A stretch of 62,617 nt of DNA from positions 1 through 62,617 of the forward strand of contig JAKSLE010000015.1 in NCBI GenBank assembly GCA_024401365.1, written 5' to 3'. The notes beneath the pieces were generated by a model, which saw nothing but the letters and a program-made list of their open reading frames with translations, was not told the origin of the DNA and searched no databases. This stretch comes from Bacteroidales bacterium. GTDB taxonomy: Bacteria > Bacteroidota > Bacteroidia > Bacteroidales > Marinilabiliaceae. Below are positions 1 through 62,617 of the stretch, piece by piece; the first letter of the stretch is position 1; each line of letters starts with the position of its first letter. The translations under genes and the position numbers were made by a program.

Positions 1-53
1 TCTCGTACGCCGGTTTTCAAGACCGGTGCAATCGACCACTCTGCCATCTCTCC
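1..53 (-). tRNA. tRNA-Ser (anticodon TGA), 3' part outside window
   Basis: On the minus strand the sequence begins GGAGAGATGGCAGAGTGG and continues through a D-arm and an anticodon arm with loop CTTGAAA, giving anticodon TGA (Ser). The window starts inside the variable arm, so the 3' half, including the T-arm and acceptor 3' strand, is missing. A well-formed promoter lies about 50 bp upstream. Confidence 0.93.
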
Positions 54-102
54 AAATGTCTTTCATCCAACTGGATTAATCATCCCCTTCAGATTGACGA
101 TG

Positions 103-134
103 CAAAATTAGAAGTCTTTTTCGTTTCTACCAAA
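103..134 (-). promoter_or_regulatory. Promoter of tRNA-Ser, Bacteroidota type
   Basis: On the minus strand, TTTG (131-134) is followed after exactly 20 bases by TAATTTTG (103-110). This fits the -33/-7 consensus of the Bacteroidota primary sigma factor. Transcription would start about 40-50 bases before the mature tRNA. Confidence 0.75.
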
Positions 135-198
135 TATTCAATGCACTTTTTTGACAAAAAATATCGTCAATTTTCCTTCACTATTGTGTATCAACATA

Positions 199-780
199 TT
201 ATAGTTTGTCTCCCAACGACAATATGGCTGGTACAACATAGTCCCTAATGGTCTTTTCGTCCGGAAAATGACTCCCAGGTATCATCCTGCGCCTCTTATA
301 CCGCTTCTTGAACCTGTGCGCAGAGAGCCTTGTCAATATATCTCGCTTGCCAAATAACCCTATGGTATTCTCTAGTTCTTTTTCTGTAATGCCGTCAAAT
401 TCTATGGCTTCCATGGCTTTATATATCTTGCAGTCTTCTGTAGTAAACCTAAACTGCGTCAGCCCATCGTCCCTCATATCTTTGTATCGCATGTCAAATC
501 TGCATAAATAACCGTAAGACATACCTAGACTCGGATTCAACAACACCTTGGGCATCTCTCTGTATTTTTGCGCCATAAAGCCCCCAAGCGAATGCCCCAC
601 AAGTATATCTATCTTATTTTCTTCTATACACTTGTCTATAATCTTGAAACTCTCATTGGGATCTATCAATAGGTCTGGCGAGTATAATGTATACCCCTCC
701 GGAAGATATTTGCGTATATCACTGGCTAGCCTCGAACGCGCACCTTCTGCCATGCCATGCATAAACAAAACGTTGATCAT
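199..780 (-). CDS. YqiA/YcfP-type alpha/beta hydrolase (esterase)
   Basis: A 193-residue single-domain alpha/beta hydrolase. The N-terminal strand (VLFMHGMAEG, residues 4-13) leads to the nucleophile elbow GHSLGG near residues 62-67, and a late GSHFPD supplies the likely catalytic His. Length and motifs match the UPF0227/YqiA group of small cytoplasmic esterases, whose substrates are short-chain acyl or palmitoyl esters where tested; the natural substrate here is unknown. There is no signal peptide. The ATG start is 3 bases after the stop of the upstream nucleoid-associated protein gene, so the two are almost certainly co-transcribed, this one last. Confidence 0.8.
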   Translation of the reverse strand: MINVLFMHGMAEGARSRLASDIRKYLPEGYTLYSPDLLIDPNESFKIIDKCIEENKIDILVGHSLGGFMAQKYREMPKVLLNPSLGMSYGYLCRFDMRYKDMRDDGLTQFRFTTEDCKIYKAMEAIEFDGITEKELENTIGLFGKRDILTRLSAHRFKKRYKRRRMIPGSHFPDEKTIRDYVVPAILSLGDKL

Positions 781-783
781 AGA

Positions 784-1848
784 CTATTGCTCTACTTTGA
801 AGTATAGTTTGTAGAAATTCAAGTCTTTGTCTTCGTCAAAGCCTTTCTCCATATAATACCTACCGCCATGCACATACACGTGGAAGTTCTTGTCAAGCTT
901 CAATATACTCTTGAAGTTCTTCTTCTCCCCTTTTACCGCATCTTTTGATATGTGGAATGTCTCTGGTAATGGCTGGGGCAACTCGTGCTCTACCTCATAC
1001 CTCTCTTTGTAGTCGTTGAAGGCTTCTATTATATCTGGCTCTGCCATAACATTATTGGCAAAGTCTTGGTGCGAGAAGTCTGGCGTATTCTCAAAGAAAC
1101 TCATCGTTCTGTTGACCATGTCCATCTGGTCTACCTTGGTAAAATGATTTTCATCGTTGAATACGTCTTTCACAAACCCTCTACACATCTGCATGTAGTT
1201 GTCCGTGAAATAGTAATTGTCTTCTCTTGGCTGTAATCCTAAAAAATCTTCTACCCAGAAGTGAGCCTCTTGTCCTTTATTTATATTGTCTACAGCACAA
1301 ATCCTGTACCCGCCTTCTTGCTCTATATTGAATACTATGCAACCTTTGTCTATCTTTTTTATGCTGATGCCTTCTTGCGCTTTCAACTGTATCTCACTGT
1401 CTAGACCAAAATTTACCCGGATAAAGGTCTCCTTATTCTCACTCTTGAAAATACCTATGGCATCACAAATCTCACCATCAACTACCACATCCGTAAAGTG
1501 TACCACGTATATCTCCCCTCCCCTGATATTGGGATGGTTCGAACACTCAAATAGCCTGCTGGCTATAGCTACCGATGCATTGTAAAACTTCGTGCCGTCC
1601 CCAAAAACACTCTCACAGATCTCTTTTACTGGTGGAAGGTCTGTAACATTGGCTACTTCCCCAAAGGTGTAGTAGGCTTCTGTCTTGAATGACTTGAAAA
1701 AGAATGTCTTCAAAACCTCCGACATCAATTCTTCGTCAGCCCCTACGTCTACTGGTCTCTTGGCAACTCGCAACACACCCCCAGAGGCCTTGGCTCCCAT
1801 TTGATGTACTACTAGTCCCGATATCTTGGCATTCGAACTCTCTATCAT
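784..1848 (-). CDS. Nucleoid-associated protein, NdpA/YejK-like (37-kDa family)
   Basis: A 354-residue protein that opens with the family pattern of a short strand and helix (ISGLVVHQMG, residues 9-18), followed by the long mixed alpha/beta body typical of the 37-kDa nucleoid-associated family. Relatives bind the nucleoid, and their biochemical role is poorly defined. There is no signal peptide or membrane segment, in keeping with a cytoplasmic DNA-associated protein. It is tightly linked to the esterase gene downstream (3-base gap) and lies 21 bases after the thioredoxin-family gene. Assignment rests on overall resemblance and length, since the family has no short catalytic motif. Confidence 0.75.
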   Translation of the reverse strand: MIESSNAKISGLVVHQMGAKASGGVLRVAKRPVDVGADEELMSEVLKTFFFKSFKTEAYYTFGEVANVTDLPPVKEICESVFGDGTKFYNASVAIASRLFECSNHPNIRGGEIYVVHFTDVVVDGEICDAIGIFKSENKETFIRVNFGLDSEIQLKAQEGISIKKIDKGCIVFNIEQEGGYRICAVDNINKGQEAHFWVEDFLGLQPREDNYYFTDNYMQMCRGFVKDVFNDENHFTKVDQMDMVNRTMSFFENTPDFSHQDFANNVMAEPDIIEAFNDYKERYEVEHELPQPLPETFHISKDAVKGEKKNFKSILKLDKNFHVYVHGGRYYMEKGFDEDKDLNFYKLYFKVEQ

Positions 1849-1869
1849 ATCTATACTTGTCTTTTCGCC

Positions 1870-2385
1870 TTACTCTTGCTTCTTCTGCTCTGCTGCAGCT
1901 TCTTGCTGCTGTCGCTGCATCTGCATCTGATATATCTGCACAAGTTCCGTAGGTAATGGCTTGTTCAATAGCAATACTGCTACATTTATGGCTAGTCGCT
2001 CATAATACATAAAACCGCCCAACATGTTAGGCTGTCCTTCTTGTGGAACGAATAGCAACGATGGTATGCTCCTTATACCAAATGCCTGTGATACCTCGGG
2101 CTCTTTGTCTACATCTATCCTGTATACATCTATCGCCCCTTCGTATGTCTGCGCAATGGCTTCTACTATAGGCGACAATGCCTTGCATGGCCCACACCAA
2201 GTAGCATAAAAGTCTACTAACACTGGCTTCGTGCCGTTAAACTTATATTCCGACTTTGTATAATCAAATACTTTGGCCTTGAATTCTTCCGAGGTCATGT
2301 TATGTACATACTCCTTCTGCTCCTGAGCATAGGAACAGATAATGGCTACTACCGCCAATAGCATTGTGGTCAATATTCGCTTCAT
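1870..2385 (-). CDS. Exported thioredoxin-like protein
   Basis: A 171-residue protein with an N-terminal signal peptide (MKRILTTMLLAVVAIICSYA) and a thioredoxin fold. The redox motif is WCGPC (residues 63-67) in the usual ATWCGPCKALSPI context, and the cis-Pro segment is RSIPSLL. The C-terminus is a Gln-rich tail. Having both cysteines, it should act as a periplasmic dithiol-disulfide oxidoreductase; in Bacteroidales such proteins support oxidative folding or disulfide repair. The direction of electron flow cannot be read from sequence. It sits 8 bases after xseB, in the same transcription unit. Confidence 0.87.
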   Translation of the reverse strand: MKRILTTMLLAVVAIICSYAQEQKEYVHNMTSEEFKAKVFDYTKSEYKFNGTKPVLVDFYATWCGPCKALSPIVEAIAQTYEGAIDVYRIDVDKEPEVSQAFGIRSIPSLLFVPQEGQPNMLGGFMYYERLAINVAVLLLNKPLPTELVQIYQMQMQRQQQEAAAEQKKQE

Positions 2386-2393
2386 CGTCTTCG

Positions 2394-2618
2394 TTATTTA
2401 ACGTTATCTAATGCCTCACTGATCTTCTGCTGCGTCTGCGAAAGATAGGCTTCACAATCAGTGAGCAACTTGGTCGCCTTAGTAACATCACTAAGCAACT
2501 CGTCCATCGAAGCCACATCTTCGGGCTTCTGCAACTTCTGGAGTATCTCTTCTACTTCAGATATCGCTTTATCGTATGAGAAAACGTCTTGTTCCTCTGT
2601 CTCTTTTTTCTTTGCCAT
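2394..2618 (-). CDS. xseB: Exodeoxyribonuclease VII small subunit
   Basis: A 74-residue helical protein. The pattern YDKAISEVEEILQKL (residues 15-29), then acidic and lysine heptads and a C-terminal QQKISEAL, matches XseB, the small subunit that wraps the helical arm of XseA in exonuclease VII (single-strand exonuclease in repair). The large-subunit gene xseA is usually directly upstream but is not in this window; the upstream neighbour here is a histidine-kinase-like gene, 14 bases away. The ATG start is clear. Confidence 0.85.
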   Translation of the reverse strand: MAKKKETEEQDVFSYDKAISEVEEILQKLQKPEDVASMDELLSDVTKATKLLTDCEAYLSQTQQKISEALDNVK

Positions 2619-2632
2619 CTCGCGTCTGTATT

Positions 2633-4246
2633 TTATTCCCCTCTTGGAAGGGTGAGAACTGCCGTAGTACCCACTCCCTTTGTACTCTTTATATCTATCT
2701 CTCCCCCATTGGCTTCTGCCAACGTCTGCGAAATGTACAGTCCAAGTCCCGTACCTTTCTCTTTCTTCGTTCCTATAATCGGATCTATCTGTCGCTTAGC
2801 CCTTATCTCTGCTAGGCGCGCCTCATCCATACCTATTCCAGTGTCTTCTACTACAATGGATACCGTAGAGTTGCTGTTGACAACTGTCAACGATACACTG
2901 CCTCCTTGATGCGTAAAAGTAATCGCATTGGATACCAAATTACGCAATATAGTGTCAAAGTGACTCTCATTGGCTACCACATTCACAGCATCGTCCAAAT
3001 CTACACTGAATTGTATATTCTTCGATTCTGCCAACATCTGGAATACCTCTACTATCCTCTCAACATGAAAGGCTACATTCAATACGCTCTTCTCTATCTC
3101 TTTCTCTCCGCCAATTTGCGACCAGGCTAGTACATTACCCAACATCAAGTATAGCTGCTGCGATGAGTTGTACATCGAGCGACTGTAATTTATCAACTCT
3201 TTATTCTGCGAATTTATAGCATATTGCATCTGCAATTCAGCAAAACATATCAATTGGTTGAATGGCGTCACAAATTCTTGGGCAGCGTACGATAATACCC
3301 TTTGCCTTTCGTCATTCTCTACATTGAGCATCTTCATACGCCTTTTCTTCCTCAAGTTGAGCAGCAATAACCATATTACTACTCCTATAAGGAACAACAA
3401 CGACAATCCCACATAATAGGCCCTTGTACTGGATTTCTGACTTCTCATCCTCTCCCCATCAAGGTCTATCTCTAACTTTTCTACCTTGTCCTTGAGCTTT
3501 ATCTCATTCTCTATGCTCTTGGAGGTCGACATAGGATTTGGCGTGTTCATCAATACATTGATAAACTTCTTGTTCTCTTCATGGTTGAAGTATACATGCT
3601 GCTCTAATGACTTATAGGCATTCTGATAATCGCCAACACTCGCATATAACTCCGACCTGACCGAATATACTTTTTGAAGTAGTGTATTGTTGTTCGCCCG
3701 CTCTCCAAACATCTGTGCAGTATCCAAAAGCGCTATCGCCTCTTTTACATCTCCTCCCCTAACCAATGTTTGCGCTATGTCTGTATAAAGGGTCGACTTG
3801 AACGAATAGTACTTCGTCTTATCCATCAATTCCCTCGAATGTTGAAGGCTCTTAATGGATTTGACATAGTCCCCCATCCTGAAGTATACCTTGCCTATAC
3901 CATCGTATATATACATCATCACGACTGTGTCGCTCTGTATAAAGTCCCTCTGCATCAACTGGTCATAGAGCTTCAACGACTCTTGATGCATACCGTTGTC
4001 TCCATATACCAACACTAGCCTGTCTGTCGCATTCCAGGCATCTGTAACATTCTTGGCCATCGAAATGGCTTGCTTGTATATGTCTATTGCTTTCGCCTGG
4101 TCTCCCGACTGAACAAAAGCATCTCCGATAGGTAGCAACTTGGCGGTCTCGGAATCACGCAATTGCCCCACCGCACTTCCAAGTATAGTGCAGAGGAGTA
4201 GCATGACCAAAACTACCTTTTCTATCTTATTTCCTAGTATATTCAT
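2633..4246 (-). CDS. TPR sensor histidine-kinase-like protein lacking the phospho-acceptor His
   Basis: A 537-residue protein: signal or anchor segment (residues 10-28), periplasmic TPR repeats (about 40-220), coiled coil, transmembrane helix (about 276-297), dimerisation helix, and a C-terminal HATPase domain. The ATPase part is well preserved, with an N-box (NLVSNAITF), G1 (DTGIGMDE) and G2 (GTGLGLYIS). The HisKA motif, normally S-H-E-x-R-T-P, reads A-Q-E-F-V-T-P with Gln at residue 323, so it cannot autophosphorylate in the standard way. It may bind ATP and signal by interaction, or pair with a second kinase. Start taken at ATG 4246 rather than the TTG one codon earlier. Confidence 0.83.
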   Translation of the reverse strand: MNILGNKIEKVVLVMLLLCTILGSAVGQLRDSETAKLLPIGDAFVQSGDQAKAIDIYKQAISMAKNVTDAWNATDRLVLVYGDNGMHQESLKLYDQLMQRDFIQSDTVVMMYIYDGIGKVYFRMGDYVKSIKSLQHSRELMDKTKYYSFKSTLYTDIAQTLVRGGDVKEAIALLDTAQMFGERANNNTLLQKVYSVRSELYASVGDYQNAYKSLEQHVYFNHEENKKFINVLMNTPNPMSTSKSIENEIKLKDKVEKLEIDLDGERMRSQKSSTRAYYVGLSLLFLIGVVIWLLLLNLRKKRRMKMLNVENDERQRVLSYAAQEFVTPFNQLICFAELQMQYAINSQNKELINYSRSMYNSSQQLYLMLGNVLAWSQIGGEKEIEKSVLNVAFHVERIVEVFQMLAESKNIQFSVDLDDAVNVVANESHFDTILRNLVSNAITFTHQGGSVSLTVVNSNSTVSIVVEDTGIGMDEARLAEIRAKRQIDPIIGTKKEKGTGLGLYISQTLAEANGGEIDIKSTKGVGTTAVLTLPRGE

Positions 4247-4256
4247 CAATCTAATC

Positions 4257-5192
4257 TCAATATTGCTCTTTCTTGTAGCTCTTCACATGCCTGTCAGCCT
4301 TCTGCGAGTATAAATCGTGAAGATTTATTATAATGCCGGTCTCTTCTACATCGCCAAACTCATCATTTATCGCAGTGCCAAATACCTTCATAGATGGCGA
4401 AAGTGTCATGTAGGCATTTACCAATGGAGGAATATTCTCACCTAGCTCCCTCACTTTTCTTACAAGTATCTTGTAGTCTTCTTGAAAGGAACCGCCATTG
4501 AATACCTCTTCACACTCTTCGTCCGAAATACCAATAAGTATCGGCTTGTACGGATATACAAGATTATCCTTGTCCCTGAAATACTTCCTCCAGAAGCCTA
4601 AAATATAGTTCCTTGCCTTCTGATTGAAGTGCGTGTACATCGTTACTTTGCCAAAAAAGTATTGCATGTCTGGATTGTCCACTACTAGCGAACCTAATCC
4701 ATCCCAGAGATTGTCAAGCGCAAACAGACTCTTGGCTCCCATCTTGCTGCTCTGATACATAGGCTGCACAAACGAACGACCAAGTTCTATCATCTTGGGG
4801 AAGTATTCTTTTATGAATTTGTCCGAGAAATGAAACATGTGACTGGTAGCCAGATATTTCGTACCTTCCTGACTCTGTGGTAAATGCTTACATAGTATGT
4901 ACCTGTACCCACCAAGTATCTCTTTGTCTTGTGGATCCCAAACTATCAACTGCCTGAACGGTATATCCGCTAGGTCCCACTGATCTATATCTACCTCTTC
5001 GCCAGTACCGCCTCCAGCCATCCTGAAAGCCATCTCTCTGAGACGTCCGACTTCTCGCATGAGTGCAGGACACTCGTGCGCACTAAAGTCAAATATGATG
5101 TTCCCTCCCTTGTTCGTCGTACGCACAAATCGCTCCTTGGTGAGCTCTGCTTCCAACTCTTCTCTAGGGACAGGTTGTATAATAGGCTTCAT
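4257..5192 (-). CDS. glsB: Glycine-lipid N-acyltransferase (GlsB/OlsB-like)
   Basis: A 311-residue GNAT-fold acyltransferase of the ornithine-lipid OlsB/haemolysin type. Conserved elements include the FRQLIVWDPQ strand, LGGYRY, and ELGRSFVQP (about residues 137-145), followed by FGKVTMYTHF. In Bacteroides the homologue GlsB attaches a 3-hydroxy fatty acid to glycine, and GlsA then adds a second acyl chain to make glycine lipids. The gene follows a GlsA-type gene (5227-6075) with a 34-base gap, which supports the assignment over a generic acetyltransferase. No signal peptide is seen; it probably acts at the inner face of the cytoplasmic membrane. Confidence 0.82.
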   Translation of the reverse strand: MKPIIQPVPREELEAELTKERFVRTTNKGGNIIFDFSAHECPALMREVGRLREMAFRMAGGGTGEEVDIDQWDLADIPFRQLIVWDPQDKEILGGYRYILCKHLPQSQEGTKYLATSHMFHFSDKFIKEYFPKMIELGRSFVQPMYQSSKMGAKSLFALDNLWDGLGSLVVDNPDMQYFFGKVTMYTHFNQKARNYILGFWRKYFRDKDNLVYPYKPILIGISDEECEEVFNGGSFQEDYKILVRKVRELGENIPPLVNAYMTLSPSMKVFGTAINDEFGDVEETGIIINLHDLYSQKADRHVKSYKKEQY

Positions 5193-5226
5193 ATACCATT
5201 ACGTATTTTTGCAAATATAAACACTT

Positions 5227-6075
5227 CTAGGCTAAAGTGTATACCATTTGACGCAATTCTTGAGCTACATCGTATGGTTTTCTGCCTTCAAAGCTAGTAT
5301 ATGAGATGGGCGAACCAAACTTAATGTCTATACTGTGCCCCTTTTGCTTGTACATCTCATCTACCAGATAGAGCATCTCTATATTTACCTTTATACCTAG
5401 CGCTCGCCTTATCTTGCTGAGATTGTAGAAGAAATTACTGTTCCTTCCCGATATATAAAGGGGCACAATGTCTCTCTTGGTCTGCACAGCCTTGGCTACA
5501 ACACTTTTCTTCCACTCTAAATCTTGTATCTTGCCGTCTATCTTCCTGGAACACAATCCTGCAGGAAACATAAGCATCTGCGAATCTCCAGCAAAGGCCT
5601 CTTCCATCAGGGTGGCAGCATTCCTACCTGTCACTCCAGTCTTGTTTACTGGCAAAAAAATACCCTCAAAATTCTTTACGTAGAGCAAAAGGTCATTTAC
5701 AGGGAATTTAATATCTGTATACTTCCCCGATACAGCATACATAAAGGCCATGCCGTCCAACCCTCCCATAGGATGGTTGGATACGAATATAAAACGCCCA
5801 TTGTCTGGAACGTTCTCAAGCCCGCTTACCGTAAGATTACACCCAAAATAGTCTAAGGCTGTCTTTGCAAATGGTATGCCTATAACGTTCTTCGCACTGT
5901 CAACAAACTGGTTTAGTTCGTCTTGATGTACGATATGCTTTAGATAATTTATTACAAACTTTGGAATATACTTGTAGACCTTTCCTGCCTTGGCTTTCAA
6001 GGCAGCGTCTACATCTATCTTGTACCAGTCGTCTGTCTCAACGGGTTTTATCTCTTGCCTCTCTTCTGCCGCCAT
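5227..6075 (-). CDS. glsA: Glycine-lipid O-acyltransferase (GlsA, PlsC-like)
   Basis: A 282-residue lysophospholipid-acyltransferase-type enzyme. It has the PlsC signature N-H-P-x(3)-D in VSNHPMGGLDG (about residues 100-110), a second block GIFLPVNKTG, and the Pro-containing acceptor block MLMFPAGLCSR. Beside the GlsB-type N-acyltransferase it fits GlsA, which O-acylates the hydroxyl of N-acyl-3-hydroxy-acyl glycine to finish glycine lipids, membrane lipids important for Bacteroides fitness in the gut. It is first of the pair and starts 9 bases after the CE15 esterase gene. A role as an ordinary 1-acylglycerol-phosphate acyltransferase is less likely given the context. Confidence 0.8.
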   Translation of the reverse strand: MAAEERQEIKPVETDDWYKIDVDAALKAKAGKVYKYIPKFVINYLKHIVHQDELNQFVDSAKNVIGIPFAKTALDYFGCNLTVSGLENVPDNGRFIFVSNHPMGGLDGMAFMYAVSGKYTDIKFPVNDLLLYVKNFEGIFLPVNKTGVTGRNAATLMEEAFAGDSQMLMFPAGLCSRKIDGKIQDLEWKKSVVAKAVQTKRDIVPLYISGRNSNFFYNLSKIRRALGIKVNIEMLYLVDEMYKQKGHSIDIKFGSPISYTSFEGRKPYDVAQELRQMVYTLA

Positions 6076-6084
6076 ATCTTCGTC

Positions 6085-7320
6085 TTACTTCTGCGACCAT
6101 TCCATCCATTTCTGGACGTCTACAGCATTATCCCTGCCTTTAAACATATTGGCTATCTCAATGCCTCTGGTATCAACATCTTTCCCGAGTAGGAATTTGT
6201 CTATAAACATCTTGACTTCTGGCCACTGCGACTCTGGTAGCATACAGTGACCATGACCGCCTTCTATCGATATGGCCATTCTGTCCGCAACACCTAATGT
6301 CTTCCAAACTTCTTTCGCAGCCATGCTCGATACATATCCGCTTTCGTCGGCCAACCACTCGTAGTCTGTGTTGCCAAGGACTATAAGGGCTCTTGGCGCT
6401 ACAAGTGCTGTCAACTCATGGTGGTCAATAGGCAATTTGTCTACATCGTTCTCAAATCTCTTCATGCTCTCAAGGAACCATGAGTAGTTGGTCTTACCTA
6501 AAGTCTCTACATTGCCTAGCGTCTCACTTACCCTCCACGAAGCAGCACCACCACCTCCTGGCTCTTGCGCAATGGTAAGGGCTATACGCTCATCCATAGC
6601 TCCCGAAAAGAGCGCCATCTTACCTGCAAAGGAACAGCCTGTAATGGCAATCTTGCTGATATCTACCTTGGTAACTTCTGGACCTAGAATCTCAAGAGCG
6701 TCTATTATCCTGCTCACACCCCATGGCCAAGCGGAATACGATCCTATTTCTATATTGTCTGGATATATCTTGTTGATCGGCTCTTCTCCTCTCTTCTGTG
6801 TATGCGAGGTTACTTGCGTAAAGTTATACCCTAAGGTCGCAATAGGCCTCTCTTGTATTATCTGCCTAGGAAGACTTCCTGCACCACCGCCAAAGCCTAT
6901 GCCTATAATCAATGGGAACGGTCCGTCTCCTTCAGGCCTCTTTAATGTGCTCCTGAGGGTCAGTGTCTCTTTTCCTACTGTCACGTCTACTACAAGGGTG
7001 TCAACTTCCATGCGGGCTTTTATCTGCTCTTTCTTAACTTCTGGCTTGATTCCTATCTCGTAGTGCTGCAACTGGGCTAGTATCTCTCCTCGCCTCTGCT
7101 CCCATTGCTGCAGATTCGTAGCTCTGCCTTCTCCTTGCACAAATTTCATCGGGTCTGGCAAGGTCTTGATAACGGGCAACTTGGCTAAGTCGTCTTCCAT
7201 GACAATATTTGCCTTGGGAGCTGTATTCTCTTTGTTAAATACCAATGGCATAGCCTCTTGTGCCTGCGCCATAGCACATATAGCACCCAGAGCCACGCAG
7301 AGCGAGTTTCGTAGTTTCAT
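6085..7320 (-). CDS. Secreted CE15-type glucuronoyl esterase
   Basis: A 411-residue protein with a signal peptide (cleavage probably after AMAQA, about residue 21). The mature part is an alpha/beta hydrolase resembling carbohydrate esterase family 15. It has IAITGCSFAGKMAL, holding the GCSxxGK nucleophile-elbow motif; AQEPGGGGA, with the acidic and oxyanion-region residues; and HHELTALVAPRALI plus GHGHC near the C-terminus for the catalytic His. CE15 enzymes cut the ester between glucuronic acid of xylan and lignin alcohols, or related uronate esters. No SusC/SusD genes or xylanases are adjacent, so its polysaccharide target cannot be inferred from context. Confidence 0.8.
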   Translation of the reverse strand: MKLRNSLCVALGAICAMAQAQEAMPLVFNKENTAPKANIVMEDDLAKLPVIKTLPDPMKFVQGEGRATNLQQWEQRRGEILAQLQHYEIGIKPEVKKEQIKARMEVDTLVVDVTVGKETLTLRSTLKRPEGDGPFPLIIGIGFGGGAGSLPRQIIQERPIATLGYNFTQVTSHTQKRGEEPINKIYPDNIEIGSYSAWPWGVSRIIDALEILGPEVTKVDISKIAITGCSFAGKMALFSGAMDERIALTIAQEPGGGGAASWRVSETLGNVETLGKTNYSWFLESMKRFENDVDKLPIDHHELTALVAPRALIVLGNTDYEWLADESGYVSSMAAKEVWKTLGVADRMAISIEGGHGHCMLPESQWPEVKMFIDKFLLGKDVDTRGIEIANMFKGRDNAVDVQKWMEWSQK

Positions 7321-7344
7321 AATGTTCGTAATTTATAGGTAATT

Positions 7345-9597
7345 TTAATTTTCGTCTTTTTCTATCTTTCTGAGGGCTCTGAGCATATGCCTCAACGAGC
7401 CTATCATCTCTTGCGACTCTTGCAAAAGATTTAGATAAACGTAGATGACTGAGTAGTGTTGCATATTCTCATGAATATGGTTTACTAGCTCTTTTCTCAT
7501 CGCCGAGAGCTCACTCTTCATATCATCACATCGCTTTCTTATGTCGTTTGTCGCCTCATAATCAGATGTCTTTATCATCTCAAGAGATTCTGCCAACAAT
7601 TCTCTGATCTGTAGTCTGACTGGCTCATACTGTTCTTTCAAGTCGTCTGGCAAAGCAGCAAAGTTGTTGTCTACATGCTCAAGACATGGCTCGCACGAAC
7701 GCATCAGACAGTATATCATCTGCTGACTGCTGTTGTATGAGAGGTGAAGCCATGTGTTGTTCTCTATGGCTTGCCTTGGCTCTACTTTTCTCAGGGCCAT
7801 AGTCTGTTTCCTTCGCGTAGCCTTGAGCTGTATCTTGTATTTTGGCAACGATACGTTGGCTCTCCTCAATTCTTTAAGGTCTTCTTCTACAAAGCCTCGC
7901 GTTACTTGGTCATATTTCTCTATAATGAATTCTACAAATTCTTTCTGCGAGGCTGCTATATATTGCTGTAGCAAATCCCAGGTGTGCGCCTTGTCTTTCG
8001 ACCTTACTATCTCTTGGAACAAATCTACCCCTTGCGCATTCTTTATCTTCTGCTGCTTGTAATAGAGGTAGTTACTTCTTACCATAAGGAAAATAGCAAG
8101 TAGCGCTATGCCAAATGCCACATATATACCTCCTACTCGCATTATCGAAACAACAATGCTGCAGAGCATAAACGCAGCAGCAGCGGTCAATAGCCATCCA
8201 CCTATTACCGAGAGTACTCCTGTAATCCTGAATACCGCACTCTCTCTACCCCACGCCCTGTCTGCCAACGAGGTACCCATAGCTACCATGAAGGTGACGT
8301 ATGTCGTGGAGAGTGGCAATTTCAAACTCGTGCCTAGGGCAACTAATAGGCCTGCTAATACAAGATTTACCGCAGCTCGCAATTGGTCAAAGGCGGCTCC
8401 TTCTGGCATGTCCGATTCTCCAATGTCAAATCGGTTGTTTATCCAGTGCCTTACCTTGTCTGGCGTGTTGTCAATAAACCAGTTGGCTACATTGGTCGAC
8501 ATCCTGACTATACGACGGGCTGCTCTCGATGAACCAAACATCTCGTCTCCTTCGTCTTGTCGGGCTAGACCTACCGAGGTCTTGACTACATTGTGCGCCT
8601 TCTTGCTGGTGGCTAGGGCTACTACCATTATCATTCCGGCACCAACAAGGAAATAGATAGGTGTCTGCGCTGGCTCGTGAAGTCGCGACATTACCATAGT
8701 GGTAGGATCAGGACATCCTGCATCTAAATAGTACCCAAATGATGAATAACCCGCTAATGGCACTCCTATGAAGTTCACTAAGTCATTGCCGGCAAAGGCC
8801 ATGGCTAATGACAACGTACCCATCAATACTATCACTTTCAGCACGTTGACCTTGCACCAGTGGAGTATCTGCGCAATAATGGAGAATACCACAAAGGCTA
8901 CTCCTACTATCATCAGCGTATTGTCGTCTACCCACATCTTCATCTCTGGTGTCATGAAAGCCATGTCTCTTACTCCCTTTATGAGCATGAAGTATATAAT
9001 GGCTGTAGCCGAAAAACCTCCGAAAATACCAATCTTGTACTTGAGGTTCTTCTTCAGGTTGAAGGTGAATATTATACGACAGATGTACTGCACAAGCGAT
9101 CCAAAGAAAAAGGCAATGGCTACAGAAACAAATATTCCTAGCACTACCGAGAGCGCCTTGTCTGTATTGATATATTCCGCCGTAGGTATCCCATTGTCCA
9201 ACGTCCACGACTTGATGAGCGCTGTCATAAACGAGGCTCCTAAAAGCTCAAATACCATGGATACCGTCGTCGATGTAGGCATACCCATGGTATTGAAAAT
9301 ATCTAGTAGTATTATGTCGGTTACTATTACCGCCATAAATATAAACATCAAATCAGAGAAGTAATAGTATTCCGGATTGAATATACCGTGTCTGGCTATC
9401 TCCATCATACCGTTACTCATAGACGCTCCGCAGAATACACCTACCGCAGCTACCGTCATTATGACTTTGAACGACCCCGATTTGGAGCCTATGGCAGAGT
9501 TTAAGAAGTTTACAGCATCATTACTCACTCCGACGGTCAAATCAAATACCGCCAACGTAAGCAGAAGAATAACAATGACTAAATATAAGGTTTCCAT
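7345..9597 (-). CDS. Inorganic phosphate transporter (Pit) with C-terminal PhoU-like domain
   Basis: A 750-residue membrane protein. The N-terminal half carries the Pit repeat: VGVSNDAVNFLNSAIGS (about residues 22-38) with the family N-D-A pair, then MGMPTSTTVSMVFELLG, mirrored by FAGNDLVNFIGVPLAG and KLPLSTTYVTFMVAMG in the second half. About ten hydrophobic segments are visible. The last 220 or so residues are soluble and helical, resembling PhoU, a fusion typical of Bacteroidota. It should take up phosphate with a cation symport partner at the inner membrane, the PhoU-like tail probably regulating flux. Start set at ATG 9597, not the TTG just before it. Confidence 0.9.
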   Translation of the reverse strand: METLYLVIVILLLTLAVFDLTVGVSNDAVNFLNSAIGSKSGSFKVIMTVAAVGVFCGASMSNGMMEIARHGIFNPEYYYFSDLMFIFMAVIVTDIILLDIFNTMGMPTSTTVSMVFELLGASFMTALIKSWTLDNGIPTAEYINTDKALSVVLGIFVSVAIAFFFGSLVQYICRIIFTFNLKKNLKYKIGIFGGFSATAIIYFMLIKGVRDMAFMTPEMKMWVDDNTLMIVGVAFVVFSIIAQILHWCKVNVLKVIVLMGTLSLAMAFAGNDLVNFIGVPLAGYSSFGYYLDAGCPDPTTMVMSRLHEPAQTPIYFLVGAGMIMVVALATSKKAHNVVKTSVGLARQDEGDEMFGSSRAARRIVRMSTNVANWFIDNTPDKVRHWINNRFDIGESDMPEGAAFDQLRAAVNLVLAGLLVALGTSLKLPLSTTYVTFMVAMGTSLADRAWGRESAVFRITGVLSVIGGWLLTAAAAFMLCSIVVSIMRVGGIYVAFGIALLAIFLMVRSNYLYYKQQKIKNAQGVDLFQEIVRSKDKAHTWDLLQQYIAASQKEFVEFIIEKYDQVTRGFVEEDLKELRRANVSLPKYKIQLKATRRKQTMALRKVEPRQAIENNTWLHLSYNSSQQMIYCLMRSCEPCLEHVDNNFAALPDDLKEQYEPVRLQIRELLAESLEMIKTSDYEATNDIRKRCDDMKSELSAMRKELVNHIHENMQHYSVIYVYLNLLQESQEMIGSLRHMLRALRKIEKDEN

Positions 9598-9648
9598 CAA
9601 TGATAGATCTTTTTGTTAAGGTCTAAGTTTATCTCGTTTGTTCCGTCT

Positions 9649-11094
9649 CTATTTCTTTACCCCTAGATAATGGTCAAAGAAATCGGGCAACTGGTCCACG
9701 CCTATGCGCTTGGCAATTATCGTCTTGTCTTTGTCCAATACAAATATCTGCGGAGTACTCTTTATATTGTAATATTTCCTGAAGCCTGAACGACCGTATG
9801 GATCATACACGTTTATCCACTCTTCCAACTGGTGCTCAGATATGAATTCTTCCCATTCTGGCTTCTCTACCTGACAGTATACAGCAAATATCTTAATGCC
9901 ATATTGCTTGTATTTGTCCCATACATTCTCTTTCAGAAGGGGTATCTCTTTCTTGCAGTGACCACAACTTGGCTCCCAGAAGACAAGTATGGTGTAGGGT
10001 GCTGTGACTTCCGATAGCTGAAACCACTCGCCTGTCACACTTGGCATCTTCAGATCTTTGGCCTTCAATCCTACTAACGTGTATCGTATACCGTCTATCT
10101 GCTCTCTTAAATCGTCAATGAACTTCTTGGTAGTCCACTTGGCCTCCCCAGATAGGTAATATTTGTCGGCAATCCTTACCAAGGCACCGTCCATACCCAT
10201 AATCTTACTGTCGTTTACCTTATTATATAGGTGCGATACCCAATACCTGAAGGCTATCGAGTCTGGCCTGGCTTTCTCTATTATCCTTATGCACTCATTC
10301 GCCACAGAATCAGCTACTTGTGGCACACTCTGGTCTAGGTACTTGTCTACCTTGTCTACCATAAATGGAGTGAAGAGCAATCTCTTGTCCGCAAAATTGA
10401 GATTCATATCCCAATGCTTCCTGTACCAGTAGTAACTGTATACTTGCGTCAATGAGTCTCTGTTGACCGTATTGGCAGGTAGATTGATCTTTGGAAAGTC
10501 TACCTCCCTCAGGGCTGTAAGAAATACCGAGAGGAAGTTGTCTTTGTTGTCGTCTATCAGTTGCTTGTTCTTCGCCTTGACTTGGTTGTCATATTCGGTG
10601 TATTCGCGCCTGATGGCCGACTGCTTGGCTGTATCGCCTTTCTCTCTGGCCAACTTGAAGTCGTCTGATAGTACCTTGTACTTGTTTTGCATATCCCCAA
10701 GGTACCTCTGGTACGAAAGGAAGGTCTCTAATACATCATTGCCTTCACACTTGGCCCTATGCGACATGTTCTTGAGCGTATCACACGATACCTTGAACTT
10801 CTGATCCCTCGTCATAATAATATCCATCATATTATGGTCAGGGATATAAAGCATATAGATACCCTCATCCAAAAGAGTATCCCTCTCATACGTTCCTATA
10901 CATCTCTCATTGGTCCAAACAGTATCTCTTACAAGCATCTGCTTGTTGTAGTAATACCCCAATACCACAGGAGCATTGGGATAGTCCTTAACTTCTATCT
11001 GTATCTGAACGTCCTTAACACCTTGAGCCTTAGCCCCTTCCCCCATATAGGCGCAAACAAGAAAGGTCGCCAAGAATATCAAAAAGTACCGCAT
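9649..11094 (-). CDS. TlpA-like thiol-disulfide oxidoreductase with large N-terminal domain
   Basis: A 481-residue secreted protein with a signal peptide (MRYFLIFLATFLVCAYMGEG) and a long, mostly helical N-terminal region of the kind found in Bacteroidales TlpA/AhpC-family proteins. A C-terminal thioredoxin fold carries the redox pair in FWEPSCGHCKKEIP (S-C-G-H-C). The cis-Pro loop is IKSTPQIFVLD. It probably works in the periplasm as a disulfide reductase or in stress protection. Start set at ATG 11094, because the upstream in-frame codons are ATT/TTG. It begins the long minus-strand gene block that ends near tRNA-Ser. Confidence 0.83.
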   Translation of the reverse strand: MRYFLIFLATFLVCAYMGEGAKAQGVKDVQIQIEVKDYPNAPVVLGYYYNKQMLVRDTVWTNERCIGTYERDTLLDEGIYMLYIPDHNMMDIIMTRDQKFKVSCDTLKNMSHRAKCEGNDVLETFLSYQRYLGDMQNKYKVLSDDFKLAREKGDTAKQSAIRREYTEYDNQVKAKNKQLIDDNKDNFLSVFLTALREVDFPKINLPANTVNRDSLTQVYSYYWYRKHWDMNLNFADKRLLFTPFMVDKVDKYLDQSVPQVADSVANECIRIIEKARPDSIAFRYWVSHLYNKVNDSKIMGMDGALVRIADKYYLSGEAKWTTKKFIDDLREQIDGIRYTLVGLKAKDLKMPSVTGEWFQLSEVTAPYTILVFWEPSCGHCKKEIPLLKENVWDKYKQYGIKIFAVYCQVEKPEWEEFISEHQLEEWINVYDPYGRSGFRKYYNIKSTPQIFVLDKDKTIIAKRIGVDQLPDFFDHYLGVKK

Positions 11095-11469
11095 AATAAT
11101 CAATTTTGCTGATGCGAAGATAGTAAAATTTCTGACAATACCTAGAATAAGATTCTCTCAAATCTCTCTATACCCCTATTACCACCTCCGCAATAGCCTC
11201 TCCCCCTACCACAAATAAGAGATTGAAATTCCGCAGTGGGAATTCAATATATTCGTAAAAACAATCTTACAACTCCACCTCCACCCCCATCATCTATTTT
11301 TTTTACGATGAACAACTAACTTCCAACTTACTACACCCCTACTCCCAAGCCCCCACAAACTACCCATTTCCCTTTCTTCAAAAAAATAACAAAAAATCAC
11401 TCACAAATATGTAACTTTGCACAAAACAATTCGTATAAGCACAAAAACAAAACAATTAATCCTCATAAC
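11095..11469. other. Intergenic region between divergent genes
   Basis: About 375 bp separate the TlpA-like gene from the small basic protein gene. It contains a T/C-rich, low-complexity + strand and one imperfect inverted repeat with arms TTGAAATTCC and GGAATTCAA around 11233-11258. A TAACTTTG -7 box at 11412-11419 serves the plus-strand gene; no good -33 TTTG is placed for it. No convincing small ORF was found. Confidence 0.6.
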
Positions 11470-11997
11470 ATGGCTTCAGTAACCATTCTAAAAAAACACG
11501 TAACCCACGCCCGTAGGGCAGCTCGCAAAGATTCTACCGCTCGCGTCGATGGCCGCAGTATCTTCATCAAACGATATCCGGGAAACAACTACAAGATCAT
11601 AATGGTCCACGTTACCCAAAAGCAACGTGCCGTACGTGATATGTTCGCCGATGCCAACGCCTTGGCTAAGAACGATATGTCTCGCTGGAATCGCGTGCGA
11701 CACTGGAAAAGATACGCCCGCAAACATCACAAACTGGGCGCATACCGCGCAGCTGTTTCTTATTACTATAGCCTTATCCGTAAACATAGCGAACAATTGC
11801 AGGAGCTCTTCCACGATAAGAATAGCGGCAGATTCGCAGCACGACCAGTTCGATATACCTTGCCAGCATATTCTGCCTACTCTCCTTGCCCTAAAACACA
11901 GGATATGAGGGTATTCCAGGATGGCACGTCTTTCTTCTGGCTCAAATTCAATTCGGCCGAGGAGTATCGGAGCGCTATCCTTCGCTTTGCTTCATAG
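11470..11997 (+). CDS. Small basic protein of unknown function, paralogue of 19414-19863
   Basis: A 175-residue, strongly basic protein that I do not recognise. Residues 1-115 align along their whole length with the protein encoded at 19414-19863. Shared blocks are an N-terminal V-T-I-x-K, R-A-x-R near 17-20, then VT/VS-K-x-QRA-x-RDMFADA (about residues 49-62), M-x-x-WNR-x-RHWKR (about 70-81) and GAYRAAVSxYY (about 89-99), with a C-terminal F-x-W-x-KF-x-S-x-EEYR. Between these lies an extra stretch of about 25 residues rich in Tyr, Ala and Pro absent from the paralogue. No signal peptide or membrane segment. The basic, Trp/Arg-rich core could bind nucleic acid, but that is inference. Confidence 0.75.
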   Translation: MASVTILKKHVTHARRAARKDSTARVDGRSIFIKRYPGNNYKIIMVHVTQKQRAVRDMFADANALAKNDMSRWNRVRHWKRYARKHHKLGAYRAAVSYYYSLIRKHSEQLQELFHDKNSGRFAARPVRYTLPAYSAYSPCPKTQDMRVFQDGTSFFWLKFNSAEEYRSAILRFAS

Positions 11998-12115
11998 GTA
12001 CACTTTTCGCTACTCGTCTCATCGCGTAGTTATTATTGGCAAAGAAAATGTCATAATAATATAGACCATATCTGATATAAAACACTAGCTTTGCCTCATC
12101 TAAATATCGTAGAGC

Positions 12116-13552
12116 ATGAAATCAATCTTCACACTGGTAGCTTTGTGCCTTTGCAGCACTATCGTAAATGCCACAGTCAAACTTCCCGCTGTAGTGGGCG
12201 ATAATATGGTAATCCAACAGAATGCCAACGTCCGCCTTTGGGGCTCAGCTAAGGCTAATGGCGACGTGAAAATCACTACTTCTTGGGGCGCAACTGCTAC
12301 AACTAAGGCCGATAAGGATGGCAAGTTCCTTACAACCGTAAAAACCGAAGCGGGCTCATACAACGCCCAGTCAATCACTATATCGGATAAGGATGGTTCC
12401 GTAACAGTAAATAATGTACTCGTTGGCGAGGTGTGGTTTGCCGGCGGACAGAGTAATATGGAGATGCCTCTTAAGGGCTTCGGTGGTTGCATCGTAAAGG
12501 ATGGCGCAGATGAGGCTATCAACGCTTGCCAACATAAGGGTATCCGCTTCTTTACCGTCCCTAAACTTCATAGTTTCGAGGATGTCACCGATTGTAACTC
12601 TTCTTGGAAATCAACAGAGAATTTCAGCGACGTGATGAATTTCAGCGCCACAGCTTGGTTCTTCGCACGCAGTCTCGAGAATTCCCTCCACGTACCTGTG
12701 GGTATAGTTGTATGCGCTTACGGCGGCTCTCGCGTGGAGTCTTGGATGCCCGAGAGTATCCTCAAAAACTACCCCGATATCGACTATTCTAAGGAGGGTA
12801 TACAGAATTATCTGCCCGATTGGGAACGCGCTCTCGTAGCTTACAAGGGCATGTTCCATGTGGCTCACCAGTATACCTACAAGGGTATCATATTCTACCA
12901 GGGTTGCTCTAATGTGGGACACCACGACGACTACCCTAGCCGCCTGGCTACAATGGTGAAAAACTGGCGCGCCGAAATGAACCTTGGCGATATTCCTTTC
13001 TATTACGTGGAAATCGCGCCTTATGCTTACGATAATGACAATCCCGACGCTATATCTGGCGCATTGCTCCGCGAGGCTCAGTTCAAAGCGCTGAAACTCA
13101 TCCCTAATAGCGCTATGGTCTCAACCAATAATGTAGCTCTGCCTTTCGAGGTCCTCAATATCCATCCACAACTCAAACAGCCAGTGGGCGCCCGCCTGAG
13201 CTACGTGGCTCTCAATAAGACTTATGGATATACCGACTTGTGCTGCCAAGGCCCTACTTATAGCGGCAAATGGGAGGCTAAGGGCTCAGAGGCGTGGATC
13301 AAACTCGAGAATATAACTCATGGAATCTGCCGCAACTACGATATTCAGGGCTTCGAAGTGGCTGGCGAGGATAGGGTCTTCTACCCCGCCGATAAGGCTT
13401 GGGTCAATTGGCAGACCGACGAAGTGGTGGTCTCTTCTTCTAAAGTGACCTCCCCAGTGGCTGTCCGCTATTGCTTCCGAAACTTCCAAATCGGTACCCT
13501 ATATGGCGGAAATGAGCTGCCTTGCGTCCCTTTTAGAACGGATAATTGGTAA
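12116..13552 (+). CDS. Sialate O-acetylesterase (secreted SGNH-type hydrolase)
   Basis: A 478-residue protein with a signal peptide (MKSIFTLVALCLCSTIVNA). The SGNH nucleophile block is GEVWFAGGQSNMEMPLKGF (about residues 103-121) with the family G-Q-S-N-M. Later blocks are VCAYGGSRVESWMP and IIFYQGCSNVG. The last is the block that usually reads WYQGESN, so Cys replaces Glu, a change I believe also occurs in other Bacteroidales members. It should remove O-acetyl groups from sialic acids or acetylated glycans in the periplasm. No sialidase or Nan genes are adjacent. Confidence 0.85.
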   Translation: MKSIFTLVALCLCSTIVNATVKLPAVVGDNMVIQQNANVRLWGSAKANGDVKITTSWGATATTKADKDGKFLTTVKTEAGSYNAQSITISDKDGSVTVNNVLVGEVWFAGGQSNMEMPLKGFGGCIVKDGADEAINACQHKGIRFFTVPKLHSFEDVTDCNSSWKSTENFSDVMNFSATAWFFARSLENSLHVPVGIVVCAYGGSRVESWMPESILKNYPDIDYSKEGIQNYLPDWERALVAYKGMFHVAHQYTYKGIIFYQGCSNVGHHDDYPSRLATMVKNWRAEMNLGDIPFYYVEIAPYAYDNDNPDAISGALLREAQFKALKLIPNSAMVSTNNVALPFEVLNIHPQLKQPVGARLSYVALNKTYGYTDLCCQGPTYSGKWEAKGSEAWIKLENITHGICRNYDIQGFEVAGEDRVFYPADKAWVNWQTDEVVVSSSKVTSPVAVRYCFRNFQIGTLYGGNELPCVPFRTDNW

Positions 13553-13572
13553 CATTTGACTTTATTAACACA

Positions 13573-13598
13573 CTTAAGGCATATTTTTATGCCTTAAG
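13573..13598 (+). terminator. Hairpin after the sialate O-acetylesterase gene
   Basis: A perfect 11-bp stem (CTTAAGGCATA / TATGCCTTAAG) with a T-only loop lies 21 bases after the stop codon. It lacks a long T-tract, so it may be a weak terminator or an mRNA-stabilising hairpin. Confidence 0.5.
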
Positions 13599-13669
13599 AT
13601 GTTTGAATCTACAAATCTTTTCTAATTTTGAGCCCCGAAAACATATAACGATAATACCTAATACGCAAT

Positions 13670-14020
13670 ATGGCTAATCCTAAACCACGAGTAATCAAAA
13701 ATTTTGAGAAACTCGACGAGGCAATGAGAGAAGAAATCCTCGCCCTTCACCCAGACTTGGCAAACGATATCGTTACCTACCCTATCGGCGGTGGTCGATT
13801 GATGTCTGCCCTACCTTATGAAACAGAAGATTTCTTCTACCTTATAAAATTCCCACCAAAGGAGGAAATGGATCTCGATGACGACGCTTCTTCTGTAGGC
13901 GGTGATGACGACATGGACCTCACAGGTGGCGTCGATTCCGACGACGATGACGAGGAGGATGATGTAGAGACTTCTGCCGGTTCCCTCCAGGACTTGGCTG
14001 AAGCAGAGGATGAGGACTAA
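13670..14020 (+). CDS. Conserved Bacteroidota protein with acidic C-terminal tail
   Basis: A 116-residue soluble protein. The N-terminal 65 residues form a compact conserved domain (opening KPRVIKNFEKLDE, then SALPYETEDFFYLIKF) that I have seen as a short conserved hypothetical in Bacteroidales. Residues 67-116 are almost entirely Asp, Glu, Gly and Ser. The acidic tail could interact with basic partners or mimic nucleic acid; no function is established. It lies 55 bases upstream of fmt on the same strand and may share its mRNA. Confidence 0.75.
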   Translation: MANPKPRVIKNFEKLDEAMREEILALHPDLANDIVTYPIGGGRLMSALPYETEDFFYLIKFPPKEEMDLDDDASSVGGDDDMDLTGGVDSDDDDEEDDVETSAGSLQDLAEAEDED

Positions 14021-14075
14021 AATCCCTCTTCCTCTATATATTACTATGATTTTTTCACCAAAATAATATATATAT

Positions 14076-15077
14076 ATGAAACTAGTTTTCATGGGCACGC
14101 CAGAATTTGCAGTAGCATCACTGGACGCTCTCATCAAGGCAGGACACGAGGTCGCTGCTGTCGTTACTATGCCAGACAAACCGGCTGGACGCGGTCAGAA
14201 AATCCAAAAGTCTGCCGTAAAACTGTACGCCGAAGAACACGGTTTGAAAATCCTTCAGCCCGAAAAACTCAAGGATGAGGCTTTCATCAACGAACTTCGT
14301 GAAATCAATGCCGACATACAGGTCGTAGTGGCTTTCCGTATGCTCCCCGAAATAGTCTGGAATATGCCTCCTAAGGGTACATACAATGTTCACGGTAGCT
14401 TGCTGCCTTGTTACCGCGGCGCCGCCCCTATCAACTGGGCTATCATGAATGGCGACGAGGTCACAGGTGTAACAACTTTCAAACTGACCCACGACATCGA
14501 TACGGGCGATATCGCTCTGCAACGTCATGTATTTATAGAAAGCAACGACGACGCCGGAACAATTCACGACCGCCTCATGAAAGAGGGCGCAATAGCTATC
14601 GTGGAGACTTTGGATTTGCTGGAGAAAAACGAATTGCCTCTCCAACCTCAGTCTACTAAGAATGTACCTGCTCACCGACTTGCAGCCCCAAAAATCTTCA
14701 AGGAGGATATGAAAATCAATTGGACCCTAAGCCCTCTTAAGATAATAAATAAGGTACGAGGCCTCTCTCCATACCCCGCCGCTTGGACCGATGTCGACCT
14801 CCCTGGCAAAAAAGAGGGCGAGCCGTTCAAAATCCTTAAGGGCGGCATGATAACGCTGGACGACTACCACTTGTTCCCTGGCGAGGTATATATATGCCGC
14901 CAGGATAGTATGCTGATTATCGGTACAGGCGACCCTCATCATGCTTATATCGTGGATGAATTGCAACCTGCCGGCAAAAAACGTATGGACGCCAAGACTT
15001 TCATCAATGGCCTCCATTTCGAGGGCAAAGAGTATATCTCTTCGGGCCGCAATCTGGACGACGAACCGGAGAAATAA
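14076..15077 (+). CDS. fmt: Methionyl-tRNA formyltransferase
   Basis: A 333-residue enzyme that formylates the amino group of initiator Met-tRNA using 10-formyl-tetrahydrofolate. The N-terminal formyltransferase domain begins KLVFMGTPEFAVASLDAL, and the catalytic and folate block is NVHGSLLPCYRGAAPINWAI (about residues 109-128), containing the Asn-x-His-x-S-LLP-x-YRG signature. THDIDTGDI supplies the catalytic Asp. The C-terminal barrel that holds the tRNA is complete, so the length is normal. The ATG is preceded by an AT-rich leader with no clear ribosome binding site. Confidence 0.96.
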   Translation: MKLVFMGTPEFAVASLDALIKAGHEVAAVVTMPDKPAGRGQKIQKSAVKLYAEEHGLKILQPEKLKDEAFINELREINADIQVVVAFRMLPEIVWNMPPKGTYNVHGSLLPCYRGAAPINWAIMNGDEVTGVTTFKLTHDIDTGDIALQRHVFIESNDDAGTIHDRLMKEGAIAIVETLDLLEKNELPLQPQSTKNVPAHRLAAPKIFKEDMKINWTLSPLKIINKVRGLSPYPAAWTDVDLPGKKEGEPFKILKGGMITLDDYHLFPGEVYICRQDSMLIIGTGDPHHAYIVDELQPAGKKRMDAKTFINGLHFEGKEYISSGRNLDDEPEK

Positions 15078-15098
15078 GTTTTTTTCATTTATAAATAG

Positions 15099-15134
15099 AA
15101 AAGGCTCGCAAGATTCAACATCTGCGAGCCTTTT
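15099..15134 (+). terminator. Terminator of fmt
   Basis: The hairpin AAGGCTCGCA / TGCGAGCCTT is followed by TTTTC and lies about 20 bases after the fmt stop. A-run and T-run flank both sides, so it may also serve the convergent GH43 gene ending at 15153. Confidence 0.85.
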
Positions 15135-15152
15135 CATTCACATATCGAAAAA

Positions 15153-16172
15153 CTATCTGTCTAGGATCGGCCATCCATCAGTCCAATTAATCTTCTTTAT
15201 CAGCAACTTAGGTGCACCACTTTCCATGTCGTAGGCGTGCGACACAAATATGGGACCTACTGGCATGTCATTGTATACCGAGCAGTGCCCTACCGCAGAG
15301 TACCTTTTCTTGTCGCCTTCTATTACTAGTGTGCCTCCGTCAAATTGCATCTGCCTACCGTCTTTGTCTATATATGGCCCAGTGGCATTCTCACTCCTGC
15401 CTACTACTACTTTATAGGTGCTTTCCGCTCCCCTGCAACAGTAGTCTATGGATACAAATAGGTAATAGTAGTCGCCATACTTTGTCACAAATGGCGCCTC
15501 TACTGCCCCATCTCCCGGATCTTCCGAGGGGTAACTGAACGAACGAGGACGTGCACTCGCCGTCTTCCACTCTTCTGGTTGCGCTATGGCTGATAAATCG
15601 CTGTTCATCTTTACCATCTTCAATCCTCCCCAGAATGAACCGAATACCATCCATGGAGACCCTTCTTCGTCTAGGAATATATTGGGGTCTATCGCATTCC
15701 AGTTGTCTCTGTTGGGTACCGATTGAATAATCATCCCCTTGTCTTTCCACCCAAATTCTTTGTCGTTCGGATTTAGCGTAGGGGTGGTCATGTGCCCAAT
15801 AAGCGACGTATTCTTGGCAAAGGCCGATGAGGAGTAAAACAAATGCCATTCCCCACCATAATATATAACGTCTGGCGCCCATAAATGCAAACCAGCAAAT
15901 GGCTGCGTCTGGGTCAACCACTCAGGAAGCGCCTCCATACATGGCTTCTCTACATGCCAGTTCTTAAGGTCTCTCGACGAGAAACTCCCTACCCCATACC
16001 CTGTCGTATAAAGATAATATACGGAGTCTTCATACGCCATCACAGGGTCATGTACCACCATCTGATCGTATGTCAGATCTGTAGGCCGTTCCTTGCGACC
16101 TTGATTTTCTTGCGCCTGGACATTCATAGACAGAATTGCCCCCGCTATAATTAGTGTCGATATAATCTTCAT
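15153..16172 (-). CDS. Secreted GH43 arabinan endo-1,5-alpha-L-arabinosidase
   Basis: A 339-residue protein with a signal peptide (MKIISTLIIAGAILSMNVQA) and a five-bladed propeller of glycoside hydrolase family 43. The three acidic catalytic positions are visible: VHDPVM near residue 40 (general base Asp), AIDPNIF near 160 (pKa-modulating Asp), and GAVEAPFV near 219 (acid Glu). LHLWAPDVIY and GPIFVSHAYD also match arabinanases. It should cut the alpha-1,5-arabinan backbone. It stands alone, without SusC/D or other arabinan genes nearby. Confidence 0.86.
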   Translation of the reverse strand: MKIISTLIIAGAILSMNVQAQENQGRKERPTDLTYDQMVVHDPVMAYEDSVYYLYTTGYGVGSFSSRDLKNWHVEKPCMEALPEWLTQTQPFAGLHLWAPDVIYYGGEWHLFYSSSAFAKNTSLIGHMTTPTLNPNDKEFGWKDKGMIIQSVPNRDNWNAIDPNIFLDEEGSPWMVFGSFWGGLKMVKMNSDLSAIAQPEEWKTASARPRSFSYPSEDPGDGAVEAPFVTKYGDYYYLFVSIDYCCRGAESTYKVVVGRSENATGPYIDKDGRQMQFDGGTLVIEGDKKRYSAVGHCSVYNDMPVGPIFVSHAYDMESGAPKLLIKKINWTDGWPILDR

Positions 16173-16246
16173 CTCTTAAGCTGTGTGTATTTCGTACCAC
16201 AAAGGTCAGCCTTTATCTCTTCTTATAGGTGGATATAAAAAACTAA

Positions 16247-16282
16247 TGAGAGGACAAACAGCGCCAATTGCTCGTCCTCTCA
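16247..16282 (-). terminator. Terminator downstream of the GH25 gene
   Basis: The 9-bp stem TGAGAGGAC / GTCCTCTCA is followed on the minus strand by a T-rich stretch. It lies about 27 bases past the stop of the lysozyme-like gene. Confidence 0.75.
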
Positions 16283-16308
16283 CTTTTATAGGGTGAAAAA
16301 AGTATTTA

Positions 16309-17127
16309 TCAGGGTATCAATAAGTGTTCTAACGTCTTTTCGCCATTTGGTAGCACATTCAAATCTACTTTGCCATTTATCCCATCTATCTCTCCTCTCG
16401 AGGTAAATTGCCAAATGGCTGCCTTGACCGCTAAAACGGGATTGTAATATTGAGCTATCCAAAAATCATAGCCCCCAAATTCCTCATTGTCAAAGGCTTT
16501 GTTGTATAGTACAGTGGATGTATATATTATAGGTTTACAACCATAATATTTCTCTACTATCTCTATCCACATCTTCACAGCTTTCTTCAAATCGTCTCCC
16601 TTAAGGCTGATATCTGCTTCTACATCTAGTATAGGCCTTATATCGCCTTTTTGCAACTTGCATTTCTTTATAAATTGCCTTGCTTGTTCTTCAAATTTCC
16701 CTCCTGGGGTGAGTACATGGTACGCACCTAACTTCATCCCCGATTTTCTTATGGCCTGGTAATTCTTTTCGTAATATTCATCATCATACTTGCCATTACT
16801 GCCTTCTGTGGCTTTCGCTATGGCAAATTTTATCTCTTTGTACGACGTACCTTTGTTCTTGCTGAGACGACTGGTCAACGGATGATACCCTATCTTCCCT
16901 ACCTTGTCCCATCTTATATTTTCCTGGAAATGCGAAACGTCTATTCCATACACTTCCCCACTTGGCATATAGGCTCCTACAAATAGCTCCCTGAATTGCT
17001 CCGTAAGCCTCTTACCTCTGTTGGTAAATAGCAACAAAGCCCCCACAAGCGCCATTATAGCAATGACACCCGCAACCCATCTACAGAACTTCTTGTACCG
17101 TCCCCTATTTTTCTTCTTCTTAGCCAA
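16309..17127 (-). CDS. Membrane-anchored GH25 lysozyme-like muramidase
   Basis: A 272-residue protein with a short Lys/Arg-rich cytoplasmic tip, one membrane helix (about residues 17-34) and a periplasmic glycoside hydrolase family 25 domain. The fold marker GIDVSHFQ (about 62-69) gives the first catalytic-site Asp, and PILDVEAD (about 165-172) supplies the D-x-E pair. KFAIAKATEG and the C-terminal FWIAQYY and IWQFTSRG blocks are also typical. It should cleave beta-1,4 bonds of peptidoglycan. The only sensible start is TTG at 17127, overlapping the upstream ACT-domain gene by 8 bases, since the next Met lies inside the membrane helix; translational coupling is likely. Confidence 0.85.
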   Translation of the reverse strand: MAKKKKNRGRYKKFCRWVAGVIAIMALVGALLLFTNRGKRLTEQFRELFVGAYMPSGEVYGIDVSHFQENIRWDKVGKIGYHPLTSRLSKNKGTSYKEIKFAIAKATEGSNGKYDDEYYEKNYQAIRKSGMKLGAYHVLTPGGKFEEQARQFIKKCKLQKGDIRPILDVEADISLKGDDLKKAVKMWIEIVEKYYGCKPIIYTSTVLYNKAFDNEEFGGYDFWIAQYYNPVLAVKAAIWQFTSRGEIDGINGKVDLNVLPNGEKTLEHLLIP

Positions 17128-17788
17128 GCTTATTGACGTTCTTCAAATTCTTCAACAAAGCAAACGCCCTGTCTACATCTTCGTCCGATACTACTATAGT
17201 AAACTCATTGGTCGTCGAAATGACTTCCTTAACATTGATACCTTCCCAGGCAATGAATTTCATTATCTGATAGTAAAAACCTACCGCTTGTACATTGCCA
17301 ACTGGCAATTTAAGGGTAATAGCCGATAAATTGTCGTTCCTGAATGTACATTCTTCTCCCCCAAAGTGCTTCTCTACTATCTTTACTACGTCCGATCCTA
17401 CTACAAGCGTCGACTCAAACACTCCTCTTACCATAGTATAGAAGGTCGTGTTGCCATTCAACTCTTCCATCAACTTGGTATTGGCATTAAATAGTGTCTG
17501 ACTGTTCTTAAACGTAAAGTCTGTCAAGTTGGACCTGACTATAATGTCTTCCAACATGCTCAACATACTCTTGTTGAACCTGCTCTCAGCATTCGCTAAG
17601 TGAGGCACAAGCCTGTTCAACGCCATTATTATAGCTCCGCTCTTTATCTCCTTGCCCGTCATCTGCGAAACCGTAGGCGCTATATTTCGCGCCAACGATG
17701 AAATGTTTATCAGTCCATCTGTCAACGACTCTACTATGAAGGGTTTAACTTTTACAACTCTCTCTACCGCTTGACTAATAGTTAACAT
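17120..17788 (-). CDS. ACT-domain protein related to aspartate kinase regulatory region
   Basis: A 222-residue cytoplasmic protein. The N-terminal 90 residues are helical (EKIxSGAIIMALNRL-like segment), and residues about 95-222 hold two ACT-like units, the second including GINVKEVISTTNEFTIVV, which resembles the ligand-binding ACT pair of aspartate kinases. No kinase domain is present, so it is probably an amino-acid-sensing regulator rather than an enzyme. It is divergent from dapA (255-bp gap), so a link with lysine or diaminopimelate supply is possible but unproven. The gene overlaps the downstream GH25 gene. Confidence 0.65.
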   Translation of the reverse strand: MLTISQAVERVVKVKPFIVESLTDGLINISSLARNIAPTVSQMTGKEIKSGAIIMALNRLVPHLANAESRFNKSMLSMLEDIIVRSNLTDFTFKNSQTLFNANTKLMEELNGNTTFYTMVRGVFESTLVVGSDVVKIVEKHFGGEECTFRNDNLSAITLKLPVGNVQAVGFYYQIMKFIAWEGINVKEVISTTNEFTIVVSDEDVDRAFALLKNLKNVNKLG

Positions 17789-17941
17789 GGGGTTTTATTA
17801 AATTTTTATCGCCAAAGGCGTATTTTGTGAAATTTAAGACATACAAAAGTAGAAATTACTATCCTAAAATCAATATACCAAATTGTTAAAAATTGAAACA
17901 CCGCATTTTAATTTTACACACATAACAAATGCCTAAAACAG

Positions 17942-17972
17942 TTGTTTAATATTTAGTCAATTACTAACTTTG
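17942..17972 (+). promoter_or_regulatory. Promoter of dapA
   Basis: A TAACTTTG -7 box (17965-17972) lies 19 bases after TTGT (17942-17945), a one-base departure from the TTTG -33 motif. The predicted leader is about 65 nucleotides. Confidence 0.55.
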
Positions 17973-18043
17973 CAGAAATTCTGATTCCTTTATCAGATCC
18001 TAAACATAGTAAATCATACTCATACAATATTCAAGAAGACCTT

Positions 18044-18937
18044 ATGATGAAACAATTTACTCTTCAAGGTTCTATCGTGGCGCTTGTCACACCATTTAAC
18101 GCCGATGGCTCAATCGATTTCAAGTCGCTCGACCGCCTTATCGATTTCCATATAGAGAACGGCACAAATGCTGTCGTAGTTTGTGGCACTTCCGGAGAAT
18201 CGCCTACTCTTAGCGAAGCTGAGGATGCTCAAATGTTCGAACACGTTGTGACTCGCGTAAATAAGCGTATGCTCGTTATCGGTGGTTCTGGCTCTAATTC
18301 AACTCAGAGCTGTATCAAATATACACAAAACGCTAAAAACGCAGGCGTAGACGCCGTACTTACCGTAGGCCCTTACTATAATAAGCCTACTTCTACTGGT
18401 ATGTACAACCACTTCGCTACCGTGGCTCAGGCTGTAGATATCCCTATCATCCTCTACAACGTCCCTGGTCGTACAGGTTCTGCTATCAAGGCCGACGTGG
18501 CTATCCGCCTCGCTAACGACTTCGAGAATATCGTAGGCATCAAGGAGGCTAGCGGAAATATCAGCGCTGTGGCAGAACTTATCGCTAAACGCCCAGACGG
18601 ATTCCGCGTTTATAGCGGCGACGATAACTTGTCTATGTTGTGCAACCTCTTGGGGGGCGACGGCTGTATCTCTGTCGCAGCTAATATCTTCCCTAAGGAT
18701 TTCTCTCGCATGATGCAACTTTCTATCATGGGCAACGTAGCCGAGGCTCGCGAGATATTCTACAGATATCGCCATATCATGGACCTCCTCTTCATCGAGT
18801 CTAACCCTATCCCGGTTAAGGCAGCCCTCGCCGCTATGGGTATGATCAACGAGGTATACCGCCTCCCTCTCTGCCCTATGGAAGACGCCAACAAAAAGCT
18901 CCTCCTCGACGAGATGAAGTCCCTCAAGCTGATTTAA
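18044..18937 (+). CDS. dapA: 4-hydroxy-tetrahydrodipicolinate synthase
   Basis: A 297-residue aldolase-fold enzyme that condenses pyruvate with aspartate semialdehyde, the first committed step to diaminopimelate and lysine. Visible signatures are GTSGESPTLSEAE (about residues 46-58), the Tyr region VGPYYNKPTSTGMYNHF, YNVPGRTG (about 138-145) and the Schiff-base Lys in GIKEASG (about 164-170). Length and motifs are normal. It is monocistronic: its own promoter upstream and a strong hairpin terminator directly after the stop. Two adjacent ATG codons at 18044 and 18047 could each start it. Confidence 0.96.
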   Translation: MMKQFTLQGSIVALVTPFNADGSIDFKSLDRLIDFHIENGTNAVVVCGTSGESPTLSEAEDAQMFEHVVTRVNKRMLVIGGSGSNSTQSCIKYTQNAKNAGVDAVLTVGPYYNKPTSTGMYNHFATVAQAVDIPIILYNVPGRTGSAIKADVAIRLANDFENIVGIKEASGNISAVAELIAKRPDGFRVYSGDDNLSMLCNLLGGDGCISVAANIFPKDFSRMMQLSIMGNVAEAREIFYRYRHIMDLLFIESNPIPVKAALAAMGMINEVYRLPLCPMEDANKKLLLDEMKSLKLI

Positions 18938-18957
18938 GAATCCCACACATAATACCC

Positions 18958-18993
18958 AAAAGTGCATTCTTGAAACCCAAGGATGCACTTTTT
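18958..18993 (+). terminator. Terminator of dapA
   Basis: The long stem AAAAGTGCAT-CTTG / CCAAG-ATGCACTTTTT has a three-to-four base loop and one mismatch, 20 bases after the stop. Ends in T5. Confidence 0.9.
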
Positions 18994-19042
18994 GTATACC
19001 CATCACCCACCCTCAGCCATCTACCCCTGTACGCAAAAAAAG

Positions 19043-19069
19043 AAAAAGGCACAGCTGGGCTGGGCCTTT
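19043..19069 (-). terminator. Terminator of the 30-residue membrane-peptide gene
   Basis: On the minus strand AAAGGCCCAGCCCAGCTG is followed by TGCC and a long T-run (TTTTTCTTTTTTT). It lies about 28 bases after the stop of the small ORF at 19097-19189. It is nearly the same sequence as the hairpin at 53103-53136, which follows the related small ORF at 52968-53066. Confidence 0.75.
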
Positions 19070-19096
19070 GTATATCTGAAATTAGAGATGGCGCAA

Positions 19097-19189
19097 TTAT
19101 CTACGCCACCTTAGATAATCATCAGGGATATTGAAAATCGCAACACAAGCGACTGCAACAAGGATTATAAATATGATCTTTTCAATCAT
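19097..19189 (-). CDS. Tiny single-pass membrane peptide (30 aa), member of a duplicated family
   Basis: A 30-residue ORF with an ATG start. It has one hydrophobic helix (residues 4-19, Ile/Val/Ala/Phe-rich) and a short polar tail reading N-I-P-D-D-Y-L-R-W-R-R. A second ORF of the same design and the same tail (S-P-D-E-M-W-R-W-R-R) lies at 52968-53066. Both are followed by near-identical terminators, which is strong evidence that these are real genes. Orientation predicts the Trp/Arg tail at the membrane surface, cytoplasmic by the positive-inside rule. The function is unknown; toxin, holin-like or membrane-protein modulator roles are possibilities only. Confidence 0.65.
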   Translation of the reverse strand: MIEKIIFIILVAVACVAIFNIPDDYLRWRR

Positions 19190-19413
19190 TTAATTTGCAT
19201 TTTTATACTAAAGTACGAACCATGGCAAAAGATGTTACATCAGTATTGTTTTTACATAACACCCATTCTCAACCGCATAAATCCTTTATCCCACATTCCT
19301 TTATCCTACAGTAGATTACAACGTATTTTGCATTAAAAAAAAATTACCAATTCAGGCATTCCTAGGATTTTAGCCTCATTTTTTGTTCCTGTCTCCTTCC
19401 AAACAACTATCCC

Positions 19414-19863
19414 CTACCCACACAGCTTCATCAACTCATCCCTATACTCTTCTACACTGTCAAACTTCACCCAGTAAAAGTCCCTCTTTCCCTCAAATAG
19501 TCTCTCATCCTCTTTCCAGGGTCTCACCTCTACCAACTCTTCTCCATGCTCTCTCAACATCTTGTAATAGAACGATACAGCCGCCCTGTAAGCCCCGCCT
19601 ATCTTGTGCCTCCGGGCTTCCCTCTTCCAGTGCCTGATTCTGTTCCAACTTACCATGTCGCTCTTGGCCAACTTCTGCGCATCAGCAAACATGTCCCTCA
19701 ACGCCCTCTGCGCCTTCGAAACCCTAACCCTCAAAATACGATAATCGCCCTTGCTACAGCGCTTTATATAGGTACTGTAACCCGTAATCCTAGCCCTGGA
19801 GTCCGCTCTCATCTCCCTCCTCGCTCTCGTCACATATTTATGTTTTATCGTTACTCTGGCCAT
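19414..19863 (-). CDS. Small basic protein of unknown function, paralogue of 11470-11997
   Basis: A 149-residue, very basic cytoplasmic protein, paralogous to that at 11470-11997. Shared features are M-A-x-V-T-I-x-K at the start, SKAQRALRDMFADAQKLAKS (about residues 49-68), M-V-S-WNRIRHWKR (about 70-80), GGAYRAAVSFYY (about 87-98) and F-Y-WVKFDSVEEYR near the C-terminus. It lacks the Tyr/Pro-rich insert of the longer copy, so the conserved fold is about 120 residues. A -7 box TACCTTTG lies at 19893-19900 on the minus strand, and its spacer and -33 region fall in a repeat also found at 53671-53721. Confidence 0.75.
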   Translation of the reverse strand: MARVTIKHKYVTRARREMRADSRARITGYSTYIKRCSKGDYRILRVRVSKAQRALRDMFADAQKLAKSDMVSWNRIRHWKREARRHKIGGAYRAAVSFYYKMLREHGEELVEVRPWKEDERLFEGKRDFYWVKFDSVEEYRDELMKLCG

Positions 19864-19900
19864 CTTAAACTATATCTCAATTATCGTTCGCACAAAGGTA

Positions 19901-19952
19901 CAAAATAAAAAAATTACGAGCAACAAGGTACCTCCATATACCCACAAGCTAA
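19901..19952. repeat. Dispersed intergenic repeat, copy A
   Basis: This 52-bp segment resembles 53671-53721. Both contain an AT-rich part (AAATAAAAAAATTACGA), then CCTCCATATAC, then C-CACAA-CTAA, with roughly 80 percent identity by eye and one gap. Here it overlaps the upstream promoter region of the basic-protein gene; at 53.7 kb it is part of a 55-bp tandem array. Confidence 0.6.
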
Positions 19953-20060
19953 GCATCATATACGTATAGCCGTTTCATGTAACGCACTAAAACACCTACC
20001 AAACAACATTTGTGGCAACTCATGTAAACTTGTGGTCAAATAATCAAACCCCTTCTAAAC

Positions 20061-20092
20061 AAAAAAGGAGACAACGAATAATCATTGCCTCC
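20061..20092 (-). terminator. Terminator of the secreted protein gene 20119-21144
   Basis: On the minus strand GGAGGCAATG and CGTTGTCTCC pair, with two G-U wobbles, followed by T6. It lies about 25 bases after the stop. Confidence 0.8.
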
Positions 20093-20118
20093 TCAATTCC
20101 TTATATATTAAATATCAA

Positions 20119-21144
20119 CTAAAGCTCTGGAGCTACTGGCGAAAAATGACGACTTGTAACATGGTGCTTTTCAAACATTTCACGAACCTTATTGACCTTA
20201 TCGAGAATGTCCTTACCATCATTATCTTTGTACTCGTCAACAATACGTTGCGCCCAACTAGCACAAGCCTCTAAATCATCACGCATAAGATTGAGCTCTG
20301 CAACAGAAATCATAAGCTTATTCCTAGCCTTTTTCTGCTTCTTATCATTATTGTCCAACTCGTTGATAATGCCAATAAAATGATCTATAACAGCAGCTAT
20401 ACCTTCAGGATTAATAGGCTCATTGGCATTACTGCCCTTTGCCATGACTTCTATAGCATCTGCATCTTCTTTTTGCTGCTCAAAATACTTACCTTTCTTT
20501 GAATCAAGATAATAGTATTCTACCTTTTCTGTCGTCGAGCCAAAACCAAAACTCCTAGTAGCTCCCGAATTTGCAGCTCTAATAGCTATATCTGCATCAC
20601 CAACAATTATCTTCTCAACAAATACGTCCTTATTCTCTCTCATATATTCACTCGCAGCCTTACGTGTCTCAAAATTCTTCTCACACTTAAAAACAGCTAA
20701 GCCATCGTTTATCTGACTTGAATATTTACCTTCTGATGCAATCATGCTGATTTTTATAGGGAACGTATACTTTATCGTTCCTATAAACAATGGTTTACGT
20801 TTAACACCTCCGTCTTTTGTCTTCTCTTCTGTCGACTGGTCAAGTATCTCTGTAGCTTCATAAATGAAGTCACCAAATTCTATAGCCATTCTCATGTTGG
20901 CATGCTCAGCATCAGTCTTCGTCCATCCGCTAAACGAAATGCGATCTATCAACTCATCAGCATCAACATAACTGCCAACTTTCTTGGACATCTTTACATC
21001 AACACAATATGTGCGCTGTGATTGTTCTACATAATACCTAGGGAAATCAACGACACGATACCTCGCCGCCTCTCGCTCTGTGCCGAACTGTGCCATAGCA
21101 ACTGTCGACACACAAATAATAAAAAGCAATGTTATTAGTTTCAT
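20119..21144 (-). CDS. Secreted protein of unknown function with helical C-terminus
   Basis: A 341-residue protein I do not recognise. A signal peptide (MKLITLLFIICVSTVAMA) predicts export. Residues 20-200 look like mixed beta structure with two cysteines near residues 47 and 151. Residues 200-330 are charged, helical and TPR-like, with a Lys/Asp/Asn-rich stretch (NDKKQKKARNK). It is a single-gene unit with its own terminator. The flanking intergenic regions are long, so the gene may be accessory. No enzymatic motif seen. Confidence 0.7.
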   Translation of the reverse strand: MKLITLLFIICVSTVAMAQFGTEREAARYRVVDFPRYYVEQSQRTYCVDVKMSKKVGSYVDADELIDRISFSGWTKTDAEHANMRMAIEFGDFIYEATEILDQSTEEKTKDGGVKRKPLFIGTIKYTFPIKISMIASEGKYSSQINDGLAVFKCEKNFETRKAASEYMRENKDVFVEKIIVGDADIAIRAANSGATRSFGFGSTTEKVEYYYLDSKKGKYFEQQKEDADAIEVMAKGSNANEPINPEGIAAVIDHFIGIINELDNNDKKQKKARNKLMISVAELNLMRDDLEACASWAQRIVDEYKDNDGKDILDKVNKVREMFEKHHVTSRHFSPVAPEL

Positions 21145-21277
21145 TGTTTGTGAAGATTAAAACTTTATTACAAAAGAAGTATAATTTTTAGCGCAACAAA
21201 TATAACATTTATTTTCTCAACAATCCCACAAAATTCTTACCCCCCCCAATTTTAACAATACTTAACAATAACCCAAC

Positions 21278-21311
21278 AAAAAAAATCCCGGCTCGCAACG
21301 CGAACCGGGAT
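21278..21311 (-). terminator. Terminator of rpsA
   Basis: On the minus strand ATCCCGGTTCGC / GCGAGCCGGGAT, with a short loop and T8 after it. It lies 26 bases past the rpsA stop. Confidence 0.9.
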
Positions 21312-21336
21312 CCATCTATTTTAGAAGTAAACTCTA

Positions 21337-23115
21337 TTAGTTCTTCTTCTCGTTAGCCTCAAGCTGGCTCTTGAGTGCTGCCAACTCAGTGATATCACCA
21401 AGTGTTGTAGCCTCGTGAGCTGCCTCAAACTTCTTAGCTGCAGGAGCACTCTTCTTTGCTGCTGGTCTAGCCTTGCGCTCTGTAGCCTCACCTGCCTTCT
21501 CAGCCTCGAATGTACGAGAGTGTGAAAGAATGATTCTCTTTGCACCCTTGTTGAACTCGATAACCTTGAATGGAAGCTTCTCGTCAACCTTAGCCTGCGA
21601 GCCGTCCTCCTTTGTCAAGTGACGTGGAGTAGCAAAGCCCTCAATGCCATAAGGAAGTGCAATGATAGCACCCTTGTCAACGATTGCTGTGATTGTACCC
21701 TCATGTACTGAGTCTACTGTGAAGATTGTCTCAAATACATCCCATGGGTTCTCCTCGAGCTGCTTGTGACCAAGGCTCAAACGACGCTGCTCCTTATCGA
21801 TCTCAAGTACAACAACGTCGATCTTCTCGCCGATTGATGTAAACTCGTTTGGATGCTTAATCTTCTTTGTCCAAGAAAGATCAGAAATGTGGATCAAGCC
21901 ATCTACGCCCTCCTCAATCTCAGCAAATACACCGAAGTTTGTGAAGTTGCGTACTGTAGCTGTGTGCTTTGAACCAACTGGGTAACGTACCTCAATGTCA
22001 GCCCATGGATCCTGATGAAGCTGCTTGATACCAAGTGACATCTTGCGCTCCTCACGGTCAAGTGTGAGTACCTGTGCCTCAACTTCCTCGCCTACCTTCA
22101 AGAAATCCTGTGCAGAACGGAGGTGCTGTGACCATGACATCTCAGATACGTGGATAAGACCCTCTACGCCTGGAGCGATCTCTACGAATGCTCCGTAGTC
22201 AGCCATAACAACTACCTTACCCTTAACCTTGTCACCAACCTTTACTTCCTGGCTGAGTGCATCCCATGGATGAGGAGTCAACTGCTTCAAGCCGAGAGCA
22301 ATACGCTTCTTGTCGTCATCGAAGTCAAGGATAACAACGTTGATCTTCTGATCAAGTTGTACAATCTCCTCTGGATGTGATACACGACCCCATGAAAGGT
22401 CTGTAATGTGGATAAGACCATCAACACCACCAAGGTCAATGAATACACCGTAAGATGTGATGTTCTTAACTGTACCCTCAAGTACCTGACCCTTCTCAAG
22501 CTTAGAGATGATCTCCTTCTTCTGCTGCTCGAGCTCAGCCTCAATAAGTGCCTTGTGCGATACAACAACGTTGCGGAACTCGCTGTTGATCTTAACGATC
22601 TTGAACTCCATTGTCTTGCCAACGAAGATATCGTAATCGCGGATAGGCTTAACGTCAATCTGTGAACCTGGCAAGAATGCCTCGATACCGAATACGTCAA
22701 CGATCATACCACCCTTTGTACGGCACTTGATATAACCCTTGATTACTTCGTCCTTCTCGAGAGCCTCGTTAACCTTGTCCCAAGAACGCATTGCACGTGC
22801 CTTCTTGTGTGAAAGAACGAGCTGACCCTTCTTGTCCTCACGGTTTTCAATGTAAACTTCTACTTTGTCACCGATCTTAAGATCTGGATTGTAGCGGAAC
22901 TCGCTACGTGAAACGATACCGTCGCTCTTTGAACCTACGTTCACTACAACCTCTCGCTTGTTGATAGAGATTACCTCTCCCTCTGTTACCTCATTCTCAA
23001 CGATTGTTGAGAGTGACTTGTCGTACTTTGCTGTGAGCTCCTCACGTGAGCCTGCATTTCCGCCTTCAATGGCGTCCCAGTCAAAACCTTCAACGCCTTC
23101 TACGAAATTACTCAT
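21337..23115 (-). CDS. rpsA: 30S ribosomal protein S1
   Basis: A 592-residue protein built from six S1 (OB-fold) RNA-binding repeats, about 35-555, recognisable by repeated G-x-V-x-x-I-x-x-x-G-x-F-V/I-x-I-x-x-G-V-x-G-L-I-H-x-S-E/D-L/M-S-W blocks. The C-terminal tail is Ala/Lys-rich. S1 delivers mRNAs to the 30S subunit, important in Bacteroidota, where Shine-Dalgarno sequences are scarce. Codon use is the highly expressed type (CTC, CGT, GGT), unlike the neighbouring minus-strand genes. It has its own promoter and terminator. Confidence 0.97.
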   Translation of the reverse strand: MSNFVEGVEGFDWDAIEGGNAGSREELTAKYDKSLSTIVENEVTEGEVISINKREVVVNVGSKSDGIVSRSEFRYNPDLKIGDKVEVYIENREDKKGQLVLSHKKARAMRSWDKVNEALEKDEVIKGYIKCRTKGGMIVDVFGIEAFLPGSQIDVKPIRDYDIFVGKTMEFKIVKINSEFRNVVVSHKALIEAELEQQKKEIISKLEKGQVLEGTVKNITSYGVFIDLGGVDGLIHITDLSWGRVSHPEEIVQLDQKINVVILDFDDDKKRIALGLKQLTPHPWDALSQEVKVGDKVKGKVVVMADYGAFVEIAPGVEGLIHVSEMSWSQHLRSAQDFLKVGEEVEAQVLTLDREERKMSLGIKQLHQDPWADIEVRYPVGSKHTATVRNFTNFGVFAEIEEGVDGLIHISDLSWTKKIKHPNEFTSIGEKIDVVVLEIDKEQRRLSLGHKQLEENPWDVFETIFTVDSVHEGTITAIVDKGAIIALPYGIEGFATPRHLTKEDGSQAKVDEKLPFKVIEFNKGAKRIILSHSRTFEAEKAGEATERKARPAAKKSAPAAKKFEAAHEATTLGDITELAALKSQLEANEKKN

Positions 23116-23180
23116 TAATAATTAAAATTACTTTAGTTTCTTAACTAATGGTTAGACATTATATTGTTTGAAAACGTGCG

Positions 23181-23212
23181 CAAAGATACTGAAATAGAGC
23201 ACAAAAGACAAA
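23181..23212 (-). promoter_or_regulatory. Promoter of rpsA
   Basis: On the minus strand TTTG (23209-23212), a 20-base spacer, then TATCTTTG (23181-23188): a consensus-quality Bacteroidota promoter. The predicted leader is about 60 nucleotides, AT-rich. Confidence 0.75.
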
Positions 23213-23237
23213 TAAAAATGAGATAATTTAACAACAA

Positions 23238-24638
23238 TTATGACTTTATCTCAAGCTCTATCTGCTTCATTAGGTTCACAAACACCTTATCCTTGTCCAT
23301 CGACATCTTGTCTTGTATGGTCTTCACAGAATACAAAACAGTAGAATGGTCCCTGTTGGCAATCTGCTTGCCTATGGTCGAAAGACTGTTGTCCGTCAAT
23401 GTCTTGGCAAAATACAACGCTATCTGTCGGGCGTTGACTATGTCCGACTTCCTGCTCTTCGTCCTCATATCTTCTACAGATACCTTGAAGTGCGTTGCTA
23501 CTGTCTCTGCTATCTTGTCCAGCGTGATAACACTCTTGGTCGTACTTACTATAGAGTCTACCACACTGCGGGCTACTTCCATCGTAATCTCACTGTGCGT
23601 TACCGTAGCCCTGGCCATCAACGCCAATATACACCCCTCTAGCTCCCTTACGTTATTCTGCAGATTCTCAGCTACATATGCCACAATCTCAGGCGCAAGA
23701 ACTATGCCGTCCTTGGCCAACTTGCTTTGTATTATCCTAACCCTCGTCTCATAGTCAGGTCGCGTAACTTCAGCTACAATACCTGCCTTGAAACGACTGA
23801 GCATCCTGTCTTCTAGTCCCATAATCTCATTAGGACGCTTGTCCGCAGCTATCACAACTTGCTTCCTGCTCTGTATCAGATAGTTGAATATCTGGAAAAA
23901 CGCACTGGCAGTAGCTTCCCTACCAGTCAGATCTTGTATGTCGTCTACTATAAGTACATCTACCATCTGATAAAACGCCATAAATCCATTGATGAGATTC
24001 TCTCTCCTGGCATCAACGTACTGACGCATAAATCTGTCCGCAGATAGATATATCACATTCTTGTCATAGTCCAGACGCTTCACTTCCGCTCCAATGGCTT
24101 GTATAAGGTGCGTCTTTCCTACCCCACTCTGCCCATGTATAAAGAGCGGATTGTACGCCCCTCCTGGCTTCTTGGCAACTTCCATAGCTATGGCTCGGGC
24201 AAATTTGTTACAGTCTCCCGCAACAAAATTCTCAAAGGTATAGTCCACACTCAATTGTGGATCTGGTATAGCTTGCCTGGTCTGAATAAAGGGATTGAAA
24301 ACAGTCTCCCCCTTGGAATAGCCACCCAAAATCTGCGGCCTGCGCTCTATATTTACCTGCTCAGCCTGAAACGACGCATTGTCCTTAAAGGTGGTTATCA
24401 CATAGCGCATCTTCACGTCTTTGCCTATTACCCGCAATAGCACATCTTCCATAATCCCCATGAAATTGCGCTCAATAGTCTCCACAAAGTACTTGCTTGG
24501 TACTTCTATGGTAAGAACGTGACCCTCGATGCTAAATGGCTGAATACGAGCGAACAACGTATCATAATTTGACTTTGTCACCCTATTAGCTATCTCATCG
24601 AGACACTTTTTCCATATGTCGACTACCGATTCGGACAT
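23238..24638 (-). CDS. dnaA: Chromosomal replication initiator protein DnaA
   Basis: A 466-residue initiator with the usual four domains: helical N-terminal DnaB-interaction region (1-90), linker, AAA+ ATPase and C-terminal DNA-binding domain. The Walker A motif is GQSGVGKTHL (about 170-179), Walker B is VLIVDDIQ, and the sensor and arginine-finger region is LEDRMLSRFKAG. The DnaA-box recognition signature is NRDHSTVLYS near residue 430. It binds DnaA boxes at oriC and melts the origin. The gene is monocistronic here, not next to dnaN or recF, as is common in Bacteroidota. Confidence 0.97.
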   Translation of the reverse strand: MSESVVDIWKKCLDEIANRVTKSNYDTLFARIQPFSIEGHVLTIEVPSKYFVETIERNFMGIMEDVLLRVIGKDVKMRYVITTFKDNASFQAEQVNIERRPQILGGYSKGETVFNPFIQTRQAIPDPQLSVDYTFENFVAGDCNKFARAIAMEVAKKPGGAYNPLFIHGQSGVGKTHLIQAIGAEVKRLDYDKNVIYLSADRFMRQYVDARRENLINGFMAFYQMVDVLIVDDIQDLTGREATASAFFQIFNYLIQSRKQVVIAADKRPNEIMGLEDRMLSRFKAGIVAEVTRPDYETRVRIIQSKLAKDGIVLAPEIVAYVAENLQNNVRELEGCILALMARATVTHSEITMEVARSVVDSIVSTTKSVITLDKIAETVATHFKVSVEDMRTKSRKSDIVNARQIALYFAKTLTDNSLSTIGKQIANRDHSTVLYSVKTIQDKMSMDKDKVFVNLMKQIELEIKS

Positions 24639-24873
24639 AGTTAGACGTAAGAATACTTTTTCGAATTTGATTTTATTCCGTCTGCAAATTAAGTAAGAAT
24701 AAACTGTTCAAAAAAAAGTGTTACGTATTGATTATTTGAAAAAATTGTGTAGACAAAAATCTTCAATTAAAATCCAATACCAAAACAACATTTTAACAAA
24801 AAAAAATTGCCCCTCCCCCTCTCAAAAAAATACCTATAAATAAAAATCATAAAAATCTTCACCCTCCTCTTTT

Positions 24874-24936
24874 CTACTCTCTCTTAACGCTCTTATAACG
24901 CTCTCTTAACGCCCCCTTAATACACACACTACCCAG
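24874..24936. repeat. Dispersed repeat with 11-bp tandem units, copy A (upstream of dnaA)
   Basis: The repeat consists of CTCTCTTAACG, CTCTTATAACG, CTCTCTTAACG and a diverged CCCCCTTAATA in tandem, then ACACACTACCCAG. The first 20 bases (24874-24893) are identical to 41132-41151, and the last 22 (24915-24936) match 41162-41183 with two differences, so this is a duplicated element with variable unit number. Confidence 0.65.
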
Positions 24937-25043
24937 CCTTCTCCCCAAATATAAACCTTTGTCTGTATAACCTTAACACCTCATTTTCCACCCTCCCCTC
25001 TCTCCTTCCTACCATAATCCCTCCACACCCCCAAAAAACAAAA

Positions 25044-25067
25044 GACCTCGCTCCTTAAAGCGAGGTC
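25044..25067 (-). terminator. Terminator of the thrS-infC-rpmI-rplT operon
   Basis: The perfect stem GACCTCGCT / AGCGAGGTC with a six-base loop is followed on the minus strand by TTTTGTTTTTTG. It lies about 115 bases after rplT. Confidence 0.85.
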
Positions 25068-25180
25068 CTATTCAAAAAGTTCTAACTATTGCGTGTTGTA
25101 AAACTTATGACTCTTGGACCGTTACAGTCCTATTTGTATTCAACTACTGTGTAAAAACACTCCCTGCGCAGGGAATATAT

Positions 25181-25537
25181 TTACTTCGCAGCCTCTTTTG
25201 CCTTGTTAACTACAGCCTTGAATGCTTCTGCATGGTTAACTGCGAGGTCAGCGAGGACCTTACGGTTGATTTGGATACCCTGCTTTGCAATCAAGCCCAT
25301 AAGCTTGCTGTATGAAAGACCCTCGAGACGTGCTGCAGCGTTAATACGTTGAATCCACAATGCACGGAAATTGGACTTCTTTTTGCGGCGGTCACGGAAG
25401 GCATACTGTTGGCCCTTCTCCCATGTGTTCTTCGCAACTGTCCAAACGTTACGACGACGACCAAAGTTACCCTTGGTGAGCTTCAAAATCTTACGACGAC
25501 GCTCACGTGATGCTGCATGATTTACTGATCTTGGCAT
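25181..25537 (-). CDS. rplT: 50S ribosomal protein L20
   Basis: A 118-residue, highly basic protein with the L20 N-terminal extension that threads into 23S rRNA (starting [18 protein letters not shown]) and the globular C-terminus ([24 protein letters not shown]). L20 is an early assembly protein, and in other bacteria it represses its own operon by binding a leader structure. It is last in the operon thrS-infC-rpmI-rplT, separated from rpmI by 127 bases containing a hairpin. Confidence 0.97.
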
Positions 25538-25573
25538 TTCTTTGTCTGTTTTTAAGAATGGTTAGCGTACGTT

Positions 25574-25607
25574 TTAGTCATCTCGAGCATACATGCTCTT
25601 TTACGTA
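25574..25607 (-). promoter_or_regulatory. Possible structured leader of rplT
   Basis: The rpmI-rplT gap is long for this operon. On the minus strand it can fold into a stem GAGCAT-GT-ATGCTC (25585-25598), enclosed by a second pairing of TACGT/ACGTA-type arms about 10 bases outside it. Position and form suggest an L20 or operon control site, but the assignment is speculative. Confidence 0.3.
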
Positions 25608-25664
25608 ACTTCTTCTGCCAGCTAAATCCATTCAGTTTTTTGTTATTAAAAGTACTCTAATGAA

Positions 25665-25859
25665 TTAAATGTGAAGTAGGAGCTTTACCTCTTTCAAGTC
25701 TACTGTAGAAATAAGACCTGGATGTGTGAGAGCACGCTTCTGCTTTGTTGTCTTCTTTGTCAAAATGTGACGCTTGAAGGCATGTTTGCGCTTGATTTTG
25801 CCAGTGCCTGTGAGAGTAAATCTCTTCTTCGCACTAGCGTTGGTTTTCATCTTTGGCAT
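25665..25859 (-). CDS. rpmI: 50S ribosomal protein L35
   Basis: A 64-residue basic protein with the L35 pattern [20 protein letters not shown] (residues 2-21) followed by [22 protein letters not shown]. Normal length. It lies 43 bases after infC in the conserved thrS-infC-rpmI-rplT order. Confidence 0.97.
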
Positions 25860-25902
25860 TGCTTTAGATTTATTATCGCAATAGTTAAAACTTATATTAT
25901 TT

Positions 25903-26508
25903 TTACTTCTTTGCAGACTTAGGAGTAAGCATCAATATCATACGCTTACCTTCAAGCCTAGGCATCTGATCCACTCTCGCCAACTCTTCCAAGTCATTTG
26001 CAAAACGGAGAAGCAATATCTCGCCCTGCTCCTTGAAAAGAATCGAACGACCCTTGAAGAACACGTATGCCTTAACTTTTGAACCTTCCTGCAAAAACTC
26101 CTTAGCATGACGGAGTTTGAACTCATAGTCATGGTCATCTGTATTAGGTCCGAATCGGATCTCCTTAACGACAACCTTAACCGCTTTCGCTTTCAACTCC
26201 TTAGCCTTCTTCTTCTGCTGATAAAGGAACTTCTGATAGTCCATTATTCGGCATACTGGAGGCTCCGCATTTGGAGATATCTCCACCAAGTCAAGATCGA
26301 GATTATCAGCCATCGCTAAGGCGTCAGATGTATTGTAGACACCCGGCTCTTCGATATTCTCGCCTACGAGGCGAACTTTAGGAACTCGTATCTTGTTATT
26401 GATACGATGCTCTGGCTCGTCTTTTTTTGCTGCGCCAACCTTCTTATCAGGATTCTGATTTGGATTGAGGTTCTGTGGGCGCTCACTACTAGTGTTGTTG
26501 TTGTTCAC
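25903..26508 (-). CDS. infC: Translation initiation factor IF-3
   Basis: A 201-residue factor that binds the 30S subunit and checks start-codon and initiator-tRNA pairing. The N-domain block is [18 protein letters not shown] (about 33-50), with [23 protein letters not shown] (about 76-98). The C-domain contains [22 protein letters not shown] and [15 protein letters not shown]. There is an Asn/Ser-rich N-terminal extension. There is no ATG in position: the start is GTG at 26508, or an in-frame ATT two codons earlier (26512-26514), the class of codon used for IF-3 self-regulation in enterics. It lies 55 bases after thrS. Confidence 0.95.
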
Positions 26509-26563
26509 GCTAATGTATTGTGTAGTTTTTTCTCTTTTTTACTTGGTGAATTGTTTATTTGTT

Positions 26564-28519
26564 TCAAGACTTCATCTTACCACCCTCAAGGATAGCTCCT
26601 ACTTCATCTTGAATCTTCTTCTTGAAATCGTCAACCGACATCGTACCCAAAACGCCCTCGCCCTGACGACGTACGTTGAGTGTACCATCAGCTTCCTCTT
26701 TCTCGCCTACGATAACTAGGTATGGTATACGCTTCATCTCATTGTCACGTATCTTCTTACCTATCTTCTCGTTACGCTCATCTATAATTGTACGCACGTC
26801 ATTGGCATTGAGCTCTTTCATTACCTTATGTGCGTAGTCATTATACTTCTCACTTACTGGCAATACTACTACCTGCTCAGGTATCAACCACAATGGCAAC
26901 TTACCTGCTGTGTGCTCGAGCAATACAGCCACAAAGCGCTCCATCGAACCAAATGGCGCACGGTGAATCATTACTGGTCTGTGCTTCTGGTTGTCAGCTC
27001 CGATATACTCCAACTCAAAACGCTCTGGCAAGTTGTAGTCTACCTGAATAGTACCAAGCTGCCACTTACGACCAATGGCATCCTTTACCATGAAGTCAAG
27101 CTTTGGACCATAGAATGCAGCCTCACCTGTCTCACAGATGTATGGTACACCCTTCTCCTCACATGCCTCAATGATAGCACGCTCTGCCTTGTCCCAGTTC
27201 TCGTCACTACCAATGTACTTCTCCCTGTTGTTAGGGTCACGGAGAGATACTTGTGTAGTATAGTTCTTGAAATCAAGTGTCTTGAAAATGTAAAGAATAA
27301 TATCCATTACCTTCTCAAACTCTTCCTTGATCTGCTCTGGACGACAGAACAAGTGCGCATCATCCTGTGTAAATCCTCTTACACGTGTCAAACCATGAAG
27401 CTCACCACTCATCTCATAACGATATACCGTGCCAAACTCCGCAAAACGCAAAGGAAGATCCTTATACGAACGTGGCTTAGATCGGAATATCTCACAGTGG
27501 TGTGGACAGTTCATTGGCTTAAGCATATACTCCTCACCCTCTTGTGGTGTGTGTATTGCCTGAAAGCTGTCCTTACCATATTTTGCATAGTGACCTGATG
27601 TCTTGTACAACTCAATGTTGCCAATGTGTGGAGTGATAACTGGCTCATATCCATACGACTCCTGTACACCACGGAGGAACTGCTCCAATCTGGCACGCAA
27701 ACGCGCACCCTTTGGCAACCACAATGGCAATCCTTGTCCTACTCGAGCCGAGAATGTAAAGAGCTCAAGCTCCTTGCCCAACAAACGGTGGTCACGCTTC
27801 TTAGCCTCCTCAATGAGAGCCAAGTGCTCCTCAAGCATCTTCTGCTTAGGGAATGTGATACCATAAATACGTGTGAGCTGTGGCCTCTTCTCGTCTCCTC
27901 TCCAGTAAGCACCAGCAAGACTTGTAATCTTTACAGCCTTGATCGACTCTGTGTTGGAAATGTGCGGACCACGACAAAGATCTGTAAATGAACCTTGTGT
28001 ATATGTCGAAATAGTACCGTCCTCAAGTTCGTTGATGAGCTCTACCTTGAACTCCTCTCCTCTCTCTCCAAACATCTTCAAGGCATCTGCCTTTGTAATG
28101 TCCTTACGTACTACATCATTCTTCTGTCTCGCAAGCTCAAGCATCTTGTCCTCAATGGCCTTGAAGTCTGCATCTGTGAATGGACGACCAACTGGTGGCT
28201 GTACATCATAGTAGAATCCACTCTCAAGAGCAGGACCGATACCAAACTTAGTACCTGGGAAAAGTGTTTGAATAGCTTCCGCCATCAAGTGCGCAGATGT
28301 ATGCCAGAAAGCATGCTTGCCTTCAGCATCTTCCCACTTGAAAAGCTTTATTGTTGCATCTTGATTAATAGGACGGCTGAGGTCGTACAACTGACCATCA
28401 ATCGAGCATACAAGGACCTCCTTAGCCAAATTGCGACTAAGCGACTCTGCGATCTGCTGACCAGTCACGCCTGCCTCGTACTCTCTTTTACTTCCGTCTG
28501 GAAATGTAATCTGAATCAT
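26564..28519 (-). CDS. thrS: Threonyl-tRNA synthetase
   Basis: A 651-residue class II synthetase: TGS domain (1-62), editing domain with [10 protein letters not shown] (about 73-82, the metal-type HxxxH motif) and C-R-G-P-H, catalytic core with motif 2 ([22 protein letters not shown] region) and motif 3 ([13 protein letters not shown]), and the anticodon-binding C-terminus beginning about residue 545. Length is normal. It heads the operon with infC, rpmI and rplT. A -7 box TATCTTTG lies at 28563-28570 on the minus strand, about 45 bases before the start codon. Confidence 0.97.
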
Positions 28520-28626
28520 CTTTTATCTGTATCTTTCGTCAAAGTATAGTTTTTGACGGGCGCAAAGATACGATAAATTATCATTAGTTATACCAATTCA
28601 AGCCACTTTTTTCGCATCATTGCGCT

Positions 28627-31419
28627 TTAAATACGACTTCTCAGCCTCTTTATCAACTGCCTGATTTCTACTATAATTAACATCGTACTTGTCCCAAGCG
28701 CTACATATACCCAGTCCATCAACGACATAGTGGCTGTCATCACAATATTTCCACCATAAACTACTACCATAAAATGCGATAGCGGAATAAAGAGTGATAT
28801 AAGTATAAACCTAAAGGTTGTCTTGTCAATAAAACACCTGAAGAGCGACTTCGTGGAACCAAATGCCTTGATTGATATAAGATTCCAAAATATACACATG
28901 GTGAATATCGTCATTATCAGCGTCCTTTCATATACACTGAATTGCGAAGCAACGTCTGTAGGTATCGCCCAAACCAACTCCTTTGTCCATAAATCACTGA
29001 TTTGTACTATGTCCATACCAGCACTGAGTAGCCAGAACAGAAAAACAACTATAAAATCATAGACAAAGACCATAATTATATATGGTACAAAATCTGTTGA
29101 TTTCACATATTTATTATAGACTCCTGTAGATTGACTGCTGAGTGACTTCTCTCCTCTCAATACCAATAACGCCATACCAATTATGGCAGTATCTATAATA
29201 TTCAGCCAAAACATCTGTACCACAGATATAATGTAACTGCCGGCTAATACAACACCCAATGTATTCAAAAGAACTAACGTGGCCGAAACTCCCATCATCA
29301 AACCGTATAGACGACCCTCATATCGAATCATCTCACGACCCAACCTCAAGGCCCTCTCCATCACATTCAAATGGTCTTTGTATATGGATATCTCTGTACC
29401 ACTGTGATTGTCCGACGTGGTCTTGCGCATTACTATCGAAACATCAGCTATCTCTTGCAACTGATCAATACGTCTCTCGGATGACACAACGGCTACAAAT
29501 TCACCATCGTTCTGCATAGTCCTGACAATATTCAACCTCTCCGACAATGGGGCTTGCGATATAGCTCGTACCGACTTTATGGAATCGTATGTTACAACAC
29601 CTCCGTTCTCCGACAATATTTCACCTAAGGTCTTACTCTGACTACCCACACTTCCCTTCGACTCTACCTCACTCTTTGTATCAACAAGACCCGACTTGGC
29701 CGCCATGTTGTCTATCATCTGCTTCTCAAGACTCGAAACAATCTTGACGTCAATGTTAACTCCCCACATATTACGCACAAACTGAGCAATTCCACTGCGC
29801 GCCGTATCTTCAATGCACATAAATCCAAGAAGAATAAACTTGTACGACCTCAATTGCTCTACACTGTCTATCTTCTTTACCGCAGCTGGCACATGGGCAT
29901 AAGCTATGGTCAATATATTGTATGGTGTATTTTCTATAGATTTCTCAAAACTCTTATATATAGCATAGTCATTTTCTATCTGTTTATCTCCACATTGTAC
30001 CATACTGCACAACGACGCCACCTCTTTCGGCTTGCCATGTATATATATAGTATTGATTGCATCTCCTTGAACTAGAGCTGCACACATACCCGACTCTCGC
30101 CTGCTGGACATACGGTCTATTACTACCGCATCTTTTCTGAGCGACTCTATGTCTACCCCACAGCTCGACAGCCAATTCAACATCGTAATCTCTTCCGTGG
30201 AACCATACTCCCTTGGCCTACTGTGCTCCGATTCTCTCCCCACAAAAGCAGTGGTCGAAAGCGCTATACCTTTATGAAAATACCCCAACGCCTCCTTCGA
30301 AACCGAATACTCATCGTCTTCTTTAATAAAACCAACAGTATCTTCTGCGTCTATAAGCAACCAATCTTCTTTCTTCGGAGAATAACCCAACTTCACACGC
30401 TGTACTTTCATGTTACCATTGGTTATCAAACCCAACCTGCCCGTAATAACCGAAGATATCATACCTAGCATAAATGGCGTGTACATGTCTTTTACCCTCA
30501 CACCCATCTTGCCAAGTCTGTTGTTAGCAACATACAACGCAATACTCATGACGTATGGTATACCTATAGGTAATAATGCCGTCAGAATATTCGTAGGCAC
30601 ACTTAGCACATCAATTAGTGTCTTTATGGAACCTATAGATAAACATATTATTATAAGGAGCACTGAATAGAGTATCGATACCAGCGACACCATCTGCGCC
30701 ACTTTGCTGATAAGCATGATAAATGGCACTCTGACCGCCTCGTCTCGCTTCGTAGCTACCCTGCTTCTCCCATATTCTGTCTGAACTCCAACTCGCGTAA
30801 CCTTCATAACGCCAGTTCCTTCAACAACCGAGGAACTGCCCATAACCCAGTCTTGTGGGTAAATATGACTCGCATCTGTCGTCGGACCTAAACCTACCCC
30901 CTTCAAAACATCATTATTTCCTCCTATCAACGACTCATCAACTCTTAACCCCGACGCATTCAATAAAATACCATCTGCCGGAACTATAACGCCTTCTTCT
31001 AGTAGCACAATATCGTCTACTACAATATCAAGCGCCGTAACGGTCATCGACTTGTCTCCTCGCCTGACTTGTACCTTCTCTCCATCAAAATTTACTTGAG
31101 CCCTGGTCTTTTTCTGCGTATGCTTGCTAATAAATCTCAATACCACATACGCTATCGCATACGATAATACAACACAGACCAGATTGCAAACGGCTCGATA
31201 TCGCATGTTCCCATCTTCAGGATCTATCAGAAAATACGATGCTAGACAACACGCAAACAGAATACCTATTACCCACAACTGAACATTTTTCAAAAATGGA
31301 GACAAAAGGACATAACCCTCAGTTTCAGAACCTCCCGTCCTTTCCATACGGTTGATTCCGAATTTTTTGCGCGAATAAACAACGCCCATCTCACTAAGTC
31401 CAGTTCCTATGCGGCCCAT
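28627..31419 (-). CDS. P-type ATPase homologue with all catalytic motifs lost (pseudopump)
   Basis: A 930-residue membrane protein aligning end to end with Ca2+-type (PMCA-like) P-type ATPases of Bacteroides: an N-terminal GLS-x(8)-RKKFG-x-N segment, an A-domain (VPADGILL, VDES, VMGSSSVVEGTG), two early membrane pairs, N/P domains and a C-terminal membrane block with VVQMFWLNIID. Every catalytic site is changed. TGES is I-G-G-N (165-168). PEGLP of helix 4 is PIGIP (284-288). DKTGTLT is G-R-L-G-L-I-T, so the phosphorylated Asp is Gly327. TGD is S-S-L (562-564). GDGxND is S-S-E-R-R-I (646-651). The frame is intact with no stops, so it is kept as a non-pumping protein, perhaps a sensor, regulator or scaffold. 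Confidence 0.85.
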   Translation of the reverse strand: MGRIGTGLSEMGVVYSRKKFGINRMERTGGSETEGYVLLSPFLKNVQLWVIGILFACCLASYFLIDPEDGNMRYRAVCNLVCVVLSYAIAYVVLRFISKHTQKKTRAQVNFDGEKVQVRRGDKSMTVTALDIVVDDIVLLEEGVIVPADGILLNASGLRVDESLIGGNNDVLKGVGLGPTTDASHIYPQDWVMGSSSVVEGTGVMKVTRVGVQTEYGRSRVATKRDEAVRVPFIMLISKVAQMVSLVSILYSVLLIIICLSIGSIKTLIDVLSVPTNILTALLPIGIPYVMSIALYVANNRLGKMGVRVKDMYTPFMLGMISSVITGRLGLITNGNMKVQRVKLGYSPKKEDWLLIDAEDTVGFIKEDDEYSVSKEALGYFHKGIALSTTAFVGRESEHSRPREYGSTEEITMLNWLSSCGVDIESLRKDAVVIDRMSSRRESGMCAALVQGDAINTIYIHGKPKEVASLCSMVQCGDKQIENDYAIYKSFEKSIENTPYNILTIAYAHVPAAVKKIDSVEQLRSYKFILLGFMCIEDTARSGIAQFVRNMWGVNIDVKIVSSLEKQMIDNMAAKSGLVDTKSEVESKGSVGSQSKTLGEILSENGGVVTYDSIKSVRAISQAPLSERLNIVRTMQNDGEFVAVVSSERRIDQLQEIADVSIVMRKTTSDNHSGTEISIYKDHLNVMERALRLGREMIRYEGRLYGLMMGVSATLVLLNTLGVVLAGSYIISVVQMFWLNIIDTAIIGMALLVLRGEKSLSSQSTGVYNKYVKSTDFVPYIIMVFVYDFIVVFLFWLLSAGMDIVQISDLWTKELVWAIPTDVASQFSVYERTLIMTIFTMCIFWNLISIKAFGSTKSLFRCFIDKTTFRFILISLFIPLSHFMVVVYGGNIVMTATMSLMDWVYVALGTSTMLIIVEIRQLIKRLRSRI

Positions 31420-31480
31420 GCTATGGATATAGAAATCATTTTACCTTAGTGTCTACGTTAATTAACATATATTAGTTGCA

Positions 31481-31517
31481 AAAAAAGAGAGGGAAAGACT
31501 AATGCCCTTCCCTCTCT
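31481..31517 (-). terminator. Terminator of tkt
   Basis: AGAGAGGGAA / TTCCCTCTCT, ten perfect pairs, with T7 following on the minus strand; about 30 bases past the tkt stop. Confidence 0.88.
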
Positions 31518-31547
31518 TGTTATAGTATAGCTATATACTCTCTTATA

Positions 31548-33566
31548 TTAGAGCATAGACTTTACCTGATTGTAAACATTCTCTGCTGTGTAGCCGAGCT
31601 TCTCATCAAGTACCTTGTAAGGAGCAGAGAAACCGAATGTCTCAAGGCCCCATACCTTCGACTTAGGATCAGCACCAATGAGGAAGCCCTGGAGGTTAAC
31701 TGGAAGACCAGCTGTCATACCAAATACCTTAGCACCTGCAGGAATTACGCTCTGCTGGTATGCTGCGCTCTGTGAACGGAAGAGACCCTCAGATGGTACA
31801 GATACGATACGAACCTTAACACCATCCTTGCGGAGGAGCTCTGCACCTGAAACAAGTGTAGATACCTCAGAACCTGTAGCAACCATTACTACATCAGCAT
31901 TCTCATCTGAACCTGCAACTACATAGCCACCCTTGCGAGCCTGCTCATAGTCATTACCCGCTGGAAGGTTGTTGATATTCTGACGAGAAAGGATAAGTGC
32001 TGTAGGACTCTCAACATTCTCCATAGCCATAGCCCATGCAGTTGTTGTCTCCTTAGCATCAGCTGGACGAAGAACAAGTGTAGAGTTCTTGCCATCGTGA
32101 CGCTTGAGCTTCTCCATAAGACGGATCTGTGCCTCGTGCTCAACTGGCTCATGAGTAGGTCCATCCTCACCTACGCGGAATGCATCGTGAGTCCAGATGA
32201 ACTTAACTGGGAGCTGCATGAGAGCTGCCATACGTACTACTGGGAGCATATACTGGCTGAATACGAAGAATGTACCACATGCTGGGATAACACCACCATG
32301 AAGTGCCATTCCTACACAGCAACATGCCATTGTAAACTCAGCAACACCTGCCTGGAAGAATGCACCAGAGAAATCATTTGCTGTGAGAGACTTTGTCTTC
32401 TTCAAGAAGCCGTCTGTCTTATCTGAGTTAGAAAGGTCTGCAGAAGCACAGATCATGTTAGGAACCTGCTCAGCGAGAACCGAAAGACATGCTGCAGATG
32501 CGTTACGTGTAGCATCATTGTCCTTCTGTACACACTTGCTCCAGTCAATCTTTGGAGCCTTGCCCGAGAACCACTCTGTCTGCTGTGCAGCCTTCTCAGG
32601 ATTTGCAGATGCCCAAGCCTTCTCCTCTGCATAGCGATCTGCTACGATCTTAGCAAGCTCCTCAGCACGCTTAGCGTAGAGCTCCTTAACTTCTGGGAAG
32701 ATAACGAATGGATTCTCAGGATCACCACCAAGATTCTTTACAGTATTCTTGTATGCGTCACCACCGAGAGGTGCACCGTGTGTCTTGCAGTTGCGCTCGT
32801 ACGAAGAACCATCTTCCTTCAAAGCACCCTTACCCATGATACACTTACCAATGATGAGGGTTGGCTTGCCCTTAACTGCCTTTGCCTTTACGATAGCAGC
32901 ACGAATCTGGTCAGCATCGTTACCGTTGATCTCGATAACTTCCCAGTTCTGTGCACGATACTTAGCAGCAGTATCCTCGTTCATAACCTCCTTAGTCTCT
33001 GTAGAGAGCTGGATGTCATTGCAGTCATAGAACATAATGAGGTTGTCCAAGCCAAGGTTACCAGCGATACGTGCAGCACCCTGTGAAACCTCCTCCTGAA
33101 TACCACCATCCGAAATATATGCGTAGATAGTCTCCTTTGCAAATGTTGGGTTGCCTGTGTGTGCAGCAAGGAACTTAGCAGCAATAGCAGCACCAATAGC
33201 ATATGCATGACCCTGACCAAGTGGACCAGATGTATTCTCAATACCACGAGCTACCTCATACTCTGGGTGACCTGTTGTAGGCGAACCCCACTGACGAAGC
33301 TGTGCACACTCATCAAGAGTGAACTTGCCAGCCAATGCCAACTGAGCATAGAGCATTGGAGCCATGTGACCTGGATCGAGGAAGAAACGGTCGCGACCTA
33401 CCCATGAAGGATTCTTTGGATCATACTGAAGGAACTCTGAATAGAGAACGTTGATGAAGTCAGCACCACCCATAGCACCACCTGGGTGACCACTCTTTGC
33501 CTTCTCTACCATAGAAGCAGCCAAAATACGGATATTGTCAGCCGCTCTTTGTGTTACGTTTGTCAT
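31548..33566 (-). CDS. tkt: Transketolase
   Basis: A 672-residue thiamine-diphosphate enzyme moving two-carbon ketol units in the pentose phosphate pathway. Visible sites: GHPGGAMG near residue 25, HPEYE and GPLGQGHAYAIGAA (about 115-128), the ThDP/Mg block ISDGGIQEEVSQGAARIAGN, and in the pyrimidine domain FTMACCCVGMALHGG and WTHDAFRVGEDGPTHEPVEH. Full length. Codon use is of the highly expressed kind. It is followed on the same strand, upstream, by rpiB (57-base gap), so the two pentose phosphate genes probably form an operon rpiB-tkt. Confidence 0.96.
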   Translation of the reverse strand: MTNVTQRAADNIRILAASMVEKAKSGHPGGAMGGADFINVLYSEFLQYDPKNPSWVGRDRFFLDPGHMAPMLYAQLALAGKFTLDECAQLRQWGSPTTGHPEYEVARGIENTSGPLGQGHAYAIGAAIAAKFLAAHTGNPTFAKETIYAYISDGGIQEEVSQGAARIAGNLGLDNLIMFYDCNDIQLSTETKEVMNEDTAAKYRAQNWEVIEINGNDADQIRAAIVKAKAVKGKPTLIIGKCIMGKGALKEDGSSYERNCKTHGAPLGGDAYKNTVKNLGGDPENPFVIFPEVKELYAKRAEELAKIVADRYAEEKAWASANPEKAAQQTEWFSGKAPKIDWSKCVQKDNDATRNASAACLSVLAEQVPNMICASADLSNSDKTDGFLKKTKSLTANDFSGAFFQAGVAEFTMACCCVGMALHGGVIPACGTFFVFSQYMLPVVRMAALMQLPVKFIWTHDAFRVGEDGPTHEPVEHEAQIRLMEKLKRHDGKNSTLVLRPADAKETTTAWAMAMENVESPTALILSRQNINNLPAGNDYEQARKGGYVVAGSDENADVVMVATGSEVSTLVSGAELLRKDGVKVRIVSVPSEGLFRSQSAAYQQSVIPAGAKVFGMTAGLPVNLQGFLIGADPKSKVWGLETFGFSAPYKVLDEKLGYTAENVYNQVKSML

Positions 33567-33623
33567 AATTTGTGTATCTTATTTTGTATTTTGTTTTTGA
33601 TAGATGTTGCGGAAGTATTCGTA

Positions 33624-34064
33624 TTAGTAACGAGATATCTTCTCTACACGACGCTGATGACGTCCGCCCTCAAATGCCGTGTTGAGGAACGCCTGTGCAA
33701 ACTCCCAGCACTGCTCTTCTGTGAGAAATCTCGCTGGCATCACACAGATATTTGCATCATTGTGCTGACGCGCAAGCTCTGTAATCTCCTTGTTCCAACA
33801 ATAAGCCGAACGTACCTCATTGTGCTTGTTCAACGACATGTTAATGCCATTACCAGAACCACAGAACGCAATGGCACGCTTGAGCTCGCCTTTGCTGATA
33901 GCCGAAGCTAGTGGGTGCGCATAATCAGCATAATCGCACGAATCTGGTGTGTGTGTGCCGAAATCCTGAATATCAAAGCCAGCCGCAATAAGACGAGCCT
34001 TGATAGCCTCTTTCATCTCAAAACCAGCATGGTCCGAAGCCATACCTAGTACTTCTTTCTGCAT
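33624..34064 (-). CDS. rpiB: Ribose 5-phosphate isomerase B
   Basis: A 146-residue RpiB/LacAB-fold enzyme interconverting ribulose 5-phosphate and ribose 5-phosphate. The start ASDHAGFEMKEAI (about residues 9-21) has the family D-H-A-G; DFGTHTPDSCDYADYA supplies the substrate loop, and CGSGNGINMSLNKH (about 69-82) is the phosphate and catalytic loop, where the Cys or Thr base sits. It precedes tkt in the same operon. Confidence 0.95.
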   Translation of the reverse strand: MQKEVLGMASDHAGFEMKEAIKARLIAAGFDIQDFGTHTPDSCDYADYAHPLASAISKGELKRAIAFCGSGNGINMSLNKHNEVRSAYCWNKEITELARQHNDANICVMPARFLTEEQCWEFAQAFLNTAFEGGRHQRRVEKISRY

Positions 34065-34176
34065 TGTATATTTACGTTGATGTTTGTCAATTTTCCGAGT
34101 CCAAAGATACTATTAAATATTTAATAGTTACGCTACATCTTCATAAAATGTTACCAATGAGTCAACGACCACATAC

Positions 34177-34209
34177 AAAAAGGGTACGCCGATACCTCGA
34201 CATACCCTT
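34177..34209 (-). terminator. Terminator of tRNA-Gly
   Basis: AAGGGTA / TACCCTT stem with a 16-base loop, followed by TTTTTG on the minus strand, 15 bases after the tRNA 3' end. Confidence 0.7.
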
Positions 34210-34223
34210 GTCAACTCCGAGAG

Positions 34224-34296
34224 AGCGGTAAACGGGACTCGAACCCGCGACCCTCAGCTTGGGAAGCTAATGCTCTACCAACTGAGCTATTACCGC
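34224..34296 (-). tRNA. tRNA-Gly (anticodon CCC)
   Basis: A complete cloverleaf on the minus strand: acceptor GCGGTAA / TTACCGC plus discriminator T, a D-arm with AGCTCAGTTGGTAGAGC, anticodon stem TTAGC/GCTGA around loop TTCCCAA (anticodon CCC), and a T-arm with GGTTCGAGTCC. The CCA end is not encoded. Confidence 0.95.
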
Positions 34297-34404
34297 ATTA
34301 AAGCTTGGGCGCTCTCCCCTTAAGCGTCCACAAAGGTAGATAACATTTCGTTACTTACAATAGCTAATCTACTTTTTTCTGCAATTACCTTCCCCCTACC
34401 TCTC

Positions 34405-34439
34405 AAAAAACAAGGGCGCACCCTCATGGATACGCCCTT
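34405..34439 (-). terminator. Terminator of the gene at 34459-35061
   Basis: AAGGGCG / CGCCCTT stem with a T-run (TTGTTTTTTG) on the minus strand; about 20 bases after the stop. Confidence 0.78.
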
Positions 34440-34458
34440 CTTATATGCTGTTTCAATA

Positions 34459-35061
34459 TCAATTCCTTCCAAACTTCAGACTTCCTGCCATCTTCTCAGC
34501 ATCCATCTGCACTTCAACTATACCTAATACCTTCCTGTAAACCTTTACCAACTCTTTCAGTCTGGCTATCTCTTGCATCTTCTCAAAAACATCTGTATTG
34601 ATCTCCTTCCCCTTCTCAAACTCTATCTTTACCTCATCAACCTCAAACTGCGTCTGACATAGATTAACCCATTTCAAATATGGTACAATGTCGTTCAATT
34701 CTTTATACTGATAGTGATAGAAGAAGAACAACTTATCCCCACTCCTGTACTGACAGTTGTCTCCCATCTTGAATACACCATTCATAAATGGTAATCCATA
34801 CTCTACTTCCCTGCCCTCGGTAAACGAATAGTGAATCCTGTCTACTACACAATGATTCGACTTCTCATCTTCCGCAGCCTTAAACTCTATAATTACACCA
34901 CTGTAGTCGCAGTCACCAATAGGAGATAGTTCGTCAGCCCCCTTTCTGACAAAAGAGGCCCCACGCAAAAAGATATAGTCCACCTTCCACGACGTCTTGC
35001 CCGTCGCGGCACTCTGCAAGTGACCTAATCTTTCCCGTGCAATATCTTCTATTACATTCAT
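34459..35061 (-). CDS. Cytoplasmic protein of unknown function (200 aa)
   Basis: I do not recognise this protein. There is no signal peptide or membrane helix. It starts with a helical segment (NVIEDIARERLGHLQSA), has a central mixed alpha/beta part with many aromatic residues (KLFFFYHYQYKEL near residue 110), and ends in a charged helix pair (FEKMQEIARLKELVKVYRKVL). Start set at ATG 35061, because the more upstream start is TTG. It is monocistronic with its own terminator. The preceding relA and sensor-kinase genes are on the same strand but 136 bases away. Confidence 0.65.
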   Translation of the reverse strand: MNVIEDIARERLGHLQSAATGKTSWKVDYIFLRGASFVRKGADELSPIGDCDYSGVIIEFKAAEDEKSNHCVVDRIHYSFTEGREVEYGLPFMNGVFKMGDNCQYRSGDKLFFFYHYQYKELNDIVPYLKWVNLCQTQFEVDEVKIEFEKGKEINTDVFEKMQEIARLKELVKVYRKVLGIVEVQMDAEKMAGSLKFGRN

Positions 35062-35196
35062 ACTACCTATCAATTTGTTGGTGCGTTAAACTGTTGCGAC
35101 TGCACTCAGCATTGCAAATATAAATAAATTTCTGTCAAACAAACAATATTGTTAGTTAAATAAATTTTCTCAACTACCTGCAGATGCCATTCATGG

Positions 35197-36189
35197 CTAC
35201 TCTACCCCCTTCAACGGTATCTCTATCTTTACCAATACACCTGGCCTAGACGTAGACAACTGATTATAAGTGCCATACGAAACCGTACCCTTCAACGACG
35301 ATACCCTGGATACTATATTATAATAGCCCATGCCACTACCCGTCGTCTCCGTCACATTGCCTTCAGGGTCTACCGATGGAGTAAAACCTATACCATTGTC
35401 CGCATACTCAAGGAGCAACTTCCCTTTCTGCTCTTGTATGTATATGTTTATCAGCGTCGCCCTGGCATGACGTATAGTGTTGTTTATCAACTCACAGATC
35501 ACTCGGTATACAACTATCTCTATGGTCGGCTGATATCTAGTCGACCCAAATGATATGTCATATTTAATGTTCAACCCTTGGGGAACATTCAACTTCCCTA
35601 TAAAGTTGGAGATGGCTTTCTCTATGCCAAAGTTATTCAGCACATGGGGCGATAGATTATTGGATACCTCCCTTACCGTAGTAATGGCTTCCGCTATGGC
35701 TTGATTGAGATTCGTACGAACCTCTGGATCCGACACCTCATTGGATACCGCCGAAAATCCCATCTTGATCGACGAGAGTATAGGCCCTAGTCCGTCATGT
35801 AGCTCCGTCGAGAACCTCTTCCTCTCTTTTTCCTCGGCTTCTATGACGGAGTTGAGCAACCTCTTCTCGTATGCTCGCTGCTTCTCTTCGGCTTCTCTGT
35901 TATACACAAAGATATTCTTAATAAGGTATACCCCAATGGCAAAACAGAACGATATGAAAATACCTCCCCACGAATATGGTTCATTGGATTCAAAACCAAA
36001 TTGGGGAACAAATATCCTCACAATGTCTATCACACTTCGCACCGACCAGGTGACCAACCCCGCACATATCAATATCCAGGATAGATTACTCTTGGTAATA
36101 CGGGTAAGCCTGACCGCAATCACCGCCGCAAACACCTGCAGAAAACAGGTGAAGAACAGAAATATCTGATATACCGTATTTGTTCCCAT
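35197..36189 (-). CDS. Sensor histidine kinase of the NarX/DegS (HisKA_3) type
   Basis: A 330-residue membrane kinase. Three hydrophobic segments lie within residues 5-100, followed by a coiled-coil linker rich in Glu/Lys. The phospho-acceptor block is RKRFSTELHDGLGPILSSIKM (His about residue 130), and the ATPase domain has VICELINNTIRHA, YADNGIGF and GSGMGYYNI. Such kinases normally pair with LuxR-type regulators, but none is in the window. It begins 2 bases after the relA stop, so relA and this kinase should be co-transcribed, hinting at a role in stress sensing. Confidence 0.88.
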   Translation of the reverse strand: MGTNTVYQIFLFFTCFLQVFAAVIAVRLTRITKSNLSWILICAGLVTWSVRSVIDIVRIFVPQFGFESNEPYSWGGIFISFCFAIGVYLIKNIFVYNREAEEKQRAYEKRLLNSVIEAEEKERKRFSTELHDGLGPILSSIKMGFSAVSNEVSDPEVRTNLNQAIAEAITTVREVSNNLSPHVLNNFGIEKAISNFIGKLNVPQGLNIKYDISFGSTRYQPTIEIVVYRVICELINNTIRHARATLINIYIQEQKGKLLLEYADNGIGFTPSVDPEGNVTETTGSGMGYYNIVSRVSSLKGTVSYGTYNQLSTSRPGVLVKIEIPLKGVE

Positions 36190-36191
36190 AC

Positions 36192-38426
36192 CTATTGCCC
36201 AATTCTGACTACAGAGTATACTCCTTTTATGGTCTTTATCTTCTTGATAAGACTGCCTAGCATCTCTGTGCTCGATACCATTACCGTCACATCTCCCTCA
36301 AAACCTCCTTCTGTCGAGTTTATGGTTATCGAACGCATCTTTACCTGGTCTTCTCTCTGGAAGAGCTGACTGATATTTGTCACAATGCCTATGTCGTCCG
36401 TACCAGTAACCCTGAGTCTCACCGCCAACATATTGCCTTCGTTGCCCCTCCAGCGCGCATCAAGTATGCGATAGCCAAACTTCCTCCTCATGTCTGTCTC
36501 GTTCGGACAGCCTTCTCTGTGTATCTTCACACCACCAGTGGCTGAGACAAATGCAAATACAGGATCACCAAATATCGGATTGCAACACTTGGCAAGGGTG
36601 TATTCTATATTCGTCAACCCCCTGTCTAGCATCAGCACACTGCTTCCTTTCTTGTCTTCTATCTCTCCCTTGTCTTCTACATGATACCCGTCCGCAGATA
36701 TCATATAGTGATCTTGCTCCGTCCTGTCTTTGTCTACTATCTCTTTTATCTTCTCCGAACTGATAATCTCTTCTCCTACATCCGACAGGAATATGTTGAT
36801 ATCCTTGTAGCCGAATTCTTTCATCAGCTCGTTGAGGATGGCATCGTTAAACTCAACTTTCCAGTTCTTGAACTTCCTGTCAAGTATCTCCCTGCCTATC
36901 TGCGAACGCTTGAAGGTCTGCTCTTTTATGGCTTGCCTCAACTTGGTCTTGGCCTTCGAGGTAACTACAATATTTATCCAGTCTTGCTTGGGCTCTTGAT
37001 GATTGGATGTCAATATCTCTACCTGGTCACCGTTCTTGATCTCATACCTCAATGGCACATTTCGGTCATTCACAATGGCTCCTACACACTTCCTGCCTAC
37101 ATTGGTGTGTATGTCAAACGCAAAGTCAAGCACTGTGGCACCCTTCGGCAATCGCCTCAACTCGCCCTTGGGGGTGAACGCAAAAACCTCTTTGTCGTAG
37201 AGGTTCAACTTGAAGTCGTCTATAAAGTCTACTCCACTGAGCTCGGGATTCTCAAGTACCTCACGGATATTGGCAAGCCACTTCTCCATGTTCTCCTCAC
37301 TCTTGATGCCTTTGTACTTCCAGTGCGCACAGAATCCTTTCTCGGCAACTTCATCCATGCGCTTGGTGCGTATCTGTACCTCTACCCACCTCTTGCCTGG
37401 ACCTAGTACCGTGATGTGCAGACTCTCATATCCGTTACCTTTTGGTACCGATATCCAGTCTTTAAGCCTGACGGGATTTGGCTGATACAAATCGGTAACT
37501 ATACTGTACGCCCTCCAGCATTCTGCTTTCTCTACCTTTAGCGGACAGTCTATGATAATTCGGATGGCAAATAGGTCGTATATGCCTTCCAGACTCATTA
37601 TCTTCTTTTTCTTGAGCTTGTTGTATATCGAACTGATGGTCTTCGTCCTACCTTTCATCTCATAGTTCATCCCCGACTCATCAAGCCTCATCCTCAATGG
37701 CGCAAGGAACTGATGTATATACTCATCACGGTCTCTCTTGGTCTCATCCAGCATGGCAGCTATCTGTAGATATACTTCTCGGTTGGTAAACTTCATCGAA
37801 AGGTCTTCCAACTCGCTCTTCATACCATAGAGTCCCATACGATGGGCCATAGGAGCATATAGATACGACACTTCTTGTCCTATCCTCATCTGCTCTTCTG
37901 GCGAGAAGGCTTTCAAATGCCTCATGGTGTTGAGCCTTGCACTGAGCATGAGAAGTATAACTCTTACGTCTTGCGCAAATGTAAAGAGCAATTTTCTGAA
38001 ATTCTCATTCTGTAGCGATATGTGCCTTCCGTATAGCTCGTCTACCTTTACCATACCGTCACATATTACCGCTACCTGATCACCAAACCTCTCAGCTACC
38101 TTCTCTCGCGATATGGCACCAACTCTTACAAGGTCCGTAACCAACGCAGCTACTATCACTACCCTGCCTAGTCCTACTTCATCTATAAGTATGGATACCG
38201 TCTCAAATACGTGCTGCAAATTGGTAAAACCAGGAGCACATATAGAGTGTACATCTACCGTCCTCGCCGCCTCTTCGTGCAACGAGTGAATAAGCTCAAT
38301 ATCTTCTTGCGACAGCATGTCGTCAATGCTCTCTAGCATCTTCCTGTATGCTATCTGCGTATTCTTACATTCTACGTCACTCCAGTCGGATTGCTTGAAA
38401 TAGTCTTCTTCTCTCATCAATTCCAT
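36192..38426 (-). CDS. relA: RelA-type (p)ppGpp synthetase with inactive hydrolase domain
   Basis: A 744-residue RelA/SpoT homologue. Order: HD-type domain (about 60-200), synthetase (about 240-370), TGS (about 400-465), helical region and a C-terminal ACT domain. The synthetase looks active: GRTKTISSIYNKLKKKK, YDLFAIRII, RLKDWISVPKGNGYESLH and VEVQIRTKRMDEVAE. The hydrolase does not. The HD pair of LLHDVVEDT is replaced by LVTDLVRVG (His to Thr97), and LADRLHNMRT by LSARLNTMRH (Asp to Ala163). It therefore makes but should not degrade (p)ppGpp; a bifunctional SpoT must be elsewhere. It leads an operon with the sensor kinase. Confidence 0.9.
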   Translation of the reverse strand: MELMREEDYFKQSDWSDVECKNTQIAYRKMLESIDDMLSQEDIELIHSLHEEAARTVDVHSICAPGFTNLQHVFETVSILIDEVGLGRVVIVAALVTDLVRVGAISREKVAERFGDQVAVICDGMVKVDELYGRHISLQNENFRKLLFTFAQDVRVILLMLSARLNTMRHLKAFSPEEQMRIGQEVSYLYAPMAHRMGLYGMKSELEDLSMKFTNREVYLQIAAMLDETKRDRDEYIHQFLAPLRMRLDESGMNYEMKGRTKTISSIYNKLKKKKIMSLEGIYDLFAIRIIIDCPLKVEKAECWRAYSIVTDLYQPNPVRLKDWISVPKGNGYESLHITVLGPGKRWVEVQIRTKRMDEVAEKGFCAHWKYKGIKSEENMEKWLANIREVLENPELSGVDFIDDFKLNLYDKEVFAFTPKGELRRLPKGATVLDFAFDIHTNVGRKCVGAIVNDRNVPLRYEIKNGDQVEILTSNHQEPKQDWINIVVTSKAKTKLRQAIKEQTFKRSQIGREILDRKFKNWKVEFNDAILNELMKEFGYKDINIFLSDVGEEIISSEKIKEIVDKDRTEQDHYMISADGYHVEDKGEIEDKKGSSVLMLDRGLTNIEYTLAKCCNPIFGDPVFAFVSATGGVKIHREGCPNETDMRRKFGYRILDARWRGNEGNMLAVRLRVTGTDDIGIVTNISQLFQREDQVKMRSITINSTEGGFEGDVTVMVSSTEMLGSLIKKIKTIKGVYSVVRIGQ

Positions 38427-38455
38427 AATATTCGTGTATTATGTTAATTCTCAAC

Positions 38456-38983
38456 CTATTCTACTTTCAATATCTCAAAGTCATAGCGTATAATACGCCT
38501 GCCAATAATCTTCTCCCCATCTCCAACAAGACCAAATGCCTTGTCAGGTAGTAGTATTACCGTGGCCCTCACCCCTTCTCGCTTGCCTTGTAGCGCCTCT
38601 ACCAGACCGTGCGGCTCATCGGTCTGTACCAAATGTATCTTCTTCGCCCCTTGTTTCTTGGACGAGTAAAACTTCTCCCCAGTAACAAAGTCACTGATGT
38701 TATAGGCTATCGTTACCGTCGAGTTCTCTTTTACTATCTTCGCATTTTTCTCTCCGTCTTTGTGTATCGTCACCCAAAGTCCCCTGGAATCTGCAATCGT
38801 GTCAAGACCCAGAGAATCAGACACATACACAATCATAGCCGAATCATTCCTTACCATCCAATGATTGAGCTCTGCCTTCTTCTCTTTATCCAAACGCACA
38901 ACTGGCTTATTTTCAGGCTGTTCCGTTTCACAGGCACAACCTATAACCAGCATGGTTAACATAATCAACTCCGCGTACTTCAT
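38456..38983 (-). CDS. FKBP-type peptidyl-prolyl isomerase-like lipoprotein
   Basis: A 175-residue protein with a lipoprotein signal: hydrophobic residues 5-15, then VIGCAC, with Cys16 the likely lipidated residue. The C-terminal 100 residues match FKBP isomerases (TIAYNISDFVTGEKFYSS, GLVEALQGKREGVRATVILL-type core), but the usual DTT-x-G entry and the FAYG loop are altered. It probably assists folding of envelope proteins or has lost activity, as in the GldI-like lipoproteins of Bacteroidota. It overlaps the nrnA gene by 4 bases (ATGA), which indicates coupled translation. Confidence 0.72.
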   Translation of the reverse strand: MKYAELIMLTMLVIGCACETEQPENKPVVRLDKEKKAELNHWMVRNDSAMIVYVSDSLGLDTIADSRGLWVTIHKDGEKNAKIVKENSTVTIAYNISDFVTGEKFYSSKKQGAKKIHLVQTDEPHGLVEALQGKREGVRATVILLPDKAFGLVGDGEKIIGRRIIRYDFEILKVE

Positions 38984-40038
38984 TCCTGTTCTTTTATCTT
39001 GTTCTCCTCTCCGTACATCGCAGTATAGTACTCTTTCATGTCTCTTTTCAAAACTTCAACTGCCTCCTCAAATGCCATCTTCATCGTGGCTCCCGAGGCA
39101 TTGAAGTGCCCACCACCACCATAATACTTCGACGCAAATTCCGATACCGAAAAATCACCCTTCGATCGCAACGATACCTTTATACCGTCTGGCCTCTCCA
39201 TCAGCAACATACTGCAAACTAGATTCTTAGCTTGCAACGGAATATTCACAAAGCCCTCTGTATCTCCCGTCATATACCTGTGCTTGTCCAAAACTGGCTT
39301 GGATAGCGGTATCAACGATACATTGGTCCCAGGTATCACTTCCATCTTCTTGAGCGACGTGGCAAGTAAACGCAACCTCCTCACCGATTTGTTGTTGAAG
39401 ATCTTGTCGTGTATCTCCGACTTGTCTATGCCCATCCGCAATAGATCGGCTACTAGTAAATATAGGTCGGGATCACTGGAGTTGTACGACAACCCTCCAG
39501 TATCTGTCATAATGCCCGTATAAAAGCACGAGGCGGATGTCACATCTATCTGATCTTTATATATACTGTTCCTCAAACAGTCATATATTATCTCACACGT
39601 AGCCGATGCCTCCGGATTGGATATCATCACGTCACACTTCTCTACCGGATCAAGATGATGGTCTACCATAACCCAGTATTTCGAACCCTTGTCTAATGAC
39701 AATAATTTCTCTCCCAACTTCCCCGTCCTCGAATGGGCATTGTAGTCCATCATAAATATACAATCAGCCTCTTCTATCAACTGGTCACATGCCGAAATCT
39801 CTCGCTCATAGGCATGCGCACTCTTGGCTCCAGGTATCCAAAGCAACGTCGTAGGTGGCAAATCAGGCACTATCACACTGCATTTCTTCCCTAATCTGGC
39901 TAAAACGGCCTTCAAACCTAAGGTCGACCCCAACGCATCCCCATCAGCATTAACATGACAGGTCAAAATAAACTTACTATGCTCATTTATAGCTCTTTCC
40001 AAGCCTGGTATATCGTAACTTATAGTGCTTCCACTCAT
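38980..40038 (-). CDS. nrnA: DHH-family nanoRNase / pAp phosphatase (NrnA-like)
   Basis: A 352-residue DHH-DHHA1 phosphoesterase. The metal-site motifs are TCHVNADGDALGST (about residues 28-41), FMMDYNAHSRTG, the D-H-H triad in WVMVDHHLDP (about 120-128), and a C-terminal GGGGHFNASGA substrate-binding motif. These enzymes degrade 2-5 nt RNA leftovers and dephosphorylate 3'-phosphoadenosine 5'-phosphate. No membrane part. Start set at ATG 40038; an upstream TTG would add 12 residues not needed by the family. It is the first gene of the pair with the FKBP lipoprotein. Confidence 0.9.
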   Translation of the reverse strand: MSGSTISYDIPGLERAINEHSKFILTCHVNADGDALGSTLGLKAVLARLGKKCSVIVPDLPPTTLLWIPGAKSAHAYEREISACDQLIEEADCIFMMDYNAHSRTGKLGEKLLSLDKGSKYWVMVDHHLDPVEKCDVMISNPEASATCEIIYDCLRNSIYKDQIDVTSASCFYTGIMTDTGGLSYNSSDPDLYLLVADLLRMGIDKSEIHDKIFNNKSVRRLRLLATSLKKMEVIPGTNVSLIPLSKPVLDKHRYMTGDTEGFVNIPLQAKNLVCSMLLMERPDGIKVSLRSKGDFSVSEFASKYYGGGGHFNASGATMKMAFEEAVEVLKRDMKEYYTAMYGEENKIKEQE

Positions 40039-40099
40039 ATTCGTCTTTTTCCTGTTCAAAAATATTTTAGTCAAAGATAGAAAAAAAAAGCCACAACTC

Positions 40100-40130
40100 T
40101 TTGTAATTATTGTTTACAAATGTAAATTTG
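40100..40130 (+). promoter_or_regulatory. Promoter of ndk
   Basis: TTTG (40100-40103), a 19-base spacer and TAAATTTG (40123-40130): a consensus Bacteroidota promoter, with a leader of about 60 nucleotides. Confidence 0.8.
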
Positions 40131-40197
40131 CGTCAATTTAAATAAAGATGTATTAACACTCTGCGCTTAGCGTGGAGTATTAAATGAACAAATTAAC

Positions 40198-40638
40198 ATG
40201 AGCACGAATAAAACTTTTTCAATGATTAAGCCAGGTGCTGTTCGCAACAAGCACATCGGTCACATCCTTTCTAAAATCGAGGAGGCAGGTTTCACAATCG
40301 CAGCTATCAAGACAACTCAGATGTCTCTCGCAGTCGCTGCCGAATTCTACGCAGTACACAAGGATAAGCCTTTCTATCAGGAGTTGATTTCGTTCATGTC
40401 TTCTGGCCCAATCATCGCTATGGTTCTCCTCAAGGAAAACGCAGTAGCTGATTTCCGCCAGCTCATCGGTTCTACAGACCCAGATAAGGCCGAAGAGGGT
40501 TCTATCCGTAAGCTCTTCGCTACTTCTAAGACTGCTAACGCTATCCACGGTTCTGATTCCGACGAAAACGCAGAGCTCGAGAGCTCTTTCTTCTTCTCTC
40601 GTCAGGAGTGGTTGCGCCGCGAGCAGGTTACTTACTAA
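40198..40638 (+). CDS. ndk: Nucleoside diphosphate kinase
   Basis: A 146-residue kinase that balances nucleoside triphosphates. Signatures: TFSMIKPGAVRNKHIG at the start (family x-x-I-K-P-D/G), and the catalytic NAIHGSDSDENAELESSFFF near residues 112-131, in which the His is the phosphorylated residue. Normal length. Codons are of the highly expressed type. It has a strong own promoter and is followed by a second promoter for hup. Confidence 0.96.
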   Translation: MSTNKTFSMIKPGAVRNKHIGHILSKIEEAGFTIAAIKTTQMSLAVAAEFYAVHKDKPFYQELISFMSSGPIIAMVLLKENAVADFRQLIGSTDPDKAEEGSIRKLFATSKTANAIHGSDSDENAELESSFFFSRQEWLRREQVTY

Positions 40639-40675
40639 AAAGTTGACATTTTTTGTCACTTTTTGTTTAAAAATG

Positions 40676-40706
40676 TTTGCAGATTTCAAGTTTACATATA
40701 AATTTG
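40676..40706 (+). promoter_or_regulatory. Promoter of hup
   Basis: TTTG (40676-40679), a 19-base spacer and TAAATTTG (40699-40706), matching the consensus perfectly; the leader is about 45 nucleotides. Confidence 0.82.
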
Positions 40707-40758
40707 CACATAATAGAATAAAACGCAGCCTGTAAAAGGGCACAAATACAACTAGATT

Positions 40759-41022
40759 ATGAATAAGACACAACTTGTAGAGGCAGTTGCAAGCAAGGCT
40801 GGCTCAACACAGAAGGATGCTAAGGCAATCCTCGACGCATTTTTCGCTGTAGTAGGCGAGACAGTTGCTAAGAACGAGTCTATCATCGTTACAGGCTTCG
40901 GTTCTTTCAGCGTTTCTGAGCGCGCAGCTCGCACAGGCCGCAACCCTAGCACAGGTAAGGAGATCCAAATCCCAGCTAAGAAGGTTGTTAAGTTCAAGCC
41001 TGGCAAGGACCTCTCAATCTAA
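40759..41022 (+). CDS. hup: HU-family DNA-binding protein
   Basis: An 87-residue histone-like protein. It has the HU dimer core (LVEAVASKAGSTQKDAKAIL), GFGSFSVSERAARTGRNP with the intercalating Pro arm (RNPSTGKEI, about 60-68), and KVVKFKPGK at the end. It bends and compacts DNA. Codon use is of the highly expressed type, and a strong promoter precedes it. A terminator follows 25 bases after the stop. Confidence 0.95.
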   Translation: MNKTQLVEAVASKAGSTQKDAKAILDAFFAVVGETVAKNESIIVTGFGSFSVSERAARTGRNPSTGKEIQIPAKKVVKFKPGKDLSI

Positions 41023-41046
41023 TAAAAGGTTGATTCTTAAGAAAAT

Positions 41047-41087
41047 AAAGAGACCGTGTCGTTCACTCGATACGGTTTCTTTGTTTT
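41047..41087 (+). terminator. Terminator of hup
   Basis: AAAGAGACCGTGTCG / CGATACGGTTTCTTT, with one G-U or mismatch, followed by TTTT. Confidence 0.85.
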
Positions 41088-41322
41088 CCACCCTACTTCT
41101 ATCTTATCTTTTCTTTAGCTTGCACTTCTTACTACTCTCTCTTAACGCTCTATATAGACAGCCTTAATACAGAGACTACCCAGAGAACATTTCGCATCAA
41201 AACAAAAAGTATCATAACATAAATATTTCTCTCTTTCCACCACTACCCCCTTATTTCTTCTCTATTAAATTCTCCCCTTTGTACCATTATCTCCGATTTT
41301 TAATTATACATTTGCATTCGTC
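41088..41322. other. Intergenic region hup-coaE with dispersed repeat copy B
   Basis: It contains the second copy of the repeat seen upstream of dnaA. Positions 41132-41151 are identical to 24874-24893, and 41162-41183 match 24915-24936 with two differences; the copies differ in the number of 11-bp units between. A -7 box TACATTTG (41307-41314) sits only 8 bases before the coaE ATG, so coaE mRNA would be nearly leaderless. Confidence 0.6.
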
Positions 41323-41910
41323 ATGTACAAAATAGGTATAGCAGGTGGTATAGGTTGCGGCAAAAGTAATATCGTCAACGCTTTCGCCCACCTCGGCGTG
41401 CCTGTATATAAGGCGGACGACGAGGCTAAACGCCTCAACGAGGAGTCTCCCGCTATCCGATCTTTCTTGTCCGACCTCCTGGGACCGGAGACTTACCTCC
41501 CAAATGGCCACTTGAATAAACCGTATATGGCGTCACGTATATTTTCCGACGACAACCTCTTGCAAAGGGTCAACCATATCGTCCACGCCGAAGTACAACG
41601 GGATTTCCTCCAATGGGCCGAAAAACAGTCCGAGTCAGGTGCTAAATATGTCGTGTGCGAGGCTGCTATAATGATAGAGAACAATTTCTATAGGGCAATG
41701 GATATGCTCATAGTGGCAGACCTGGATATGGATACGCGTATCGCTCGTACCATGGCTAGAGATAACTCGTCAAGGGAACAGGTCTTGGCTCGTATGAACA
41801 AACAACTGCCCCAGGAGGAGCTGCTGAAGTACGCCGACGTAGTCCTCTGTACCGACGATAAACATCCAATACTTAAAAGAATTTTAGAAATCAACACTAT
41901 ACACAGGTAA
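41323..41910 (+). CDS. coaE: Dephospho-CoA kinase
   Basis: A 195-residue kinase performing the last step of coenzyme A synthesis. P-loop IAGGIGCGKSNIVNAF at residues 5-20, lid and substrate elements YKADDEAKRL, and LIVADLDMDTRIART followed by R-M-N-K-Q. Normal length and cytoplasmic. The start codon lies only 8 bases after a -7 promoter box. It is followed after 2 bases by the DnaJ/TerB-like gene, which implies a shared mRNA. Confidence 0.94.
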   Translation: MYKIGIAGGIGCGKSNIVNAFAHLGVPVYKADDEAKRLNEESPAIRSFLSDLLGPETYLPNGHLNKPYMASRIFSDDNLLQRVNHIVHAEVQRDFLQWAEKQSESGAKYVVCEAAIMIENNFYRAMDMLIVADLDMDTRIARTMARDNSSREQVLARMNKQLPQEELLKYADVVLCTDDKHPILKRILEINTIHR

Positions 41911-41912
41911 AT

Positions 41913-42638
41913 ATGCATCTTATATTACTAATCCTCATTGGTTTTTTCCTATACCGAGCCATAGTCGAAATGTTCGGTACTGCCTACAACGACAATAGAG
42001 GCTCTCATGGCTACTGGAGCGGTATGCAGTACGACTTCCAGAGCGCCCTCTTGTCTCTCATAGCTTATATGATGAAGGCCGATGGCCACGCCCGTAAAGT
42101 GGAACTGGAGTTCGTGCGACCACAACTTATCCGTATCTTCGGCGAGGATCGCGCCCGATATGCCCTCTTGCAGTTGCGCGAGCTCTTGAAAAATAATATC
42201 GACTTCTACCAGGTTTCTCAGGTCATTAATCGTTCTCTCGACGAACAGTCTAAGTGTACCATACTCAGTATATTATATGGTATAGCTATGGCCGATGGCG
42301 TCTTGTCCAACGAAGAGTGGCAGATGCTCTTGCGTATTACTGAATATATAGGCTTGAGCCGCCGCGATCTCGAGACTATCCGAATGATGTATGGCAACAG
42401 CGAGAATGCTTCGTCCTATAATTCGGACGAAACCAACGAGTCGCCTTACAAAATCATCGGCGTCAGCGAAAACGCATCCAACGAGGATATTAAACGCGCC
42501 TACCGTACCTTGGTCAAGAAATTCCACCCCGATATGCAGACCGATCTTAGCAAAGAGGCTCAGGAGGACGCCCAGAAACGTTTCGTCAAAATCCAACAGG
42601 CTTACGAAAAAATTTGCTCTCTTCGCGGCATCAAATAG
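41913..42638 (+). CDS. DjlA-like membrane DnaJ co-chaperone with TerB domain
   Basis: A 241-residue protein with three parts: an N-terminal membrane helix (residues 2-18), a TerB-like all-helical domain (ALLSLIAYMMKADGHARKVEL, then GIAMADGVLSNEEW, about 40-150), and a C-terminal J domain (PYKIIGVSENASNEDIKRAY, about 177-240) with the HPD motif intact in KKFHPDMQ. The layout matches DjlA, an inner-membrane partner of DnaK. It is co-transcribed with coaE (2-base gap). Confidence 0.86.
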   Translation: MHLILLILIGFFLYRAIVEMFGTAYNDNRGSHGYWSGMQYDFQSALLSLIAYMMKADGHARKVELEFVRPQLIRIFGEDRARYALLQLRELLKNNIDFYQVSQVINRSLDEQSKCTILSILYGIAMADGVLSNEEWQMLLRITEYIGLSRRDLETIRMMYGNSENASSYNSDETNESPYKIIGVSENASNEDIKRAYRTLVKKFHPDMQTDLSKEAQEDAQKRFVKIQQAYEKICSLRGIK

Positions 42639-42697
42639 GATATCTCCTATACTATTTGTATCTTTGCGCGTCTTAATAGCGAAAAATTAGAGAAACA

Positions 42698-45163
42698 ATG
42701 AATATATCCTACAACTGGTTAAAAAAGTACATCAACCTCACAGCATCTGCCGAAGAGGTAGCAGAAAAACTCACTAGCATCGGTCTCGAAGTAGATAGCG
42801 TCGAGGAAACTCAAAGCATTAAGGGTGGCCTCAAAGGACTCGTAGTAGGTAAGGTCCTCACTTGCGAAATGCATCCAAATTCCGACCACCTCCACGTAAC
42901 AACAGTTGATGTCGGAGCTCCAGAACCTCTAGGTATCGTTTGCGGCGCAGCTAACGTGGCCGCAGGCCAAAAGGTTATCGTAGCTACTTGCGGTACCGTC
43001 CTCTACGACGGCGACAAGGAGTTCGTTATCAAACCTTCTAAACTCCGCGGCGTGCCTTCTAATGGTATGATCTGCGCCGAGGATGAAATAGGTGTAGGTA
43101 CTTCTCACGATGGTATTATCGTTCTCCCAGAGGATACCCCAGTTGGCTTGCCTGCCGCCGAGTACTACGGCCTCGAAAACGATACAATGATTGTTGTAGA
43201 TATTACGCCTAACCGCGCCGACGCAGCTTCCCACTATGGCGTAGCTCGCGACTTGGCTGCCGCTTACGGCGTCCAGGATAGCAATATCAAACTTTCTCGC
43301 CCTTCTGTCGACAACTTCAAGGTGGCTAATAATTCTAAACCTGTGAAGATCGTTGTCGAAAACCCAGAGGCGTGCGGTCGATACTCTGGCGTTACTGTTA
43401 GTGGCGTCACTGTCAAGGAGTCTCCTGAATGGCTCCAAAAGGCTCTCAAGAGCATCGGCCTCAACCCTATCAATAATATCGTCGACGTTACCAACTATAT
43501 CCTCTTCGCTGTAGGTCAGCCTTTGCACGCTTTCGACCTCAAGGATATCAAGGGTGGCGAAATCCACGTCAAGAGCGGCCTCACTGGTACTAAGTTCGTT
43601 ACCCTCGATGAGAAGGAACGTACCCTCCATCAGGACGACCTCATGGTATGCAATGCCGAGGAACCTATGTGTATTGCAGGCGTATTCGGTGGACTCCAAA
43701 GTGGCGTGAAGAATACAACAACAGATGTATTCATCGAGTCTGCTTGGTTCAACCCAGTATCTGTACGTAAAACAGCCCGCCGTCACCAACTTAGCACCGA
43801 CGCTAGCTTCCGTTTCGAGCGCGGCACCGACCCTAACAACGTAATCTACGCTCTCAAGCGTGCAGCACAACTTATCGTTGAGGTTGCAGGCGGTGAGATC
43901 GCTTCTGAAATAACAGATATATACCCTACTCCTGTAGATCACTTCAACGTGACCCTTAGCCGTAAGCGCTGCATGAGCCTCATCGGTAAGGAAATATCCG
44001 AGGAGACTATCCAAAAAATCCTCAAGGGCCTGGAAATAGAGGTAGTTACCGATCGCGGCGACGAAATGGACCTCCGCGTCCCTCCTTATAGAGTGGACGT
44101 AACTCGAGAGGCCGATGTTATCGAGGATATCCTCCGTATCTACGGATACAACAACGTAGAGACTCCTTCCGCAGTTCACTCTACTTTGGTTTACGCCGAT
44201 AAACCTGAACGCCACACCGTAGAGGCTGCCGTAGCAGCTCAGCTCGCCGGCCAGGGATTCCACGAGATTATGAATAATACTCTCACTAAGGCCAACTACT
44301 TCGAGGAGTCTAACGCTTTCGACGCTTCTAAAACTATCGTCTTGGCTAACCCATTGAGTACCGACCTCAACGCCCTCCGACAGACTTTGCTCTTCGGCGC
44401 CCTCGAGTCTGCTCAGCATAATAGCAACCGCAAGAATAGCGACCTCAAAATGTTCGAGTTCGGCGCTGTCCATAACCTCCAGTCTGCTGAGGCCGATCGC
44501 GGTCTCCAACGTAGCTACCTCGAGGAGTGGCACCTTTCTCTCCTTATGACTGGCCTCCGCGCTCAGCCTAACTGGATAACTAAGGCAGAACCTCTGACTT
44601 TCTTCGACCTTAAGTCTACTCTTCTCAACCTCCTCCTCCGTTTGGGCCTCGACCTTAAGGCTTATACCGAACAGGCTCTCGAGAATGACGTATACTCCGA
44701 GGCTATCCAAATAATGGATGGTAAGAAGGTTATCGCTACTTACGGTAAACTGAAAAACGCTCTCGCAGCTAAATTCGACCTCGATAAGCCTGTATTCTAC
44801 GCCGAGGTTAATATGGATAAGGTCTATAAGACTATCCTCCAACGCCAGAAGAGCGCCCCTATCCGCTTCGTAGAGATACCTAAGTTCCCTGAAGTTAAGC
44901 GCGACCTCGCCCTCCTCGTCGACAAGAGCGTTACTTATTCTCAGATCGAACAGCTCGCTCTCCGTACCGAGAAGAAGTTCCTCCGCTCCGTATCTCTCTT
45001 CGATGTATACGAGGGCAAAAACCTCCCAGAGGGTAAGAAGTCTTACGCCGTTTCATTCATGCTCCTCGACGAAACTAAGACCATGAATGATAAACAGGTC
45101 GACCATATCATGCAACAGCTCATTACCAACTTCCAAAAGGAATTGGGCGCTGAACTCCGATAA
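42698..45163 (+). CDS. pheT: Phenylalanyl-tRNA synthetase beta subunit
   Basis: An 821-residue subunit. It starts with the conserved MNISYNWLKKYINL, has an EMAP/tRNA-binding OB fold (about 39-150, with MHPNSDHLHV), a B3/B4 editing domain (VGQPLHAFDLKDI), B5, and a C-terminal FDX-ACB anticodon domain (PRFPEVKRDLALLVDKSV-like block from about 725). Full length. The partner gene pheS is not in the window. A -7 box TATCTTTG lies about 30 bases before the start. Codons are strongly NNC-biased. Confidence 0.96.
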   Translation: MNISYNWLKKYINLTASAEEVAEKLTSIGLEVDSVEETQSIKGGLKGLVVGKVLTCEMHPNSDHLHVTTVDVGAPEPLGIVCGAANVAAGQKVIVATCGTVLYDGDKEFVIKPSKLRGVPSNGMICAEDEIGVGTSHDGIIVLPEDTPVGLPAAEYYGLENDTMIVVDITPNRADAASHYGVARDLAAAYGVQDSNIKLSRPSVDNFKVANNSKPVKIVVENPEACGRYSGVTVSGVTVKESPEWLQKALKSIGLNPINNIVDVTNYILFAVGQPLHAFDLKDIKGGEIHVKSGLTGTKFVTLDEKERTLHQDDLMVCNAEEPMCIAGVFGGLQSGVKNTTTDVFIESAWFNPVSVRKTARRHQLSTDASFRFERGTDPNNVIYALKRAAQLIVEVAGGEIASEITDIYPTPVDHFNVTLSRKRCMSLIGKEISEETIQKILKGLEIEVVTDRGDEMDLRVPPYRVDVTREADVIEDILRIYGYNNVETPSAVHSTLVYADKPERHTVEAAVAAQLAGQGFHEIMNNTLTKANYFEESNAFDASKTIVLANPLSTDLNALRQTLLFGALESAQHNSNRKNSDLKMFEFGAVHNLQSAEADRGLQRSYLEEWHLSLLMTGLRAQPNWITKAEPLTFFDLKSTLLNLLLRLGLDLKAYTEQALENDVYSEAIQIMDGKKVIATYGKLKNALAAKFDLDKPVFYAEVNMDKVYKTILQRQKSAPIRFVEIPKFPEVKRDLALLVDKSVTYSQIEQLALRTEKKFLRSVSLFDVYEGKNLPEGKKSYAVSFMLLDETKTMNDKQVDHIMQQLITNFQKELGAELR

Positions 45164-45192
45164 TTGATATCATTTTGATCATAATACATCAC

Positions 45193-45227
45193 AATACCTA
45201 TAGTGCCAAATAAGCACTATAGGTATT
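45193..45227 (+). terminator. Terminator of pheT
   Basis: Perfect 14-bp stem AATACCTATAGTGC / GCACTATAGGTATT with a seven-base loop, 30 bases after the stop. Confidence 0.85.
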
Positions 45228-45239
45228 TCAATTAAATCA

Positions 45240-46757
45240 ATGCCACGAGAAAGAGGTTATAACGATCAGCATTTCGAATCCTTAGTCAAGTCAATATGCG
45301 AGGGTAAAAAACCTTACTTGGATACCGACGAGGCTGAGGAGTTTATCGATTTCCTGCTGTCCAACGAACGTAAGTCAGAGGCTTTAATAGTCTCAGATTA
45401 CGTAATGTCTCTACACCCCAACGACTCTGTATTGCTTATCCAACGCGCTACTTTCCTGGTGGAACTTCGACGCTTGGAGGAGGCTCGTAATATCCTTAAG
45501 CAAATATCTCCTTTCGAGGATGGTAACCCCGACTTGTATCTGGCTTGGGGCGACCTCCATGTGCAGGATGGCGATATAGAGACTGCTTTGGCGTCTTACG
45601 ATAGGGCCGTCGAGTGCGAAAACGTCGGTTCCGATAATTACTACGAGACATTGCTGATGATCGCTTGCCGCTTGAATCGCGACGACCAGTATGCTCATTG
45701 CTTTAAATACGTGGACTTGTTCCTTAAAAACCGCCCACACGACCCAGATATATTGTTCGAATTGGCTTATGCCCTCGATAAAGTGGGGAAGGAACAGGAG
45801 TCTATCGAAACTTACCTCGAGGTACTCCACTATAGCCCTATGTCGGATATATCATGGTACAACTACGCCTTGTTGTGTACCCGAACAGGCCAACTCGAGG
45901 AGGCTAACGTGGCTTTCGATCGCGCTATCGCTCTGAACCCCGAATTCCCCGACGCCTACGTCAATTATGGCAACCTTCTGGCAACTAGCGAAAAATACTT
46001 GGAGGCTATCGCTCAGTACGCTACTTATATATCTATGGTGCAGGATTCCGAGACGTTCGACCCTTCTGTATATATCCTCGTGGCTGATTGTTGCTTCAAT
46101 TGGGCTTACTTGGAGCGCGAGAAGTTAATTCAGGAGGATACCTCCGACAACAACTCTTGGTACCAAATTCCTGTTCCAGAGCCACAACGTACTATGTACG
46201 AGATAGCTCTCGAAATATACAAAATCAGCTATTCTTATAGTTGCGAGCCTATCCGCTCGCTACTGCAGGGCGCCGATATTTCGTCTCTCTTGGGCGATAA
46301 TACCACAGCTATCAAACTTGTCGAACAGGCTATCAAGGAGGAACCGTCCTACCAGGGCTCTTATTTCATGCTCTCTTGCATGTACGAACGCAATAACGAC
46401 GCCGAGGGTACAATGAACGCTTTCATCAAGGGTATGTCTATCAACCCTAAGGATGTGCGTACTTGGATCGAGTTCGCTCGTCTGTGCCTCAAGTATACCG
46501 AATCAATTAAGTATACAAAGAAGGCTGTGGACTTGTACCGCGAAATAGCTTACAAGAATGGATATATCCCAGAAACTCGCTTCGGCGACGTCTTCTTGAT
46601 GTATCTTTCAGGACAACCGTCTAAAACCATACTGGAAATTCTCGCAGAGCTTAAAGATTTTTACCCTGAAATATTTTGCGATGCGTGCTACGACTCTTCT
46701 TTCCGAGAAATGATGCGCAAACATCCTTATATCGATTTATTAAACGATAACGAATAA
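45240..46757 (+). CDS. Cytoplasmic tetratricopeptide-repeat protein
   Basis: A 505-residue protein composed of at least nine TPR units (for example PDLYLAWGDLHVQDGDIETALASYDRAV and FPDAYVNYGNLLATSEKYLEAIAQY regions), with no signal peptide, membrane helix or enzyme domain. It should be a protein-interaction scaffold. It lies 7 bases upstream of aroE on the same strand, which suggests co-transcription, though no functional link is evident. The start is 13 bases after a strong hairpin, so its promoter must overlap the pheT terminator region or transcription must read through. Confidence 0.82.
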   Translation: MPRERGYNDQHFESLVKSICEGKKPYLDTDEAEEFIDFLLSNERKSEALIVSDYVMSLHPNDSVLLIQRATFLVELRRLEEARNILKQISPFEDGNPDLYLAWGDLHVQDGDIETALASYDRAVECENVGSDNYYETLLMIACRLNRDDQYAHCFKYVDLFLKNRPHDPDILFELAYALDKVGKEQESIETYLEVLHYSPMSDISWYNYALLCTRTGQLEEANVAFDRAIALNPEFPDAYVNYGNLLATSEKYLEAIAQYATYISMVQDSETFDPSVYILVADCCFNWAYLEREKLIQEDTSDNNSWYQIPVPEPQRTMYEIALEIYKISYSYSCEPIRSLLQGADISSLLGDNTTAIKLVEQAIKEEPSYQGSYFMLSCMYERNNDAEGTMNAFIKGMSINPKDVRTWIEFARLCLKYTESIKYTKKAVDLYREIAYKNGYIPETRFGDVFLMYLSGQPSKTILEILAELKDFYPEIFCDACYDSSFREMMRKHPYIDLLNDNE

Positions 46758-46764
46758 TTTAATT

Positions 46765-47514
46765 ATGACAACATACGGATTGATAGGTTACCCTATCGGA
46801 CACTCTTTCTCAGAGAAATTCTTTGCCGAGAAATTTGCTCGCGAAAATATCAACGCTAAGTACCTTATGCTGGAAATGCCTAGCATCAACGACCTTATGG
46901 GTACCTTGGATAAATTGCCTAACCAAAAGGGCTTCAATGTTACTATCCCCTACAAGCAGCAGGTTATGCCTCTCCTCGATGAAATCGATCCCGAAGCTGC
47001 CGAAGTGGGCGCTGTCAATGTAGTGCGCGTAGGTAAGGATGCTAACGGCAAACGTACCCTCAAGGGCTATAATAGCGATATCTATGGCTTCTGGGAGTCT
47101 ATCAAGCCTTTTATCAAGAAGGATATCCACAAAAAAGCCCTCATCCTCGGAACTGGCGGCGCCTCTAAGGCTGTCCTCTATATGCTCCGTAAAAATGGTA
47201 TAGAGACTCTCTTCGTATCTCGCTCTAAACGAGAGGGTATGATAACTTACGACGAGCTCACTCCTGCTATCATGGATGAGTATAAGGTTATAGTCAACTG
47301 CTCCCCTGTGGGTATGCACCCTCACGTGGACGAGTGCCCCGATATACCTTATGAGTGTCTGACAGCCGACCACCTGGCATTCGACCTTGTTTACAATCCC
47401 GACGTGACTCTCTTCCTCAAAAAATCTGCCGAGCAGGGAGCCGCTACCAAAAACGGCCTCGAAATGCTCCACCTCCAAGCCATCCGCGCCTGGGAAATAT
47501 GGAACATGGAGTAA
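46765..47514 (+). CDS. aroE: Shikimate dehydrogenase
   Basis: A 249-residue enzyme reducing 3-dehydroshikimate with NADPH in aromatic amino-acid synthesis. The shikimate site is LIGYPIGHSFSEKFF (residues 4-18) and GFNVTIPYKQQV (about 58-69, with the catalytic Lys). The cofactor fold carries LGTGGASKAVLYML (about 127-140) and NCSPVGMHPH. The final KNGLEMLHLQAIRAWEIW is the usual C-terminal helix. Somewhat shorter than E. coli AroE, typical for this phylum. Confidence 0.95.
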   Translation: MTTYGLIGYPIGHSFSEKFFAEKFARENINAKYLMLEMPSINDLMGTLDKLPNQKGFNVTIPYKQQVMPLLDEIDPEAAEVGAVNVVRVGKDANGKRTLKGYNSDIYGFWESIKPFIKKDIHKKALILGTGGASKAVLYMLRKNGIETLFVSRSKREGMITYDELTPAIMDEYKVIVNCSPVGMHPHVDECPDIPYECLTADHLAFDLVYNPDVTLFLKKSAEQGAATKNGLEMLHLQAIRAWEIWNME

Positions 47515-47545
47515 ATCAGATAATTAACTAATATCCCCCATAATA

Positions 47546-47592
47546 AATAGGGCGACCAACTTCTCATCGGTCGCCCTATTCTTTTATTTTTT
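47546..47592 (+). terminator. Bidirectional terminator between aroE and the lipoprotein gene
   Basis: AATAGGGCGACC / GGTCGCCCTATT, 12 perfect pairs, then CTTTTATTTTTT. It is placed between converging genes. Confidence 0.9.
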
Positions 47593-47611
47593 CCAACTAT
47601 GAGTTCTATAA

Positions 47612-48415
47612 CTAATGGCATGGGCCATTAAACGTTATCAACGATATAGCTGTATCATCATACTTGTCTCCCTTATATACATCAATAATCTCAAATTTCA
47701 ATTCCCACTCCTTGCCTCGCTCACCCAACAGAAACCCTAAATCAAATGTCTGTAATGCAATCTTGTCTTCCAACTCTAAATCTGTTACATGAGTGCCCAT
47801 ATTGTAGAGCCTCAATGTCTTGACACGTGAATTGTTCTTGTAGGCCGATTTTGTCTTCGCATATCCGTTCAAAATCTGAATACTATTTGGTTGAGTACTG
47901 GTTGAATCAAAAACAATAGTAATACTTTCTCCTATGCCATACCCCTTTACTCCTTCTACCCACGAATCCCCGTATGTATAAAGAACATTATGCGCGTTGT
48001 ATGAAATCTTATTCGATGGCGCTAGTTCGCTAGTAGCGTACGCTCTTTTTATTGAACCGCAACAGAACCAACTACACCCTTCGCCTATAGCATCAGACCA
48101 ATCTGAATAATATTCACACTCCCCCAACTCATCTTCTAATCTGGCTGTTTCCGCATCCGACAACGTCCCCGACTCCTCACGCTTCTTATTCAACTTAAAA
48201 TATTCTTCAAAATCAGACTTTCTCTTCTCTAAGTCCAACTCCTCACCCACAGTTGTTGGCTTAAGGTGCATGGGGTCTTGTGAAATCGCAACCTCCTCAC
48301 CTTCCGTCATTGTGTCAGGATTCTTTTTTTCTTGAGAATTTATACCGCATCGCCCAAACACCATTGCCATAAGCACTGCAGCTAAAAACATCAGAGATTT
48401 ATTCTTTAGTTTCAT
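47612..48415 (-). CDS. Exported protein with NADase-type glycan-binding (discoidin-like) domain
   Basis: A 267-residue protein. The signal region (residues 8-22) ends FGRCGIN, a possible but poor lipobox, since Arg precedes the Cys. After a charged linker, residues about 105-267 resemble the NADase-type glycan-binding domain: NVLYTYGDSWVEGVKGYGIG (D-x-S-W-V-E-G), then IQILNGYAKTKSAYKNNSRV, LRLYNMGTHV and IIDVYKGDKYDDTAISLI. It may bind sugars or proteins in the envelope. A Cys cluster (GCSWFCC) sits just before the domain. The partner enzyme, if any, is not adjacent. Confidence 0.7.
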   Translation of the reverse strand: MKLKNKSLMFLAAVLMAMVFGRCGINSQEKKNPDTMTEGEEVAISQDPMHLKPTTVGEELDLEKRKSDFEEYFKLNKKREESGTLSDAETARLEDELGECEYYSDWSDAIGEGCSWFCCGSIKRAYATSELAPSNKISYNAHNVLYTYGDSWVEGVKGYGIGESITIVFDSTSTQPNSIQILNGYAKTKSAYKNNSRVKTLRLYNMGTHVTDLELEDKIALQTFDLGFLLGERGKEWELKFEIIDVYKGDKYDDTAISLITFNGPCH

Positions 48416-48483
48416 AATCTTAAATCATTGTATTAGTCACACAAATTTAAATATCTCTTTCATTAAAAACAACAACAACCTTG

Positions 48484-49125
48484 TCATCCCATTACCTCAC
48501 AAATGGTCTTGTATGTCACTCCCTCAAATCCCTCTAGTACATAATCACACTTGTCCTTTATAGCCTCCACACTGTTACACGTAGCTAATCCTACAGTAAA
48601 TATCCCCGACGACATACCTGCCTGTAACCCCGTAAACGCATCCTCAAATACCACACACTCCCCTATCTCAGCACCAAACACCTTAGCCCCAAGCAGATAA
48701 CAGTCAGGAGCAGGCTTTGATGCCGTGAAATCTTCTGAGGTCAATACCTTGTCAAACAACTCATAGAAATTTGGTATGGCTATCTTCACATTCTCCATCT
48801 TCTTCTGATTCGACGATGTTACTATGGCACACTTCACCCCATTCTTCTTCAAATCAGCAATAAATTCCAATGCCCCAGGGAAAAACTCATACCTCATACC
48901 TTCTTCTCCAGCATCCAACATAGCTTTTACCCCTATCCTCACCTCTTCTTCTGGGAAATACTTCTCAAATATCTGTACCAACGTGGTCCCTTTTATCAAA
49001 TATTCTAATCCTGCTACGTCTGGCCTGTACTTTCTAGCTATCTCTCCCCATATCTTTGTATACTGCCCTTCGGTATCTATCAATGTCCCATCTAAATCAA
49101 ATAATGCAACTCTAAATTTTTTCAT
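48484..49125 (-). CDS. HAD-superfamily phosphatase/phosphomutase (beta-PGM-like)
   Basis: A 213-residue HAD hydrolase. Motif I is FDLDGTLIDTEG (Asp nucleophile and acid-base Asp, residues 9-20), motif II is IVTSSNQ (about 105-111), motif III Lys lies near SKPAPDCYL, and motif IV is VVFEDAFTGLQAG (about 156-168). The helical cap and motifs fit beta-phosphoglucomutase or GPP-type phosphatases, so it may act on sugar phosphates. A second HAD gene sits 31 bases upstream, in the same unit. Confidence 0.87.
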   Translation of the reverse strand: MKKFRVALFDLDGTLIDTEGQYTKIWGEIARKYRPDVAGLEYLIKGTTLVQIFEKYFPEEEVRIGVKAMLDAGEEGMRYEFFPGALEFIADLKKNGVKCAIVTSSNQKKMENVKIAIPNFYELFDKVLTSEDFTASKPAPDCYLLGAKVFGAEIGECVVFEDAFTGLQAGMSSGIFTVGLATCNSVEAIKDKCDYVLEGFEGVTYKTICEVMG

Positions 49126-49156
49126 CTTATATATTTTTTCTAAAATAGTCTATACC

Positions 49157-49765
49157 CTACAATCTTTTGTTCAACATCTCTCTCAATCGCTTCTCATACT
49201 CCTTCGCCCCAATAAATAATATCCCGTCCATTCCCACTCGTCTGCCTCCTTCAATATTCTCTTCTTTGTCGTCCGCAAATATACATTCTTCTGGCTTGAG
49301 ATTAAACTTGGCAAATAGTCGATGGTATATCTCCGCTTCGGGCTTTATATATTTCTCTTCCGACGATATTACATACCCATCAAGCAAGTTAAATATCTCA
49401 TACTGAGCCATAGTGACATAAACCTTACTGCACCAGTTTGATAGGCCATAGAGCTTATAGCCCTCAGACTTCAGACGGCAAAGCAAATCACGCATACCCG
49501 CCATCTCACCCGTCACAATCTCAGGATAATGCTCACAAAACATACGGAGTTCCGGTTCGAACTCTTTGTTTTTCTCCAATATCTCATCCATTATGACCTC
49601 AAAAGGGCGCTCTTCCCTATCCAGCATTTGCTGAACCTCCTCGTTACACAGTATGGGAATGAAAGCCCTGCAACGTTCCTCATCAGGAATATACTTATGG
49701 AAAAACGCCTCAAAGTCATAATCCACCAGTACCTTACCAAAATCAAATATCAGATTCTTAATCAT
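49157..49765 (-). CDS. HAD-superfamily phosphatase (YihX-like)
   Basis: A 202-residue HAD protein. Motif I is IFDFGKVLVDYD, where the second acidic position of DxD is Gly-Lys-Val, typical of the YihX/epoxide-hydrolase-like branch. Motif II is YGLSNWC, motif III KPEAEIYHRLF, and motif IV IFADDKEENIEGG. Relatives dephosphorylate sugar phosphates such as glucose 1-phosphate. Start codon ATG at 49765. It precedes the other HAD gene in a likely two-gene operon. Confidence 0.87.
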   Translation of the reverse strand: MIKNLIFDFGKVLVDYDFEAFFHKYIPDEERCRAFIPILCNEEVQQMLDREERPFEVIMDEILEKNKEFEPELRMFCEHYPEIVTGEMAGMRDLLCRLKSEGYKLYGLSNWCSKVYVTMAQYEIFNLLDGYVISSEEKYIKPEAEIYHRLFAKFNLKPEECIFADDKEENIEGGRRVGMDGILFIGAKEYEKRLREMLNKRL

Positions 49766-49796
49766 ATATTGCTTTTCAATTCTCTGTTACATACAT

Positions 49797-50420
49797 CTAT
49801 TTTTTTGCTGGTCTCTTCGAAAACAGACACACTCCCCCGTACAACAATATACTCAGAATAAGCAGGACAACAGCCACCATAGAAAAAACCAAATAGTTAG
49901 TATTCAGATTATTGATGAACTGCATTTTACTGATATACCACTGCCCATCGCGTTCAACCAAAACACCCGTCACCCTTACAGGAATCAAGAAATGGTAGAT
50001 ATCCAGATTTACCTTACTATTGACGGCAAAATATATGGCATCGCCCACACTGCTGAGAGACGCCCTCTCCCAATCGAGGTAAAAATGCCCCCAATAATTC
50101 CAATCGCCAAGCAACAAGTTTCTTGCTCCATCCCTACCTTGAAATATCTCCCCAGGATTCGTTCCCAGAATCAATATCTCATCAGAGACAATTGTTTCAT
50201 CAATACAAGCCTCAACAAGTTTTGGATCACGCATTTGGTAATACCCATCCAATACCTTCAATGGTCGCAAGGCACCATTCCTCAAATCGACAGACAACTC
50301 CTCTCCGGGAATTGACCTTGGACAATCAACCTCCTTGTCAGCCTCAGCCCAAATACTGAAAATCAGATAAATCAGTACCGACAAAAAGATGAAACAAAGG
50401 CATTTAGTAAAGATTCTCAT
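49797..50420 (-). CDS. Membrane-anchored protein with NTF2-like fold, function unknown
   Basis: A 207-residue protein if started at ATG 50420; a longer in-frame start adds 52 low-complexity residues without homology character, so I prefer the shorter form. A hydrophobic segment at residues 7-24 and a second near the C-terminus (VFSMVAVVLLILSILLYGGV) bracket a domain that looks like SnoaL/NTF2-type small alpha-beta cones (WERASLSSVGDAIYFAV, then VRVTGVLVERDGQWYISKMQF). Two membrane passes place the domain outside the cytoplasm. No catalytic motif is seen. Confidence 0.55.
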   Translation of the reverse strand: MRIFTKCLCFIFLSVLIYLIFSIWAEADKEVDCPRSIPGEELSVDLRNGALRPLKVLDGYYQMRDPKLVEACIDETIVSDEILILGTNPGEIFQGRDGARNLLLGDWNYWGHFYLDWERASLSSVGDAIYFAVNSKVNLDIYHFLIPVRVTGVLVERDGQWYISKMQFINNLNTNYLVFSMVAVVLLILSILLYGGVCLFSKRPAKK

Positions 50421-50780
50421 AGCACATTTAAAATTAGACGTTAATACATATTCTACTGCAAAATTAAAACATTCCGCGACAAGTAGATGCAGCGAGGCGA
50501 GACAAATATGGGCATATAGTGAAATACTACTTGAAGGGCAAGAAAGGTACCTAGTACAATAACATTTCAATTCCAACTACACAAAATATACACAATTGGG
50601 ATACCTCAGTCTCTAAATTATCCAAAAATCACTTATCACGTTAAACAAATCCCTAAGAGCTCTTCTATTTATTACCCGATTTTTATCCACTACGCTATAC
50701 AAAAACAAAAAAACATCCATTTTCATCTATTATAATGGATAAATTCACTTACTTTGCATTTGTTGTCAATTATAAAAGAT
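50421..50780. other. Intergenic region upstream of the AAA-DUF4143 gene
   Basis: About 360 bp, AT-rich. It contains an inverted repeat ATCCATT / AATGGAT (50715-50741, arms about 10 bases apart), directly upstream of a -7 box of type TACTTTGC (50750-50757), so it could be an operator. No other feature stands out. Confidence 0.45.
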
Positions 50781-51989
50781 ATGAACGTAGAGTTAAGACA
50801 TAACTATCTGAAACTAATTGAGCGGCATCTAGGCAAGGACTGCATCATTGTGCTCGTTGGTCAACGCCGAGTAGGTAAAAGCTGTATGCTCAAGATGCTA
50901 CGAAGTATAAAGGCGCTGGACGAAACCAATAACATCATATATATAGACAAGGAGAAAGAGCAGTTCGACTTTATCCGTACTTACCTTGACTTGAACGACT
51001 ATGTCAAAAGTAAATACGTCGCAGGAAAAATGAATTACCTGCTTATAGATGAGATTCAGGATATCGATCAGTTTGAACGCTCAGTTCGCAGTTTCTGCTC
51101 TGAGCCCGATATTGAAGTAATTATTACAGGTTCAAATGCCAAGATGTTGAGCGGTGAACTGAGTACTCTTATTGGTGGACGTTACAAGGAGATATACATC
51201 CAGTCACTCAGCTATATGGAATTCCTACAGTTTCACCACCTTACGGATTCTGATGACACTATGGCACTCTACATTCAATACGGTGGACTTCCTGGTCTTG
51301 TGAAAATAGGACTCGACGAAGAAGATGTCCGTGAGTATCAGAAAGATATATACAACACTGTACTATTGAAGGATGTTATCCTTAGAAACCGTATACGTAA
51401 TGTAGTCTTTCTGGAGAACCTTGCACACTTTCTGGCAGATAATGTGGGAAAAATTATCTCTGCTAATAGCATAGCCAAATACATGAAATCTCAGGGACAA
51501 TCCATTACCTCTACCACAATCATAGAGTACATCAAATTCCTTGAAGAGGCATACATCCTCCATAAAGTCAACCGATATGACATTCACGGCAAGAAACTGT
51601 TTGATAGTAACGACAAGTTTTATTTCGAAGATCACGGAATACGCAACGCGTTAGTTGGTGGCAGCAGAGAAGGCGACATAGAGAAAGTTATAGAGAACAT
51701 CATCTATCAGCATCTCATTCGTCTTGGATATGAGGTTACTATCGGACAACTGCAAGCTGGAGAAATAGACTTTGTCTGCACCAAGAGCACGGGCGACCGT
51801 ATATACGTACAGGCCTCATACATTATAGCCGATAATGCAACAAGAGATAGAGAATTTGGCAACCTCAGATCAATCAAAGACAACTACCCCAAGTACGTAA
51901 TCTCCATGACCCCGATGGTCAAAAAAAACGATGACAATGGAATAATCCATCTCGGATTAAGAACATTCTTGACATCCGATGAATTCTAA
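50781..51989 (+). CDS. AAA ATPase with DUF4143
   Basis: A 402-residue protein of the AAA_14 plus DUF4143 class. P-loop VGQRRVGKSCML (about residues 23-34), Walker B YLLIDEIQDID (about 86-96), a Ser/Asn sensor in ITGSNAKML, then a winged-helix segment and a C-terminal nuclease-like fold (AGEIDFVCTKSTGDRIYVQASY), resembling the PD-(D/E)xK core of DUF4143. These genes are common and mobile in Bacteroidales, and their function is unclear. Start set at ATG 50781, after the promoter-like TACTTTGC; a TTG at 50754 lies inside that box. Confidence 0.85.
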   Translation: MNVELRHNYLKLIERHLGKDCIIVLVGQRRVGKSCMLKMLRSIKALDETNNIIYIDKEKEQFDFIRTYLDLNDYVKSKYVAGKMNYLLIDEIQDIDQFERSVRSFCSEPDIEVIITGSNAKMLSGELSTLIGGRYKEIYIQSLSYMEFLQFHHLTDSDDTMALYIQYGGLPGLVKIGLDEEDVREYQKDIYNTVLLKDVILRNRIRNVVFLENLAHFLADNVGKIISANSIAKYMKSQGQSITSTTIIEYIKFLEEAYILHKVNRYDIHGKKLFDSNDKFYFEDHGIRNALVGGSREGDIEKVIENIIYQHLIRLGYEVTIGQLQAGEIDFVCTKSTGDRIYVQASYIIADNATRDREFGNLRSIKDNYPKYVISMTPMVKKNDDNGIIHLGLRTFLTSDEF

Positions 51990-52047
51990 CCATAAAACAT
52001 GAATCAAATTATTCATACCTTTGCCTTCGCATATTATACACGTCATC

Positions 52048-52482
52048 ATGAACAAGAAAGAAAAAGCCCTATCCTACTTCAGCAACGATTTTACCTGTTC
52101 CCAATCCATATTCGCTGCCTACGCTCCCGACCTCGACATACCAGAAATCATTGCCCTGAAAGTAGCAGCACCATTCGGCAGCGGTATGCGTAAAGCCGAA
52201 ACATGTGGTTGCTGCACAGGCGCCCTCATGGTCATAGGAAGCAAATACGGCTACACCAACCCAAATGATAAGGACCAAAGAGCCAAAAACAACGAACTGA
52301 CTGCCCTCTTCCTCGACGAATTCGCCAAAGCCAACGGCTCTTGCCTATGCAGAGAGTTGCTGCACTGCAACATATCTACCCCAGATGGCTTAGCGTACGC
52401 CCGAGAAAACAATCTGTTCACCACCCTCTGCCCTAAACTTGTCGCCTCAGCAGTGGACATCCTTGAAAAAATTACCAAATAA
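52048..52482 (+). CDS. C_GCAxxG_C_C-family redox protein
   Basis: A 144-residue Cys-rich protein. The N-terminal part has FTCSQSIFAAY, then PFGSGMRKAETCGCCTGALMVIG, corresponding to the family C(x)nCGCAxxG pattern with Cys in place of Ala, and the later LCRELLHC and LCPK cysteines. This family is predicted to bind a metal cluster or carry redox disulfides; members are often electron-transfer partners. Start at ATG 52048. A -7 box TACCTTTG lies at 52016-52023. Confidence 0.8.
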   Translation: MNKKEKALSYFSNDFTCSQSIFAAYAPDLDIPEIIALKVAAPFGSGMRKAETCGCCTGALMVIGSKYGYTNPNDKDQRAKNNELTALFLDEFAKANGSCLCRELLHCNISTPDGLAYARENNLFTTLCPKLVASAVDILEKITK

Positions 52483-52620
52483 ATTTCTATTACTCATCTT
52501 CGTGTAAATCTGGTAACGGCGCGTTTCATTCCTCCGATGGCAACGGACAACCAGCCTTTACGTTTGGATATCTCACGCATGAATTCATTCACCTCCTTGG
52601 GATCTTTCCATCGCGCATTC

Positions 52621-52678
52621 GTAGAGACGGTGTGTACACCGTCTTATAAACCATTGGCATCAACCACACCGTCTCTAC
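52621..52678. repeat. REP-like palindromic element pair (GTAG-type)
   Basis: At 52621 GTAG is followed by AGACGGTGT, GT, ACACCGTCT, a near-perfect palindrome in the layout of bacterial REP elements (GTAG tetranucleotide plus hairpin). At 52665-52678 CACACCGTCTCTAC is the exact inverse of 52621-52634, so the two form a 14-bp inverted repeat around the palindrome, like a REP pair (BIME). REPs are normally moved by TnpA-REP (RAYT) enzymes; none is in this window. Confidence 0.7.
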
Positions 52679-52680
52679 AT

Positions 52681-52935
52681 TCATGCATGGATTATATTCA
52701 TTTCCTTGGTAGCCGCTGAAGCGGCGTGTATCCGGTCGTTGAGACTGTTGGCCAACTCGCTGACAGCAGCCATCGCCATGGCAGATTCCGCAAAATCACC
52801 AAACGAACCGTTGGCCTTGTTGACACTCTTTACAACATACTCAACAGCCTTATCCAATTCGTTAACATCAATGGTGGCAGAAGTGACTCCAGAAGAATCT
52901 GTATCTAATTTTATTTTTACCGTAACCTTGTCCAT
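52681..52935 (-). pseudogene. Fragment resembling the N-terminus of a phage tail tape-measure protein
   Basis: An 84-residue ORF with an ATG start. The N-terminus MDKVTVKIKLDTDSSGVTSA followed by alternating Ala/Ser/Asn-rich helices (ESAMAMAAVSELANSL) resembles the first residues of tape-measure proteins of Bacteroidales phages, which continue for several hundred residues. Here the frame stops, and a REP-like element starts within 3 bases of the stop. No other tail gene is near, so it is most likely a decayed prophage remnant, or a short independent protein evolved from one. Confidence 0.45.
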
Positions 52936-52967
52936 AAACTTGCGTAAAGTCAAGAAAAAGTACTACA

Positions 52968-53066
52968 ATGATGACTTTCAAAGCAATATTAGCCTTAGTC
53001 TTAGGGGCAATAACTTTCTTTGGAGTGTTATTTTCTCCAGACGAGATGTGGCGTTGGCGTAGATAG
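52968..53066 (+). CDS. Tiny single-pass membrane peptide (32 aa), second member of the family
   Basis: A 32-residue ORF with tandem ATG codons. One hydrophobic helix (residues 5-22, Ala/Leu/Val/Phe) and a tail S-P-D-E-M-W-R-W-R-R, very close in design to N-I-P-D-D-Y-L-R-W-R-R in the ORF at 19097-19189. A terminator of almost the same sequence follows in both. The duplication with conserved coding end and terminator supports a genuine gene. The function is unknown. It diverges from the tape-measure-like fragment, 32 bases away. Confidence 0.6.
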   Translation: MMTFKAILALVLGAITFFGVLFSPDEMWRWRR

Positions 53067-53102
53067 AGACTTCTCCTCCGCCACTTCACGAAAAATATAT
53101 AC

Positions 53103-53136
53103 AAAAGGCCCAGCCCCGCTGAGCCTTTTCTTTTTT
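53103..53136 (+). terminator. Shared terminator between two converging small ORFs
   Basis: AAAAGGCCCAGC-CCC-GCTGAGCC with T-runs on the + strand (TTTTCTTTTTT). It corresponds closely to 19043-19069 in reverse orientation. It ends both 52968-53066 and, from the other side, 53138-53272. Confidence 0.75.
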
Positions 53137-53137
53137 C

Positions 53138-53272
53138 TCAGCGCATGATCTTGCCACTCTCGTCACGCTTCTTCAGGTCGGCGCTTCTCCCTTTCACCTT
53201 GCGGAGGTAGAACACCACACCCCACACTGCTACTATCGCTGCCGCCAATACTATTCCTATTGCTGTCATCAT
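53138..53272 (-). CDS. Small single-pass membrane protein (44 aa), unknown
   Basis: A 44-residue ORF starting with two Met codons: one hydrophobic helix (residues 3-23, mostly Ala/Val/Ile) and a cytoplasmic basic tail of about 20 residues (RKVKGRSADLKKRDESGKIM). The charge pattern puts the tail inside the cell. It ends exactly at the shared hairpin, consistent with a real gene. No family recognised. It could be a small phage-type membrane protein given the neighbouring remnants. Confidence 0.45.
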   Translation of the reverse strand: MMTAIGIVLAAAIVAVWGVVFYLRKVKGRSADLKKRDESGKIMR

Positions 53273-53433
53273 ATTCTTGTTTTTGTTGATTACCTGTTAG
53301 TCTTTCAAATCTCTTCCTGGCCTCTTCCCTGGTCACTGTCTGGCAGCCTTCAGGCACTCGCCGTCCCATGAACGCCTCAGAGCTGCGGGCTCAAAGCTAC
53401 AATGGGTGTCACTCGTTGCGTCGGGTGACATGG

Positions 53434-53622
53434 TTATTTCTGACCCCCAGGGCAGACAGGGCGAACCGCGAACCCGAGGTAACGGTTGCTGCCGCTCCAA
53501 TCCACGTAGCGCGAGTAGAAGTACAAGTAGCACGCGTAGTAGGAGCCGCTCATGCGAAGCGAATGCGACCAGTAGTAGCCGTAGTTGCCCACGTAGCCGA
53601 GATCCGTATCCCAGCGATATAG
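53434..53622 (-). pseudogene. Orphan C-terminal C-type-lectin-like fragment (FISUMP / DGR variable-region-like)
   Basis: A 62-codon open frame without a start codon, bounded upstream by TAA (53623-53625) and ending in TAA at 53434. It reads DTDLGYVGNYGYYWSHS and ends NRYLGFAVRPV, the hallmark C-terminus of FISUMP/DUF1566-type C-type-lectin domains and of diversity-generating-retroelement (DGR) target proteins. Many aligned codons are NNC or NNT at positions where relatives have AAC/AAT, while intervening codons (TCG, TTG, TTC, TCG, GTG, TGG) look constant. A short hairpin follows the stop. No upstream domain remains, so I call it a fragment. Confidence 0.55.
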
Positions 53623-53640
53623 TTACTACACAACAAAACG

Positions 53641-56430
<2,790 letters not shown>

Positions 56431-56436
56431 TTTATC

Positions 56437-57027
56437 ATGAAGAAGACTTTTATAGCAATTCTCGCTTTTGCTGGTCTCTTGGCTTGCCAGTCTTGTGGCA
56501 ACCAGAAAATTGAACGAGTAGCCATTGAGGAGCAGATCGACCTTAGCGGCCGCTGGAATGATACGGATAGCCGCATGGTGGCTGAGGAGATGGTTAATAC
56601 TATCACTTCCGCTAATTGGATCAATGAGTTCGCTCGCGAAAACATGGGCAAGAAACCTATCGTTATCGTAGGCCTCGTCTACAACAAGACTAGCGAACAT
56701 ATCGACGCTAATACTTTTATCAAGGATGTTGAGAAGTCTTTCATCCAGTCAGGTAAGGTTCGCCTCGTACAGGCTGGCGAAAAACGTGAGGCTCTCCGCC
56801 AGGAACGCGCTCAACAGCAGGATTTCGCTTCTCCTGAAACAATGAAGAAGTGGGGCAAGGAACTTGGCGCCGATTTCATCCTCCAGGGTGATATCTCTTC
56901 TATCGTCGACGCCTTCAAGAAGGAGCAGGTTACTTACTATCAGACTTCTCTCGAACTTACTAGCATCGAGACTAGCGAGGTCGTTTGGATCGGCGACAAG
57001 AAAATCAAGAAGTATATCAAAAAATAA
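56437..57027 (+). CDS. LpoB-like lipoprotein (penicillin-binding protein activator family)
   Basis: A 196-residue lipoprotein: signal MKKTFIAILAFAGLLACQSC with the lipidated Cys at 17 or 20. The mature domain fits the LpoB/PF13036 group: DTDSRMVAEEMVNTI, KPIVIVGLVYNKTSEHID, VRLVQAGEKREALRQERAQQ, GADFILQGDISSI and a closing SLELTSIETSEVVWIGDKKI. In E. coli LpoB activates PBP1b; in Bacteroidota the partner is not settled. It precedes a TPR lipoprotein with which it probably works. Confidence 0.85.
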   Translation: MKKTFIAILAFAGLLACQSCGNQKIERVAIEEQIDLSGRWNDTDSRMVAEEMVNTITSANWINEFARENMGKKPIVIVGLVYNKTSEHIDANTFIKDVEKSFIQSGKVRLVQAGEKREALRQERAQQQDFASPETMKKWGKELGADFILQGDISSIVDAFKKEQVTYYQTSLELTSIETSEVVWIGDKKIKKYIKK

Positions 57028-57048
57028 TACGGGTCTTTACATTTCATC

Positions 57049-58443
57049 ATGAGTAGACTCTCTAAATTTTTCAGTGCAACGGGCGTAGCGGTTATCTCAA
57101 TCGCTACCACCGTCGCATTTTCTTCTTGCGCTACTTATTACCAGAAAATTGCAACTTTCAACCACAACTTCGAACGCAAGGATTACGCGGCAGCTAAATC
57201 TTATCTGGAGAATAACAAAAAATTGGCTAGCAAGAAAAATACCGCAGTGCTGTACGACCTCAACTTGGCTACTGTGGCTCACTTGACTGGCGACTATAAC
57301 CAGAGTATACAACTCTTCAATAAAGCTGATAATTATTACCAAAGTCATACAAAAAATATCGGTCTCGAAGCTGTAGCCCTCTTGGCTAACCCTAACGTGA
57401 CCCCTTATAAACTTGAAAATTTCGAGCCTGTAATGCTGCACTTCTTCCAGGCTCTCAATTATATAGCAGTAGATAACTACGAGGAGGCTATCGTGGAGTG
57501 CCGCCGCATGAACGAGGTCCTCAACGCCCTTTCTGATAAGTTCAAAATCCTGAACAACGCTAAGCATTATTCTCAGGATGCTTTCGGCCACTACCTCATG
57601 GGTATCCTCTACGAAACTGTGGGCGACGCTAATAATGCTTTCATCGCTTACCGCAATGCCCTCAACATCTATCAGGGCGATTACTCTGCAATGTACAAGA
57701 TTCCAGCGCCTACGGAACTTAAATATTCTCTCGTACGCGCCGCTAGAGCTACCGGATTTACTACCGAGGCCAACCAGTACGAGAAGGAACTGGAAATTTC
57801 TGCTCAATTGCCTCCTGTGTCTTCAGGAAGAATGGTGGCTTTTATATTGGATGGCTTCGCCCCTGTCAAGGATCAGGTCGATTTGACTTTTACCCGAATA
57901 GGTAACTCCGATGGCTTGTTCAGCTTCCAGACTGAATACGATGGCGCTAACTTGCTTATTCCTTATATCCCCGACAAGGATGGCGATGACGACCCAGTGA
58001 ATATCATCCACATGTCTCTGCCTAAATATGTGTCTCGCCGTTCTGAGTGCGACGCCGAACGTCCTGTCGTATTGGTCGACAAGGAGATGCAAATGGCAGC
58101 CGTAGCCGAGGATATCGAGGCTATCGCCCGTCAGAGCTTGCACGACCGTATATGGGCCGAGGTGGGTAAGTCTCTCTTGCGCGTAATCGCTAAACAGGCC
58201 GCCAGCAAGGCTGTTAGTAATAAAAATGATATCCTAGGCGCTATATTCGAAATAGGTTCAGCTATCGCCGAACGCGCCGATACCCGCCATTGGCAGTCCC
58301 TCCCCGGTCGTATAATGGTGGTGGATAGATACCTCTCGCCTGGTTCTCATACCATCGAATACACTTCTTGCGGATATAAGTCTACCGCAACCGTGGAAGT
58401 GAGAGCTGGCAAAACGTCTTTCGTAGTTATCCCTAACTACTAA
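57049..58443 (+). CDS. Outer-membrane-type TPR lipoprotein (COG3014-like), partner of LpoB-like protein
   Basis: A 464-residue lipoprotein: long signal peptide with lipobox FSSC (Cys about 27). Residues 30-250 carry TPR-like repeats (VLYDLNLATVAHLTGDYNQS, YIAVDNYEEAIVECRRMNEV, YLMGILYETVGDANNAFIAY), and the C-terminal half forms a beta-rich domain ending GYKSTATVEVRAGKTSFVV. Matches COG3014-like proteins that sit next to LpoB-family genes in gene pairs or trios. It lies 21 bases after the LpoB-like gene, so co-transcribed. Probably helps control cell-wall synthesis from the outer membrane. Confidence 0.78.
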   Translation: MSRLSKFFSATGVAVISIATTVAFSSCATYYQKIATFNHNFERKDYAAAKSYLENNKKLASKKNTAVLYDLNLATVAHLTGDYNQSIQLFNKADNYYQSHTKNIGLEAVALLANPNVTPYKLENFEPVMLHFFQALNYIAVDNYEEAIVECRRMNEVLNALSDKFKILNNAKHYSQDAFGHYLMGILYETVGDANNAFIAYRNALNIYQGDYSAMYKIPAPTELKYSLVRAARATGFTTEANQYEKELEISAQLPPVSSGRMVAFILDGFAPVKDQVDLTFTRIGNSDGLFSFQTEYDGANLLIPYIPDKDGDDDPVNIIHMSLPKYVSRRSECDAERPVVLVDKEMQMAAVAEDIEAIARQSLHDRIWAEVGKSLLRVIAKQAASKAVSNKNDILGAIFEIGSAIAERADTRHWQSLPGRIMVVDRYLSPGSHTIEYTSCGYKSTATVEVRAGKTSFVVIPNY

Positions 58444-58464
58444 TTTTCGCCTTCTTTGCCAAAA

Positions 58465-58510
58465 TAACCATTTCTAGGTATATACATCTGAAAATGGTTA
58501 GCTACCTTTG
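58465..58510 (+). promoter_or_regulatory. Promoter and inverted repeat upstream of feoAB
   Basis: TACCTTTG at 58503-58510 is a consensus -7 box 27 bases before the start codon. Just upstream lies a 9-bp perfect inverted repeat TAACCATTT / AAATGGTTA (58465-58473 and 58492-58500), whose right arm falls in the -33 to -7 spacer. This is the position of an operator, plausibly for an iron-responsive repressor, though it is not a classical Fur box. It may instead act as a hairpin after the previous gene. Confidence 0.5.
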
Positions 58511-58537
58511 TGCTCGTAAACATAAAGACATTAATAG

Positions 58538-61099
58538 ATGAACCTTTCTGACCTCCCTTCTGGCGAGGAAGCCATAATACTCAACGTCGCAGGTAGCGGT
58601 GCATTCCGTAAACGTATCATCGAAATGGGCTTCGTTAAGGGTAAACGTGTACGAAGTATCAAAAACGCCCCCCTCAACGACCCTATCGAGTACCGAATAA
58701 TGGATTATTATGTCTCGTTGCGCCGCGCCGAGGCTGATCTTATTACCATAAGTACCAACCTCGATATGCCTGATAACGAGACTAAGGAGTACCCTTCTTC
58801 TCTCGAGGATGGCGCCCACGAACCTACCGTACATCGCGAACCTAAGGAAATAACCGTAGCTTTCGTGGGTAACCCTAACTGCGGAAAGACGACTCTTTAT
58901 AACCACTTGAGCGGTGCCCATGAACATACGGGCAACTACTCGGGTGTGACTATCGGCGCTACAGATACCCGATTTAAATACAAGGATTATATTTTCCATA
59001 TAATCGACCTCCCCGGTACCTATAGTATATCGCCGTATTCTCCCGAAGAGACTTTCGTTCGAGCTAAACTGATCGAACTCGACCCAGATATCATCCTTAA
59101 TGTCTTGGATGCTGCCAACTTGGGCCGTAACTTATACCTTACAACTCAACTTATCGACATGGAGTTGCGTACCGTCGCAGCGCTGAATATGTACGATGAG
59201 CTGGAAAAAACTGATACCCAACTGGATTATGTCCAACTTGGACGTATGATGGGTATCCCTATGGTGCCTACCGTTGGCTCTAAGGGCCGCGGCGCCGATA
59301 CTTTGCTGGATAAAATAATCGATGTCTACGAGGGAACAGATAGATTCGCGCGCCGTATCAAAATCAACTACGGCCTCCAAATAGAGGAGACTATAGTCAA
59401 AATATGCGACGAGGTAAATACGAAAGCACAACTCCCCGATACTATCCCTGCCCGTTACTTGGCTATCAAATTGCTCGAGAACGATATGGATTTCGTATGG
59501 GATTACCTTAAGGCGGATAACCTCCAGGATGAAATCGGCTCTCTTACACAACTTCGTTCTGAATTGCAGAACAACCTCCACTCATCCGATCTCGACGCCC
59601 TCTTGAGCGATATGAGATATGGTTTCATAGATGGAGCCCTCGAGGAGACTGTACATAATGGCCCTAACCGCCAACCTATGTCGCCAACTAAGTCTCAGTA
59701 TATAGATAATGTTCTTACTCACCGAGCTTGGGGTATCCCTCTTTTCATCCTCATCATCTGGATAATGTTCCAATGTACGTTTACTCTTGGACAGTACCCT
59801 ATGGATTGGATCGAAGCTGGCGTGAATTTCATCGCCGATACCGTCAAGGAGTTCATGCCCGATGGCCCTCTCAAGGATCTTATCGTCGATGGTATCATCC
59901 AAGGCGTTGGCGGCGTTATCGTCTTCCTACCTAATATCCTTATCTTGTTCCTTTTTATATCGTTCATGGAGGATACGGGGTATATGGCTCGCGCAGCTTT
60001 TATAATGGATAAGATAATGCACAAAATGGGACTCCACGGCAAGTCTTTCATCCCCCTCATCATGGGCTTCGGGTGCAATGTCCCCGCCATAATGGCTACC
60101 CGTACCATCGAGGATCGCAAAAACCGTATGCTGACAATGATGATCAATCCGTTCATGTCTTGCTCAGCTCGCCTCCCTGTATATATCCTCTTCTGCGGAG
60201 CTTTCTTCCCCGAGCACGCCGGAACAGTATTGTTCTCTATATACTTCTTCGGTATCATCATGGCCGTCTTGGTATGCCGCGTGTTCAAACGCTTCATTTT
60301 CAACGGACAAGAGCTGCCTTTCGTAATGGAACTGCCTCCTTACCGTATGCCTACCCTCCGCTCTACTTTGCTGAATATGTGGAGCAAGGCGTCTCAGTAC
60401 CTTTCTAAAATGGGTAGTATCATCATGGTGGCTTCTATCATAGTTTGGTTCCTCGGCTATTATCCTAAAAACGATGTTTTACAGGCCGAACGCGATACAG
60501 CTATAGAACTCGTAAAACAAAAAACTGCGAGCAACCTTAATGCTCCAACTGATCAGACCGAGGCTTCAAAGGTGACTGAAGATAGACTGAATGCTGTCAT
60601 CGATAGCATTGATATAGCTTACTTGTCTCGCGCTCAGGAGAACTCTTATATAGGTCAGATAGGTAAGGCTATCGAACCTGTAATACGACCTCTGGGATTC
60701 GACTGGAAAATGGGTGTCAGCTTGGTTTCTGGCGTAGCTGCTAAGGAGATCGTCGTCTCTACCTTGTCCGTTTTGTACAAGGCACCTGAAGATGACGAGA
60801 ATAGCGAAGTGGGTCTCATCAATAGCTTGAAAAAGGAATCTCACAACGGACAGCCTGTCTATACCACACCTACCGTCGTCTCTTTCCTACTTTTCACATT
60901 GCTCTACTTCCCTTGCTTGGCAACCCTCACTGCTATCAAAAACGAAACAGCCCATTGGAACGATTTCAATACAGCTTCCCGCCGTCGCCGCCAACATAAG
61001 GGCTCTTGGCGTTGGGCTATATTCGTGGCCGCATACACTACTACCCTCGCATGGATAGTATCTTTCATAGCTTATAACGTTCTTTCTTATTTGATGTAA
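58538..61099 (+). CDS. feoB: Ferrous iron transporter, FeoA-FeoB fusion
   Basis: An 853-residue inner-membrane Fe2+ transporter. Residues 1-75 are a FeoA/SH3-like domain (MNLSDLPSGEEAII, GFVKGKRVRS). The FeoB G domain follows: G1 AFVGNPNCGKTTLYN (about 108-122), G2 NYSGVTIG, G3 DLPGTYS, and a G4 of type NMYD. After the helical GDI comes the membrane part with two gate repeats (NPFMSCSARLPVYILF and VSLVSGVAAKEIVVSTLSV). The fusion is usual in Bacteroides and Porphyromonas. It is followed 4 bases later by the Cys-rich partner protein. Confidence 0.95.
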   Translation: MNLSDLPSGEEAIILNVAGSGAFRKRIIEMGFVKGKRVRSIKNAPLNDPIEYRIMDYYVSLRRAEADLITISTNLDMPDNETKEYPSSLEDGAHEPTVHREPKEITVAFVGNPNCGKTTLYNHLSGAHEHTGNYSGVTIGATDTRFKYKDYIFHIIDLPGTYSISPYSPEETFVRAKLIELDPDIILNVLDAANLGRNLYLTTQLIDMELRTVAALNMYDELEKTDTQLDYVQLGRMMGIPMVPTVGSKGRGADTLLDKIIDVYEGTDRFARRIKINYGLQIEETIVKICDEVNTKAQLPDTIPARYLAIKLLENDMDFVWDYLKADNLQDEIGSLTQLRSELQNNLHSSDLDALLSDMRYGFIDGALEETVHNGPNRQPMSPTKSQYIDNVLTHRAWGIPLFILIIWIMFQCTFTLGQYPMDWIEAGVNFIADTVKEFMPDGPLKDLIVDGIIQGVGGVIVFLPNILILFLFISFMEDTGYMARAAFIMDKIMHKMGLHGKSFIPLIMGFGCNVPAIMATRTIEDRKNRMLTMMINPFMSCSARLPVYILFCGAFFPEHAGTVLFSIYFFGIIMAVLVCRVFKRFIFNGQELPFVMELPPYRMPTLRSTLLNMWSKASQYLSKMGSIIMVASIIVWFLGYYPKNDVLQAERDTAIELVKQKTASNLNAPTDQTEASKVTEDRLNAVIDSIDIAYLSRAQENSYIGQIGKAIEPVIRPLGFDWKMGVSLVSGVAAKEIVVSTLSVLYKAPEDDENSEVGLINSLKKESHNGQPVYTTPTVVSFLLFTLLYFPCLATLTAIKNETAHWNDFNTASRRRRQHKGSWRWAIFVAAYTTTLAWIVSFIAYNVLSYLM

Positions 61100-61103
61100 C
61101 ATT

Positions 61104-61316
61104 ATGCAGGACTTGATAGTATATTGCATCGTTTTGGCTGCAGTCGCATGGACTGTCCACAACGCAATCTTGCTCAACAGAAACAAAAAAATCTGTAACT
61201 GCGGATGTGAATCAAAAAATAATTGCTCATTTTGCTCATCTCAAATAAAAAAGAGCAACAAATCACCAATGAGCATCAAAAAAACATCTAATTCTTGCTT
61301 AACAATTCAAGAATAG
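61104..61316 (+). CDS. FeoB-associated Cys-rich membrane protein
   Basis: A 70-residue protein with one membrane helix (residues 4-22) and a cytoplasmic Cys cluster, C-N-C-G-C then C-x-x-C near residues 32-44. Matches the FeoB-associated Cys-rich family (PF12669), thought to help the ferrous transporter, perhaps replacing FeoC. Start codon 4 bases after feoAB, same operon. Confidence 0.88.
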
Positions 61317-61319
61317 TTG

Positions 61320-61327
61320 TAAATTTG
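61320..61327 (+). promoter_or_regulatory. -7 box of pckA promoter
   Basis: TAAATTTG at 61320-61327, 83 bases before the ATG; the -33 match upstream is poor (TTGC, 21 bases away). Confidence 0.5.
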
Positions 61328-61410
61328 CCATTCGCATAGAGAGCGATAACATATCGCCATTTGTGCATAGAAAGAACAAAACAATCATAAACAAATACAA
61401 AACACAAGAC

Positions 61411-62617
61411 ATGGCAACATTGGATCTTACCAAGTACGGCATCACAGGTGTCACAGAGGTTGTTCACAACCCATCTTATGAGCTTCTCTTCGAGGAGGAG
61501 ACAAAGGCAGGTCTCGAGGGTTACGAGAAGGGCGTTAATACAGAGCTCGGCGCTGTAAACGTAATGACAGGTATCTATACAGGTCGTTCTCCTAAGGATA
61601 AGTACATCGTAATGGATGCAAACTCTAAGAACACTGTATGGTGGACATCTGATGAGTACAAGAACGACAACCACCCAATGTCAGAGGAGGTTTGGGCAAC
61701 AGTTAAGGATATCGCTAAGAAGGAGCTCTCTGGCAAGAGACTTTTCGTAGTTGATGCATTCTGCGGCGCAAACAAGGCAACTCGTCTTGCTGTTCGTTTC
61801 ATCGTTGAGGTGGCATGGCAGGCTCACTTCGTAAAGAATATGTTCATCCAGCCTTCTGCTGAGGAACTCGCTAACTTCGAGCCTAACTTCATCATCTACA
61901 ACGCTTCTAAGGCTAAGGTTGAGAACTACAAGGAGCTCGGTCTTAACTCTGAGACTTGTGTTGCATTCAACGTAACAAGCCGTGAGCAGGTTATCATCAA
62001 TACATGGTACGGCGGTGAGATGAAGAAGGGTATGTTCTCTATGCAGAACTACTACCTCCCACTCCAGGGTATCGCTTCTATGCACTGTTCAGCTAACTGC
62101 GATATGAACGGTCAGAACACAGCTATCTTCTTCGGTCTTTCTGGCACAGGTAAGACTACTCTCTCAACTGATCCAAAGCGTAAGCTCATCGGTGACGACG
62201 AGCACGGTTGGGACGACGAGGGCGTATTCAACCTCGAAGGTGGTTGCTACGCTAAGGTTATCGGCCTCTCTAAGGAGCATGAGCCAGATATCTACGGCGC
62301 TATCAAGCGTAACGCTCTCCTCGAGAACGTAACTGTAGCTGCTGACGGTAAGATCGATTTCAACGATAAGAGCGTAACAGAGAATACTCGCGTTTCTTAC
62401 CCAATCAACCATATCAAGAACATCCAGCCAGGTTCTTCTGCACCTGCTGCTAAGAATGTTATCTTCCTTTCTGCTGATGCATTCGGTGTTCTTCCTCCAG
62501 TATCTATCCTTACTCCAGAGCAGACAAAGTACTACTTCCTCTCTGGTTTTACTGCTAAGCTCGCTGGTACAGAGCGTGGTATTACAGAGCCAACTCCTAC
62601 ATTCTCAGCTTGCTTCG
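61411..62617 (+). CDS. pckA: Phosphoenolpyruvate carboxykinase (ATP), 5' part
   Basis: The first 402 codons are present; the rest lies beyond the window. The protein interconverts oxaloacetate and PEP with ATP. In Bacteroidota it commonly runs in the CO2-fixing direction during fermentation to succinate. Motifs: [14 protein letters not shown] (about residues 52-65), the kinase-1a P-loop [11 protein letters not shown] (about 246-256), and the metal block [10 protein letters not shown]. Codon use is of the highly expressed kind. The ATG at 61411 follows a 5' leader of about 75 nucleotides. Confidence 0.95.

Follow-up and report, generated by a model that had tools for sequence, protein, structure and literature searches.

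A bacterial P-type ATPase homologue without its catalytic and ion-site residues, probably retained by selection for a non-pumping task

Few enzymes are as well understood as the P-type ATPases, yet loss of their activity with retention of the protein by selection has hardly been described. The best-known candidate, human TMEM94 (ERMA), is disputed: it has the P-type fold and is reported to bind AMPPCP, with no ATPase activity detected (PMC12134183), while the opposing view argues that it is the ER Mg2+ ATPase (PMC13322241). In the P4-ATPase-like domain of Plasmodium GCbeta most P-type signature residues are reported not to be identifiable (PMC6592433). TMEM94 (disputed) and PfGCbeta are the pseudo-P-type ATPases found in print, and both are eukaryotic; no bacterial one was found among the matches listed from the open-access literature, with most subscription papers outside the scope of that search. 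A pseudoenzyme of P-type fold is thus already known, and what is new here is a stand-alone bacterial form with a half-way relative.

The window analysed here is a stretch of 62,617 nucleotides from a member of the Bacteroidales (contig JAKSLE010000015.1, assembly GCA_024401365.1). It holds the gene for a protein, termed the pseudo protein below, that resembles TMEM94 in having A-, P- and N-like domains, in missing TGES and in carrying hydrophobic residues between the M4 prolines (PMC12134183). In contrast, TMEM94, compared by its published description, is a eukaryotic ER protein and retains its proposed phosphorylation Asp, D417. The pseudo protein is also like GCbeta in missing most P-type signature residues, but GCbeta is eukaryotic and its P4-ATPase-like domain is fused to a guanylate cyclase (PMC6592433). 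With the PMCA-type pumps (P2B, TIGR01517) it has in common a ten-helix layout and the A/P/N domain order; it differs from them in that the catalytic and ion-site residues are gone, and its score of 92.3 bits against the NCBIfam model TIGR01517 misses the curated equivalog cut-off of 507.

That the gene encodes a full-length P-type ATPase homologue, as the initial annotation proposed, was confirmed by its reading frame, which starts at ATG and runs for 930 codons without interruption, and by Pfam, NCBIfam and PDB matches that agree with one another. Both Pfam matches (E1-E2_ATPase, 1.2e-26; Cation_ATPase_C, 5.2e-7) exceed the Pfam cut-off, the best PDB match was plant ACA8 (4.3e-22), followed by PMCA1 and SERCA2, and hhalign aligned the pseudo-protein profile with the paralogue L002 of the same genome over 846 columns, near full length (E 2e-45). 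The protein belongs to the superfamily by descent and fold, its A, P and membrane domains being homologous in sequence and also in an AF2 model. Structure prediction, which had been suggested as a check, did give a P-type fold, but the model leans on catalytic relatives: the usable one was built with 42 of them in the alignment, and AF2 given only the four pseudo rows reached a pLDDT of 36.2 and a pTM of 0.27, so that the good model depends on the catalytic relatives in that alignment (A3, below).

Table 1. Features of the pseudo-ATPase locus (window coordinates; residue numbers refer to the pseudo protein)
Feature	Coordinates	Strand	Basis or remark
thrS	26564..28519	-	downstream neighbour in 4/4 orthologous loci
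TAnnTTTG box	28563-28570		upstream of thrS
Pseudo P-type ATPase gene, 930 aa, P2B/PMCA-like	28627..31419	-	ORF; Pfam, NCBIfam and PDB matches; alignment
Extracytoplasmic (predicted) M7-M8 loop, residues 802-833	28921..29016	-	most over-conserved window relative to catalytic homologues
M6 ion-site region, N740-T744	29188..29202	-	Asp gone in 4/4
Former GDGxND Mg2+ site, now SSERRI (646-651)	29467..29484	-	alignment
Former TGD loop, now SSL (562-564)	29728..29736	-	S563, L564 invariant 4/4
Former nucleotide-site KGA, now HGK	30031..30039	-	Lys replaced by H461
Former phosphorylation site DKTGT, now GRLGL	30427..30441	-	G327, R328, G330 invariant 4/4
Former M4 ion site PEGLP, now PIGIP (284-288)	30556..30570	-	alignment
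Actuator-like (A) domain, residues 107-228	30736..31101	-	bounds drawn by hand
Former TGES/TGEP dephosphorylation site, now GGNN (166-169)	30913..30924	-	invariant in 4/4 orthologues
GTAAAAT	31438-31444	-	window copy of an element common to four orthologues
Stem and T-run	about 31480-31517		between transketolase and pseudo-ATPase genes; follows transketolase
Transketolase gene	31548..33566	-	upstream neighbour in 3/3 loci with a contig long enough

Loss of catalytic and ion-binding residues

The motifs were read by aligning the pseudo protein with catalytic relatives. Among the residues that mark a working enzyme, the phosphorylatable Asp of DKTGT is Gly at 327 in all four pseudo proteins (that of the window and its three orthologues), the Glu of TGES type is Asn168 in all four, and the GDGxND Mg2+ site reads SSERRI, with the changes D647S, N650R and D651I/V. 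S647, E648 and R650 are invariant in the four and also present in a half-way form described below. In P2B pumps the Glu of M4 and the Asp of M6 belong to the Ca2+ site; in M4 of the pseudo proteins the two prolines are retained in all four and the Glu has become Ile or Val (Ile285 in the window protein), and the M6 Asp has become Thr or Ile (T744 in the window protein).

The losses first noticed at DKTGT (Gly327), at PEGLP, at TGD and at GDGxND were all borne out by the alignment, in which R328 also replaces the Lys of DKTGT. TGES is indeed gone, but the reading 'IGGN' offered for it is one residue out of register, the correct one being GGNN, and the helix-6 remnant VQMFWLN is present but the ion-site Asp that follows it is absent. 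The list of lost motifs was therefore right but incomplete, as it did not include this Asp, the KGA Lys or the N-domain FSTERKYM stretch, which is also gone. The N-domain Lys is missing from P1B and P6 ATPases according to a review, so its loss alone is no proof of inactivity (PMC10654040). However, with nucleophile, Mg2+ ligands, phosphatase Glu and ion ligands all missing, a Post-Albers cycle is, on the sequence, not credible, and the label 'calcium-transporting ATPase', transferred by homology alone, would be wrong for this protein. It may nevertheless bind ATP, as TMEM94 is reported to bind AMPPCP without detectable ATPase activity (PMC12134183).

Alignment A3 comprised 47 rows, 42 of them catalytic (46 of 47 candidates were kept, L038 being left out for its unknown residues). 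In 187 of its columns conservation among the catalytic rows reaches 90% or more; of these the pseudo proteins keep the residue in 52 and change it in all four sequences in 96, the other 39 being mixed. At 39 of the 96 changed columns the four sequences agree on the replacement, as against 173 invariant columns among the other 743, an excess of shared residues at the changed columns (Fisher p = 4e-4); the losses are, as far as the alignment tells, fixed and not drifting.

Orthologues, a half-way form and purifying selection

A family search of 71 genomes found orthologues in three congeners, with 44% (G066), 43% (G065) and 41% (G067) identity. When these were checked for intact motifs, all three proved to have lost them at the same sites, often to the same replacement residue, and all four pseudo proteins carry GGNN (GGNNDV), G-R-[LF]-G and S-E-x-R there. 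A further congener, G060, encodes a more distant, half-way form with 27% identity to the window protein, in which DKTG is kept, TGE has become TGD, PEGL PLGM, KGA KGE and GDGTND GSESRD. Residues Q622, S647, E648, R650, L684, S712, L715, I730 and F737 are common to the pseudo proteins and this form, which fits an ancestor already without Mg2+ and ion sites. The half-way form has the look of an intermediate frozen on the way to inactivity, and its occurrence in a sister species suggests that the ion site, the Mg2+ site and the Glu of the phosphatase step went first and the phosphorylated Asp later. Its gene (L006; 1477-4245, plus strand; contig copy L108:12858-15662) adjoins valS.

The genome of the window also has a catalytic paralogue with every motif intact (L002), and intact paralogues are likewise present in G060, G065, G066 and G067 (L102-L105); all of these carry TGE[P/T], PEGLP, DKTGT, KGA, TGD, GDGTND and the M6 Asp. 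Motif reading in 65 rows gave five pseudo or half-way proteins (L003, L004, L005, L006 and L055, the window's own) and 60 catalytic ones with DKTGT, L016 being cut by its contig end within GDGxND, L061 being a second copy of L010 and the contig of L064 being equal in length to that of L043. Public genome contigs, scanned with two peptide patterns, a scan that misses relatives without both, yielded 23 loci, namely the three orthologues and 20 with catalytic-type motifs. A sample of the order added no further pseudo form (101 of its 393 genomes had a match, and the motifs of 30 fetched loci were read), and in a sample of the class (395 genomes, E 1e-90) only the window's own gene and that of G091 (L056, catalytic) were matched; in the family and order searches the motifs were read at the fetched loci, lower-scoring places falling outside this reading. 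A viral origin was considered, and a scan of viral contigs with the alignment of the four sequences, by two peptide patterns, found no relative.

In a FastTree phylogeny of 76 rows (built without L020, L023-L031 and L051 and without L055 and L061, which are second copies) the pseudo and half-way proteins form a clade with support of 1.0 on a long branch. AU tests on 34 rows gave p = 0.25 for the b paralogues as its sister, 0.62 for the c paralogues, 0.18 for the c paralogues of four pseudo or half-way species, 0.55 for d and 0.53 with the sister left free, and excluded only the c paralogue of G060 (p = 0.04). In the 71-genome search no species had both a b paralogue and a pseudo form, which fits descent of the pseudo forms from b paralogues but is no proof of it, as several genomes are only 81-91% complete.

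The b-type paralogues L010 and L011 (G055 and G058) keep DKTGT and GDGTND, but their M6 ion-site Asp is replaced by Asn (WVNMIMN) and M4 reads PEGLS/PEGLQ, changes that possibly reflect a second, separate shift of ion specificity. L007-L011 have TGE followed by L, M or P, not S. An M24 metallopeptidase (Pfam) is encoded downstream of L009 and L010, and the frames downstream of L007, L008 and L011 look similar by appearance alone. G067 has an extra PMCA-type copy, L106, whose frame of 1047 codons has its motifs intact; it pairs in the tree with L084 of another family (support 0.99), in a clade that also includes L017 of congener G057.

The five species make ten pairs, and pairwise codon models rejected omega = 1 in every one (2dlnL 138-685), which rules out the value near 1 that had been named as the sign of a decaying gene. 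The 95% sets on a grid of 11 points (lowest 0.01) did not exceed 0.05 for pairs within the four pseudo genes or 0.1 for pairs with G060, values that are only bounds because dS in the ATPase genes is saturated (estimates from 5.6 to unbounded). Compared with its orthologues, the window gene was 31-34% identical at third, 54% at first and 66-68% at second codon positions. In the three pairs that include the window, dN was 0.53-0.57 for the pseudo gene, whereas the catalytic paralogue had 0.12-0.14 and thrS 0.05; the pseudo protein thus changes about four times faster than the intact paralogue, and much of it must be weakly constrained. Such fast evolution would suit a decaying gene or a sequencing or assembly artefact. 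However, four separate genomes hold full-length frames without stops beside the common neighbour thrS, and against the codon models and the replacement residues common to the orthologues this explanation has next to no credibility. What was found is what characterises a pseudoenzyme: residues lost in a full-length homologue, losses kept across orthologues, and purifying selection. Together with the intact paralogue, the conserved losses and this selection support the earlier proposal of a protein kept for a non-pumping task, and we hold it highly probable that the protein is such a pseudoenzyme.

The M7-M8 loop and the possible tasks of the protein

When the protein was divided by hand into eleven stretches, the catalytic c set of five species was the more conserved in ten and the pseudo proteins in one, the M7-M8 loop. 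Identity among the four is 46% in M3-M4 and 52% in M5-M6, compared with 75% and 88% in the c set. Residues 304-345, around the former phosphorylation site, have the highest identity of the eleven (67%); that of the A domain is 60% among the four orthologues and 41% to the half-way form, and conservation is better in the A domain and the first part of the P domain than in either the N domain or the membrane segments. In the M7-M8 loop identity is 64% among the four pseudo proteins and 29%, 32% and 32% in three catalytic sets. The bounds of the loop were drawn by eye before a sliding scan of 899 windows of 32 residues was made against 36 catalytic rows (the distant L018, L019, L021, L022, L050 and L052 belong to the 42-row set and not to this one), and residual conservation peaked exactly at 802-833, with p = 0.002 by 2000 column shuffles that treat columns as independent, which they truly are not. 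D803, S808, D809, W811, P820, E831, R832 and T833 are invariant in five of five sequences, including the G060 form. The ten-helix layout predicts that the loop lies outside the cytoplasm. On these comparisons, selection is strongest on three parts: the frame of the A domain, the P-domain loop in its re-made form, and the M7-M8 ectodomain.

The alpha subunit of the Na,K-ATPase docks its beta subunit through the M7-M8 loop, which we take to be the position of the SYGQ alpha/beta assembly motif; its docking region is thus topologically the same loop as the candidate site in the pseudo protein. The motif is reported to be missing from the prokaryotic group (PMC9609216). Unlike the alpha subunit, the pseudo protein has no SYGQ in this loop. 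With the known catalytic and ion-binding residues replaced, the protein is probably a membrane receptor or scaffold and not a pump, and the loss of the ion-site ligands favours an outside-facing site over sensing at the old ion site; the pattern of conservation points to such a candidate binding site as the seat of the non-pumping task. We propose that a ten-helix, P2B-like protein would act as an ATP-independent receptor or scaffold, its M7-M8 loop binding a periplasmic or membrane partner in the way that the Na,K-ATPase alpha subunit docks beta, and that the A-domain framework and the re-made P-domain loop would together provide a cytoplasmic platform, either fixed or slow to switch, that could report or stabilise the partner-bound state. 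For partner binding the loop is a candidate site. Taken as a whole, a receptor or scaffold that docks a candidate partner through this loop is the best explanation, and to our minds it has an even chance of being right; docking as the main task is plausible but falls somewhat short of that.

The alternatives give the protein other work to do. It might regulate the catalytic paralogue, by pairing with the intact PMCA-like pump or by competing for its regulators. All five pseudo or half-way species do have an intact c paralogue, the better-kept A domain and first part of the P domain would suit such a role, and for trypanosome AdoMetDC a dead paralogue is described that activates its partner (PMC5201418). 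However, related intact paralogues occur in G055 and G058 without a pseudo protein (their grouping with c is weakly resolved), and the over-conservation is strongest outside the cytoplasm. By a weak test, the terminal branches of the paralogue are 0.10-0.15 with a pseudo protein and 0.07-0.15 in four congeners without, and we consider regulation unlikely. An uncoupled conduit, through which a lipid or small hydrophobic solute would pass without ATP, we regard as a little less likely again. The PxxxP of M4, with Glu replaced by Ile or Val in four of four, and the now uncharged M4 and M6 positions would suit it, and TMEM94 (M4 PILPLL) holds a phosphatidic-acid-shaped lipid with one chain beside that site (PMC12134183); the low identity of M3-M4 and M5-M6 relative to the c set nevertheless shows that constraint on the protein is not greatest along the membrane path. 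Migrated chemistry, that is, ATP hydrolysis or self-phosphorylation by other residues, would account for the conserved replacements at the old motifs, and USP53/54, labelled pseudoenzymes, are reported to have turned out active (PMC12037411). Yet no Asp or Glu replaces D327, which is Gly in four of four, and the N-domain Lys is missing along with the nucleophile, the Mg2+ ligands and the phosphatase Glu, so that we give this explanation very little weight.

Returning to the receptor or scaffold, it is a tentative proposition, a little under evenly balanced, that these proteins form a bacterial family of pseudo-P-type ATPases in which a pump became an ATP-independent receptor or scaffold, its phosphorylation loop re-made, its ion site erased and its M7-M8 ectodomain newly placed under strong selection, with the loss order that the half-way form suggests. 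Such a family, with its orthologues, the neighbour gene common to their loci, the intact paralogue and the half-way relative, would be a natural experiment on the P-type fold without its cycle, and the M7-M8 loop offers a specific, testable surface.

Gene neighbourhood

The pseudo-ATPase gene lies between thrS and the transketolase gene, the latter counted over three loci because the G067 contig ends short of its position. The stem and T-run after transketolase and the TAnnTTTG box before thrS suggest that the gene is probably monocistronic, and with housekeeping neighbours and an apparently monocistronic gene the locus carries no functional hint. The TAnnTTTG box, presumably the Bacteroidetes -7 type promoter element, is absent from the 130-150 bases upstream of all four pseudo genes; GTAAAAT begins 25-56 bases 5' of the start codon in all four and is a possible promoter element. 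The pseudo gene is absent from the 1.2-1.5 kb upstream of thrS in 11 congeners, but transketolase was not found there either, so these sites do not count as an exact empty site.

Two further frames were observed in the window. One of 464 aa (57049-58443, plus strand), without a Pfam match at 1e-5, lies between ligA (53853-55886) and feoB (58538-61099). The other, of 204 aa with a TTG start (34459-35073, minus strand) and without a Pfam match at E 1, is flanked by a histidine-kinase gene and by a frame at 33624-34064 that we take to resemble rpiB.
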